From positions 13,648-53,425 of the forward strand of contig MGOK01000117.1 of NCBI GenBank assembly GCA_001795335.1: a stretch of 39,778 bases of DNA, in the 5' to 3' direction. Source of the stretch: Chloroflexi bacterium RBG_19FT_COMBO_55_16 (lineage in GTDB: Bacteria; Chloroflexota; Anaerolineae; Anaerolineales; UBA4823). The notes under the pieces were generated by a model, which saw only the letters and a program-made list of their open reading frames with translations, was not told the DNA's origin and did no database searches. This document shows positions 1-39,778 of this stretch, piece by piece (within the stretch, counting starts at the first letter, position 1; the number at the start of each line of letters is the position of its first letter). The position numbers and the translations under genes were made by a program.

Positions 1-1
1 T

Positions 2-394
2 AGCATGCGGGAATTCCAGGCGCGGGTGAAAGCCCAACTCCGTCGGGTCCGGTTAGAACGCGAAAAAGCCGAATCACATTCCCCTGATAACCATGAAATC
101 TTACAATTTGATGACTTAACGCTTGACATGACTCGTCGAGAAGTTCGCTTGGCCGACAAGCCACTTCCGCTCAAACCTAAGGAGTATGATTTGCTGCTCT
201 TCATGGCAAGGCACCGTGGTCACGTCTTATCCCGAGATTTGATTCTCGAACGCGTTTGGGGTTGGGACTTCAGCGGTGACAGCCGGACTGTGGATGTGCA
301 TGTAAGATGGTTGCGAGAGAAGATCGAACAAAACCCAGCCAAGCCAGACCGGATTGTCACCGTACGCGGGGCAGGCTATCGTTTTGAAGGATAG
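2..394 (+). CDS. PhoB/PhoP-type response regulator, C-terminal part (5' end outside window)
   Basis: This is the DNA-binding half of an OmpR/PhoB-family response regulator. The frame is open to the window edge, and the first residues ([12 protein letters not shown]) match the usual end of a receiver domain, so the receiver with its phosphorylated Asp lies upstream. Residues from about 30 onward form the winged-helix domain: [17 protein letters not shown], then [29 protein letters not shown] and the final RGAGYRFEG. It ends one base before a PhoR-like kinase, and pstSCAB-phoU follows. It is therefore most likely the phosphate regulator that binds the TTAAC-type repeats upstream of pstS. Family assignment is firm; the phosphate role rests on context. 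Confidence 0.93.
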
Positions 395-395
395 C

Positions 396-2153
396 ATGTT
401 TCAAAGTATTCGCTGGCGGATAGCCATCCCGTACGTTATCCTTTTCATGCTGGTAATGACAGGGCTGAGTCTCTACATTTCGGATTTTATTTATCATACC
501 GAATTGAACGAACTGGAATCAAAACTAACTTCCGAAGCCAGGTTACTTGGAGGGACTCTCGAACAAAGAATAATCGGTGAATTCCCCAGTCATGGTCTTG
601 ATGTCCTTGCCAAAGAATGGTCGGATGACCTGGGAGTGCGTGTTACTCTCATTGCTGCGGATGGCGAGGTAGTCGGCGAATCTAATGAGGATCGGGCTAC
701 CATGGACAATCATCTCCAACGACCCGAAATTCAACAAGCACTTCTTGAAGGGATGGGCAGGTCTATCCGGTTTAGTCGGACTTTGGGAGCCGATATGTTA
801 TATATCGCCCTCCCAGTAGTTAAAGATGCAGAAGTATTGGGGTATGTCCGTCTTGCCATTGCGTTAGATCAAATCGAAGCCAAGGTTTCTTCTTTACGAA
901 AAACTATCCTCACTGGAACATTGATCGCAACCATCCTGGCAATCCTGTTGGGGGTAGTAGTTGCCGAATATACCACCCGACCCTTGCGGGATCTTGCCAA
1001 GACGACCCAGCATATTTCCCTGGATGCCCATAGTGACCAGCTGATCCCTACGACCGTCGACGAGGTAGGCCAGTTGGCGGGTGCGATTAATGCCATGCGG
1101 GTCCAGTTGCGCGCCCAATATGGACGCCTTGATACAGAACGTAAGAAGCTAGTTGCAGTTTTGAAGCAACTCAGCGACGGGGTGATGATTGTTGATGAGA
1201 TGGGGAAAGTACAGATGGTCAACCCAGCTGCCCAACGTATGTTTTCTGTAAAAGAAGGTGACGCCTTAGACCGCTCGCTTCCCAGCGTTGTCAGACATCA
1301 TCAAATTATTGATCTTCGGCGGAAATGTCTGGAATCCGGTGAAAACCAGGTGACTTCACTTGAAGTCCCCGGGAAACATCAAATATTCCAAGTGGAAGCC
1401 ATACCTTTGGTCCACACCTTACCCGGCAGCGTTCTCCTGGTAGTTAACGATCTCACACACCTGCGACGCCTGGAAACTGTCCGCCGCGATTTCATCAGCA
1501 ACATATCTCACGAATTACGTACTCCACTTGCCTCGCTTAAAGCCCTGGCGGAAACACTCCAGGAAAGCGCCTTGGACGACCCTCCTGCCGCACGTCGTTT
1601 CTTAAACCGGATAGAGGCCGAGGTGGATGCGTTGTCATTGATGGTACAGGAGTTATTAGAACTTTCTCGCATTGAATCGGGGAAGGTGCCGCTTGAATTA
1701 AAGCCCGTCCCTCCTCAGGATTTATTGACCTCAGCCATCGAGCGCCTGCAATTGCAATCTGAGAATTCTGGGATTCAAGTGCAGCTGCACTGTCCTGCCG
1801 ATCTACCTTTAGTGCTCGCTGATCCACCGCGGATCGAGCAGGTAGTCGTCAACCTATTACACAACGCCATCAAATTCACCCCGGCGGGCGGAAACATCAC
1901 TCTTAGTGCAGAAAGTTCCGAAGACATAATTCTTTTTTCTATCAAAGATACGGGGAGTGGAATCTCTGCTGAAGACCTGCCGCGGATTTTTGAACGCTTC
2001 TTTAAGGCAGATCGGGCGCGTTCTGGTGGTGGAACCGGGTTGGGACTGGCGATCTCCCGCCATTTGGTAGAAGCCCACGGCGGCCGAATCTGGGCAGAGA
2101 GCCTTGAGGGGCATGGCAGCACTTTTTATTTTACAATCCCTGTCGTGGCTTGA
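396..2153 (+). CDS. phoR: PhoR-type sensor histidine kinase
   Basis: This membrane histidine kinase of 585 residues senses a signal and phosphorylates the neighbouring regulator. It has one transmembrane segment near residues 8-29, an extracytoplasmic domain of about 140 residues, a second segment near 170-192, then HAMP, PAS, HisKA and HATPase_c. The phospho-acceptor is His372 in FISNISHELRTPLASLKA. ATP-site motifs are visible: N-box NLLHNAIKF, DTGSGI, FERFFKADRARSGGGTGLGL. I chose the ATG at 396, one base after the regulator's stop and preceded by GAAGGA, over an earlier in-frame ATG at 354 that lies inside the regulator gene. The pst operon 190 bases downstream supports a phosphate-starvation role. 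Confidence 0.93.
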   Translation: MFQSIRWRIAIPYVILFMLVMTGLSLYISDFIYHTELNELESKLTSEARLLGGTLEQRIIGEFPSHGLDVLAKEWSDDLGVRVTLIAADGEVVGESNEDRATMDNHLQRPEIQQALLEGMGRSIRFSRTLGADMLYIALPVVKDAEVLGYVRLAIALDQIEAKVSSLRKTILTGTLIATILAILLGVVVAEYTTRPLRDLAKTTQHISLDAHSDQLIPTTVDEVGQLAGAINAMRVQLRAQYGRLDTERKKLVAVLKQLSDGVMIVDEMGKVQMVNPAAQRMFSVKEGDALDRSLPSVVRHHQIIDLRRKCLESGENQVTSLEVPGKHQIFQVEAIPLVHTLPGSVLLVVNDLTHLRRLETVRRDFISNISHELRTPLASLKALAETLQESALDDPPAARRFLNRIEAEVDALSLMVQELLELSRIESGKVPLELKPVPPQDLLTSAIERLQLQSENSGIQVQLHCPADLPLVLADPPRIEQVVVNLLHNAIKFTPAGGNITLSAESSEDIILFSIKDTGSGISAEDLPRIFERFFKADRARSGGGTGLGLAISRHLVEAHGGRIWAESLEGHGSTFYFTIPVVA

Positions 2154-2235
2154 TCCAACTGGGTCCCCTATTTGCAATTTGGTATTGTGGTTGGAATACT
2201 AAAAACAGCGATATAACGTGAAGATTCGATGGCTG

Positions 2236-2296
2236 TTAATCAACTCTTAACAAAACCTTGACCAGTATTTAACCGCAATTTCCTTTGCTGTTAAAC
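2236..2296 (+). promoter_or_regulatory. Array of PhoP/PhoB-type direct repeats upstream of pstS
   Basis: Hexamers TTAATC (2236), TTAACA (2247), TTGACC (2258) and TTAACC (2269) are spaced exactly 11 bp apart. A fifth, TTAAAC (2291), stays in the same phase after one skipped position. This matches the direct-repeat layout known for PhoP boxes of Gram-positive bacteria (TTAACA-like hexamers, one helical turn apart). A possible extended -10, TG-T-TATTCT, ends at 2311, 35 bases before the pstS ATG. The regulator encoded at the start of the window is the likely ligand; that pairing is inference. Confidence 0.75.
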
Positions 2297-2346
2297 CCAT
2301 CGTGTTATTCTTCTCTCCAAGATTAGAATATTAGGAGATTGAAGAT

Positions 2347-3369
2347 ATGACACGCAAATCGTACGCTTGGCTATCTACCTTGATCTTGATAGCCATTTCG
2401 CTCACCGCTTGTGGGAGCCCGGCAACCCAATCGCCCTCGCAAGAGCCTCAAACATCCCAAGCACCTGTTCAAACAGAAGAGCCGGTAAATAACACCGGAA
2501 CAAGCCTTCTACCGGAGGTAGATCCTGCAAGCGTCAGTGGAAACATCATCACAGCTGGCAGCTCGACTGTTTTTCCGCTCTCTGAACGCATGACTGAACG
2601 CTTCCAGGAGGAAGGTTTTGCTGGAGAAATCACTATAGACAGTATCGGTACCGGCGCTGGCTTCGAACGTTTCTGCGTCAATGCCGAGACAGACATCGCC
2701 AATGCGAGCCGCCCTATTAAAGACGAAGAGCGCGCTAGTTGCCAGTCTAACGATCGCGAGCCTGTAGAATTTCGCGTTGGCACCGATGCCTTAGCGATTG
2801 TGGTTAGCAACGAGAACAGCTTTGTTGAAAATCTTACTCTCGAACAACTTGCTCTGGTATTCTCCACCGCTAAGACTTGGGCCGATATTGACCCAAGTTT
2901 CCCTGCTGAACCCATCCAACGCTTTAGCCCCGGAACTGACTCCGGCACCTTCGACTTCTTCGTCGAAGTAGTCTTGGAAAAAGACGAAGCTCCTATCCTG
3001 AACGCTCAAAACCTCCAACTCAGCGAAGACGATAATGTCCTTGTCCAGGGGGTGGAAGGCAGCCCTTACGCAATTGGATATTTCGGTTTTGCTTACTATC
3101 AAGAAAACGCTGACCGGCTCAAGACACTTTCTATCGAAGGCGTATCTCCGAGCGCCGAAACCGCAGAGTCTGGAGAATATCCCCTGTCTCGGCCCCTTTT
3201 CATCTACTCCGATGCCACGATTATGAAACAGAAACCCCAAGTAGCAGCTTTTATCGACTTCTATTTGACCTACGTCAATGAAGAAGTCCTTGATGTCGGC
3301 TACTTCCCCGCCAGTGAAGATGCAATGAATGTTGCAATGCAAAGCTGGCTGGATGCTGTCGGTGAGTAA
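2347..3369 (+). CDS. pstS: Phosphate-binding lipoprotein of the Pst ABC transporter
   Basis: This is the extracellular phosphate receptor that delivers phosphate to the PstC/PstA channel. Residues 1-21 are a lipoprotein signal peptide ending in the lipobox LTAC, so Cys22 should be lipidated. A Ser/Gln/Pro/Thr-rich spacer to about residue 55 tethers the binding domain. Ligand-loop motifs are visible: AGSSTVFPLSERM, DSIGTGAGFERFC, NASRPIKDEE and SPGTDSGTFDFF. The length (340 residues) is normal. The ATG is preceded by TTAGGAGA. It is the first gene of pstSCAB, follows the Pho-type repeats, and is separated from pstC by a stem-loop. Lipid anchoring fits a cell without a conventional periplasm. 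Confidence 0.96.
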   Translation: MTRKSYAWLSTLILIAISLTACGSPATQSPSQEPQTSQAPVQTEEPVNNTGTSLLPEVDPASVSGNIITAGSSTVFPLSERMTERFQEEGFAGEITIDSIGTGAGFERFCVNAETDIANASRPIKDEERASCQSNDREPVEFRVGTDALAIVVSNENSFVENLTLEQLALVFSTAKTWADIDPSFPAEPIQRFSPGTDSGTFDFFVEVVLEKDEAPILNAQNLQLSEDDNVLVQGVEGSPYAIGYFGFAYYQENADRLKTLSIEGVSPSAETAESGEYPLSRPLFIYSDATIMKQKPQVAAFIDFYLTYVNEEVLDVGYFPASEDAMNVAMQSWLDAVGE

Positions 3370-3403
3370 CGCCAGCTAGAACTAAATAAATATTTATGCT
3401 CGA

Positions 3404-3438
3404 CCAGCTGGATGCTACCTAAGGGTAGCTCCAGCTGG
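3404..3438 (+). promoter_or_regulatory. Stem-loop between pstS and pstC
   Basis: An inverted repeat of 15 pairs has arms at 3404-3419 and 3424-3438 with a TAAG loop. The arms are CCAGCTGGA and GCTACC against GGTAGC and TCCAGCTGG, with one unpaired T at 3413. No T-run follows, so it is a poor intrinsic terminator. It more likely protects the pstS end of a processed transcript, allowing more receptor than channel to be made. That role is inference from similar arrangements in other binding-protein operons. Confidence 0.7.
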
Positions 3439-3454
3439 AACTGGATTAACTTGC

Positions 3455-4423
3455 ATGACTAACCAAACGAATACGATTATTCATTCCTACATGAAAATGA
3501 GAAAGGGTGCTGCTGAAAAGCCTTTCGACTTACGCAAGCGACCCCGCCCGGCTGAGAAGTTGATCCAGGGGTTCTTGTTCGCGTGTGGGGCTTTATCGAT
3601 CTTAACCACTCTGGGGATTGTCTACGAACTGGGCAAGGAAGCCATGCTCTTTTTTAGAAATCCAGATGTAAATCTACTCGAGTTTTTCACCGGGACGAAG
3701 TGGCAACCACAAATCCTTGAGTTCGGTATCCTGCCTCTCCTTAACGCCACCCTGATGACATCCGCGGTTGCCATGCTGATTGCCATTCCACTCGGATTCA
3801 GCGTCGCCATTTATCTGAGCGAATACGCCTCCCCCAAGGCTCGCAGCATTTTAAAACCAACCCTGGAAGTGCTCGCAGGCCTCCCCACTGTTGTGTATGG
3901 TTATTTTGCCCTGACTTTTATGACCCCAATGCTCCGATCGATCTTCGGACAAAACATCGTGCAAATTTACAACACAGCCTCTGCCGGTCTTGTGATGGGG
4001 ATCTTGATCTTGCCGTTGATCAGCTCCATGAGTGAAGACGCCTTGAGCGCAGTTCCCTCATCGTTACGCGAGGCTGCTTATAGCTTAGGAGCCACAAAGC
4101 TGGAGACAGCTCTTAAAATCGTCTTCCCCGCTGCATTGTCTGGCATCGCGGCTGCGGTAATTGTGGGTATTTCACGCGCCGTTGGAGAGACAATGATCGT
4201 CGCCATCGCAGCAGGTGCCGGCCCCAACTTTACATTCAATCCATTTAGATCCGCTGAGACGATGACCGGCCACATCGTTCGCATCAGTGGCGGCGACTTG
4301 AGTTACGCCTCAATTGACTATAACAGTATCTTTGCCATTGGGTTGATGCTTTTCTTGATAACTTTAGGATTAAACATTGTAAGCCAGCGCATTGTCCGGC
4401 GCTTCCGTGAGGTTTATGAATGA
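3455..4423 (+). CDS. pstC: Phosphate ABC transporter permease PstC
   Basis: One of two channel subunits of the Pst importer, 322 residues. After a basic cytoplasmic N-terminus of about 45 residues come roughly six transmembrane segments. The coupling region carries the EAA-type loop [30 protein letters not shown], which contacts the ATPase, followed by [12 protein letters not shown], typical of PstC. The stop overlaps the pstA ATG by four bases (ATGA), so the two subunits are translationally coupled. No good ribosome-binding site precedes the ATG at 3455, and in-frame ATGs at 3491 and 3497 are no better, so the exact start is uncertain. Confidence 0.94.
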
Positions 4424-5700
4424 GTAGGATCATCAATCAATATTCCCCAAGTCAAATTCGATCGAACAATAAACAAGAACAATTCGACTCAAACCTGCCG
4501 GTTCGACACCGCCGGGCGAAAACATGGCATCTCATCTTCCAAATATCAACGGTCATCGGGATCGTCGTCTTGATGGCCTTACTCTATAACATCATAAACC
4601 AAGCGTTCGGTTTCGTGGCTTTCGAGAGTAAAGTTAACCCAGATTCATTGGCAATGGATGGCATTTCCCTTGAAAATCTGTCAAAAGAAGACCTGATTCG
4701 TATTATCCAAGATAAGGTAACTGCCAGCCGTTTTAGAACATTGGAAAAGGAAAAACCTTTCCTAGCCCGTAGCCATGAGGAGGTTTACTCGGTCGTGATT
4801 CAAGAAGTAGTAAAACCAAAAGTTGCTGATTCTTGGTCGCTATTTGATTCGCTCTTCCACCGAAAAACGATCCTGGTCGAGTCCGCCGAAAAATACCCGC
4901 AAGCCAGGCTAGAATTTCACTCCTGGATCGGTTGGGATACTGTCACGACCCCCCAATCCAGCAATCCACTTAATGCTGGAGTGAGAACAGCTATTCTCGG
5001 TTCCCTTTGGACGATTGCGATTACCATCTTGGTTGCCTTTCCGATTGGGGTTGGTGCAGCAATTTACCTGGAAGAATATGCCACGCAAAGCTGGATTAGC
5101 CGGATAATTCAGACAAATATCAATAACCTTGCCGGCGTGCCATCCATTATTTATGGTATGTTAGGACTGGCCATCTTCGTCCGTGCCTTCAACCTCTTCA
5201 CTAGTGGAGCCGCCTTCGGTTACACCGATCCCGCCAACGCAAATGGGCGAACCATATTATCTGCAGGTCTAACCCTGGCCTTGCTGATCTTACCTCTGCT
5301 CATTATTAATAGCCAGGAAGCGATCCGGGCAGTCCCCAGCTCATTACGCCAGGCTAGTTTCAGCTTGGGTGCCACTAAGTGGCAAACAGTCTGGTATCAT
5401 GTGCTCCCGAACGCCATTCCCGGTATCCTCACTGGTTCAATTCTGGCAATCTCGCGTGCCATTGGTGAGACTGCGCCTTTGGTCGTCATAGGAGCATCAA
5501 CTTTCATTACATTTGATCCAGACAGCCTGTTTTCTAAATTCACCTCGCTGCCCATTCAAATTTACCAATGGACCTCGCGGCCACAGGCGGAATTTCGCAA
5601 TCTCGCTGCAGCTGCGATCATCATTCTCCTGATCTTGCTGCTAGGCCTCAACGCTTCAGCCATCCTGCTACGCAATCGATTCAACCAGAGGGTCTCATGA
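4420..5700 (+). CDS. pstA: Phosphate ABC transporter permease PstA, with extended N-terminal region
   Basis: This is the partner permease of PstC. At 426 residues it is well over the roughly 280-300 of compact PstA proteins. After the first transmembrane segment (about residues 37-60) there is a hydrophilic stretch of about 110 residues, probably extracytoplasmic. It includes [19 protein letters not shown] and a [17 protein letters not shown] segment. The conserved core then begins near [18 protein letters not shown]. The EAA loop is [20 protein letters not shown], followed by [13 protein letters not shown]. It overlaps pstC at its start and pstB at its end by four bases each. Function is secure; the role of the long loop is unknown. 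Confidence 0.94.
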
Positions 5701-6503
5701 AGGTCAAATCTTCTCAAAGTTCCACCGTTTCTACTGATAGCAAGGTTGCTATTGAAGCACGCCATTTAAACATCTACTATCACGATTTTATGGCAGTTAA
5801 AGATGTTAATATATCCATTGAACGGCAAAAGATCACCGCCATTATCGGTCCCTCTGGCTGTGGAAAAAGCACTGTATTGCGTTCATTCAATCGCATGAAT
5901 GAACTGGTACCTACCGCTCGCGCCAACGGTGAAGTTATCTTTCGAGGCCAGAATATCTACGAACCTGAAATCGATCCGGTGGAAGTTCGCCGCCGGATCG
6001 GAATGGTCTTCCAAAAGCCAAACCCATTTCCGAAAAGTATTTATGAAAACATTGCCTGGGGGGCGCGCATCAACGGATTCAAGGGAGATATGGACGAGCT
6101 TGTAGAAGAGTCATTATTTCAGGCTGCCCTATGGGATGAAGTCAAAGATAAACTCCATCAGAGTGGACTATCTTTATCGGGAGGGCAGCAGCAACGGCTG
6201 TGTATCGCCCGGGCAATTGCAATCAGACCAGAGATCATCCTGATGGACGAGCCTGCGTCATCCCTGGATCCGATCGCAACACTAAAAATCGAGGAATTAA
6301 TGCACGACCTGGTGGTTAATTACACCATTATCATCGTAACTCATAATATGCAGCAAGCCGCGCGTGTCTCGGATTTTACCGCCTTCTTTATGATAAATGA
6401 GGAGCGGGCAGGGATTTTAGTCGAATATGGACCAACCAACCAGCTGTTCACCAATCCACGCAATAAGCACACCGAGGACTATATCACCGGACGCTTTGGT
6501 TAA
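5697..6503 (+). CDS. pstB: Phosphate ABC transporter ATP-binding protein PstB
   Basis: This is the ATPase that drives phosphate import through PstC/PstA, 268 residues. Walker A is GPSGCGKST (residues 51-59), the Q-loop lies in [18 protein letters not shown], the signature is LSGGQQQR, Walker B is [13 protein letters not shown] and the switch His is in [11 protein letters not shown]. The PKPFPKSI-type sequence after the Q-loop is characteristic of PstB. The ATG at 5697 overlaps the pstA stop (ATGA). An upstream in-frame start would lie deep in pstA and is rejected. An 81-base gap separates it from phoU. Confidence 0.96.
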
Positions 6504-6584
6504 TTGAGCAATTTTGACCTTTCCCGATAATAAGTAATGGTATAAAATCAAGTAACTCAATATCATTCGGTTTCTGAGGCTAAA

Positions 6585-7277
6585 ATGACCACGATTTCAC
6601 CCCGAGAGACATTAGACCGAGCTCTCCAGGAACTACTGGACGAGATTATCGTCATGGGAAGCATGGTCGAGGAGGCCGTGATCGCATCCGTCGATGCGCT
6701 CAAGCGCCGTGATTTCGAAGCATCCAAGCAGATTTATGCCGCGGACCTCCAAATAAACGAAAAACACTTTGCCATTGAAAACGCAGGGCTGATCGTAATT
6801 GCCACTCAACAACCCATGGCACGCGACTTGCGCCTTCTAGCAGCAGTATTAGAAGCGGCAACAGAGCTGGAGCGTATGGGCGATTATGCTAAAGGAATTT
6901 CCCGGATCAACCTACTGCTAGGCGATCAACCGCTGGTAAAGCCTTTGATCGATATCCCTCGCATGGCTGAGATCAGTGCAGACATGCTCCACCGAGCCCT
7001 GGGCGCTTTTGTCGCTGGGGATGTTGAGACCGCCCGCGCTATACCAAAGGAAGATGAAGTTGTCGATGACCTCTATAACCAGGTATATCGGGAACTGATT
7101 ACCTATATGATCGCCGATCCAACCACCATCGACCGTGCAAACTACCTGCTTTGGGTCGCCCACAACCTGGAACGCATGGCTGACCGGGTTACCAATATCT
7201 GCGAACGCACCATCTTTGTGGCTACTGGCGAAATGAGCGAAATGGATCGCTCAGACGACGAATTATCCCCTGAATAA
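6585..7277 (+). CDS. phoU: Phosphate-specific transport system accessory protein PhoU
   Basis: PhoU is a cytoplasmic all-alpha protein that couples the Pst transporter to the PhoR kinase and dampens the regulon when phosphate is plentiful. The 230 residues contain two PhoU repeats, near 15-100 and 118-205. Each has the characteristic acidic metal-binding E/D-x3-D pattern: LERMGDYAKGI in the first and LERMADRVTNICERTI in the second. It follows pstB by 81 bases and precedes arsC by 8, so it probably shares the pst transcript. A TATAAA at 6540-6545 might be a weak internal -10 but has no convincing -35. The family assignment is clear. Confidence 0.95.
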   Translation: MTTISPRETLDRALQELLDEIIVMGSMVEEAVIASVDALKRRDFEASKQIYAADLQINEKHFAIENAGLIVIATQQPMARDLRLLAAVLEAATELERMGDYAKGISRINLLLGDQPLVKPLIDIPRMAEISADMLHRALGAFVAGDVETARAIPKEDEVVDDLYNQVYRELITYMIADPTTIDRANYLLWVAHNLERMADRVTNICERTIFVATGEMSEMDRSDDELSPE

Positions 7278-7285
7278 GTAGGTTC

Positions 7286-7726
7286 ATGTCCACGCATCCC
7301 AAACCCGGGCGAAGGAAGGTCCTTTTTCTATGCACAGGGAACTCCTGCCGCTCGCAAATAGCGGAGGCTATTGTTAATAGTCAATTGAATCAGGATTGGC
7401 AGGCCTTCAGCGCCGGCACACACCCCACAGATTATGTCCATCCGAAAGCTCTCCAGGTTCTAACCGAGATAGGCATCCAACACCATGGGCACTCCAAAAA
7501 TGTGGCCGAGTATCATGGCATGCCTTTTGACCTGGTCGTTACGGTGTGCGATTCAGCCGCTGAGGAATGCCCTGTTTGGCTAGGGCCAGATCGCCGGCTC
7601 CACCTCAGTTTCCCCGACCCAGCCAAGCAAACCGGCAGTGAAGAACAAATTATAGCTGCCTTCCGTCAGGTACGGGATGACATCGCGGCAAGAATCCCAG
7701 CCTTACTTATGGAACGACATGGATAA
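7286..7726 (+). CDS. arsC: Thioredoxin-dependent arsenate reductase (low-molecular-weight phosphatase fold)
   Basis: This enzyme would reduce arsenate to arsenite using a cysteine relay recharged by thioredoxin. It has the P-loop FLCTGNSCRSQ with Cys16 and Cys21, then VVTVCDSAAEECPVW with Cys88 and Cys95. The spacing (Cys16 to Cys88 is 72, Cys88 to Cys95 is 7) equals that of Bacillus subtilis ArsC Cys10, Cys82 and Cys89. The DPA motif (SFPDPAK) carries the general acid. Plain low-molecular-weight tyrosine phosphatases lack the late Cys pair, which makes that alternative unlikely. It starts eight bases after phoU, in the pst operon. That fits removal of arsenate taken up through Pst. No arsR, arsB or acr3 gene is in the window. 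Confidence 0.88.
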   Translation: MSTHPKPGRRKVLFLCTGNSCRSQIAEAIVNSQLNQDWQAFSAGTHPTDYVHPKALQVLTEIGIQHHGHSKNVAEYHGMPFDLVVTVCDSAAEECPVWLGPDRRLHLSFPDPAKQTGSEEQIIAAFRQVRDDIAARIPALLMERHG

Positions 7727-7825
7727 TTAGAATGTTAACCGCCCGGATTCGTAGCTTTGGCCGGTTTCACTTGGAGGCATTCACATTTGTTTAGCCATTT
7801 TGCGCATCAAGGAAGTGAGGATAAA

Positions 7826-9769
7826 ATGTCTCAAACAAGAATCGCCCCTTATGGCTCCTGGAAATCTCCCATCACCTCTGATCTGATTGTCTCTGAAACT
7901 ATAGGCTTGGGAGCTATCTCCCCAGATGGGGTAGACATCTATTGGATCGAAGTGCGGTTAAAAGAAGGTGGCCGCTATGTCGTTGTTCGGCGTACACCAG
8001 ACGGCAAAGCGACTGATATAACACCTCCGCCGTTCAATGTTCGCACTCGAGTTCACGAATATGGTGGTGCTGCTTATAAAGTACTTGATGGCGTCGTTTT
8101 TTTCGCGAATTTTGACGATCAACGCATATATCGCCAAGATCCTGGACAAGATCCGGGACCTATTACTCCCGAAGGCGAGTACCGCTATGCGGATCTCATC
8201 TTGGACCACCGTAGAAACCGGTTAATCTGTGTCCGAGAGGACCATACCCGTAGCGATCAAGAGGCGGTTAACACATTAGTGAGTGTCGATCTCAAACCGG
8301 GAAATATTTCTCAAAATACAGGACAGGTTCTCGTCTCCGGCAATGACTTTTACGCGTTCCCGCGCCTCAATCCTGGCGGCACTCAATTAGCTTGGACTAC
8401 CTGGAATCACCCCAATATGCCCTGGGATGGTACTGAACTTTGGGTTGCAGATCTCGTTAAGAATGGTCTCGTGTCGAATGCTCGGCTGGTCACCGGCGGA
8501 ATAGAAGAATCGATCTTTCAGCCTTCCTGGTCACCGAATGGAGTTTTACATTTTATCTCTGACCGTTCCGGCTGGTGGAACTTGTATTGCTGGCGAGATG
8601 GGAAAATCGAGCCTATTTATCCAATGGAGGCTGAATTTGGAATGCCACAATGGGTATTTGGGATGTCCTCTTATGAATTCGCCTCGGCGGAGCGCCTCGT
8701 CTGCACATATATCCAACAAGGCACCTCATCCCTCGCTATCCTTGATCTTAAGAATAAGAAATTAACCACCATCGATGGTCCCTTTACAGACATTTGGGGG
8801 CTGCGGGTCGTTGGGGATCAGGCAATATTCAACGCTGGATCTCCAACCGAATCAGCTGCTATCATCAATCTCGACTTGACCACCGGATTCCCAGAAGTCC
8901 TCCGCCGCTCCAGCGAGATGGTGATCGATCCGGCTTTTCTCTCTTATCCCCAAACTATTGAATTTCCCACGGAAAACGGCTTAACAGCCTTTGCATTTTT
9001 CTTTCCTCCAAAAAATCCGGATTTTTCTCCACCAACCGATGAACTACCTCCTTTGTTGGTGATGAGCCACGGCGGTCCAACCGGAGCGACTTCCACAGTA
9101 CTCAGCTCAGAAATTCAATACTGGACCAGCCGTGGCATCGCTGTGCTCGACGTAAACTATGGCGGCAGCACTGGCTATGGGCGGAAATACCGGGAACGTC
9201 TCAACGGACACTGGGGACTTGTTGACATGGACGATTGCGCGAACGGGGCACGTTTCCTCGTCAAGCAAGGGATTGTCGACGGCAACCGATTAGCTATTAC
9301 TGGAGGGAGCGCGGGCGGTTACACTACGTTGTGTGCACTGACATTTCGTGACTTGTTCAAAGCAGGGGCTAGCCATTTTGGCATTGGCGATCTTGAATCC
9401 TTTGTCAAAGATACTCACAAATTCGAGTCGCGTTACCTGGACCGTCTGGTGGGACCCTTTCCCGAACGCCGGGATCTATATCGGGAACGCTCGCCAATCC
9501 AACACATTGACCAGCTCTCGACACCTATGATCCTGTTCCAGGGTCTTGAAGACAAGATCGTCCCACCTAACCAGGCGGAAATGATGTTTTCTGCAGTGCG
9601 AGCCAAGGGATTGCCGGTCGCTTACCTGCCCTTTGAGGGCGAGCAACATGGTTTCCGCAAAGCTGAGAACATCAAGCGCGCCCTGGACGCTGAGTTGTAT
9701 TTCTACTCTCGTATCTTTGGCTTCGAGTTAGCCGATCCCGTCGAACCAGTGCACATCGAAAATTTGTAA
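7826..9769 (+). CDS. S9-family prolyl oligopeptidase / acylaminoacyl-type peptidase
   Basis: This is a serine peptidase of the alpha/beta-hydrolase fold, 647 residues, which probably cleaves short peptides in the cytoplasm. No signal peptide or membrane segment is visible. The N-terminal two thirds form a beta-propeller (repeats such as ISPDGVDIYWIE and QPSWSPNGVLHFISDRSGW). The catalytic domain starts near residue 380. The nucleophile is Ser495 in TGGSAGGYTTL, with Asp576 in LEDKIVPP and His608 in GEQHGFRKAENI. The HGGPT oxyanion motif is also present. I chose the ATG at 7826, preceded by GTGAGGATAAA, over an in-frame start at 7757 without such a site. It stands alone, between arsC and a strong terminator. 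Confidence 0.92.
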   Translation: MSQTRIAPYGSWKSPITSDLIVSETIGLGAISPDGVDIYWIEVRLKEGGRYVVVRRTPDGKATDITPPPFNVRTRVHEYGGAAYKVLDGVVFFANFDDQRIYRQDPGQDPGPITPEGEYRYADLILDHRRNRLICVREDHTRSDQEAVNTLVSVDLKPGNISQNTGQVLVSGNDFYAFPRLNPGGTQLAWTTWNHPNMPWDGTELWVADLVKNGLVSNARLVTGGIEESIFQPSWSPNGVLHFISDRSGWWNLYCWRDGKIEPIYPMEAEFGMPQWVFGMSSYEFASAERLVCTYIQQGTSSLAILDLKNKKLTTIDGPFTDIWGLRVVGDQAIFNAGSPTESAAIINLDLTTGFPEVLRRSSEMVIDPAFLSYPQTIEFPTENGLTAFAFFFPPKNPDFSPPTDELPPLLVMSHGGPTGATSTVLSSEIQYWTSRGIAVLDVNYGGSTGYGRKYRERLNGHWGLVDMDDCANGARFLVKQGIVDGNRLAITGGSAGGYTTLCALTFRDLFKAGASHFGIGDLESFVKDTHKFESRYLDRLVGPFPERRDLYRERSPIQHIDQLSTPMILFQGLEDKIVPPNQAEMMFSAVRAKGLPVAYLPFEGEQHGFRKAENIKRALDAELYFYSRIFGFELADPVEPVHIENL

Positions 9770-9775
9770 TCCTTA

Positions 9776-9804
9776 CTTCCCGAAAGTTCAGAACTTTCGG
9801 GAAG
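9776..9804 (+). terminator. Intrinsic-type terminator after the peptidase gene
   Basis: A perfect 13-bp stem (CTTCCCGAAAGTT against AACTTTCGGGAAG) with a CAG loop begins six bases after the stop codon. It is followed by TTCTTATCAT, a modest T-rich tail. The stem is symmetric and could act on either strand, but the only gene ending here reads rightward. Confidence 0.75.
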
Positions 9805-9850
9805 TTCTTATCATCTGACATTAACAGGAAAAATATTAGTCAAAAGTCAC

Positions 9851-9879
9851 TTGCCCTTCTGTTTAATGGAGTGTAAACT
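9851..9879 (+). promoter_or_regulatory. Putative promoter of the zinc-ribbon/Cys-Ala/radical SAM block
   Basis: TTGCCC (9851-9856) and TAAACT (9874-9879) are separated by 17 bases. Transcription would start near 9886, 17 bases before the ATG of the small zinc-ribbon gene. The hexamers match the sigma-70 consensus imperfectly, so this is a moderate call. Confidence 0.5.
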
Positions 9880-9902
9880 AATCTGAGAAAATGGAGGCTT
9901 CT

Positions 9903-10271
9903 ATGAATGCTGTCAAGATCATTTCCTATATCGCCGCTGCCATATTCATTTTCTTTGGGGTAATGTTCATCTACGCCACCTTTAGCCCGCAAGGACAAAT
10001 CGGTTGGTTGGTTGTTGGCCTAGTGAGCGTTGTGATCGGCTTCGGGTTGATTTGGTTCGCCAGCACCCGAAAACCCATCGCGGCAGGTTCTGGCGAGGAT
10101 GTCACCTTAAAAATTGACCTCCCAGCCAATGTTGAATTAGACACCTTGAAATGTAATTCCTGTGGGGGGGTGTTAAAACCAGAAAACATCAAGATGGTGG
10201 CCGGCGCCCCAGTTGTTACCTGCCCATATTGTGGCACCACCTACCAGCTGACCGAAGAACCTAAATGGTGA
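9903..10271 (+). CDS. Small membrane protein with C-terminal zinc ribbon, unknown function
   Basis: I do not recognise a named family. The 122 residues have two hydrophobic segments (about 6-27 and 33-52) and a cytoplasm-sized tail carrying two CxxC knuckles: CNSCGG (Cys84, Cys87) and CPYCGTTY (Cys107, Cys110). Together these make a zinc-ribbon or rubredoxin-like knot. I chose the ATG at 9903 because GGAGG lies five bases upstream; an ATG at 9891 is part of that site. It sits 92 bases before the large membrane protein with the Cys-Ala tail and reads the same way. It may be a membrane-bound partner or metal carrier for that system, which is only inference. Confidence 0.8.
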   Translation: MNAVKIISYIAAAIFIFFGVMFIYATFSPQGQIGWLVVGLVSVVIGFGLIWFASTRKPIAAGSGEDVTLKIDLPANVELDTLKCNSCGGVLKPENIKMVAGAPVVTCPYCGTTYQLTEEPKW

Positions 10272-10363
10272 AGACTGTGTAATGCGATCCGTGATATCTG
10301 GTTTATTCGCGTATCTGAATCATTTAATGTAAATAATCATTGGATGGTAACGGAGATTCGACT

Positions 10364-12061
10364 ATGAGCGGCAAATCACATCATCCATCTAAAATCAATA
10401 GACTTAAATATCTTCTCGCCTTCGTCGCCTTATTGTTCTTGACCCCTGGGATTGCCCTGGCGCAGACCTACTCCTTCAGCCTGCCACAAGAGACTGTCAA
10501 TGTTTATTGGAACGAGGATGGTACTAGTTCGATCGATTATCTCTTCATCTTCACTAACGATTCCTTCGCCTCACCCATCGACTACGTTGACGTCGGTGTG
10601 CCGAATAAGAACTACGACCTGAACAGCGTTGTCGCTGACGTAGAGGGTCAGGTCATCAATGACATCGAAGAGTCCCCATACGTCGATCCAGGGATTGCAG
10701 TTGGGCTTGGAAGCAACGCCATCCAACCTGGTAAGACTGGCCAGGTGCATGTCAATATCGGCCGGGTAGAGCGAGTCCTCTATCCTGACGATACAGATGA
10801 TACCTATGCAAGCGGAGAGTTTATCCCTACCTGGTTCGATTCATCTTTTGTCCATGGCAATACAAACCTGACCGTTATTTTTCATCTTCCACCCGGTGTC
10901 CAACCAGAGCAACCGCGCTGGCATACTGCACCCTCCGGGTGGCCATCAGAACCGGTGGCTGGCATTGACGATCAAAATCGCATCACATACACATGGCATA
11001 ATCCAAACGCTGTTGGCTATGCGCAATATACCTTCGGCGCTTCCTTTCCTGCACAATATGTGCCTAAGAATGCCATTGTCCGCCCCAACCCGTTCGCAGG
11101 GTTGATCGCTGCGCTCAGTACTCTCGCCATTCCTCTCCTGTGCATCGGTATGGTTGTATTCTTCATTTACTGGGCTGTCACGGCTGACCGCAAACGCAAG
11201 ATGAAGTATCTCCCCCCCAAGATTTCCATCGAGGGACACGGGATAAAACGCGGCCTGACCGCTGTTGAGGCTGGCATACTAATGGAACAGCCGATGGATA
11301 AGATTTTGACCATGATCTTGTTTTCAGTGCTCAAGAAGAACGCCGCACAGGTTAAAACACGCGATCCATTAGAATTAGAACTAATCGAGCCGTTACCCGA
11401 GGGTCTAAACGCCTACGAGAAAGATTTTCTGGCGGGATTCTCGGCGTCACAGGGTGCCCCTCGGCGGAAAGCCTTGCAAAAAACCATGGTAGATCTGGTT
11501 AAGAGCGTTGGGGACAAGATGAAAGGCTTTAGCCGCCGCGAAACGGTTGCCTATTATCGCGATATCACCGCACGTGCCTGGACCCAGGTCGAAGCCGCGG
11601 ATACTCCCGAAGTTAAGAGCGAGAAGTTCGACGAAGTCATGGAATGGACCATGCTCGACCATGAGTACGAAGACCGCACGAAAGAAGTCTTCCGCCAGGG
11701 TCCAGTGTTTGTGCCAATGTGGTGGCCGCGCTACGATCCAAGTTACGGACGCTCGGGTCCAGGTCCAATTGGGCTTCCCACGACCGGCAGAGCTCCTGGG
11801 GGAAGCCCTGGCCCATCGCTCCCCCATCTCCCTGGGGCTGAATTTGCTGCATCGATGGCTACCGGCGTGCAAAACTTTTCTAGTAAGGTCGTTGGAAACA
11901 TCACTGAATTCACCAGTGGGATTACAAATATCACGAACCCACCCCCCAAGCCTACTTCAAGTGGCAGGTCTTTTGGTGGAGGAGGTAGTGGTGGGCACAG
12001 CTGCGCTTGTGCTTGCGCCTGCGCTGGTTGCGCCTGTGCTTGCGCTGGAGGCGGTCGGTGA
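10364..12061 (+). CDS. Membrane protein with extracellular DUF2207-like domain and Cys-Ala repeat C-terminus
   Basis: The 565 residues begin with a signal peptide (cleavage plausible after ALA33). An extracellular beta-rich domain follows to about residue 240, resembling DUF2207-type ectodomains; that match is from memory. A transmembrane segment spans about 245-272, then comes a basic stop-transfer RKRKMKY and a cytoplasmic region of about 290 residues. The tail is Gly-rich, with seven Cys alternating with Ala (Cys547, 549, 551, 553, 556, 558, 560), ending GGGR. Synonymous codons vary (TGC/TGT, GCT/GCC), so selection acts on the peptide. I chose the ATG at 10364, preceded by ACGGAG. Its stop overlaps the GTG of the radical SAM gene. 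It is a likely substrate of that enzyme, or else a metal-binding protein. Confidence 0.85.
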   Translation: MSGKSHHPSKINRLKYLLAFVALLFLTPGIALAQTYSFSLPQETVNVYWNEDGTSSIDYLFIFTNDSFASPIDYVDVGVPNKNYDLNSVVADVEGQVINDIEESPYVDPGIAVGLGSNAIQPGKTGQVHVNIGRVERVLYPDDTDDTYASGEFIPTWFDSSFVHGNTNLTVIFHLPPGVQPEQPRWHTAPSGWPSEPVAGIDDQNRITYTWHNPNAVGYAQYTFGASFPAQYVPKNAIVRPNPFAGLIAALSTLAIPLLCIGMVVFFIYWAVTADRKRKMKYLPPKISIEGHGIKRGLTAVEAGILMEQPMDKILTMILFSVLKKNAAQVKTRDPLELELIEPLPEGLNAYEKDFLAGFSASQGAPRRKALQKTMVDLVKSVGDKMKGFSRRETVAYYRDITARAWTQVEAADTPEVKSEKFDEVMEWTMLDHEYEDRTKEVFRQGPVFVPMWWPRYDPSYGRSGPGPIGLPTTGRAPGGSPGPSLPHLPGAEFAASMATGVQNFSSKVVGNITEFTSGITNITNPPPKPTSSGRSFGGGGSGGHSCACACACAGCACACAGGGR

Positions 12062-13407
12062 AAAATCCGAAACCAGGACTATATCACTTCGAACGCCAGA
12101 GCCAGGGTGAGCGCAGTCGCATTCACTTGCGTATCGATCATGATCAGAGTGGGAGGCCAGCACACGGAACCTTGTTGATAAACGCCAGTCGAGTGCTACA
12201 CTTAAATCCTACTGCATCGGTGATGGCTTACCTTTCTCTCACCGATACGCCCGTGCCAGCAGCAATCCGTGACTTGACTCACCTTTTTCGCGTCTCACAA
12301 GTCCAAGTGAAGTCTGACTATGCGCAATTCGTCGAGGATTTAGACCAGCTCACCCTCCCCGATGGTACTTGCCCGGTCTGCGATCTGGATATTGAATTTA
12401 CTGCCCCTTTCACCGCTCGCCCCTCTGCTCCGTACCGCATGGACCTGGCCCTGACCTACCGGTGCAACGACAACTGCGCTCATTGTTATAATGCTCGGCC
12501 ACGTGATTATCCCGAACTGGGGATAGAAAAATGGAAAGCCATCCTTGATCGCCTGTGGGAGATCGGCATTCCTCATATTGTCTTCACCGGTGGCGAGCCA
12601 ACTTTACGCTCCGACTTACCTGAGCTAATTGCCCATGCAGAAAAGAATGGCCAGATTACCGGACTGAACACCAATGCCCGCCGTTTAACCGATGCGAGTT
12701 TCGTAAAGCAGCTGGTCGATGCTGGCCTGGATCACGTGCAGATCACCGTCGAATCCCACGACCCGCTCATTCACGACGCTATGGTGTGCGCCAAAGGTGC
12801 CTGGACGCAGACTATCGCCGGATTGCGCAATGTGCTTGATACACCCCTCTACGTGATGACAAACACTACCATGTTGCGCCAGAATAGCCCCTTCCTGGGT
12901 AAAACCCTGGATTTCCTGGCAAGTTTAGGGGTGCCTACCATAGGCCTGAATGCCCTGATCCATTCTGGTCACGGCCTGACGGTGGGTACAGGACTTACTG
13001 AAAGTGAGTTACGGCCTCTGCTGAACCTCGCCCGAGACAAGTCTGACCAAAACGGGCAACGTCTGATCTGGTACACTCCCACTCAATATTGCCATTTCGA
13101 CCCGATGCAGCTCGAATTGGGTGTCAAAGGTTGCACAGCCGCCCTGTACAATATGTGCGTGGAACCTGATGGTGGGGTGATCCCCTGCCAATCTTATTAT
13201 CGGCAGCTGGGTAACCTGCTCACTGACTCCTGGCACGCTATCTGGAACCACGAGCTGGCCATTTCATTACGCGAGCGGCGGTATATCCCATCGAAATGTA
13301 ATGACTGCGTATTGCTCACCGAATGTGGCGGTGGCTGCCCCCTTGCTCTGAACGCCCCCGGAAATAGCCTGATTTCCCGCGACAACCTCCCCCTCTCCGA
13401 CAAATGA
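12058..13407 (+). CDS. Radical SAM/SPASM protein with N-terminal PqqD-like (RRE) domain
   Basis: The 449 residues fall into three parts. Residues about 40-100 resemble the PqqD-type peptide-recognition fold (RVLHLNPTASVMAYL, then an FVEDLDQL helix). The radical SAM core has CNDNCAHC (Cys136, 140, 143) for the SAM-binding 4Fe-4S cluster and FTGGEPTLR (GGE at 178-180). The C-terminal SPASM region has Cys359, 367, 377, 414, 417, 423 and 427, enough for auxiliary clusters. The GTG start at 12058 overlaps the upstream stop (GTGA) and has GGAGG six bases before it. Extending to the ATG at 12007 would add residues encoded out of frame within the Cys-Ala tail. It probably modifies that tail. Cys105 and Cys108 form an extra CxxC before the core. 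Confidence 0.9.
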   Translation: MKNPKPGLYHFERQSQGERSRIHLRIDHDQSGRPAHGTLLINASRVLHLNPTASVMAYLSLTDTPVPAAIRDLTHLFRVSQVQVKSDYAQFVEDLDQLTLPDGTCPVCDLDIEFTAPFTARPSAPYRMDLALTYRCNDNCAHCYNARPRDYPELGIEKWKAILDRLWEIGIPHIVFTGGEPTLRSDLPELIAHAEKNGQITGLNTNARRLTDASFVKQLVDAGLDHVQITVESHDPLIHDAMVCAKGAWTQTIAGLRNVLDTPLYVMTNTTMLRQNSPFLGKTLDFLASLGVPTIGLNALIHSGHGLTVGTGLTESELRPLLNLARDKSDQNGQRLIWYTPTQYCHFDPMQLELGVKGCTAALYNMCVEPDGGVIPCQSYYRQLGNLLTDSWHAIWNHELAISLRERRYIPSKCNDCVLLTECGGGCPLALNAPGNSLISRDNLPLSDK

Positions 13408-13497
13408 CTACTAGTCACTGACTGCAAGTTACTGAACACTGCATCCTGGATACTGGAAGATAAATACTCAATTCCCTCCCCCTATCGAGGTACCCCC

Positions 13498-14655
13498 ATG
13501 ACTACTATTCGCGAGTCTATCCGTCGCCTCTTCGCTCCTGTCGAACCTCTTCCAGCCGGTATTTACCATTATCAGGCACCGCCCGAAGAACCCGATCACT
13601 TTCGCCTGCACTTACGGATGGAACTAGATGGGACTGGAGTGTTGATCGTTAATGCGTCAACGGTCCTTCACTTGAACACCACTGCCGCCGAGTATGCTTA
13701 CCACCTCGTTCGTTGCACTTCTCGTGAAGAAGTAGCTCGTTCCATGTCCGTTCGCTATCACGTCACTCAAGCTCAGATCCTACAAGATTTTACCGAGTTC
13801 AAAGACCGGATCGACACCTTAATCTCAACCCCCGATCTGGATCCAGTAGCCTACCTGGACTTCGAGCGACAAAAGCCTCACACAGGCCCAATCTCTGCTC
13901 CATACCGGCTCGATTGCGCGTTAACCTATCGGCTGCCGGATTCTACTGACCCCACTTTTGCGCCGACAGCTCGAGCAGCGCGCGAGCTTGCAACCCTTGA
14001 ATGGGAATCAATAATGGATAAAGCCTGGCAAGCCGGTATACCACATATTGTCTTTACCGGCGGTGAACCCACCCTGCGCGACGACTTGCCGAAATTGATT
14101 TCCCACGCTGAAACCAATGGACAGGTAACCGGGCTGCTGACGGATGGCTATCGCTTGGCAAACTCAGCTTATCTGGATAGCCTGCTCCAGACAGGTCTAG
14201 ACCACTTGGTCATCCTGCTTAACCCCGTCGAGGATAGGATCTGGGCGGTAACCCAATCTGCGTTGCAGGCCGACCTTTCCACTACTGTCCACCTGACGAT
14301 CACTTCTCAAAACTACCCTGTAGTGCTGGATTATCTCACGCGCCTGTCCGCGATGGGTCTAGGATCGATCTCTTTGAGCGCCACCGACCCAGAGTTAAAA
14401 GAGCAACTTCGAAATGCCCGTGAGATAGCAGCTGAACTCCACCTCTCCTTGGTATGGGACTTGCCGGTACCCTATTCCGCCCTGAATCCGTTCTCTTTGG
14501 AATTCGCGGATCACGAGCGATCGGTCGGTACTGGTCGCTCCTGGTTGTACGTCGAACCCGATGGTGACGTACTGCCGGGTCAGGGGATTAACCAGGTACT
14601 CGGAAACTTTCTAACCGATCCCTGGGATAAAATATGGAAGCCTGAGCTAGGGTAA
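13498..14655 (+). CDS. Degenerate radical SAM paralogue (pseudo-rSAM) with PqqD-like domain
   Basis: This 385-residue protein is a clear paralogue of the preceding radical SAM enzyme. It shares VNASTVLHLNTTAAEYAY, SAPYRLDCALTYR, IPHIVFTGGEPTLR and YVEPDGDVLP. The three cluster cysteines are replaced (aligned positions Leu146, Thr150, Thr153), and the SPASM cysteines are replaced or lost. The protein stops at WKPELG, just before the last SPASM cysteine group. Only two cysteines remain (73 and 140). The frame is otherwise intact and the GGE motif is kept, so it looks like a maintained non-catalytic partner rather than random decay. It probably binds the substrate through its PqqD-like domain. 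The ATG follows GAGGTACCCCC; the gap to the previous gene is 90 bases. Confidence 0.85.
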   Translation: MTTIRESIRRLFAPVEPLPAGIYHYQAPPEEPDHFRLHLRMELDGTGVLIVNASTVLHLNTTAAEYAYHLVRCTSREEVARSMSVRYHVTQAQILQDFTEFKDRIDTLISTPDLDPVAYLDFERQKPHTGPISAPYRLDCALTYRLPDSTDPTFAPTARAARELATLEWESIMDKAWQAGIPHIVFTGGEPTLRDDLPKLISHAETNGQVTGLLTDGYRLANSAYLDSLLQTGLDHLVILLNPVEDRIWAVTQSALQADLSTTVHLTITSQNYPVVLDYLTRLSAMGLGSISLSATDPELKEQLRNAREIAAELHLSLVWDLPVPYSALNPFSLEFADHERSVGTGRSWLYVEPDGDVLPGQGINQVLGNFLTDPWDKIWKPELG

Positions 14656-14665
14656 TACCAGAAGG

Positions 14666-16180
14666 TTATGGTACCTCTCCGGCAAACACTTGTCTAAATA
14701 CTTGGATTTTCCCCTTTTGCTCGGCTACTAACCACATGCGCCCAAGACCGTCTTGGGAGATCGCTTGGATTTTCAAATCCTCCACCATCTCGAGTGTTTT
14801 TCCCTCAATCCTATACAGGGTACCCTCACTATAGAGCCAGGCATCACCGTCTGCATCGAAGAATACACTATCCGCATAATAATCACCAACCTCACCGATT
14901 TGACTCCATACCCCGTCCTTAATATTGTAACGTACCTGGAAACCGCCGCAGCTCGCTCCTCCACAGATCGATAAAGACGCCCAGATTTCCCCATCTGGCC
15001 CAATAGCGATATCATCGATCCATCCATATCGGATCCCTATCGGCGGCTTAGGTGGGGTAAAACTAGCCCAATTCCCGGTTCCCCCATCGTGACGCCAGAG
15101 GACTCCATCGACTCCTAGCCACGCATTTCCGCCTGCGTCCACAACAATATCGCGCACACATCCCTGATCGACGGGTGAGCCAGCACCATGCCAAGTATCC
15201 CCATCAAACCAGCGCGCGCCCTGCCCAACAATAGCTTCACCCTGGGTATCACAATCGCCTACCCACATGTTACCGCTTTGATCCAGGGAGATAACCGGTA
15301 ACGCGAATCCCTCATACTGCGCCGTTTCTGGAGATTGCACAAAACCCATTTCTTCAAATCGGTACACCTGCCAGCTCTGTCCATTAAAAGCTCGCACATC
15401 TTGAAAGGTAGTCATCCAAACTCTTCGATATAGATCGGTTAAGACGTCCTTCCCGATCCGTGTTTCATAAGGCGCGTTGATCGGCAGCCAGCCTTGGTCT
15501 GCTCCATATGTCTTCCATGTGCTGCCATCCCAGGCCATCACTAGCGTACCATCTCCCCTGACTATCCATAACCGTTGATCCACATCGAATCCCGCTAGCA
15601 AGTATTTACCATCTGTAAAGTGTACCGTCCACTCAGTAGCGTCCAGGCTGGCGATACCCGAATCGCTTGCCAGCCACAAGGTCCCATCGAGCCCTGGACG
15701 TAATTCTTGGATCCTCCCCAGGACTTTGTCAACGGTAACAACGGCCTTGAACCTATCCACCAGCGCTTTCATTTCAGTTGGATTGGGTGAAGGGCTGGCC
15801 GTGAAGGTGGGTGTATGAGTTGGGGTTGGGTTAACCGCCTGGGCAGTTCTCGCATGCTGGATGGCTTGCGTAGCTGTCAGGGCTGCGCTCAAGGTGTTTC
15901 TCAACTGTAAATTCGCCTGGGCAACGGCAGTTATAGTTGAAATAATAACCGGTGTCCCCGTCTCGCTCGGTTCAGGCTTGGATGGCGTTATGGATTGAAT
16001 CGGTACGATTGTGACCGGTTCGGTCAAGGATCTTGTCACCGCGGTGGCTGTACCCTCCTCCAAAATTTGAACGGTAGGGGTCAATCTTGCCATTAGATTG
16101 CAGGCTAACATGAGTCCTGTCGATGTCAGGCCAATCAGGATTCGAACAGGCTGTGTTGGATGCACACGTCGCTTCGCCAT
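14666..16180 (-). CDS. Lipoprotein with ligand-binding-style beta-propeller repeats
   Basis: This 504-residue exported protein has a lipobox, LMLAC, with Cys27. A long Thr/Pro/Ser-rich linker runs to about residue 140 (for example THTPTFTASPSPNPTE). After it come propeller blades of the type found in two-component sensor ectodomains (Reg_prop-like): GLDGTLWLASDSGIASL, QSGNMWVGDCD, DAGGNAWLGVDGVLWRH and GPDGEIWASLS. I see no catalytic motif; it may bind a ligand or partner at the cell surface. The ATG at 16180 is preceded by AGGAGGGT, so the ATG 21 bases upstream is not preferred. The gene converges on the pseudo-rSAM gene with a gap of ten bases and has its own promoter. Confidence 0.85.
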   Translation of the reverse strand: MAKRRVHPTQPVRILIGLTSTGLMLACNLMARLTPTVQILEEGTATAVTRSLTEPVTIVPIQSITPSKPEPSETGTPVIISTITAVAQANLQLRNTLSAALTATQAIQHARTAQAVNPTPTHTPTFTASPSPNPTEMKALVDRFKAVVTVDKVLGRIQELRPGLDGTLWLASDSGIASLDATEWTVHFTDGKYLLAGFDVDQRLWIVRGDGTLVMAWDGSTWKTYGADQGWLPINAPYETRIGKDVLTDLYRRVWMTTFQDVRAFNGQSWQVYRFEEMGFVQSPETAQYEGFALPVISLDQSGNMWVGDCDTQGEAIVGQGARWFDGDTWHGAGSPVDQGCVRDIVVDAGGNAWLGVDGVLWRHDGGTGNWASFTPPKPPIGIRYGWIDDIAIGPDGEIWASLSICGGASCGGFQVRYNIKDGVWSQIGEVGDYYADSVFFDADGDAWLYSEGTLYRIEGKTLEMVEDLKIQAISQDGLGRMWLVAEQKGKIQVFRQVFAGEVP

Positions 16181-16245
16181 GCCGCTACCCTCCTGCTCCA
16201 AAGTTGACTAAATCATGCAGTCATCCAATCTATTTATTAATTCCG

Positions 16246-16274
16246 AATGTAGCACAATTATTAATCTAGGTCAA
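16246..16274 (-). promoter_or_regulatory. Promoter of the propeller lipoprotein gene
   Basis: Read on the minus strand, TTGACC (16274-16269) and TACATT (16251-16246) are 17 bases apart, and the -10 is extended (TGC-TACATT). It lies 65 bases before the lipoprotein ATG, divergent from the promoter at 16287. Confidence 0.6.
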
Positions 16275-16286
16275 CCGCCTCCCTTC

Positions 16287-16315
16287 GTGACAAACATCGG
16301 ATAAACCCGTATAAT
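16287..16315 (+). promoter_or_regulatory. Promoter of the methyltransferase gene
   Basis: GTGACA (16287-16292) and a perfect TATAAT (16310-16315) are 17 bases apart. The predicted start near 16322 leaves a leader of only about 13 bases before the ATG, with AAAAAGG as a short ribosome-binding site. Confidence 0.65.
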
Positions 16316-16334
16316 GGAAAAAGGTTATTGAGTT

Positions 16335-17105
16335 ATGACATTTTCCCCCTCTGAATGGCACGATCGTTTCACCCTACAAGCGCGGTGGACACGCGATCTA
16401 CGCCGGTACTTATTTCAAAAGGCAGGCTTTCAAACTGCTAGCCATATATTAGATGTCGGCTGTGGTACAGGAGTATTGATTTCCGAATTGTCCGATCTGG
16501 CTAACGTCCAGGTTCACGGATTAGACATTAATCGCCAATATTTGAATATTACTGTGCGGCAATCCTCGGTTGCCTGCCTGACCCAGGCAGACGCCCACAC
16601 ACTCCCGTATATATCTAGTATTTTCGATATAAGTTTTTGCCACTTCCTTCTGCTCTGGGTCGTGGACCCTGCCAAGGTAGTCGCCGAGATGGCACGCGTG
16701 ACTAAACCAGGTGGGGCAGTGCTCGCTCTTGCCGAGCCCGACTATGGCGGGCGCATCGACTATCCCCCTGAACTTGCTCAGATCGGCCAATGGCAGCAAG
16801 CCGCCTTGCGAAGCCAGGCAGCCGATCCAGAGATGGGGCGTAAGTTGGCAGGAATATTCTCCTGTCTTGGATTGAAACAGGTTGAGACTGGGGTGCTCGG
16901 CGGCCAATGGAATACTCCCCTTTCACCAGATGATTGGGAATCCGAGTGGTCCGTGATCCATTCCGACTTGCATCAGATCGCGCAGACTCCTGGTGTCTTC
17001 AACACCTTCAATGCTTTAAGAAATATTGACTTGTCCGCCCGGGAAAAAGGGGAACGCGTCCTATATGTACCCACATTTTACGCCTGGGGGATAGTTCCTG
17101 AATAA
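16335..17105 (+). CDS. Class I SAM-dependent methyltransferase
   Basis: This 256-residue cytoplasmic protein has the Rossmann-like methyltransferase fold. Motif I is ILDVGCGTGVLISEL, the acidic strand-2 residue is in VHGLDINRQYL, DAHTLPYISSIFDISFCHFLLLWV covers motifs II and III, and EMARVTKPGGAVLALAEPDYGG is the usual post-III helix. This is the UbiE/Methyltransf_11 type. The substrate cannot be read from the sequence. It has its own promoter and is convergent with the Rieske gene (gap of seven bases), so there is no operon partner to suggest a pathway. Confidence 0.88.
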   Translation: MTFSPSEWHDRFTLQARWTRDLRRYLFQKAGFQTASHILDVGCGTGVLISELSDLANVQVHGLDINRQYLNITVRQSSVACLTQADAHTLPYISSIFDISFCHFLLLWVVDPAKVVAEMARVTKPGGAVLALAEPDYGGRIDYPPELAQIGQWQQAALRSQAADPEMGRKLAGIFSCLGLKQVETGVLGGQWNTPLSPDDWESEWSVIHSDLHQIAQTPGVFNTFNALRNIDLSAREKGERVLYVPTFYAWGIVPE

Positions 17106-17112
17106 CCAAACT

Positions 17113-17463
17113 TCATTTCTCAGCCGGAATCCCGACTTCGATCTGCCCATCCACGACCCGCACTGGGTAGGATGGGATATCGACGAAAGCAGGTAAAGAT
17201 AGCACTTTCCCCGTTCGTATATCGTAGCGCGCTCCATGCCGGGGACAGACCACCGAGTATTGCTCTAGATCGCCTTCGCCAATCGGGCCATCGTCGTGCG
17301 AACACAAATTGCCAATGGCAAAATATCGCCCGGCTATATTAAACACCACAATAGGCAAGTCATCGATTTCTACAAAGACCCGTTCCCCATTCGGCAACTC
17401 ATTTACTTGGGCGACAGGGACAAATTCGCACTCGTCGGGGTTAATCTGTTTATAGGCTTGCAT
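17113..17463 (-). CDS. Rieske-type 2Fe-2S ferredoxin
   Basis: This small soluble Rieske protein of 116 residues carries one 2Fe-2S cluster on the pattern C-x-H...C-x2-H, seen here as NLCSHDDGPIGEG and VVCPRHGARYDIRTG. It would carry electrons for an oxygenase, reductase or other redox partner. No oxygenase alpha subunit or reductase lies nearby, so its partner is unknown. It resembles the small Rieske proteins (NirD/CarAc type) often found near suf genes; here the suf operon begins about 2 kb away, beyond the glycosyltransferase-like gene. The ATG is weakly supported by AGGGAAATTCCCA. Confidence 0.9.
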   Translation of the reverse strand: MQAYKQINPDECEFVPVAQVNELPNGERVFVEIDDLPIVVFNIAGRYFAIGNLCSHDDGPIGEGDLEQYSVVCPRHGARYDIRTGKVLSLPAFVDIPSYPVRVVDGQIEVGIPAEK

Positions 17464-17649
17464 TGGGAATTTCCCTATTCATATGATACCAGCTCATCGA
17501 TAGATCAATGTTAAATGGCGTTAAGAGAGCCTCTGATGTAATGTCACAAATAAATATAGCAATTGTAACAAATGTTGGTTCAGTACGTTTACTCTTCCAG
17601 ATGACTATTAATGAAAGTATCATTTAATTATTAACAACAGGGCTCTTTA

Positions 17650-17874
17650 TTGGAAGGAAGAGGCGGACTACAATCGCGAGAAAATGGTGCTAAGGTTTGG
17701 CTCCTGCGCTTTTTTGTCGCCCTAGGGTTTGTCACTCTGCTCTTCTATTTCGGCTTCAGCGCCTTTGTCTCTTCTCTGCAACTGACCTCATGCGACACGC
17801 AGTATTCGGTGGAAATGGAACTGCTGCTCGACATTCATCGGGGTTTATTGGTTTCCCCTAATACGAATGGATAA
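17650..17874 (+). CDS. Small single-span membrane protein, hypothetical
   Basis: A frame of 74 residues starts at TTG 17650. It has one hydrophobic segment (WLLRFFVALGFVTLLFYFGF) followed by an outward region with one Cys. Its stop overlaps the ATG of the downstream GT-C-like gene by eight bases, the main argument that it is real. No ribosome-binding site precedes the TTG, and I recognise no family. The 186 bases before it (17464-17649) hold no gene that I can see; they are AT-rich and probably carry promoters for both flanking genes. It could be a short partner of the GT-C protein or a chance frame. Confidence 0.4.
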   Translation: MEGRGGLQSRENGAKVWLLRFFVALGFVTLLFYFGFSAFVSSLQLTSCDTQYSVEMELLLDIHRGLLVSPNTNG

Positions 17875-19345
17875 GAAATCTAATTCTATATTTTCGCAAT
17901 TTATCTTAGGCCTGCTGGCAATGTGTCTGTTCATTGTCTATTTCATATATTTTTTTATTATCCCCCAGACTCCAGCCCGCTTAACTCGTCCCAGTGCATC
18001 CCTGGTTTCAGATTTTCCCCTTTGGTCATGGTTAGTTTCAATACCGCTTCCCGTTCCCGATGATCCAAAATCAGTTGCTATCCTGTTAGTCGCTATTACC
18101 GTTATCGCCTTCGCTATTTATGGTTTGGTGGTGTATCTAAGCTGGAAACTTCGAGCGCGCTCTGGCACGCTGGCGCTCGTTCTAATCCCAACGGGCGCTT
18201 ATCTCCTGCTATCCACCTTTGCTTTGCCAAACCTGAACACGGATATCTTCAACTATATGCTACGCGGTCGCCTGACCGCTGTGTACGACAAAAACCCATA
18301 CCGAGTCGCTGCTGACGAAATCCCGCACGATCCAGTATATCCATACGCGAGCCATGACTATACCGACGTCGCGGAGTGGTGGAAGCTTCCGCTGTGGACC
18401 TCAATAGAAATAGGCCTTGCCAAACTCACTGGGGACGATGTTGCCAAGAATCTATTAATTTATCGCGTCGCTTTCTTGCTTGTAAATATCTCAAACCTCA
18501 TTCTCATCGCAATTATTATAAACAACATAAATCTCAGTTTTTTAATCGCCGGTCTGGTTCTGTATGCATGGAACCCAATTATTGTCATATTAGGTCAGAG
18601 TAAGGGCGATACATTTATTGTTTTTTTTCTTTTGTTAGCAATTTTACTTATGGTAATAGAGCGCAGAAACCTAACGATTGTACCCTTGACTTTGTCGGTA
18701 TTGATCAAGATGACCACTCTTCCCTTCTTGGCAGTGTATCTACTCATGAATCTCAGGCGAAAAAAGTGGAGGGATTACATCATACTGGGAATCCTTTTTG
18801 CGATTACAGCTGCGGTCTTTTATATTCGATTTGATTTAGGGGATTATCTGACTACTCAATTGGTCAGTATTATTGGAATGTCAGGTGGTTCTGCGCCTGA
18901 TTTCTTCCGTAACTTTATGAGAGTGGTCTTTGTCGTTTTAATAATCGTGATTGGCATCACCCGAAGCGGAGAAAAAAAGCAGATGATTTTGGGATGGGTG
19001 ATTTTGGCCTTGTTTTTCTCCCTTTTTTTGATCAATTATGGAAAGGTCTGGTATCTGATTCCTCTAATTGCCCTGGCCTGTCTTACCCCTGATTGGCGCA
19101 CGATATCAACAACCTATCTCCTTTCATTTTTTGGGTTCCTTATATATACCTGGAATTCAGGATTTAATAAAGAATTCGCTGCACCAGTTGTAATTTCTCT
19201 TCCAAGGTATATTATATATTTAGGTCTCCTGTCGGTTGGGCTAATTGCTATTGGTGCAGTTCTATTATGGAAGATGCTCAAACAGAAAATAAACGGGCAC
19301 GTCGGTTCCGTCCCGCCTTTATTTTCTCGACAAGAACAAGAATAG
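17867..19345 (+). CDS. GT-C-fold polytopic membrane protein, probable polyprenol-linked sugar transferase
   Basis: This 492-residue protein has about 11-12 transmembrane segments. Its first large loop has LNTDIFNYMLRGRLTAVYDKNPY; acidic residues there are typical of the catalytic loop of GT-C glycosyltransferases (mannosyltransferase-like, GT87/DUF2029 group). A later loop has YAWNPIIVILGQSKGD and VLIKMTTLPF. It would use a lipid-linked sugar at the outer face of the membrane. Exact donor and acceptor are unknown. The coding sequence is visibly AT-richer than its neighbours, partly because of hydrophobic codons, though recent transfer is possible. It overlaps the small membrane frame upstream and converges on sufU. 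Confidence 0.75.
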   Translation: MDKKSNSIFSQFILGLLAMCLFIVYFIYFFIIPQTPARLTRPSASLVSDFPLWSWLVSIPLPVPDDPKSVAILLVAITVIAFAIYGLVVYLSWKLRARSGTLALVLIPTGAYLLLSTFALPNLNTDIFNYMLRGRLTAVYDKNPYRVAADEIPHDPVYPYASHDYTDVAEWWKLPLWTSIEIGLAKLTGDDVAKNLLIYRVAFLLVNISNLILIAIIINNINLSFLIAGLVLYAWNPIIVILGQSKGDTFIVFFLLLAILLMVIERRNLTIVPLTLSVLIKMTTLPFLAVYLLMNLRRKKWRDYIILGILFAITAAVFYIRFDLGDYLTTQLVSIIGMSGGSAPDFFRNFMRVVFVVLIIVIGITRSGEKKQMILGWVILALFFSLFLINYGKVWYLIPLIALACLTPDWRTISTTYLLSFFGFLIYTWNSGFNKEFAAPVVISLPRYIIYLGLLSVGLIAIGAVLLWKMLKQKINGHVGSVPPLFSRQEQE

Positions 19346-19364
19346 GTTTCTTGGGATCTATTCG

Positions 19365-19760
19365 TCACTCAACCAAATTGTCGTCCGCTTCCCCCAGACC
19401 ATACACACCGGCCTTAAGTACCTTCAACGACAAGAGCGCGCATTTCAAGCGTACCGGTCCCAGCTCGATCCCTAACATTTCAAGAATATCTTCCTTGGTA
19501 ATGTTTCTGACTTCGTCCAGGGATTTTCCCAGGATTGACTCCAATAACAGGTCAGCGGAGGCTTGTGATATGGCGCAGCCATGCCCACTGAAGGCGGCCT
19601 CTCTTACCAACCCGTTAACATCCACCCGCAAGTCAATGCGGAGCTCATCACCGCACAGTGGATTGGCATCCTCAAAGGTGATGTCGTTGGGCTCCAGCAT
19701 GCCTCGATAGAGAGGATTTTGATATCGGTCAATGATCAGTTCACGATAAAGGTCATCCAT
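19365..19760 (-). CDS. sufU: Fe-S scaffold / sulfur-acceptor protein SufU, without the usual SufU insertion
   Basis: This 131-residue NifU_N-family protein accepts sulfur from SufS. The zinc/cluster ligands are Cys36 and Asp38 in NPLCGDELR, Cys62 in GHGCAISQAS and Cys107 in RLKCALL. Lys before the last Cys is SufU-like, whereas IscU has His. However, Cys62 to Cys107 is 45 residues, close to IscU (43) and shorter than Bacillus SufU (62). The insertion of about 18 residues typical of SufU is therefore missing. It is the last gene of the suf operon, 23 bases after sufS, which supports the Suf role. Confidence 0.92.
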   Translation of the reverse strand: MDDLYRELIIDRYQNPLYRGMLEPNDITFEDANPLCGDELRIDLRVDVNGLVREAAFSGHGCAISQASADLLLESILGKSLDEVRNITKEDILEMLGIELGPVRLKCALLSLKVLKAGVYGLGEADDNLVE

Positions 19761-19783
19761 TTTCGCGTTTCAGGAATCCCGAT

Positions 19784-21034
19784 TCAAGTTCTAAATATTT
19801 TCTTTACCCGATATATGGCGTGTACGAGTTTATCGACTTCTTCCACGGTATTATAGAGGTAAAAGCTGGCGCGTGTTGTGGCATTTAATTGAAACTTTTC
19901 ATGCAAAGGCATAGCGCAGTGATGACCGGCGCGCACGGCGACACCGTCTGCGTCCAGGATCTGGGCGACATCGTGAGCATGCACTCCAGCCAGGGTGAAG
20001 GAAGCCACTCCTCCTTTATACTCCGCTGTTGGGCCGTAGACCATTACACCGGGGATTTCTTCTAGCCTCTCAAGGGCATAGGAGATGATCTCTTGCTCAT
20101 GCGCAGCGATCGACTCCAGGCCAATCCCCTGCAGGTAATCGACTGCTGCACCAAAACCGATCGCTTCAGCGATTGCCGGTGTGCCTGCTTCGAACTTGTG
20201 AGGGAGTTCATTCGGGGTGAATGAACGCAGGCTAACCTTCTTAATCATGTCACCCCCCCCCAGGAAAGGTGGCATCGCATCAAGCAAAGATTTTCTCCCA
20301 TACAATACCCCGATGCCGGTTGGTCCGCACATTTTGTGACCTGAAAACGCCAGGAAATCCAGGTCTAATGCCTGGACATCGACCGGAAAATGAGGCACCG
20401 ATTGAGCACCATCCACCACAACAATCGCTTCGGTTAGGTGAGCCAGGTGAATAATTTCCGCAGCTGGATTCACTGTCCCCAGGACATTTGACATATGCGT
20501 AAATGCTACCAGGCGTGGGCTTAATTTAAGCAGCTGACGGTATTTTTCCAGGTCAAGCATTCCCTGCGGGGTAACCGGGATGAACTCCAGGCGCAGCTCC
20601 AGCTCGGCAGCCAGCATATACCAGGGCACCAGGTTCGAGTGGTGCTCCATTTCGGTAAGGATGACCACATCCCCAGCGTGTAGGTTCGCCCTACCCCAAC
20701 TGTAAGCGACCAGGTTAATCGCTTCGGTGGTGTTGCGGGTGAAGATTACTTGCCTGGCCGAAGGCGCATTGATCAGCTGGGCGATCTTTACCCGCGCCGC
20801 CTCATACATTGCTGTAGATTCTTCGGCAAGCAAATGGATGCCGCGATGGATGTTGGCGTTGGATTCTCGGTAAAATCGATCCATCGCCTCGATCACCTGC
20901 CAGGGTTTTTGTGAGGTTGCTGTCGAGTCCAGGTAAACCACCTGTACGCCGGGACGCACCTCCCGCTCCAGGATCGGGAAATCAGCCCGGATGTGGGCTA
21001 CATTTAACACATTCGCCGGGACCAAGGATTTCAT
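19784..21034 (-). CDS. sufS: Cysteine desulfurase SufS (type II)
   Basis: This PLP enzyme removes sulfur from cysteine and passes it to SufU. The 416 residues include the PLP lysine Lys234 in FSGHKMCGPTGIG, His130/131 in TEMEHHSNLVPW, and the persulfide cysteine Cys373 in VRAGHHCAMPLHEKF. The RAGHHC form is typical of SufS rather than IscS. I chose the ATG at 21034 because MKSLVPANVLNVAHIRADFPIL matches the usual N-terminus. The longer frame to 21145 runs through the preceding small gene. Seven bases separate it from that gene. Confidence 0.95.
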   Translation of the reverse strand: MKSLVPANVLNVAHIRADFPILEREVRPGVQVVYLDSTATSQKPWQVIEAMDRFYRESNANIHRGIHLLAEESTAMYEAARVKIAQLINAPSARQVIFTRNTTEAINLVAYSWGRANLHAGDVVILTEMEHHSNLVPWYMLAAELELRLEFIPVTPQGMLDLEKYRQLLKLSPRLVAFTHMSNVLGTVNPAAEIIHLAHLTEAIVVVDGAQSVPHFPVDVQALDLDFLAFSGHKMCGPTGIGVLYGRKSLLDAMPPFLGGGDMIKKVSLRSFTPNELPHKFEAGTPAIAEAIGFGAAVDYLQGIGLESIAAHEQEIISYALERLEEIPGVMVYGPTAEYKGGVASFTLAGVHAHDVAQILDADGVAVRAGHHCAMPLHEKFQLNATTRASFYLYNTVEEVDKLVHAIYRVKKIFRT

Positions 21035-21041
21035 TGCTATG

Positions 21042-21293
21042 TTACTTCGCACGCGGGCGCGGACGGCGTTTGCGGGTTTGAGATAGCCGAATATTACTCG
21101 AGACTTTCGGACACCAAAGGACATGATCGGGTACCATCCACCCATCTGTCAAATAGACGTTTTCCCGAAATTGAACCGCGATCATCTTCGGGTCAACTTG
21201 AACGACCGTCCCGGACAGCCAATTCCGCACACGGTCGCCTTGTTCATTTTCATGATCGCAAAACACATCGACTCGATCCCCCACTTTGTACAT
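21042..21293 (-). CDS. Small SH3-like beta protein inside the suf operon, unknown function
   Basis: This protein of about 83 residues lies between sufD and sufS. Its core reads VGDRVDVFCDHE, RNWLSGTVVQVDPKMIAVQF and LTDGWMVPDHVLWCP, the pattern of a small SH3-like barrel. The tail (KRRPRPRAK) is strongly basic, so it may bind nucleic acid or an acidic surface. It has two Cys, neither in a cluster motif. I give the ATG at 21293. AAGGAG ends directly against it, so a GTG at 21284, nine bases from that site, is an equally good start. I recognise no named family. Operon position suggests a Suf-linked role but does not prove it. Confidence 0.7.
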   Translation of the reverse strand: MYKVGDRVDVFCDHENEQGDRVRNWLSGTVVQVDPKMIAVQFRENVYLTDGWMVPDHVLWCPKVSSNIRLSQTRKRRPRPRAK

Positions 21294-21357
21294 CTCCTTT
21301 TGATCAGGAGCTCTAGTGAAGTAAATATCAGACAAGTATGCCTCCGAAATAGATTTT

Positions 21358-22704
21358 TTACCCCATCTTCTCAGCAATCGACTTCTCTAGCCGACTGCGT
21401 ACACCCTCGAAGGGAACGCGTTGCACGATAGGATCAAAGAAACCCTCAACAATTAAACGCTCGGCATCCGGGTTCGGGATCCCCCGGCTGCGTAAGTAAA
21501 AAACCTCTTCTGGATTGATCTTCCCCACTGTCGCGCCATGGGTGCACCGTACATCATCGGCCATAATTTCAAGGCCTGGAATAGAATCAGCGCGTGCCTG
21601 GCTACTCAGCACCAGATTGCGGTTAGCTTGGTAACCATCAGTCTTCTGGGCGCCAGGCGCTACGTAAATCATCCCTTGCCACACTGACCGGCTGTGACCC
21701 TTGAGTGCTCCTTTGAACAACAAATCACTGGTCGTATTAGGCGCCAGGTGATTTTGTTGGGTATCGTGATCCAGGTGTTGCGTGCCGTCTGCGAAATAAA
21801 AACCGGACATGCGACCTGTCGCGCCCTGGCCATTCAGATCCAGGTCAGAAAAATTCTTCGTCAGGTGACTTCCAACTGCTACGAACACCCAATCCAGGTT
21901 AGCATCTCGCCCTACCCGCGCACGCTCATGGCTGAAGTTCCAGACATGCTCTCCCCAAGATTGCAACTCGACAAACCGCAATTGTGCGCCATCGCCCACG
22001 TGGATCTCAACGATTCCGGCGTGCAAGGTCTGCCCTCCAGGTTCAGTTGGAGAAGCAGCCTCGTGCACATAGGTTAGAGAAGCGCCCTCCTCCAACCACA
22101 CGATCACATGAGATAAATGCGCCAGGCCTACACCTGGCCCCCAAAGCACACTGTGCAAGGGTTGCTCAACTTGAACACCTCTTGGTACGTAGATCAGCAC
22201 CCCATTTTGGGTCAAAGATGCCGCCAGTGCGGCAAACTTTCCCTCGTCAGGGCGCACGATCTGCCCAATGACATGCGCTAAAACATCGCTATGTTCGCGT
22301 TCAGCTGTCGCCAAATCGGAGAAGATAACGCCTTTGCCAGCTAAGTTTGTGGAAAGCTCAACCTGTGAACCACCGGGAAGCAGAATGATCTGTCCACCAT
22401 GTTGATCACTAACCAAAGGTTGCAAAAGTTCACCCGCCACAACTGGCAAGTCCTCGAAAGCGCCTGGTTCAGGTAAATGAAAGGATCTGGTATCCAGTTT
22501 TCTCAGGTCAGTGCGTCTCCAGGGTTCGTCGGTGGTTTTTGGGAATGATAGCCGTTTATACGAATCCCAGGCTCTAGCCCGGTATTCTTTCAGGATCGCC
22601 GGCCTCCCCCCATCTAGAGTGGGAATCTTATCAGCGGTAAAGTTAAATTCCAGAGTTTCCGGAATTGCGATATTTCGGGTGCGTGTAACTACAGTGCGGG
22701 CCAT
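21358..22704 (-). CDS. sufD: Fe-S cluster assembly protein SufD
   Basis: SufD pairs with SufB in the SufBC2D scaffold complex. The 448 residues contain the right-handed beta-helix of the SufBD family, for example LSHVIVWLEEGASLTYVHEA, DGAQLRFVELQSWGE and GHSRSVWQGMIYVAPGAQKTD. The C-terminal helical part is ADDVRCTHGATVGKINPEEVFYLRSRGI, which holds the Cys and His placed at the SufB-SufD interface in E. coli (inference from homology). Overall the length and KxSxWxG-like region fit SufD rather than a second SufB. I prefer the ATG at 22704; a TTG at 22737 would overlap the end of sufB by eight bases. Confidence 0.92.
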   Translation of the reverse strand: MARTVVTRTRNIAIPETLEFNFTADKIPTLDGGRPAILKEYRARAWDSYKRLSFPKTTDEPWRRTDLRKLDTRSFHLPEPGAFEDLPVVAGELLQPLVSDQHGGQIILLPGGSQVELSTNLAGKGVIFSDLATAEREHSDVLAHVIGQIVRPDEGKFAALAASLTQNGVLIYVPRGVQVEQPLHSVLWGPGVGLAHLSHVIVWLEEGASLTYVHEAASPTEPGGQTLHAGIVEIHVGDGAQLRFVELQSWGEHVWNFSHERARVGRDANLDWVFVAVGSHLTKNFSDLDLNGQGATGRMSGFYFADGTQHLDHDTQQNHLAPNTTSDLLFKGALKGHSRSVWQGMIYVAPGAQKTDGYQANRNLVLSSQARADSIPGLEIMADDVRCTHGATVGKINPEEVFYLRSRGIPNPDAERLIVEGFFDPIVQRVPFEGVRSRLEKSIAEKMG

Positions 22705-22729
22705 AGCGATATAGTCATCCTTGAATACT

Positions 22730-24136
22730 TTACCCAATAGATCCTTCCATCTGGAGTTGTATCAGACGGTTCATCTCGACGGCATATTCCATCGGGAGTT
22801 CTTTAACCAATGGCTCAATGAAACCAGAAACAACCATGGTAGTAGCCTCTTCTCCGCTCAGTCCTCGGCTCATCAGGTAAAATAGCTGTTCCTCACCAAC
22901 TTTGGAAACAGAGGCTTCGTGCCCGACGGTCACGTCATCTTCATCGATTTCAATATATGGATATGTGTCGGACCGCGATTCTGGGTTGAGCAGAAGCGCG
23001 TCACAAACTACATTCGAGCGTACGTTCTTGGCGCCTTTGTGCACCTTTAGGAGACCGCGATAGGATGCCCGCCCTTTACCTCGGCTGATCGACTTGGATG
23101 TGATCTTGCTGCTCGTGTTAGGAGCAAAGTGGAGCATCTTGCCACCGGTATCCTGATGTTGACCTGTCGTCGCAAAAGCCATCGACAGGATTTCACCATG
23201 CGCTCCCTCTCCGATCAGATAACAGGAGGGGTATTTCATCGTCAACTTGGATCCTAAGTTAGCGTCAACCCATTCCATCGTTGCGCCTTCATGCACAAGT
23301 GCACGCTGCGTCACTAAGTTGTACATATTAGTTGACCAGTTTTGGATCGTCGTGTAACGCATACGCGCTCCCTTCTTTACGACGATCTCGATCACACCGC
23401 TATGGAACGATTCGGTCGAATAAACCGGCGCGGTACATCCCTCCACATAGTGGGCTTGAGCGCCTTCGTCGATGATAATCAGAGAACGTTCGAATTGCCC
23501 TAGCTCAGCCGTGTTAATGCGGAAATACGCTTGCAAGGGTAAATCTACCTTGACTCCCGGTGGGACATAAACAAATGAACCACCTGACCACACTGCGCTG
23601 TTTAAGGCAGCGAATTTGTTGTCCTCGATGGGGATAACTTTGCCAAAATACTCCCGAAATAGGTCGGGGTGATCGCGCAACCCATTTTCGATGCTTTTGA
23701 AGATTACGCCTTGATTGGAAAGGTGCTCCTGGATGCTGTGATAAACCATCTCGGATTCATATTGAGCGCCCACACCGGAGAGAAATTTCTGTTCGGCCTC
23801 TGGTATTCCTAACCGGCTGAAGGTCTCCTTGATCGTGTCAGGGACTTCGTCCCACGAACGTCCTTCTTTATCAGTTGGCTTGGCGTAGAAATAAATTTCG
23901 TCCAGATTTAATTGACTGATATCGCCGCCCCAGGTCGGCATCGGGCGAGCTATGAAGTGTTCTAGCGCCTTGAGGCGAAATTCCAACATCCATTGCGGCT
24001 CCCCCTTCATGGCTGAGATCTGTTCCACTACTCCCCGATCGAGGCCCTTGCGTGACTTGAAGACCAGTTCATCGGGATCACTGAAACCGAATTTATATTC
24101 GCCAATCCCCTCCAGGATGGTCGTGTCAGAACTCAT
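22730..24136 (-). CDS. sufB: Fe-S cluster assembly protein SufB
   Basis: SufB is the core scaffold of the SufBCD complex. At 468 residues it has the standard length. Visible family motifs are [40 protein letters not shown] with the conserved Cys, [41 protein letters not shown] and [28 protein letters not shown] with the conserved interface His. The ATG at 24136 has GGAGGT five bases upstream. The gene follows sufC by 51 bases on the same strand. Only part of the polypeptide is a beta-helix; the N-terminal 150 residues are helical. Confidence 0.96.
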
Positions 24137-24187
24137 CACATACCTCCAAAATAAGCATTCCTAAAGTTATCTATACCATTAAGATAT

Positions 24188-24961
24188 TCACGCCGGAACC
24201 GGATCGACCTTTTCACGTAGCCAGTCGTAACCTTGCTCCTCGAGATGCAAAGCCAGATCTGGACCACCAGATTCGACGATCCGTCCACCCAACATGATAT
24301 GCACGAATTCGGGTTTAATATAGTTTAAGATCCGCTGGTAATGGGTAATAACCAGCGCTCCCAGGTCGGCGCCGCGCAGGGCATTTACGCCTTCGGCGAC
24401 AATCCGTAAAGCGTCGATGTCCAATCCGGAATCAGTTTCGTCAAGGATAGCGATTTCGGGTTTCAAGGTGGCCATTTGTAAAATTTCAGCCCGCTTTTTC
24501 TCGCCGCCGGAAAAACCATCGTTCAAGTAACGTCCAGCGAAAGAATGATCCATCTTCAGGATGTCCATTTCCTCTTTTAACAATCGGCGAAACTCCGGGA
24601 TAGGAATACCTTTGTCCTCTGGGTATTGCGCTTTTCGTCTGGCATTCAAAGCTGTCCGTAGAAAATTGGCTACCGTCACACCCGGGATTGACACTGGATA
24701 TTGAAATGCCAGGAAAATGCCCAGCCGGGAACGTTGATCCGGCTCAAGTTCCAGGATGTTTTGACCTTTGAACAGCACTTCACCTTCGATGACCTCATAA
24801 GACGGGTGGCCCATTAAAATATAGGCCAGGGTGGATTTACCTGTGCCATTCGGTCCCATTAATGCATGCACTTCGCCTTGTTTTACCGTTAAATCCACCC
24901 CCTTTAAGATTTCCTGGCCGTTGATGCCAGCGTGTAAATTGCGTATCACAAGTTCTGACAT
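24188..24961 (-). CDS. sufC: Fe-S assembly ATPase SufC
   Basis: SufC is the ABC-type ATPase of the SufBCD complex, cytoplasmic and with no membrane partner. The 257 residues have Walker [10 protein letters not shown] (residues 36-44), Q-loop [21 protein letters not shown], signature [13 protein letters not shown], Walker [17 protein letters not shown] and a switch His in [21 protein letters not shown] and GGEKKR are diagnostic for SufC. It is the first gene of the leftward suf operon, about 80 bases downstream of a near-consensus promoter. Start: ATG with AGGAGTGTCC upstream. Confidence 0.97.
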
Positions 24962-25045
24962 TGATAGGACACTCCTGAGATAGGATAAACAAATATAGAA
25001 AATATCGGCGCCCAGATCGATAAATTTCCCTGAGAGCCGTGGCTT

Positions 25046-25074
25046 ATTATAGCAGTAAAATCCCTTTAAGTCAA
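25046..25074 (-). promoter_or_regulatory. Promoter of the sufC-sufB-sufD-sufS-sufU operon
   Basis: On the minus strand TTGACT (25074-25069) and a perfect TATAAT (25051-25046) are 17 bases apart. The predicted start is near 25040, giving a leader of about 78 bases. The -35 touches the palindromic element at 25073-25092. Confidence 0.78.
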
Positions 25075-25092
25075 TATTTAGGATAAATATCT
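25073..25092. promoter_or_regulatory. Palindromic operator candidate, copy 1 (suf side)
   Basis: AATATTTAGGATAAATATCT contains the perfect palindrome ATATTTA-GGA-TAAATAT (25074-25090). A near copy lies at 25131-25150. The element overlaps the edge of the suf -35. It is a likely binding site for the SufR-type regulator encoded at 25240. Confidence 0.6.
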
Positions 25093-25130
25093 TAATTATT
25101 CAAGTTTACTCCGAATTGACTTTCGATTAT

Positions 25131-25150
25131 AATATTTACGATAATTATCT
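25131..25150. promoter_or_regulatory. Palindromic operator candidate, copy 2 (sufR side)
   Basis: AATATTTACGATAATTATCT matches copy 1 at 18 of 20 positions, starting 58 bp away in the same orientation. The palindrome ATATTTA-CGA-TAATTAT (25132-25148) has one mismatched pair. It ends six bases before the -35 of the sufR promoter. Confidence 0.58.
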
Positions 25151-25155
25151 ATATA

Positions 25156-25184
25156 TTGACAGAAAATAAGCGCGATGTTATACT
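25156..25184 (+). promoter_or_regulatory. Promoter of sufR and the SufT-like gene
   Basis: A perfect TTGACA (25156-25161) and TATACT (25179-25184) are 17 bases apart. The predicted start is near 25191, about 49 bases before the sufR ATG. With the leftward promoter it makes a symmetric divergent pair in the 278-base sufC-sufR gap. Confidence 0.8.
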
Positions 25185-25239
25185 GCCTCAGGCTTCCGTA
25201 GTCTGACAATTTCCGGATTAGCTTTATAGGTCTCAATTA

Positions 25240-25905
25240 ATGATCGATAGCACGCTGAAAAGTACGCGCGAGCGGGTTTTGCAGACATTGCTCAAGAATC
25301 ACCGCTGCACAATTAACCACCTGGCTGAAGCTGTGGACATCAACCCAATTTCGGTGCGTCACCATATCTCAAAATTAGAGGCTGAAGGGTTGGTTGGCGC
25401 CGAGGAAGAGCGCCATGGCGTTGGTCGGCCCCGGCATGTCTATTTTCTTACCGAAGCTGGTCTTGAGCATTTCCCTACTCGCTATATGCGTCTCACCATC
25501 CGTCTACTTGGCCAACTCAAAGAGCATATGCCTCCAGAGATGGTAAACCAGTTATTTTCTAAAATGGCGGCTGATCTTGTCCAGGAGTATGCCAATTCAG
25601 CCCGAACTCAGGGTCTCTCCACTGAGCAACGCCTGGATATGGTTAAGACTTTACTCAAGGAAGAAGGATTTAACATCGAGTGGGAGAAAATCGGCGACCA
25701 ATACCACATCCGGGAAGTAAGCTGTCCTTACTTCCATGTTGGACAAAACCATCCCGAGGTTTGCTGGATCGATCAGACGCTGATCTCAACAGTCCTTGAC
25801 CTCCCTGCTGAAAAAGTCAAATGTGTCCTCGATGGAGATAATTACTGCACCTACGTAGTGCCAAACATCCTTCCCGTACTGATCACCTCGGAGGAGATCT
25901 CATGA
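25240..25905 (+). CDS. sufR: SufR-type Fe-S-sensing transcriptional regulator
   Basis: This 221-residue DeoR/ArsR-like winged-helix protein probably represses the suf operon when clusters are plentiful. Residues 8-70 form the DNA-binding domain (TINHLAEAVDINPISVRHHISKLEAEG, then GVGRPRHVYFLTEAG). The C-terminal domain has Cys162 in SCPYFHVG, Cys175 in HPEVCWID, Cys195 and Cys203 in DGDNYCTYVV. Cys162-x12-Cys175 matches the first spacing of cyanobacterial SufR cluster ligands. It diverges from sufC and faces two palindromes. Its stop overlaps the next gene by ATGA. Confidence 0.88.
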   Translation: MIDSTLKSTRERVLQTLLKNHRCTINHLAEAVDINPISVRHHISKLEAEGLVGAEEERHGVGRPRHVYFLTEAGLEHFPTRYMRLTIRLLGQLKEHMPPEMVNQLFSKMAADLVQEYANSARTQGLSTEQRLDMVKTLLKEEGFNIEWEKIGDQYHIREVSCPYFHVGQNHPEVCWIDQTLISTVLDLPAEKVKCVLDGDNYCTYVVPNILPVLITSEEIS

Positions 25906-26243
25906 CCCAAGAGAGCCAAAAAGTAATCTGGCAGGCAGAAAGTACACACCCAAACCAGGCACAAGCCGCTCAGGAAGCGCTGCGCCAAGTTGTTGACCCA
26001 GAAATCGGCCTGAATGTCATCGAACTAGGTTTGATCCGCGACTTGTCCATCTCAGACGACCGGGCGAACCTGGTTATGATTATGACCACGCCCTTTTGTC
26101 CATATGGTCCAGCTCTCCTTGAAATGGCCCGGCAAAAGGTTGAGGGGGCGCTGAAACTGCCGACCGAGATCGAAGTTGGTATGGAAATGTGGGACCCAAT
26201 GATGATGGAAGAAGGCGCTGGGGCGGATTGGGGATTGTTTTAA
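25902..26243 (+). CDS. MIP18/DUF59-family Fe-S maturation protein (SufT-like)
   Basis: This 113-residue cytoplasmic protein is of the DUF59 family, which helps mature Fe-S proteins. The motifs are VVDPEIGLNVIELGLIRDL and MTTPFCPYGPALLEMARQKVEGAL; Cys66 in the TTPFCPYG motif is the conserved family cysteine. An N-terminal extension of about 20 residues precedes the domain, and the tail MMEEGAGADWGLF is short. It overlaps sufR by four bases and is co-transcribed with it, which strengthens the Suf link. PaaD-like roles share the fold, but no phenylacetate genes are present. Confidence 0.88.
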   Translation: MTQESQKVIWQAESTHPNQAQAAQEALRQVVDPEIGLNVIELGLIRDLSISDDRANLVMIMTTPFCPYGPALLEMARQKVEGALKLPTEIEVGMEMWDPMMMEEGAGADWGLF

Positions 26244-26249
26244 TCGCCC

Positions 26250-26278
26250 TTCCCAAACTTCAATCTTTATGTTAAACT
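26250..26278 (+). promoter_or_regulatory. Putative promoter of rpsF-ssb-rpsR
   Basis: TTCCCA (26250-26255) and TAAACT (26273-26278) are 17 bases apart, with an extended TG before the -10 (TGT-TAAACT). Transcription would start near 26285, just before a hairpin. The -35 is poor, so confidence is moderate. Confidence 0.45.
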
Positions 26279-26289
26279 CGTATCAATGT

Positions 26290-26341
26290 AGCCACGCGCT
26301 CTTGCGTGGCTCGCTTTCCGTTCCTGGCAGGCTTACAGCCT
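26290..26341 (+). promoter_or_regulatory. Structured 5' leader of rpsF-ssb-rpsR
   Basis: Two hairpins can form. The first is a perfect 8-bp stem, AGCCACGC (26290-26297) with GCGTGGCT (26304-26311). The second is a 5-bp stem, AGGCT (26329-26333) with AGCCT (26337-26341). They lie between the predicted start and a strong AAAGGAGGT ribosome-binding site. In many bacteria the S6:S18 complex binds the rpsF leader, so autoregulation is plausible. I could not match the known motif base by base. Confidence 0.45.
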
Positions 26342-26378
26342 AGTCTAGGGGCAATCCCGAGGAAAGGAGGTCTCCCCC

Positions 26379-26660
26379 ATGCGCGCCTATGAATTAATTT
26401 TTATCGTCCACCCAGATCTGGACGATTCGGCCATTAAAGAACTGGTCGACCGAGTAAAGGGTTGGATCACAGATGCAGGTGGCCAGGTCGCGAAAGTAGA
26501 CCTGTGGGGTAAGCGAAAACTCGCCTACCGCCTGCGCAAACAATCTGAAGGCCAGTATGTTCTGATGAAAACGCAATTGGCTCCCTCATTTTGCGTCCAA
26601 TTAGAACGCAATCTGCGCCTGCAAGAACCCGTGATGCGATTTCTACTAGCTGCTGAATAA
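26379..26660 (+). CDS. rpsF: 30S ribosomal protein S6
   Basis: This protein of the small-subunit platform binds S18. The 93 residues begin MRAYELIFIVHPDLDD, with the family's conserved VDLWGKRKLAYRLRKQSEGQYVLM and EPVMRFLL at the end. The length is typical. AAAGGAGGT lies about eight bases upstream. It starts the widespread rpsF-ssb-rpsR operon; ssb follows after 34 bases. Confidence 0.97.
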   Translation: MRAYELIFIVHPDLDDSAIKELVDRVKGWITDAGGQVAKVDLWGKRKLAYRLRKQSEGQYVLMKTQLAPSFCVQLERNLRLQEPVMRFLLAAE

Positions 26661-26694
26661 CCGTTTCGTTTCCGATAGTCATGAGGATACACAT

Positions 26695-27090
26695 ATGAGT
26701 CGAGGACTAAACAAGGTTATGATCATTGGCCGCTTAGGGCGCGATCCTGAGATGCGCTATACCCCATCAGGCAAACCTGTAACCACTTACAGTGTCGCGA
26801 CCAGCCGCAGCTGGAACTCCTCCGATGGCGAACGTCACACCGAAACCGAATGGTTTAATGTCGTTGCCTGGGGCAGCCTGGCTGAGATCTGTAAACAGCA
26901 TCTGAGTAAAGGCCAACAAGTGTACATCGAAGGACGCATGCAAACTCGTTATTGGGAAGACGGTGATCGCGTTAAGCACAGCGCCACCGAGATCGTCGCC
27001 AACGAGATGATCATACTTGGCGATCGCCGCGACCTTAACCAATCTACTGAGGAAGAAGCAGCAGAAACAGAAGACGAATTCCCTTTTTAG
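26695..27090 (+). CDS. ssb: Single-stranded DNA-binding protein
   Basis: Ssb coats single-stranded DNA during replication and repair and recruits partner enzymes through its acidic tip. The 131 residues have an OB fold: NKVMIIGRLGRDPEMRYTPSGKPV, TEWFNVVAWGSLAEICKQHLSKGQQVYIEGRM, then ATEIVANEMIILG. The C-terminal tail is acidic and ends EDEFPF, equivalent to the usual DDDIPF tip. The linker between fold and tip is short. It lies between rpsF and rpsR, as in most bacteria. Confidence 0.97.
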   Translation: MSRGLNKVMIIGRLGRDPEMRYTPSGKPVTTYSVATSRSWNSSDGERHTETEWFNVVAWGSLAEICKQHLSKGQQVYIEGRMQTRYWEDGDRVKHSATEIVANEMIILGDRRDLNQSTEEEAAETEDEFPF

Positions 27091-27111
27091 CATTTTATGG
27101 AGTTAACTAAC

Positions 27112-27369
27112 GTGACTGATCAGACAACCCAAGGCCCTATGCGCCGCTACTATACCCGACCCCGGGTCTGCCAGTTCTGCACAGACCATAGTATAGTCAT
27201 CGATTATAAGCAAGCTGAGCTCCTGCGTCGCTATATTTCCGATGATGGCAAGATCCGTCCTCGCCGCCAAACTGGAACCTGCGCTAAGCACCAGCGCGAA
27301 TTGGCGCGTGCAATTAAACGCGCTCGCCACTTGGCTCTATTGCCATTCACGGGTGAAGTCCTGCGCTAG
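27112..27369 (+). CDS. rpsR: 30S ribosomal protein S18
   Basis: S18 is the partner of S6 on the small-subunit platform. Conserved motifs are [34 protein letters not shown] and [25 protein letters not shown]. It keeps two Cys in VCQFC. I prefer the GTG at 27112, which has GGAG nine bases upstream. An ATG at 27097 in the same frame lacks any such site and would add five residues (90 in total). The gene ends the rpsF operon. Confidence 0.95.
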
Positions 27370-27381
27370 AATGGATATAAT
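27353..27381 (+). promoter_or_regulatory. Possible promoter of the parvulin gene
   Basis: A perfect TATAAT (27376-27381) lies just after rpsR, with a poor GTGAAG 17 bases upstream. The predicted start near 27388 gives a leader of about 100 bases. Confidence 0.4.
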
Positions 27382-27414
27382 CTAAAATTCAATCCTTTCG
27401 GCAGGTGCTTGAGT

Positions 27415-27467
27415 CCCAAGTTAAGTCCTTTCCCAACTTGCTCGCCTACTTGGGGGTTTCTAAACCC
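27415..27467 (+). promoter_or_regulatory. Leader with mutually exclusive stems before the parvulin gene
   Basis: CCCAAGT (27415-27421) can pair with ACTTGGG (27448-27454). The overlapping CAAGTT (27417-27422) can instead pair with AACTTG (27435-27440). A third hairpin, GGGTTT (27454-27459) with AAACCC (27462-27467), competes for one base. No T-run follows. This is compatible with a regulatory leader but is not a recognised class. Confidence 0.35.
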
Positions 27468-27490
27468 GGGTAAATGCATCGAGGTCATCC

Positions 27491-28852
27491 ATGGCAAGAT
27501 CGCGTGAAAAAATCGTCACGAAAAAGCATCTAGCCCGCATGGAGCGCGAACGTCTCCAGCGGCGTTATATCCTGGTCGGCAGTTTGGCGGTCGTCGTCAT
27601 TGTTATCGGTTTGCTGGCTTATGGCGTCATAGAATCCACGGTTATCCAACCCCGCCAACCGGTCGCCGTAGTTGGTGAAGATAAGATCTCAACTGGCGAT
27701 TTCCAGGCAAGGGTGCGATTCCAGCGTCGCCAGCTCATTCAACAGTATATGAATATCTTACAAAACATGCAGTTGTTCGGCGGAGACCAGCAGACTCAAG
27801 CATTCTTCCAGCAAAACCTAAACCAAATTCAGCTCCAACTCGAGCCTCAAGCACTCGGACAGGAGACTCTCAATACGATGGTCGATGAGGTTCTGATCCG
27901 CCAGGAAGCCAAGCGCCAGGGCATTACCGTCTCCCAAGAAGAAATCGACCAGCGCATCCAGGAGGAATTCGGCTATTATCCTGGTGGCGAACCACCAACG
28001 GCGACGCCCTTCCCGACCGATGCGCCAACATCGACCCTCTCCCCGATTCAGCTCACCTTGCTCCCTCCGACCGCTACTCCTACTGAAATCGAAGCGACTT
28101 CGACCAGCTCGTTGGATCTGACTTCTACTCCCGCAGTTTTGGCTACAACCGAATCAACGGAAATCAGCTCTGCGACGCCAACCCAGAGTTCCACAGTCAC
28201 TCCAACCGGCCCCACGCCAACCCCGCTCCCATCTCCTACCCCGACCGAATACACCTTCGAGAACTACCAGAAGAATTACGCAGAGGCCTTAAACACCTTC
28301 CAAAAGGAGATTAATTTTAGCGAAAAAAATCTGCGCGACATTATCGCTGCGGATTTATTGCGCCAGAAAGTTCTGAAAACGGTTACTGCCGATGTCCCCC
28401 ATGAGCAGGAACAGGTGTGGGCGCGCCATATCCTGGTTGACGATGAAGCCACAGCCCAAAAGGTTCTCGAGCGCCTCAAAGCTGGCGAGGACTTTGTTGC
28501 CCTAGCAGCTGAATTCTCCACCGACGAGTCTAACAAGAACCAAGGCGGAGATTTGGGTTGGTTCCCAACAGGCCGGATGGTAGCCGAATTCGAGAAAGTT
28601 GCCTTCCAGCTGAGAATCGGCGAAATCAGCGACCCCGTACAGACAACCTTTGGCTGGCACATTATTCAAGTGCTTGGGCATGAGACGCGCTCTCTGTCTT
28701 TTTCGGAATACCAACAGCACCAACAATCCAAATTTGATGAATGGCTCCAGGAACAACGTACGGAAGTTAACCCTCAACTCATTGACACCTGGCAGGAGCG
28801 CATCCCCACCGAGCCGACTCTCTCACCGGAGTTGCTGCCGGCTCAACCGTAA
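27491..28852 (+). CDS. Membrane-anchored parvulin-type peptidyl-prolyl isomerase (PrsA/SurA-like foldase)
   Basis: This extracytoplasmic folding factor has 453 residues. A basic N-terminus precedes one uncleaved-looking transmembrane helix (about residues 23-46). A SurA_N-like helical region follows ([20 protein letters not shown] and [19 protein letters not shown]). A Thr/Pro/Ser-rich segment of about 90 residues (about 168-258) interrupts the chaperone region, which resumes with [32 protein letters not shown]. The parvulin domain is near 312-405: [39 protein letters not shown] and [10 protein letters not shown]. The linker probably projects from the fold. It follows rpsR by 121 bases and converges on smc. 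Confidence 0.9.
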
Positions 28853-28876
28853 AACACGAATCCAAACTTTAACCGA

Positions 28877-31800
28877 TTAAATCTCTTTCGTCACCCGTTC
28901 CACTTCCTCCATCTTTAGGCTTACCGTCTGGCTGGTCGAATCGCGCCCCATCGTCACCCCGTAAATGACGTCAGCCACTTGCACTGTGTTGCGGTTATGA
29001 GTAATGATCACGAATTGAGTTGTCTGGCTCAGTTCGCGCAGTAGCTCGCGGAAGCGTCCGACGTTCGCCTCATCTAGCATGGCATCCACTTCGTCCAGAA
29101 CGCAAAAAGGTGTTGGCGAGACACGCAGCAAGGCAAATACCAGCGCCACGGCTGTCAGGCTTCTCTCACCCCCTGAGAGCAAGGATAATCCCTGCTCACG
29201 CCGGCCGGGCAAGCGCGCCTCGATATCGATGCCAGTGCCGGTCAGGTCGTCTGGGTCAGTCATCACCAAGCGTGCTGACCCACCACCGAACAGGCGCGCG
29301 AAGATCTGGTGGAACTCCACCGCTACGGCTTCGAAAGTTCGTTTGAACTCATATTCCATTAGCTCATCGAGTTCAGCGATCACTTGGCGTACGTCTGTTT
29401 CTGCTTTATGTAAATCACTGACTTGTTCGGTCAAGAAATCGTAGCGTTCCTTGACTTCGTTAAACTCCGCTTGCGCTTCCGGATTAACCGGTCCTATGCG
29501 GCGTAATAAACCCCGTTGGCGTTTCAGAGCTTCCTCTGTCTCCTGTGAGAGTTGTTTCACTACAGGTAGCTCTTCCACCATTCCTTCCAGTGGCAATGGC
29601 GTTGGGCCGGAGACCTCTTCGGCATATTCAAACGCTACCAACCCAAAATCGTCTTCTATCCGTCGCCGTAGAGCCTCTAAGGCTTCTTGCTTGCGCGCCA
29701 GGGCGATCTTGGCCTGGGCGTGATAGTGCTCAGCCATGTTTAAAGCCTGGCGTGCCTGTGCTTCACTCCCTTGGAGGTTAATTTGCTCGGTCTCACCGAT
29801 ATCCAGACTTTTTTCCGCTGGTTCAATTTGGGTCTGCAAGACTTCGATCTGCTCTCCAACTTCGTACTCTACCTTACGCAAGTCAACTTTCTTTTCCACC
29901 AGGTCTTTAAGGGTGAGGTTTAATTCCATTTGCTGGTTGTGAATTTCCGCCAGGTTCTGCTGGGCTTTTTCGAGTGTTTGTTCTCTTTCATGCTGCCGCC
30001 CAATTGCCTCTGTCACGGCCAGCTCTACCACAGCTTTCCGCAGATTCCAGTGGGAAAGCTCCATCTGGAAATCTTCAAAGGGTAATTCACGCAACTCAGT
30101 GGAGATTTCTTTCAAGCCAGATTGTGCCTGGGTTATTTCTTCTATGACAATATTTATCTCCTGCTGTATTCCAACGATCTCAGCTTCCCCTTGTTTGATC
30201 TCAACCTCCATGCGTTGAGCTTGTTCCTTCTGCCAGTCGACCTGTCGATGGGTGTGGTCAATCGACAAATTATCTTGGCTATGCGCAACACGCGCCTTCT
30301 CCTCCACTCTCCGCGCCGCCCGTAAATCCTCACCGAGTTGATCTTCTTCATTCCTAATCGCCTCACGGCGTACATCTAGATCCCGTAGTCGGTCTACGAT
30401 CTTCGCAAGATTTCGCTCAGCCTCAGCTAAAGCCATGCCCAGCTCTCGCCGTTGGCGAGGCCGGTTAAGCGTACCGGAGTTCCCTTCTTGCCCGGCGATT
30501 ACTTGGCCACTGGCGTAAAACACCTCTCCCCGGAGAGTCACTACCCGCAGGTTGCTACCTTTCCCTGATGCAAGTTCTTTTCGCAGCCGTCCTAACAATC
30601 GGCGCGCGGCTCCCCGATCTGTCACTACCAGGACCTGGCCAAGCAACAGGTCAACAGCCGGGCGTAATTCCTCTCGAGCAGACACCAGTTCCGCTGCTAC
30701 CCCAACCACCTCCGCATCGATTTCTGGGAAGGAAAAGGGCGTTCCAGGGACCAATGAGTCAAGCGGCAACAATGCGCCCCTGGCTGGCTGCCCCTCCAGT
30801 AGATTCAGAGCTTCATCTATTTCCGTGCTTTGATCGAACAGGATCGCATCGAGGTATTCGCCTAATACCGCTGAAATCGCGGTCTCATATTTTTTCGGAA
30901 CATCCAGGCTGCTACTCAAAGCCCCACGCGCTCCCATCAGGCGCGCCTGTTGGGCAGCCTGCAGCAGCAGCCGTGCTCCGCTGGCGTATCCAGTCAGAGA
31001 TTGCTCTGCTTGCTCCACCACCTCGAGCTGTGCTCGTAATCGAGCCACATCAGCCTGTTGTTTAGAGATCACCGCATGGTTCTTCTGCTGGGAGGTTTCT
31101 AAATCGCTTATCTGCTGGCGTATTGATTCAAGTGATTTTTCAACTATTTGGCGGCTAGCTTCAGCTTCTCGCCAGGCATGCTCACTTGCCTGAAGACGTT
31201 TTTCAGCCACGAGAATCATCTCCTCACCCTTGACAATCGCCAGATTCGCTGCTTTCCGGTCCACGTGTCGTTTCTCTAACTGTACCCGCCGCTCGGCTAG
31301 CCGCGCTCCCAGGTCCGATTGCCTGACATTCAGCCCGGCCAGCACTTGACGGGTAACTTCTAGTTGCTCTTCAGCTGCTGCCCGTGCTGCTTGTCGGGAC
31401 AATAAAACCTCCTGCGCAGCCTCAACCTGGGTTTGTGCCTCGGTTAAATCGCTCTCCAGCTGTCGAACTTCTTCTTTCGCTTCTTCTAACCGGGCTTCCA
31501 TAAGGCTGATTTCTTCTTTAGCTCGGTTAACACCCCGGATAGTTTCTTGCAACTGCCCCTCCAGGAAATGCATCCGTTCGTCAGACACCGCTAGCTTGCG
31601 GCTGGTGCCCTCCCGCTCTCCATGGAGCTGTGCCAACTGTCGATGCCAGTCATTTAGCTGGCCGCGTAAGCCCTGGATCCGCTCACGGAGTGCATGCAGC
31701 TGCAGGTCAAGACTGGTTTGCGTTTCCCTGGCTGCATCCAAGGCAATTTCCTGGTGACGAGCAGCTTCCCGCGCTTGCGCCAGCTCGCTTTGTACATGAT

Positions 31801-32509
31801 GCCAATGGTAACCATACCACTCTCGCAACAACTGGTGCAAATCCGCCTTCACCTGTTCATATTCCTGGGCCCGCCGGGCTTGTCGTTCCAGGCTGCGGAG
31901 GCGTGGTTGCAGCTCTGCAAGGATATCCTCAACGCGCTGTAAGTTCCGCTGGGTTGTTTCCAATCGACGCAGTGCTTCCTCGCGACGAGACCTGTGCAAA
32001 CCGATTCCAGCAGCTTCTTCAAACAAGCGGCGACGTTCCTCGGCTTTGAGTGCCAATGCAGCGTCCACCAGACCCTGACCAATGATTGTATAGGTGCGTT
32101 CAGCCAGGCCAGATTGCGCCAGCAATTCAGACACATCTCGCAAACGCACACGTTGCCCATTCAGCAAGTACTCATTTTCCCCGTCCCGGTATGCCCGGCG
32201 AGCGATGGCCACCTCAGTGAAATCGATCGGCAACCAGTCATCGCTGTTGTCGAAGATCACTGTCGCCGAGGCCATCCCAGCGCGAGCGCGTTGTTCGGAA
32301 CCAGCAAAAATCATATCCTCAGTTTTCTTACCCCGCAACAAGCTGTAAGACTGTTCACCCAACACCCACCGCAAAGCATCGGCGATATTTGATTTACCAG
32401 AACCATTCGGGCCAACGATGGCTGTCACAGGCCCTGGAAATTCAAACGCTGTGCGGTTGGCAAAGGTTTTATATCCGTGGAGCTCGAGGGATTTCAGGTG
32501 CAGGGTCAT
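28877..32509 (-). CDS. smc: Chromosome segregation/condensation ATPase SMC
   Basis: SMC organises and compacts the chromosome together with ScpA and ScpB. It has 1210 residues. The N-terminal head carries Walker A GPNGSGKSN (residues 33-41). Coiled coils run at about 165-500 and 680-1010, with a hinge between them near 510-660 (SGARLLLQAAQQ to VTLRGEVFYASGQVIAG). The C-terminal head has LSGGERSLTAVALVFALL and Walker B FCVLDEVDAMLDE. Its ATG overlaps the rnc stop by four bases (ATGA), so the two are translationally coupled. The rnc-smc pairing is common in bacteria. Many long opposite-strand frames in this region are shadows. Confidence 0.97.
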   Translation of the reverse strand: MTLHLKSLELHGYKTFANRTAFEFPGPVTAIVGPNGSGKSNIADALRWVLGEQSYSLLRGKKTEDMIFAGSEQRARAGMASATVIFDNSDDWLPIDFTEVAIARRAYRDGENEYLLNGQRVRLRDVSELLAQSGLAERTYTIIGQGLVDAALALKAEERRRLFEEAAGIGLHRSRREEALRRLETTQRNLQRVEDILAELQPRLRSLERQARRAQEYEQVKADLHQLLREWYGYHWHHVQSELAQAREAARHQEIALDAARETQTSLDLQLHALRERIQGLRGQLNDWHRQLAQLHGEREGTSRKLAVSDERMHFLEGQLQETIRGVNRAKEEISLMEARLEEAKEEVRQLESDLTEAQTQVEAAQEVLLSRQAARAAAEEQLEVTRQVLAGLNVRQSDLGARLAERRVQLEKRHVDRKAANLAIVKGEEMILVAEKRLQASEHAWREAEASRQIVEKSLESIRQQISDLETSQQKNHAVISKQQADVARLRAQLEVVEQAEQSLTGYASGARLLLQAAQQARLMGARGALSSSLDVPKKYETAISAVLGEYLDAILFDQSTEIDEALNLLEGQPARGALLPLDSLVPGTPFSFPEIDAEVVGVAAELVSAREELRPAVDLLLGQVLVVTDRGAARRLLGRLRKELASGKGSNLRVVTLRGEVFYASGQVIAGQEGNSGTLNRPRQRRELGMALAEAERNLAKIVDRLRDLDVRREAIRNEEDQLGEDLRAARRVEEKARVAHSQDNLSIDHTHRQVDWQKEQAQRMEVEIKQGEAEIVGIQQEINIVIEEITQAQSGLKEISTELRELPFEDFQMELSHWNLRKAVVELAVTEAIGRQHEREQTLEKAQQNLAEIHNQQMELNLTLKDLVEKKVDLRKVEYEVGEQIEVLQTQIEPAEKSLDIGETEQINLQGSEAQARQALNMAEHYHAQAKIALARKQEALEALRRRIEDDFGLVAFEYAEEVSGPTPLPLEGMVEELPVVKQLSQETEEALKRQRGLLRRIGPVNPEAQAEFNEVKERYDFLTEQVSDLHKAETDVRQVIAELDELMEYEFKRTFEAVAVEFHQIFARLFGGGSARLVMTDPDDLTGTGIDIEARLPGRREQGLSLLSGGERSLTAVALVFALLRVSPTPFCVLDEVDAMLDEANVGRFRELLRELSQTTQFVIITHNRNTVQVADVIYGVTMGRDSTSQTVSLKMEEVERVTKEI

Positions 32510-33225
32510 TCCACCATTCCTATCCTTTCGAGCGCGGCTTGCGCCGCGGATTTGGCAGCCGTCTGTTTGCTGTGCCCGTTTCCGTAGCCATATACCTGCC
32601 CATCGATGTATACCTCGATTTCAAAAATCTTGGCATGGTCAGGACCACTTGCCGAGATTGTCTTGTAGTGAGGAGTTCCTAACCCTTGGGATTGCGCCCA
32701 CTCCTGGAGAGTGCTCTTCGGATCCCTATCCTTATTAGCGGAGAGTATCTGTACCGCCGCCGTCTCCAGCATCGGTGAAATAAATTTTTGAACTCTTGAG
32801 ATTCCTTGGTCAAGAAAAATCGCTCCGATTAAGGCTTCGAATACCCCGCATAACAGTGCGCCTCGCTCCCGACCTCCACCATCGCTTTCACCATGCCCTA
32901 GGAGTATGGCTTTCCCCAGGTCAATATCCCGCGCGAATTGAGCCAAGTTATCCGTCCGGACTAATGCCGAACGCAAGCGAGTCAGGTCACCTTCTGACAT
33001 TTCAGGGAACCGATTATATAACCACGCCCCGACCAGGAAATCGAGGACTGCATCACCCAAAAACTCTAGCCGTTCGTTATCCTCGACGGACTCTGGGTGT
33101 TCATTGAGATAGGACCTATGGGTAAGCGCTCTGGTGAGTAAAAGTGGGTCGGAAATATATAGATCCAACCGTTGAGCAAAATCCTGGGCAGATTCATGCT
33201 CCAGGTTATCCAGAAATTGTTCCAT
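32506..33225 (-). CDS. rnc: Ribonuclease III
   Basis: RNase III cuts double-stranded RNA, including rRNA precursors. The 239 residues contain the catalytic RNase III domain (NERLEFLGDAVLDFLVGAWLY, with its acidic residues, and later FEALIGAIFLDQG with the second acidic set). A C-terminal double-strand RNA-binding domain follows (DPKSTLQEWAQSQGLGTPHYK to KQTAAKSAAQAALERI). I chose the ATG at 33225, preceded by GGGGAG; an upstream in-frame start at 33267 has no site. It overlaps smc and lies 161 bases after fabF. Confidence 0.96.
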   Translation of the reverse strand: MEQFLDNLEHESAQDFAQRLDLYISDPLLLTRALTHRSYLNEHPESVEDNERLEFLGDAVLDFLVGAWLYNRFPEMSEGDLTRLRSALVRTDNLAQFARDIDLGKAILLGHGESDGGGRERGALLCGVFEALIGAIFLDQGISRVQKFISPMLETAAVQILSANKDRDPKSTLQEWAQSQGLGTPHYKTISASGPDHAKIFEIEVYIDGQVYGYGNGHSKQTAAKSAAQAALERIGMVE

Positions 33226-33331
33226 TCTGCCAACTCCCCGGAACTCAGGGGACGCCAGCCACCCCACCTTTGTCGGGTAGCTTGCGATCCATCAGTTCCA
33301 ATAAAAAATTTTAATTACAGATACGTGATAC

Positions 33332-33347
33332 ATGAAACGCGTTTCAT
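33332..33347. promoter_or_regulatory. Perfect 16-bp palindrome between fabF and rnc
   Basis: ATGAAACGCGTTTCAT is perfectly self-complementary without a loop, more like a dimeric repressor site than a terminator. On the minus strand an AT-rich stretch (TAATTAAAATTTTTTATT) follows at about 33299-33318. The element could regulate rnc-smc or end the fabF transcript. I see no regulator gene nearby. Confidence 0.5.
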
Positions 33348-33386
33348 CACCTTTGTTGCGAGTTGCACGCTCTACCTATCCCGCTA

Positions 33387-34625
33387 CTAATTGTACTCCC
33401 TAATCACCAAAACTGCATTATGCCCACCAAAACCGAATGCGTTGCTCAGAGCTACCCGCACAGGCCTCTCGCGCGCAATGTTCGGTACATAATCCAGATC
33501 GCATTCTGGATCAGGTGTTTGGTAGTTGATCGTTGGCGGGATAAGATCATGGCGCACTGCCTGGACACAGAAGATAGCCTCCAGAGCGCCAGTCGCGCCC
33601 ATCATGTGCCCGGTCATCGATTTCGTCGACGAAACTGGGATTTGGTCTGCAAGATTTCCAAAGGCAGTCTTGATCGCGCGTGTCTCAGACAGATCGTTTA
33701 ATTGGGTACCCGTGCCATGAGCGTTAATATAGTCCACCTCTTCTGGATTTATACCGGCCGCTTGCAACGCCAGGTCCATCGCTCGCGCCCCACCTGAGCC
33801 GTCCTCTGCCGGAGCAGTGATATGGAAAGAGTCTGCTGTGGCTGCATAACCTGCCAGCTCAGCCAAAATTTTTACGCCGCGTGCCCGAGCTCGCGCTTCT
33901 GTTTCCAACACGAGAATAGCCGCGCCTTCGCCCATGACCAATCCATCCCGGTTGCGGTCGAACGGTTGTGGCGTTTGGGGGGGTTCTTCGTTTCGCCGAG
34001 ACATCGCCCCAACCCGGTCGAAGGCAGCCACCCCGACTGGTGAGATCGTCGCCTCGCTCGCTCCAGCAATGGCGGTATCGATCACTCCCAATCGCAACAA
34101 TGTCCAGGCAATCCCAATTCCATCAGCTCCCGATGCGCAGGCCGAAGCTACCGAAAAACATGGTCCCTTGTAACCATAGTCGATGGCAATCATCCCGGCT
34201 GCGCCATTGGTCATTAACATCGGTATCACGTAAGGATTGATCCTTCTCGGACCTTCCTGAAGCACTGTGATCGTGGAATCTTGGAATGAATTTAACCCTC
34301 CAATGGCTGAAGAGACCATCACTCCGACCCGTTCCGCCTCCTCATTCCCAACTTCCAGGCTAGCCTGTCGGATGGCTTCCTGCGCAGCTGCAACGGCGAG
34401 CTGTTCGAAACGGTCACGTCGCCGAGCTTCCTTTGGTGATAGATATAATTCCGGATTAAAATTCTTTACCTCACAAGCGATCTGTACCAGGTAATCCCTA
34501 GCATCGAAAAGTGTAATCGGCCCCACACCAGAAACTCCCTGCACTGTGTTCTGCCAGGTATCCTGTACAGATAAACCCAACGGATTCACCGTACCTAGCC
34601 CTGTTATCACAATCCTCTCAGGCAT
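33387..34625 (-). CDS. fabF: 3-oxoacyl-[acyl-carrier-protein] synthase II
   Basis: FabF condenses malonyl-ACP with growing acyl-ACP in fatty-acid elongation. The 412 residues have the thiolase fold with nucleophile Cys in SVASACASGADGIG, His in INAHGTGTQLNDL, and Lys/His in SSTKSMTGHMMGATGALE. The N-terminus MPERIVITGLGTVNPLG is standard, with GGAAGGAT upstream. No acpP gene precedes it, unlike the common fabF-acpP-rnc order; fabD lies at the far right end of the window. It follows thrC by 35 bases. Confidence 0.96.
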   Translation of the reverse strand: MPERIVITGLGTVNPLGLSVQDTWQNTVQGVSGVGPITLFDARDYLVQIACEVKNFNPELYLSPKEARRRDRFEQLAVAAAQEAIRQASLEVGNEEAERVGVMVSSAIGGLNSFQDSTITVLQEGPRRINPYVIPMLMTNGAAGMIAIDYGYKGPCFSVASACASGADGIGIAWTLLRLGVIDTAIAGASEATISPVGVAAFDRVGAMSRRNEEPPQTPQPFDRNRDGLVMGEGAAILVLETEARARARGVKILAELAGYAATADSFHITAPAEDGSGGARAMDLALQAAGINPEEVDYINAHGTGTQLNDLSETRAIKTAFGNLADQIPVSSTKSMTGHMMGATGALEAIFCVQAVRHDLIPPTINYQTPDPECDLDYVPNIARERPVRVALSNAFGFGGHNAVLVIREYN

Positions 34626-34660
34626 ATCCTTCCTTCAACATATCGATCATTGGCAACTGG

Positions 34661-35764
34661 TTACTGTCCGCTATACTTAAAACCTGTTCCTGTCAACACT
34701 ACCGCAATCGGTTCTGGCATCTTTCCAGCTAAATCCTTCACCGCCTGCCAGACAACTGCGGATGTTGGCTCGACATAAAATCCCTGTCGCGCCAATTGGT
34801 CGCGGCCGAGGAGGATATCTGCTTCAGGAATGGCCAGAAAAGTGCCCTGGCTGGATTCTACCATCCGCACCAGCGCGTCCCCTCTCACCGGAAAACGGAC
34901 ACGGATGCCCTCAGCAAGCGTTTCTCCTTCCTCGACTCGAGCCAGCCCTGCAGGTCCATAAACAGATAACGCCCAGATCGGTGCGCAGGCGAGGGCTTGA
35001 ACCCCAACTAATCGTGGCAGCTGATCGATCACTCCAGCTCTTTTCAAAGAAACGAAACCTCGTCCTAACCCGAGCAGCAAACTTCCGTGTCCCACCGGCG
35101 CAAACACGACCCCCGGCGCGCATCCCAATTGTTCCACCAATTCGTAAGCCACGGTTGCATACCCCCGTAAACCAAATGGCAGGTAGGCGTGGCTGGCATA
35201 AACTGTCCCATGTTCTACTTCGCGAAGCACCGCCTCGGCCGCGTTTGATCGGGGTCCTGGGATGGCTACAATTTCTGCCCCATAGGCTGAGATTTGGGCG
35301 CGTTTAGGTCCTGATGCGGAAGCGGGCACGAAGACGCGTCCCCTTAAACCAGCCCGGGCTGCATAGGCCGCAAAGGACGCCCCGGCGTTTCCGGAAGAAT
35401 CTTCTACGGCTTCATTGACCTCCCTCGCCTTAAGCAAACTTATTAATACCGCGCTGCCGCGATCCTTGAATGATCCGGTTGGATTCAAATATTCCAGCTT
35501 GAAGGCCGTCTTGTGCCCTTCGACCTCACCCCAAACAAGCGGAGTGTTTCCTTCACCCAAGGAAATGACAGGCGTCTCTGGGGATAAACCAAACGTATGC
35601 CGGTATCGCCATATACCTGGAAGCTCGATTTCCACACTTTTTGGGTCATAAACCGATTGGCTCGTGTAATCGAAAGTTCCCCCGCAATTCTGGCAACGGA
35701 AGTACACACCCAATTCAGGGTACGGCCTCCGGCAATTAGAGCAAATAATCTCATTCCCACTCAA
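34661..35764 (-). CDS. thrC: Threonine synthase
   Basis: This PLP enzyme converts O-phosphohomoserine to threonine. It has about 367 residues from the proposed start. The N-terminal zinc-ribbon-like CxxC pairs (IICSNCRRPYPELGVYFRCQNCGG) are found in one threonine synthase branch. PLP Lys is in NPTGSFKDRGSAVLI, the phosphate loop is in DSSGNAGASFAAYAARAG, and the C-terminus is VVLTGTGFKYSGQ. I propose TTG 35764, seven bases after the moaD-moaE stop, with GGAGGG 11 bases upstream. An ATG at 35830 would overlap that gene by 59 bases. Related PLP lyases are possible, but the motif set favours ThrC. Confidence 0.88.
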   Translation of the reverse strand: MSGNEIICSNCRRPYPELGVYFRCQNCGGTFDYTSQSVYDPKSVEIELPGIWRYRHTFGLSPETPVISLGEGNTPLVWGEVEGHKTAFKLEYLNPTGSFKDRGSAVLISLLKAREVNEAVEDSSGNAGASFAAYAARAGLRGRVFVPASASGPKRAQISAYGAEIVAIPGPRSNAAEAVLREVEHGTVYASHAYLPFGLRGYATVAYELVEQLGCAPGVVFAPVGHGSLLLGLGRGFVSLKRAGVIDQLPRLVGVQALACAPIWALSVYGPAGLARVEEGETLAEGIRVRFPVRGDALVRMVESSQGTFLAIPEADILLGRDQLARQGFYVEPTSAVVWQAVKDLAGKMPEPIAVVLTGTGFKYSGQ

Positions 35765-35771
35765 CAGGCAC

Positions 35772-36485
35772 CTATCCCTCCCGGTGTGGGGTGTGTTCCC
35801 CTTCAACCCACACTTCCCCTTGAGGGCCAACTTCCTTTTTCCATATTGGCACGATCTCTTTTAATCGGTCGATTCCATACCGGGCAGCCTCAAATATGCC
35901 CGTATCACGATGAGCTGCACTGCAGGCTATCAGCACTGTTGGCGTTCCTGGGTTTAGATGTCCGATGCGTTGCACTATAGCGATACCTTCCACAGACGGC
36001 CAGTGTTGTCGGATCTCATCCGCGACCTGACGCATCTTTGTTTCCGCCATAGGCCTGTAAGCCTCGTACTCCAGGTACTCAGTTTGGTGAGGATTATCCC
36101 GCGCCGTAAATCCTCTCACTACACCAGTGAAGAGACACACCGCACCGGTGCTGCTGAGCGTGATTCGAGCTACCAAAGAGTCTAGATCCAATTCATCGTC
36201 TGTGATGGCGAATATAGTCGGAAATTGTACGGCCCGTGCGCCTCCGCTAACTGGCGGAAATAACGCCACCTCTGCCCCCTCCGGGATTGTGTCTTCATCG
36301 AAGGCGTATTCTCGGTTCACGGATACGAGGGATGCTTCCAGGGCAGGAGTCAGGCTAGGGTATTTTTCTTTGAGAGCACCTTTAAGATCTTTTACAGACG
36401 CCCCTTGCTGCAATTCCAGCGTAGTCTGCTTTAATCCTGCTCGCTCTCGCAACGATGCAAAAAACAAAACATTCACTTTATTCAT
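35772..36485 (-). CDS. MoaD-MoaE fusion: molybdopterin synthase small and large subunits
   Basis: Molybdopterin synthase turns precursor Z (cPMP) into molybdopterin. Here both subunits are in one chain of 237 residues. Residues 1-82 are MoaD, ubiquitin-like, ending in FPPVSGG (Gly81-Gly82), which normally forms the C-terminal thiocarboxylate. Residues from about 93 are MoaE, with TGVVRGFTARDNP, YEAYRPMAETKMRQVADE, GIAIVQRIGHLNPG, CSAAHRDTGIFEAARYGIDRLKEIVPIWKKE. The GG must be freed by cleavage, as known for mycobacterial MoaX. It follows moaC by 39 bases. Confidence 0.93.
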   Translation of the reverse strand: MNKVNVLFFASLRERAGLKQTTLELQQGASVKDLKGALKEKYPSLTPALEASLVSVNREYAFDEDTIPEGAEVALFPPVSGGARAVQFPTIFAITDDELDLDSLVARITLSSTGAVCLFTGVVRGFTARDNPHQTEYLEYEAYRPMAETKMRQVADEIRQHWPSVEGIAIVQRIGHLNPGTPTVLIACSAAHRDTGIFEAARYGIDRLKEIVPIWKKEVGPQGEVWVEGEHTPHREG

Positions 36486-36524
36486 CTATAAATCTATCCT
36501 CTCATATCTATGACACGTTACGAT

Positions 36525-37007
36525 TTATGCATCATTTACCACATCCCCGCTCCGCCCACCGTGCTTTTCCACCAGGCGAATGTTCTGGATGCGCATGGTC
36601 TTCTCAGCTGCCTTAGCCATATCGTAGACCGTCAGCGCAGCGACGCTCACTGCGGTTAACGCTTCCATCTCAACTCCGGTTTTACCGACCGTCCTCACGC
36701 TGGCAGTGATCCTCACCCCAGGCAGATCAGGATCTGGCTCAATATCAATCGTGACTTGAGTCAGAGGAAGCGGATGGCAGAGCGGGATCAGATCAGCGGT
36801 GTGTTTTGCCGCCATTACTCCAGCCACTTGCGCCACAGCCAAGACATCCCCCTTTTTAATGTCCCCGGCCTGGATGAGAGCCAGGGTTTTCGGACGCATA
36901 TGCACTTCGCCTTTGGCGATCGCTACTCGTTCGGTGTCCGGTTTATTTCCTACATCCACCATGCGGGCTCGACCGCTTTCGTCCAGGTGAGTCAACTGGT
37001 TTCCCAT
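36525..37007 (-). CDS. moaC: Cyclic pyranopterin monophosphate synthase MoaC
   Basis: MoaC acts with MoaA in making cPMP from GTP, the first stage of molybdenum cofactor synthesis. The 160 residues show [75 protein letters not shown] and the final [11 protein letters not shown]. The conserved catalytic Lys and Asp lie in these stretches. It is the first gene of the leftward run. A -10 only eight bases before the ATG suggests a nearly leaderless mRNA. moaA is not in the window. Confidence 0.96.
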
Positions 37008-37015
37008 AAGTTGAA

Positions 37016-37021
37016 ATTATA
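37016..37021 (-). promoter_or_regulatory. Extended -10 of moaC
   Basis: On the minus strand TGC-TATAAT ends eight bases before the moaC ATG (37007). The -35 region is poor. Transcription would start about two or three bases before the ATG. Confidence 0.6.
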
Positions 37022-37057
37022 GCATTCTTGTTCCTAATTCGTGATTCTTGGTCATGT

Positions 37058-37063
37058 TATAAT
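37058..37063 (+). promoter_or_regulatory. Extended -10 of ftsY
   Basis: TGT-TATAAT ends eight bases before the GTG at 37072, with no good -35. Transcription would start within about two bases of the start codon. A run of eight C lies between them, so no ribosome-binding site is possible. Confidence 0.6.
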
Positions 37064-37071
37064 CCCCCCCC

Positions 37072-37986
37072 GTGAGCAATATCTTCGCCAAGTGGAAAGC
37101 TGGTCTGGCCAAAACCAGCCGAGCCACCTTCGGTCAGATTACCACGCTTCTGGGAGCTTCGGAGATTAATGAAGCCACCTTCGAGGAGTTAGAAACGCTG
37201 CTCATCCAAGCAGATCTGGGCGTCGATACTAGCGAAGCTATCCTGGAAGCCTTGTGGGATCGGGAACGCAAAGAAGGTATTACCAGGGCCAGCGATCTTT
37301 CGTCCGCCCTGCTTCAGGAATTACGTCAACGACTGGCGACGCCGCCTCCCGTCGCTTTCCCAGCCCAGCCGACGGTGATCTTGATCGTCGGCGTTAATGG
37401 CTCAGGAAAGACCACCAGCATCGCCAAGCTCGGCAAGCGATTTACTGATTCAGGGAAACGCGTGATCCTGGGCGCGGCCGACACCTACCGTGCAGCAGCC
37501 GTCGACCAGCTGCAAATCTGGGCTGATCGCCTGAATCTGCCAGTCATCGCTGGCCAGCCTGATGGCGATCCAGGGGCTGTCGCTTATGACACGGTGCAGG
37601 CCGCTATAGCCCGTCACTTCGACATCGGCATCATCGATACCGCCGGTCGTCTGCACACACGTTATAACCTGATGGAAGAGCTCAAAAAGGTACACCGTGT
37701 GGTCGGCAAAGCCATGCCGGGCGCGCCGCACATGGTTTGGCTGGTGATGGACGCCACCACCGGGCAAAACGCCCTACAGCAAGCACGGGCTTTCAAAGAA
37801 GCTGTTAATGTCACTGGCGTTATTCTGGCAAAGCTGGACTCTTCCGCCCGTGGCGGCATGGCCTTCGCTATTCAAAAAGAGCTGGGCTTACCCATCCTTT
37901 TTGCCGGCCTGGGTGAAAATTCAGACGACCTGCAGCCATTTGATCCAGACCTCTTCATCCAGGGCATCGTAGCCGGAAAAGAGTGA
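37072..37986 (+). CDS. ftsY: Signal recognition particle receptor FtsY
   Basis: FtsY is the GTPase that docks the signal recognition particle with its nascent chain at the membrane. The 304 residues are little more than the NG domain: N-domain FAKWKAGLAKTSRATFGQIT, then G1 GVNGSGKTTSIAKLGKR, DTYRAAAVDQLQIWADR, DTAGRLHTRYNLMEELKK, KLDSSARGGMAF and the closing GLGENSDDLQPFDPDLF. The acidic A domain of E. coli FtsY is absent, as in many monoderm bacteria. It starts with GTG right after a -10 box. Confidence 0.96.
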   Translation: MSNIFAKWKAGLAKTSRATFGQITTLLGASEINEATFEELETLLIQADLGVDTSEAILEALWDRERKEGITRASDLSSALLQELRQRLATPPPVAFPAQPTVILIVGVNGSGKTTSIAKLGKRFTDSGKRVILGAADTYRAAAVDQLQIWADRLNLPVIAGQPDGDPGAVAYDTVQAAIARHFDIGIIDTAGRLHTRYNLMEELKKVHRVVGKAMPGAPHMVWLVMDATTGQNALQQARAFKEAVNVTGVILAKLDSSARGGMAFAIQKELGLPILFAGLGENSDDLQPFDPDLFIQGIVAGKE

Positions 37987-38014
37987 TTAGTTTTATTTTT
38001 GGAGAGCTAAATAG

Positions 38015-39110
38015 ATGCAAGATTTAATCGACCGTTTATTGATCTGCCAGGAAAACCTCCACCACCTCCTGGAGCGTCTTTGACTTACCCGCGAAAGAAG
38101 CCCGACTCGCCGACCTACAAAAACAATCCGCAGACTTAGACCTGTGGAAAAATCCTGACCACGCCCAAAGCGTTATGAAACGCCTGTCTGCCGTACGGGA
38201 AGAAGTTAGCGATTGGCTAACTCTTCGCCAGCACCTCGCTGACGCGCTCGAACTCGCCCAACTCGAGGACGAGGGCTTACGTCCTGACCTGGAACGAGAA
38301 GTGGTTGCCATTGAAACCGCAGTGGCTCATCACGAGTTTGAAGCCATGCTCTCCGGCAAGTACGACCGGGGGAATGCCTTGCTTGCCGTCCACGCCGGAG
38401 CTGGAGGTACTGACTCTCAGGATTGGGCCGAAATGCTCGAGCGGATGTATCTGCGTTGGGCAGAAACCAAAGGCTACCAGACCGAGATCCTCGACTTCAC
38501 CCCCGGCGAAGAAGCCGGGATTAAGAGTGTCACCATTGCCATCGATGGCCGCTACGCTTATGGATATTTGCGCCCTGAAAAAGGCGTCCACCGCCTGGTC
38601 AGGTTATCTCCCTTTGACGCCGCCCACCGCCGGCACACCTCTTTCGCTTTGGTGGAAGTGCTCCCCCAGGTTGAGAACGATAATGAGGTGGAGATCAACC
38701 TCGATGATCTGCGCATCGACGTCTACCGTTCATCCAGCGCTGGGGGCCAGAACGTACAGAAGAACGCCACTGCCATCCGCATCACGCACCTTCCTACCGG
38801 CATGGTAGTTACCTGCCAGAATGAGCGCTCCCAGACGCAGAATCGTGAGAACGCCATGCGCGTCTTACGTGCCCGCCTGTTAGAATTAAAACAAGAGCAG
38901 CAGGTCGAGAAACTGGCTGAACTGCGCGGCGAATACCAGAAGGCTGAGTGGGGTAGCCAGATTCGTTCCTATGTCCTGCACCCATACCAGATGGTAAAAG
39001 ATCATCGCACCGATTACGAGGTTGGAAATACCCAGGCGGTACTTAGTGGAGATATCGACGGCTTTATCGAGGCTTACTTGCGCACTAAAGTCGGGGCAAC
39101 CCAACCTTGA
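38015..39110 (+). CDS. prfB: Peptide chain release factor 2, with programmed +1 frameshift
   Basis: RF2 ends translation at UGA and UAA. The ATG at 38015 (GGAGAG upstream) opens a 22-codon frame ending ...GAG CGT CTT TGA at 38081. Reading shifts +1 by skipping T38081 and continues from GAC 38082 to the stop at 39110, giving about 364 residues, the usual RF2 length. The shift site CTT TGA C with GGAG three bases before it is the classic autoregulatory signal: low RF2 favours the shift. SPF in RLSPFDAAHRRH (stop recognition) and GGQ in SSAGGQNVQKNATAI (hydrolysis) identify RF2. It is not a broken gene. Confidence 0.96.
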
Positions 39111-39135
39111 CATCCACCCAGCACAAACGTATAAT
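39107..39135 (+). promoter_or_regulatory. Consensus promoter of rpmF-fabD overlapping the prfB stop
   Basis: A perfect TTGACA (39107-39112), which includes the prfB stop TGA, and a perfect TATAAT (39130-39135) are 17 bases apart. The predicted start is near 39142. Confidence 0.82.
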
Positions 39136-39143
39136 CCACGCTA

Positions 39144-39160
39144 CCTGCCCTTAGGGCAGG
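39144..39160 (+). promoter_or_regulatory. 5'-terminal stem-loop of the rpmF transcript
   Basis: CCTGCCC-TTA-GGGCAGG is a perfect 7-bp GC-rich hairpin within about two bases of the predicted start, followed by CCTTATTTT. It could stabilise the 5' end, or act as a weak attenuator or prfB terminator. Confidence 0.55.
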
Positions 39161-39188
39161 CCTTATTTTGAAGAGCAGGAGAAAGACA

Positions 39189-39383
39189 ATGGCTCCCCAA
39201 CCGAAAAGGAAACATTCCCAAGGCCGCCGAGATCGCCGCCGGGCACACGATGCGCTCAGCCCAAAGAACCTGGTTCAGTGTCCCAATTGTGGAGAGATGC
39301 GCCTCCCCCATCGCATCTGCCCTAATTGTGGTCATTACCAGGGCCGCGAGGTGATCGAAGCTAAAGAAGAAAAGAAGAAATAA
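39189..39383 (+). CDS. rpmF: 50S ribosomal protein L32
   Basis: L32 is a small zinc-type large-subunit protein. The 64 residues begin MAPQPKRKHSQGRRDRRRAH. Two CxxC pairs follow, CPNCGEMRLPHRICPNCGHYQGREV, so this is the zinc-binding form. The ATG at 39189 is preceded by GCAGGAGAAAGACA; an upstream ATG at 39168 in the same frame is not needed. It is followed by fabD after 52 bases, matching the common link between rpmF and fatty-acid genes. Confidence 0.96.
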   Translation: MAPQPKRKHSQGRRDRRRAHDALSPKNLVQCPNCGEMRLPHRICPNCGHYQGREVIEAKEEKKK

Positions 39384-39388
39384 CCAAT

Positions 39389-39411
39389 CGGGCCGTAAAC
39401 CTCGCGGCCCG
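39389..39411 (+). terminator. Weak hairpin between rpmF and fabD
   Basis: CGGGCCG (39389-39395) and CGGCCCG (39405-39411) form a 7-bp GC stem with a nine-base loop. No T-run follows, so it may slow polymerase or be processed rather than terminate. Confidence 0.35.
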
Positions 39412-39435
39412 TTACGACTCCGAGCCAGGTGCAGC

Positions 39436-39778
39436 ATGGCACATGATCCCAACCGCACGGCTTTTCTCTTCCCTGGGCAGGGTTCTCAGGCTGTTGGCAT
39501 GGGTAAAGAGCTCGCCTCAGCCTTTGCGATCGCCCACCAAATTTTCGACCAGGCCGATGAAATTCTCGGGATCCAACTCAGCAACTTAGCCTGGGATGGC
39601 CCAGAAAACGACCTGAACGACACTGTCAACACCCAACCGGCTCTCTTCGTCCACTCCATCGCTGTTCTGCGGGTCTTACAGCAACTCTTTCCCGATCTTC
39701 AATTCGCATTTGTGGCTGGGCACTCCATGGGTGAACTCAGCGCCCTGGTCGCTGCGTCAGCCTTGGATTTCCAACACG
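39436..39778 (+). CDS. fabD: Malonyl-CoA:ACP transacylase, N-terminal part (3' end outside window)
   Basis: FabD loads malonyl groups onto acyl carrier protein for fatty-acid synthesis. The frame is open from ATG 39436 to the window end (114 residues). It begins MAHDPNRTAFLFPGQGSQAVGMG, the standard FabD start, and contains NDTVNTQPALFVHSIAVLRVL and the nucleophile Ser in VAGHSMGELSALVAA. The catalytic His and the rest of the fold are beyond the edge. An acyltransferase domain of a larger synthase is possible, but the rpmF neighbour favours FabD. AGGTG precedes the ATG. Confidence 0.9.
   Translation, partial: MAHDPNRTAFLFPGQGSQAVGMGKELASAFAIAHQIFDQADEILGIQLSNLAWDGPENDLNDTVNTQPALFVHSIAVLRVLQQLFPDLQFAFVAGHSMGELSALVAASALDFQH

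What the first reader, a model, noticed from the sequence alone, without database searches (positions are those of the whole stretch)
10364..14655. Candidate peptide-tail modification system: Cys-Ala-tailed membrane protein, RRE-radical SAM/SPASM enzyme and a catalytically dead paralogue
Seen: a membrane protein ends in seven Cys alternating with Ala plus GGGR. The next gene overlaps its stop (GTGA) and encodes a radical SAM/SPASM protein with a PqqD-like N-terminus. A third gene is a cluster-less paralogue of the second. Known: PqqD-like domains bind substrate peptides, and SPASM enzymes install crosslinks or other changes in peptides. Inference: the tail is the substrate and stays attached to a membrane protein, instead of being released as a small peptide. 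The tail is on the cytoplasmic side of the single membrane segment, where the enzyme could reach it. I cannot exclude that the family has already been catalogued by genome mining.
Basis: partly seen in the sequence, partly recalled or inferred. Interest (0 to 1): 0.85.

Follow-up and report, generated by a model that had tools for sequence, protein, structure and literature searches.

The report
Membrane protein with enzyme-modified cysteine tail
Bacteria of the order Anaerolineales carry a membrane protein that ends in an almost unchanging Cys-Ala tail and keep it together with a radical enzyme of the kind that cross-links peptides, so the tail is very probably a built-in, chemically modified peptide that stays on its protein; the chemistry itself is not yet shown.

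Summary
The window holds five genes: a small zinc-ribbon membrane protein, a DUF2207-like membrane protein (M) ending CACACACAGCACACAGGGR, an RRE-type radical SAM/SPASM enzyme (RS), a cluster-less RS paralogue (PS) and a methyltransferase (MT). In related loci with enough flank, M is present in 60 of 60, the zinc-ribbon gene in 53 of 53, PS in 54 of 56 and MT in 45 of 49. In 201 sampled genomes of one order, RS and M occur together in 128, one alone in 6, neither in 67. The best 120 of 4,693 homologues all end in the tail, and 81 tail DNAs are all different, so selection acts on the protein. In a diverged group RS and M lie apart in 7 of 24 genomes (4 clearly unlinked), yet both are kept. A distant relative pairs a CHSAC-repeat tail with its own RRE-RS. 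Best reading: the tail is the core of a RiPP-like modification made on, and kept by, a membrane protein; thioether bridges are likeliest. No modification has been measured. My searches found no earlier description.

The parts
9891..10271 (+). Zinc-ribbon membrane protein (126 aa; two hydrophobic stretches by reading, then CxxC...CxxC)
   Evidence: Present in 53 of 53 related loci with enough upstream sequence; CxxC..CxxC kept in 106 of 106 distinct family members
10364..12061 (+). M: DUF2207-like single-pass membrane protein that carries the Cys-Ala tail
   Evidence: remote kinship to DUF2207 through a homologue that passes the Pfam cut-off
11087..11191 (+). hydrophobic stretch holding the membrane segment of M (residues 242-276), followed by KRK
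   Evidence: Kyte-Doolittle scan; helix 245-282 in the model
11816..11953 (+). leader-like conserved segment of M (residues 485-530)
   Evidence: 15 of 46 columns invariant in 48 sequences, between segments with 0 of 24 and 1 of 16; helices predicted there are of low confidence
11954..12001 (+). variable Gly/Ser linker (residues 531-546)
   Evidence: 1 of 16 columns invariant
12002..12058 (+). core tail CACACACAGCACACAGGGR (residues 547-565)
   Evidence: 19 of 19 columns invariant in 48 sequences; 81 of 81 tail DNAs distinct
12058..13407 (+). RS: radical SAM/SPASM enzyme with PqqD-like (RRE) N-terminus
   Evidence: 123 of 123 distinct relatives keep CxxxCxxC, 122 of 123 the SPASM motif searched for
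12058..12351 (+). RRE-like N-terminal domain of RS (residues 1-98)
   Evidence: Model; PqqD over the cut-off in two distant relatives and listed for several close ones
12463..12486 (+). CNDNCAHC, the CxxxCxxC cluster motif of RS
13132..13338 (+). SPASM cysteines of RS (C359 to C427)
   Evidence: Invariant columns; PF13186
13498..14655 (+). PS: cluster-less paralogue of RS that keeps the RRE-like N-terminus (PqqD 15.6 bits, below the cut-off)
   Evidence: both motifs absent in 101 of 102 distinct relatives
16335..17105 (+). MT: class I SAM-dependent methyltransferase of the module (here parted from PS by an unrelated reverse-strand gene, 14666-16201)
   Evidence: 45 of 49 loci with enough downstream sequence; within 3.6 kb of RS in 14 of 16 rearranged loci, next to it in 11

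Best explanation
The C-terminal tail of M is the core peptide of a RiPP-like modification that is made on, and most likely kept on, a membrane protein. RS is thought to bind the cytoplasmic C-terminal region of M (probably the conserved segment 485-530) through its RRE-like domain and to act on the Cys-Ala core by radical chemistry. The likeliest product is a set of S-to-C-alpha thioether bridges from Cys to Ala across the central Gly; that step is inferred from the closest structures (SkfB, SuiB) and from the known tolerance of such enzymes for Ala as acceptor. PS, which has lost its clusters, is probably a substrate-holding partner of RS. MT probably adds a methyl group to the tail or its end, and the zinc-ribbon protein probably helps at the membrane; both roles are guesses. 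The near-invariant core and its wide occurrence in one order point to a housekeeping, cofactor-like structure rather than a diversifying antibiotic. Shown: the genes, the tail, its conservation, the co-occurrence, the cluster loss in PS. Inferred: binding, chemistry, retention, function.
For: Co-occurrence: 128 both / 3 RS only / 3 M only / 67 neither of 201; all 21 M-bearing genomes of 301 also have RS-family genes. Tail hit in 23 of 25 genomes chosen as carriers of the family, one hit each except a second very weak one in G273. Tail-only query in 301 genomes: 21 hits, 20 of them RS genomes, the other weak and with a stop inside. Protein-level constraint: 81 distinct DNAs, all six Arg codons used. 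Leader-linker-core layout. A distant system pairs a DUF2207-like protein with a CHSAC-repeat tail with its own RRE-RS. The best Foldseek matches of RS are the RiPP maturases SkfB and SuiB. RumMC2, AlbA and SkfB tolerate Ala substitution in the substrate (PMC8188230, passages); [quoted passage not shown]
Against: No modification has been observed. A Cys-rich tail could bind a metal without modification. The searches were seeded with tail-bearing proteins, though tail-less pieces were also picked up. MT and the zinc-ribbon protein have no assigned role. The tail tolerates small length changes; PS is missing in 2 of 56 loci and MT in 4 of 49. G100 has PS without M or RS in what was found, and G426 has RS without M. 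Sampled genomes are related, so the co-occurrence is not 201 independent trials.
Confidence: 0.65

Rival explanations
1. The tail is an unmodified metal or iron-sulphur binding hairpin (seven thiols on one face), and RS modifies another molecule or loads a cofactor onto the tail.
For: Alternating Cys-Ala would put all thiols on one face of a strand (inference); the zinc-ribbon protein is a constant neighbour; SufC-, NifU- and SufS-like genes lie nearby in 11-17 of 80 loci (my reading of the sequences).
Against: RS has the RRE-like domain typical of peptide-binding maturases and its nearest folds are peptide maturases. Tail length varies from (CA)3-G-(CA)3 to (CA)5-G-(CA)3, odd for one fixed metal site. 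The CHSAC-tail system keeps an RRE-RS with a different core.
Confidence: 0.2
2. M is an ordinary RiPP precursor with an outsized leader: the modified tail is cut off and released as a small peptide.
For: Leader-like segment, Gly-rich linker and core layout; Gly-rich stretches before a core can be protease sites (recalled). A peptidase-like gene (7757-9769, Dpp5-like by a sub-cut-off match) lies upstream in this window, and a signal-peptidase-like gene lies downstream in 18 of 80 loci (my reading).
Against: Neither peptidase-like gene is shared by most loci, and no exporter is among the families shared by most of 80 loci (my reading); the tail lies on the cytoplasmic side; the core is nearly invariant, unlike most released antimicrobial peptides (recalled).
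Confidence: 0.12
3. RS and M are merely old neighbours; RS acts on a small molecule together with MT, and the tail has its own unrelated function.
For: The wider neighbourhood is partly conserved by descent, for example phosphate-uptake-regulator-like genes upstream (my reading); the nearest named families of MT are mostly small-molecule methyltransferases; MT stays with RS, not with M, in the diverged group.
Against: Both genes are kept after they are separated (7 of 24 genomes, 4 of them clearly); transcription units were reshuffled but the same genes were kept; a second tail type has its own RRE-RS.
Confidence: 0.08

Closest known systems
Sactipeptide and streptide maturases with an RRE (SkfB, SuiB, CteB)
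   Same: RRE-like N-terminus, radical SAM core, SPASM-type cysteines; SkfB and SuiB are the top Foldseek matches of the RS model, SkfB the top sequence match among solved structures
   Different: Their substrates are small free precursor peptides (recalled); here the candidate substrate is the tail of a 565-residue membrane protein, and identity in the Foldseek alignments to SkfB and SuiB is only 17-20%
TrnC-TrnD of thuricin CD (PMC12093266)
   Same: Two related radical SAM proteins act as a complex, and only the activity of one is strictly essential (passages)
   Different: TrnD is still an active radical SAM enzyme; PS has lost the cluster motifs
Anaerobic sulfatase-maturating enzymes (anSME)
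   Different: They read a short internal motif and make formylglycine (recalled); no RRE, tail or dead partner
DUF2207 membrane proteins (for example SMU.243 of Streptococcus mutans, PMC10457818)
   Same: Large outer N-terminus, membrane segments, inner C-terminus with a Gly/Ser-rich stretch (passages)
   Different: No paper in the library held both DUF2207 and radical SAM; a Cys-Ala tail was not mentioned in the passages seen
TIGR04222 'near_uncomplex' membrane proteins
   Same: The region around the membrane segment and inner domain of the CHSAC-tail relatives matches weakly (22.8 and 16.2 bits, cut-off 43)
   Different: Below the cut-off; M of the window has no match
DVU_1556-type methyltransferases
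   Same: Nearest named family of MT (65.1 bits, cut-off 155)
   Different: Far below the cut-off; MT is not a member

Membership tests
RRE-dependent RiPP pathway | RRE (PqqD-like) domain in or beside the modifying enzyme | tested here: met
   PqqD 38.0 and 30.9 bits (cut-off 23.4) in the two distant RS relatives, listed for several close homologues; 17.2 bits, below the cut-off, in the window protein; fold in model
RRE-dependent RiPP pathway | Short ribosomal precursor with leader and core | tested here: inconclusive
   Leader-like segment and core exist but on a 565-residue membrane protein
RRE-dependent RiPP pathway | Core is post-translationally modified | not testable with these tools
   Needs mass spectrometry
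RRE-dependent RiPP pathway | Leader removal and export genes | tested here: inconclusive
   None recognised among families shared by most of 80 loci; a signal-peptidase-like gene lies near in 18 of 80 (my reading); genes elsewhere in the genomes were not searched
Radical SAM/SPASM enzymes | CxxxCxxC plus SPASM cysteines | tested here: met
   Pfam over both cut-offs; 123 of 123 and 122 of 123 distinct relatives
Sactipeptide maturases | Forms Cys S to C-alpha bridges | not testable with these tools
   Only fold similarity to SkfB
PqqE equivalogs (TIGR02109) | Score over the curated cut-off of 381.35 bits | tested here: not met
   116.6 bits
DUF2207 (PF09972) | Score over the gathering cut-off of 24.4 bits | tested here: inconclusive
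   No match for window M nor for one CHSAC-tail homologue; the other CHSAC-tail homologue 25.5 bits; M and these align along the inner domain
TIGR04222 membrane proteins | Score over the curated cut-off of 43 bits | tested here: not met
   No match for window M; 22.8 and 16.2 bits in the CHSAC relatives

The most novel reading that the evidence does not exclude
An order of bacteria carries a fixed, housekeeping peptide-derived structure, a cross-linked and perhaps methylated poly-Cys hairpin, built by an RRE-radical SAM enzyme and a cluster-less partner onto the cytoplasmic end of a membrane protein, where it works as a permanent redox, metal or sensing cofactor: a RiPP that is never released.
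Probability: 0.4. Interest if true: 0.92.

Novelty: new variant of a known kind. Interest (0 to 1): 0.8.

Why it matters
RRE-dependent radical SAM enzymes are known from small secreted or cofactor-yielding peptides (recalled). A conserved one whose only evident substrate is the tail of a membrane protein would extend RiPP-type chemistry to a permanent part of a membrane protein, give a first role to a branch of the DUF2207-like proteins, and show how a dead radical SAM paralogue is kept as a partner. The core is nearly the same across much of an order, and three named isolates carry it (Bellilinea caldifistulae L023, Thermanaerothrix daxensis L072, Ornatilinea apprima L080), so the question is directly testable by mass spectrometry.

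Tried and rejected
Chance low-complexity tail: rejected, because tail codons differ (mean 9.6 of 17) while the residues do not (the tails there were chosen by a protein-level pattern, so the identity of residues rests, which used the best-scoring homologues).

Known catalogue entry: M has no Pfam or NCBIfam match; RS scores far below each NCBIfam cut-off shown (best 25 of 78); the defence library gave only weak viperin and methyltransferase similarity. Literature: brought up no paper that describes this system in its title or abstract as listed; only open-licence papers are held. Most hits were seen only as search listings; passages were read, no whole paper. One search shows that peptide-modifying radical SAM genes exist in conflict systems, with other partners.

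Solved structure for M: no sequence match better than E 0.067. Foldseek matches are mostly ribophorin I (OST) and M1 aminopeptidases, with whole-model TM-scores of 0.13-0.26 in the 50 rows shown, so nothing is claimed on function. The model of M is unreliable from residue 424 on, so leader helices and tail shape are not used as evidence.

Search by the CHSAC-type M gave only 20 proteins; by my reading, 7 reach into a CHSAC-type tail (three long forms to the end, one short form, three cut or unclear) and 13 do not.

Counts and dropped rows: two genomes (G100, G332) with matches only at the pseudo-enzyme level were not counted as having RS. Exceptions: G336, G340, G356 and G429 meet contig ends, G332 lies on a 4-kb contig, G426 is unexplained. 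In one search, 131 distinct M C-termini gave 117 with a tail and 14 without; those 14 are cut by contig ends, masked bases or frameshifts except L058, an extra ectodomain-only copy. The script gave PS in 52 of 56; L022 and L045 were missed because their frames were called from an upstream start, and both have PS, so 54. One search counted copies from partly overlapping loci (112 of 113, 177 of 177); one search counts distinct proteins (101 of 102, 123 of 123). The one PS with a cysteine motif (L199) shows it at residue 4 of a frame that starts too early, inside the tail region of M.
Full report
What is there. The window encodes, on the plus strand, a 126-residue zinc-ribbon membrane protein (9891-10271), M (10364-12061), RS (12058-13407), PS (13498-14655) and, after an unrelated reverse-strand gene (14666-16201), a class I methyltransferase MT (16335-17105). 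M has one N-terminal signal-like segment, one further hydrophobic stretch at residues 242-276 followed by KRK, and ends CACACACAGCACACAGGGR. The start of RS overlaps the stop of M as GTGA.

The tail is under strong selection. The best 120 of 4,693 homologues, query included, end in (CA)4-G-(CA)3-GGGR (87), the same with a fifth dipeptide (32), or that form with one Ala replaced by Val (1). In an alignment of 48 of them the 19 core columns are all invariant, while the linker before it has 1 of 16 and the segment 461-484 has 0 of 24; the segment 485-530, which looks like a leader, has 15 of 46. In 80 loci plus the window, 81 tails found by pattern have 81 different DNA sequences, a mean of 9.6 of 17 codons differing between pairs, and all six Arg codons. 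Over all loci fetched by then, 117 of 131 distinct M C-termini carry a tail: (CA)4-G-(CA)3 80, (CA)5-G-(CA)3 19, (CA)3-G-(CA)3 13, (CA)3-G-(CA)4 3, and one each of (CA)4-G-(CA)2-GGGGGR and (CA)4-G-(CA)3-GGGSGR; the other 14 are broken or cut, except one ectodomain-only copy. The (CA)3-G-(CA)4 form occurs where the body of M is much diverged, 281-353 bits, so the tail outlasts the body.

The genes go together. The 80 loci, whose titles all name Chloroflexota by my reading, have the zinc-ribbon gene in 53 of 53, M in 60 of 60, PS in 54 of 56 and MT in 45 of 49 cases with enough flanking sequence (with two PS misses mended). In 301 sampled genomes of the phylum, RS-family matches occur in 22 and M in 21, all 21 within the 22; the extra one, G100, has only a PS. 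A tail-only query on the 301 found 21 genomes, 20 of them with RS, the other a weak hit with a stop inside. Of 25 genomes chosen because they carry the family, 23 gave a tail hit; one of these (G273) had a second, very weak hit, and G140 (CHSAC tail) and G100 had none. In 201 sampled genomes of the order of G001, 131 have RS at E below 1e-100, 131 have M, 128 both, 67 neither. I take that order to be Anaerolineales, because G002 (Thermanaerothrix daxensis, order Anaerolineales) is in the sample. The genomes are related, so the Fisher value is not a fair probability.

Rearrangement shows that this is more than old synteny. In a diverged group of 26 genomes (best RS scores 397-472 bits), 24 have M. 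In 17 the two are within a few kilobases and in 7 they are apart: G323 126 kb apart on one contig; G342, G362 and G432 on different contigs and by their lengths at least about 28 kb apart; G461, G466 and G471 on short contigs, where linkage cannot be excluded. In 16 RS loci of this group that I examined, a soluble relative of the inner domain of M lies within 0.6 kb of RS in all 16, and MT within 3.6 kb in 14, next to RS in 11; M, where present, sits with PS, and with the zinc-ribbon gene where the stretch reaches that far. In a deeper branch the order is zinc-ribbon, RS, partner, M, with MT after M in the two stretches that show it (L195, L197); there the partner lacks CxxxCxxC, but four of five copies keep a SPASM-type cysteine motif, the fifth being cut. 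A tree of 71 RS proteins puts nine of the eleven (CA)3-G-(CA)3 members in one clade with support 0.997. In G342 the M gene is split, its core is shortened to (CA)3-GGGR and RS lacks the SPASM motif searched for, which would fit joint decay of the pair.

A second tail type. In G015 and G140 a DUF2207-like protein with repeats of the CHSAC kind is followed by an RS relative (31-34% identical to the window enzyme) with a PqqD domain over the Pfam cut-off, then a coiled-coil-like gene. One of these two membrane proteins passes the DUF2207 cut-off (25.5 against 24.4 bits), and their inner domains align with that of M. So the same layout, membrane protein, Cys-rich tail and RRE-radical SAM enzyme, exists with a different core.

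Mechanism and function. The simplest reading is that RS grips M near residues 485-530 through its RRE-like domain and modifies the core. Thioether bridges to Ala are favoured because related enzymes tolerate Ala at the bridge site (PMC8188230, passages) and because the two Cys-Ala runs around a Gly could form a hairpin (inference). PS is read as a holding subunit by analogy with TrnD (PMC12093266, passages). The core is nearly constant across the order sampled, unlike antibiotic cores (recalled), which suggests a constitutive role such as redox, metal or sensing chemistry at the membrane. None of this is measured.

Novelty. No Pfam, NCBIfam or defence model covers M, and RS and MT fall far below each NCBIfam cut-off shown. 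Ten paper searches brought up no description; the library is open-licence only, so a description elsewhere is possible. I file it as a new variant of RRE-dependent radical SAM modification, with the substrate placement and the dead partner as the new features.

Noticed in passing
L134 (G204), 673-3375 reverse strand: A 900-residue frame that joins a serine/threonine kinase-like N-terminus, an outer domain like that of M and a C-terminal part that looks like a formylglycine-generating-enzyme domain (my reading of the sequence).
   Followed up: no
L161 3874-4875 (-), L171 6611-7507 (+) and others: A soluble relative of the inner domain of M, without tail, lies beside RS in all 16 examined loci of the diverged group.
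   Followed up: partly
L174, L194, L195, L175: RS of diverged branches has its own C-terminal Gly/Cys-rich stretch (for example GGGCAGCSGSCGTRS), perhaps a further cluster or self-modification site.
   Followed up: no
L022: Two tail proteins in tandem (758 and 589 aa as called) beside one RS; a longer M class of about 770 aa also appears in the homologue list.
   Followed up: no
L198 (G342): The M gene is split into two overlapping pieces in different frames, and the second piece ends in a shortened core SCACACAGGGR; listed as separate pieces only.
   Followed up: no
window 17113-17463 (-): A Rieske-type ferredoxin; similar small Rieske genes and SUF/NifU-like genes lie near the module in 11-17 of 80 loci (my reading).
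   Followed up: no
window 14666-16201 (-): A reverse-strand gene, probably a lipoprotein with repeats by my reading and without an NCBIfam match over a cut-off, lies between PS and MT in this genome.
   Followed up: no
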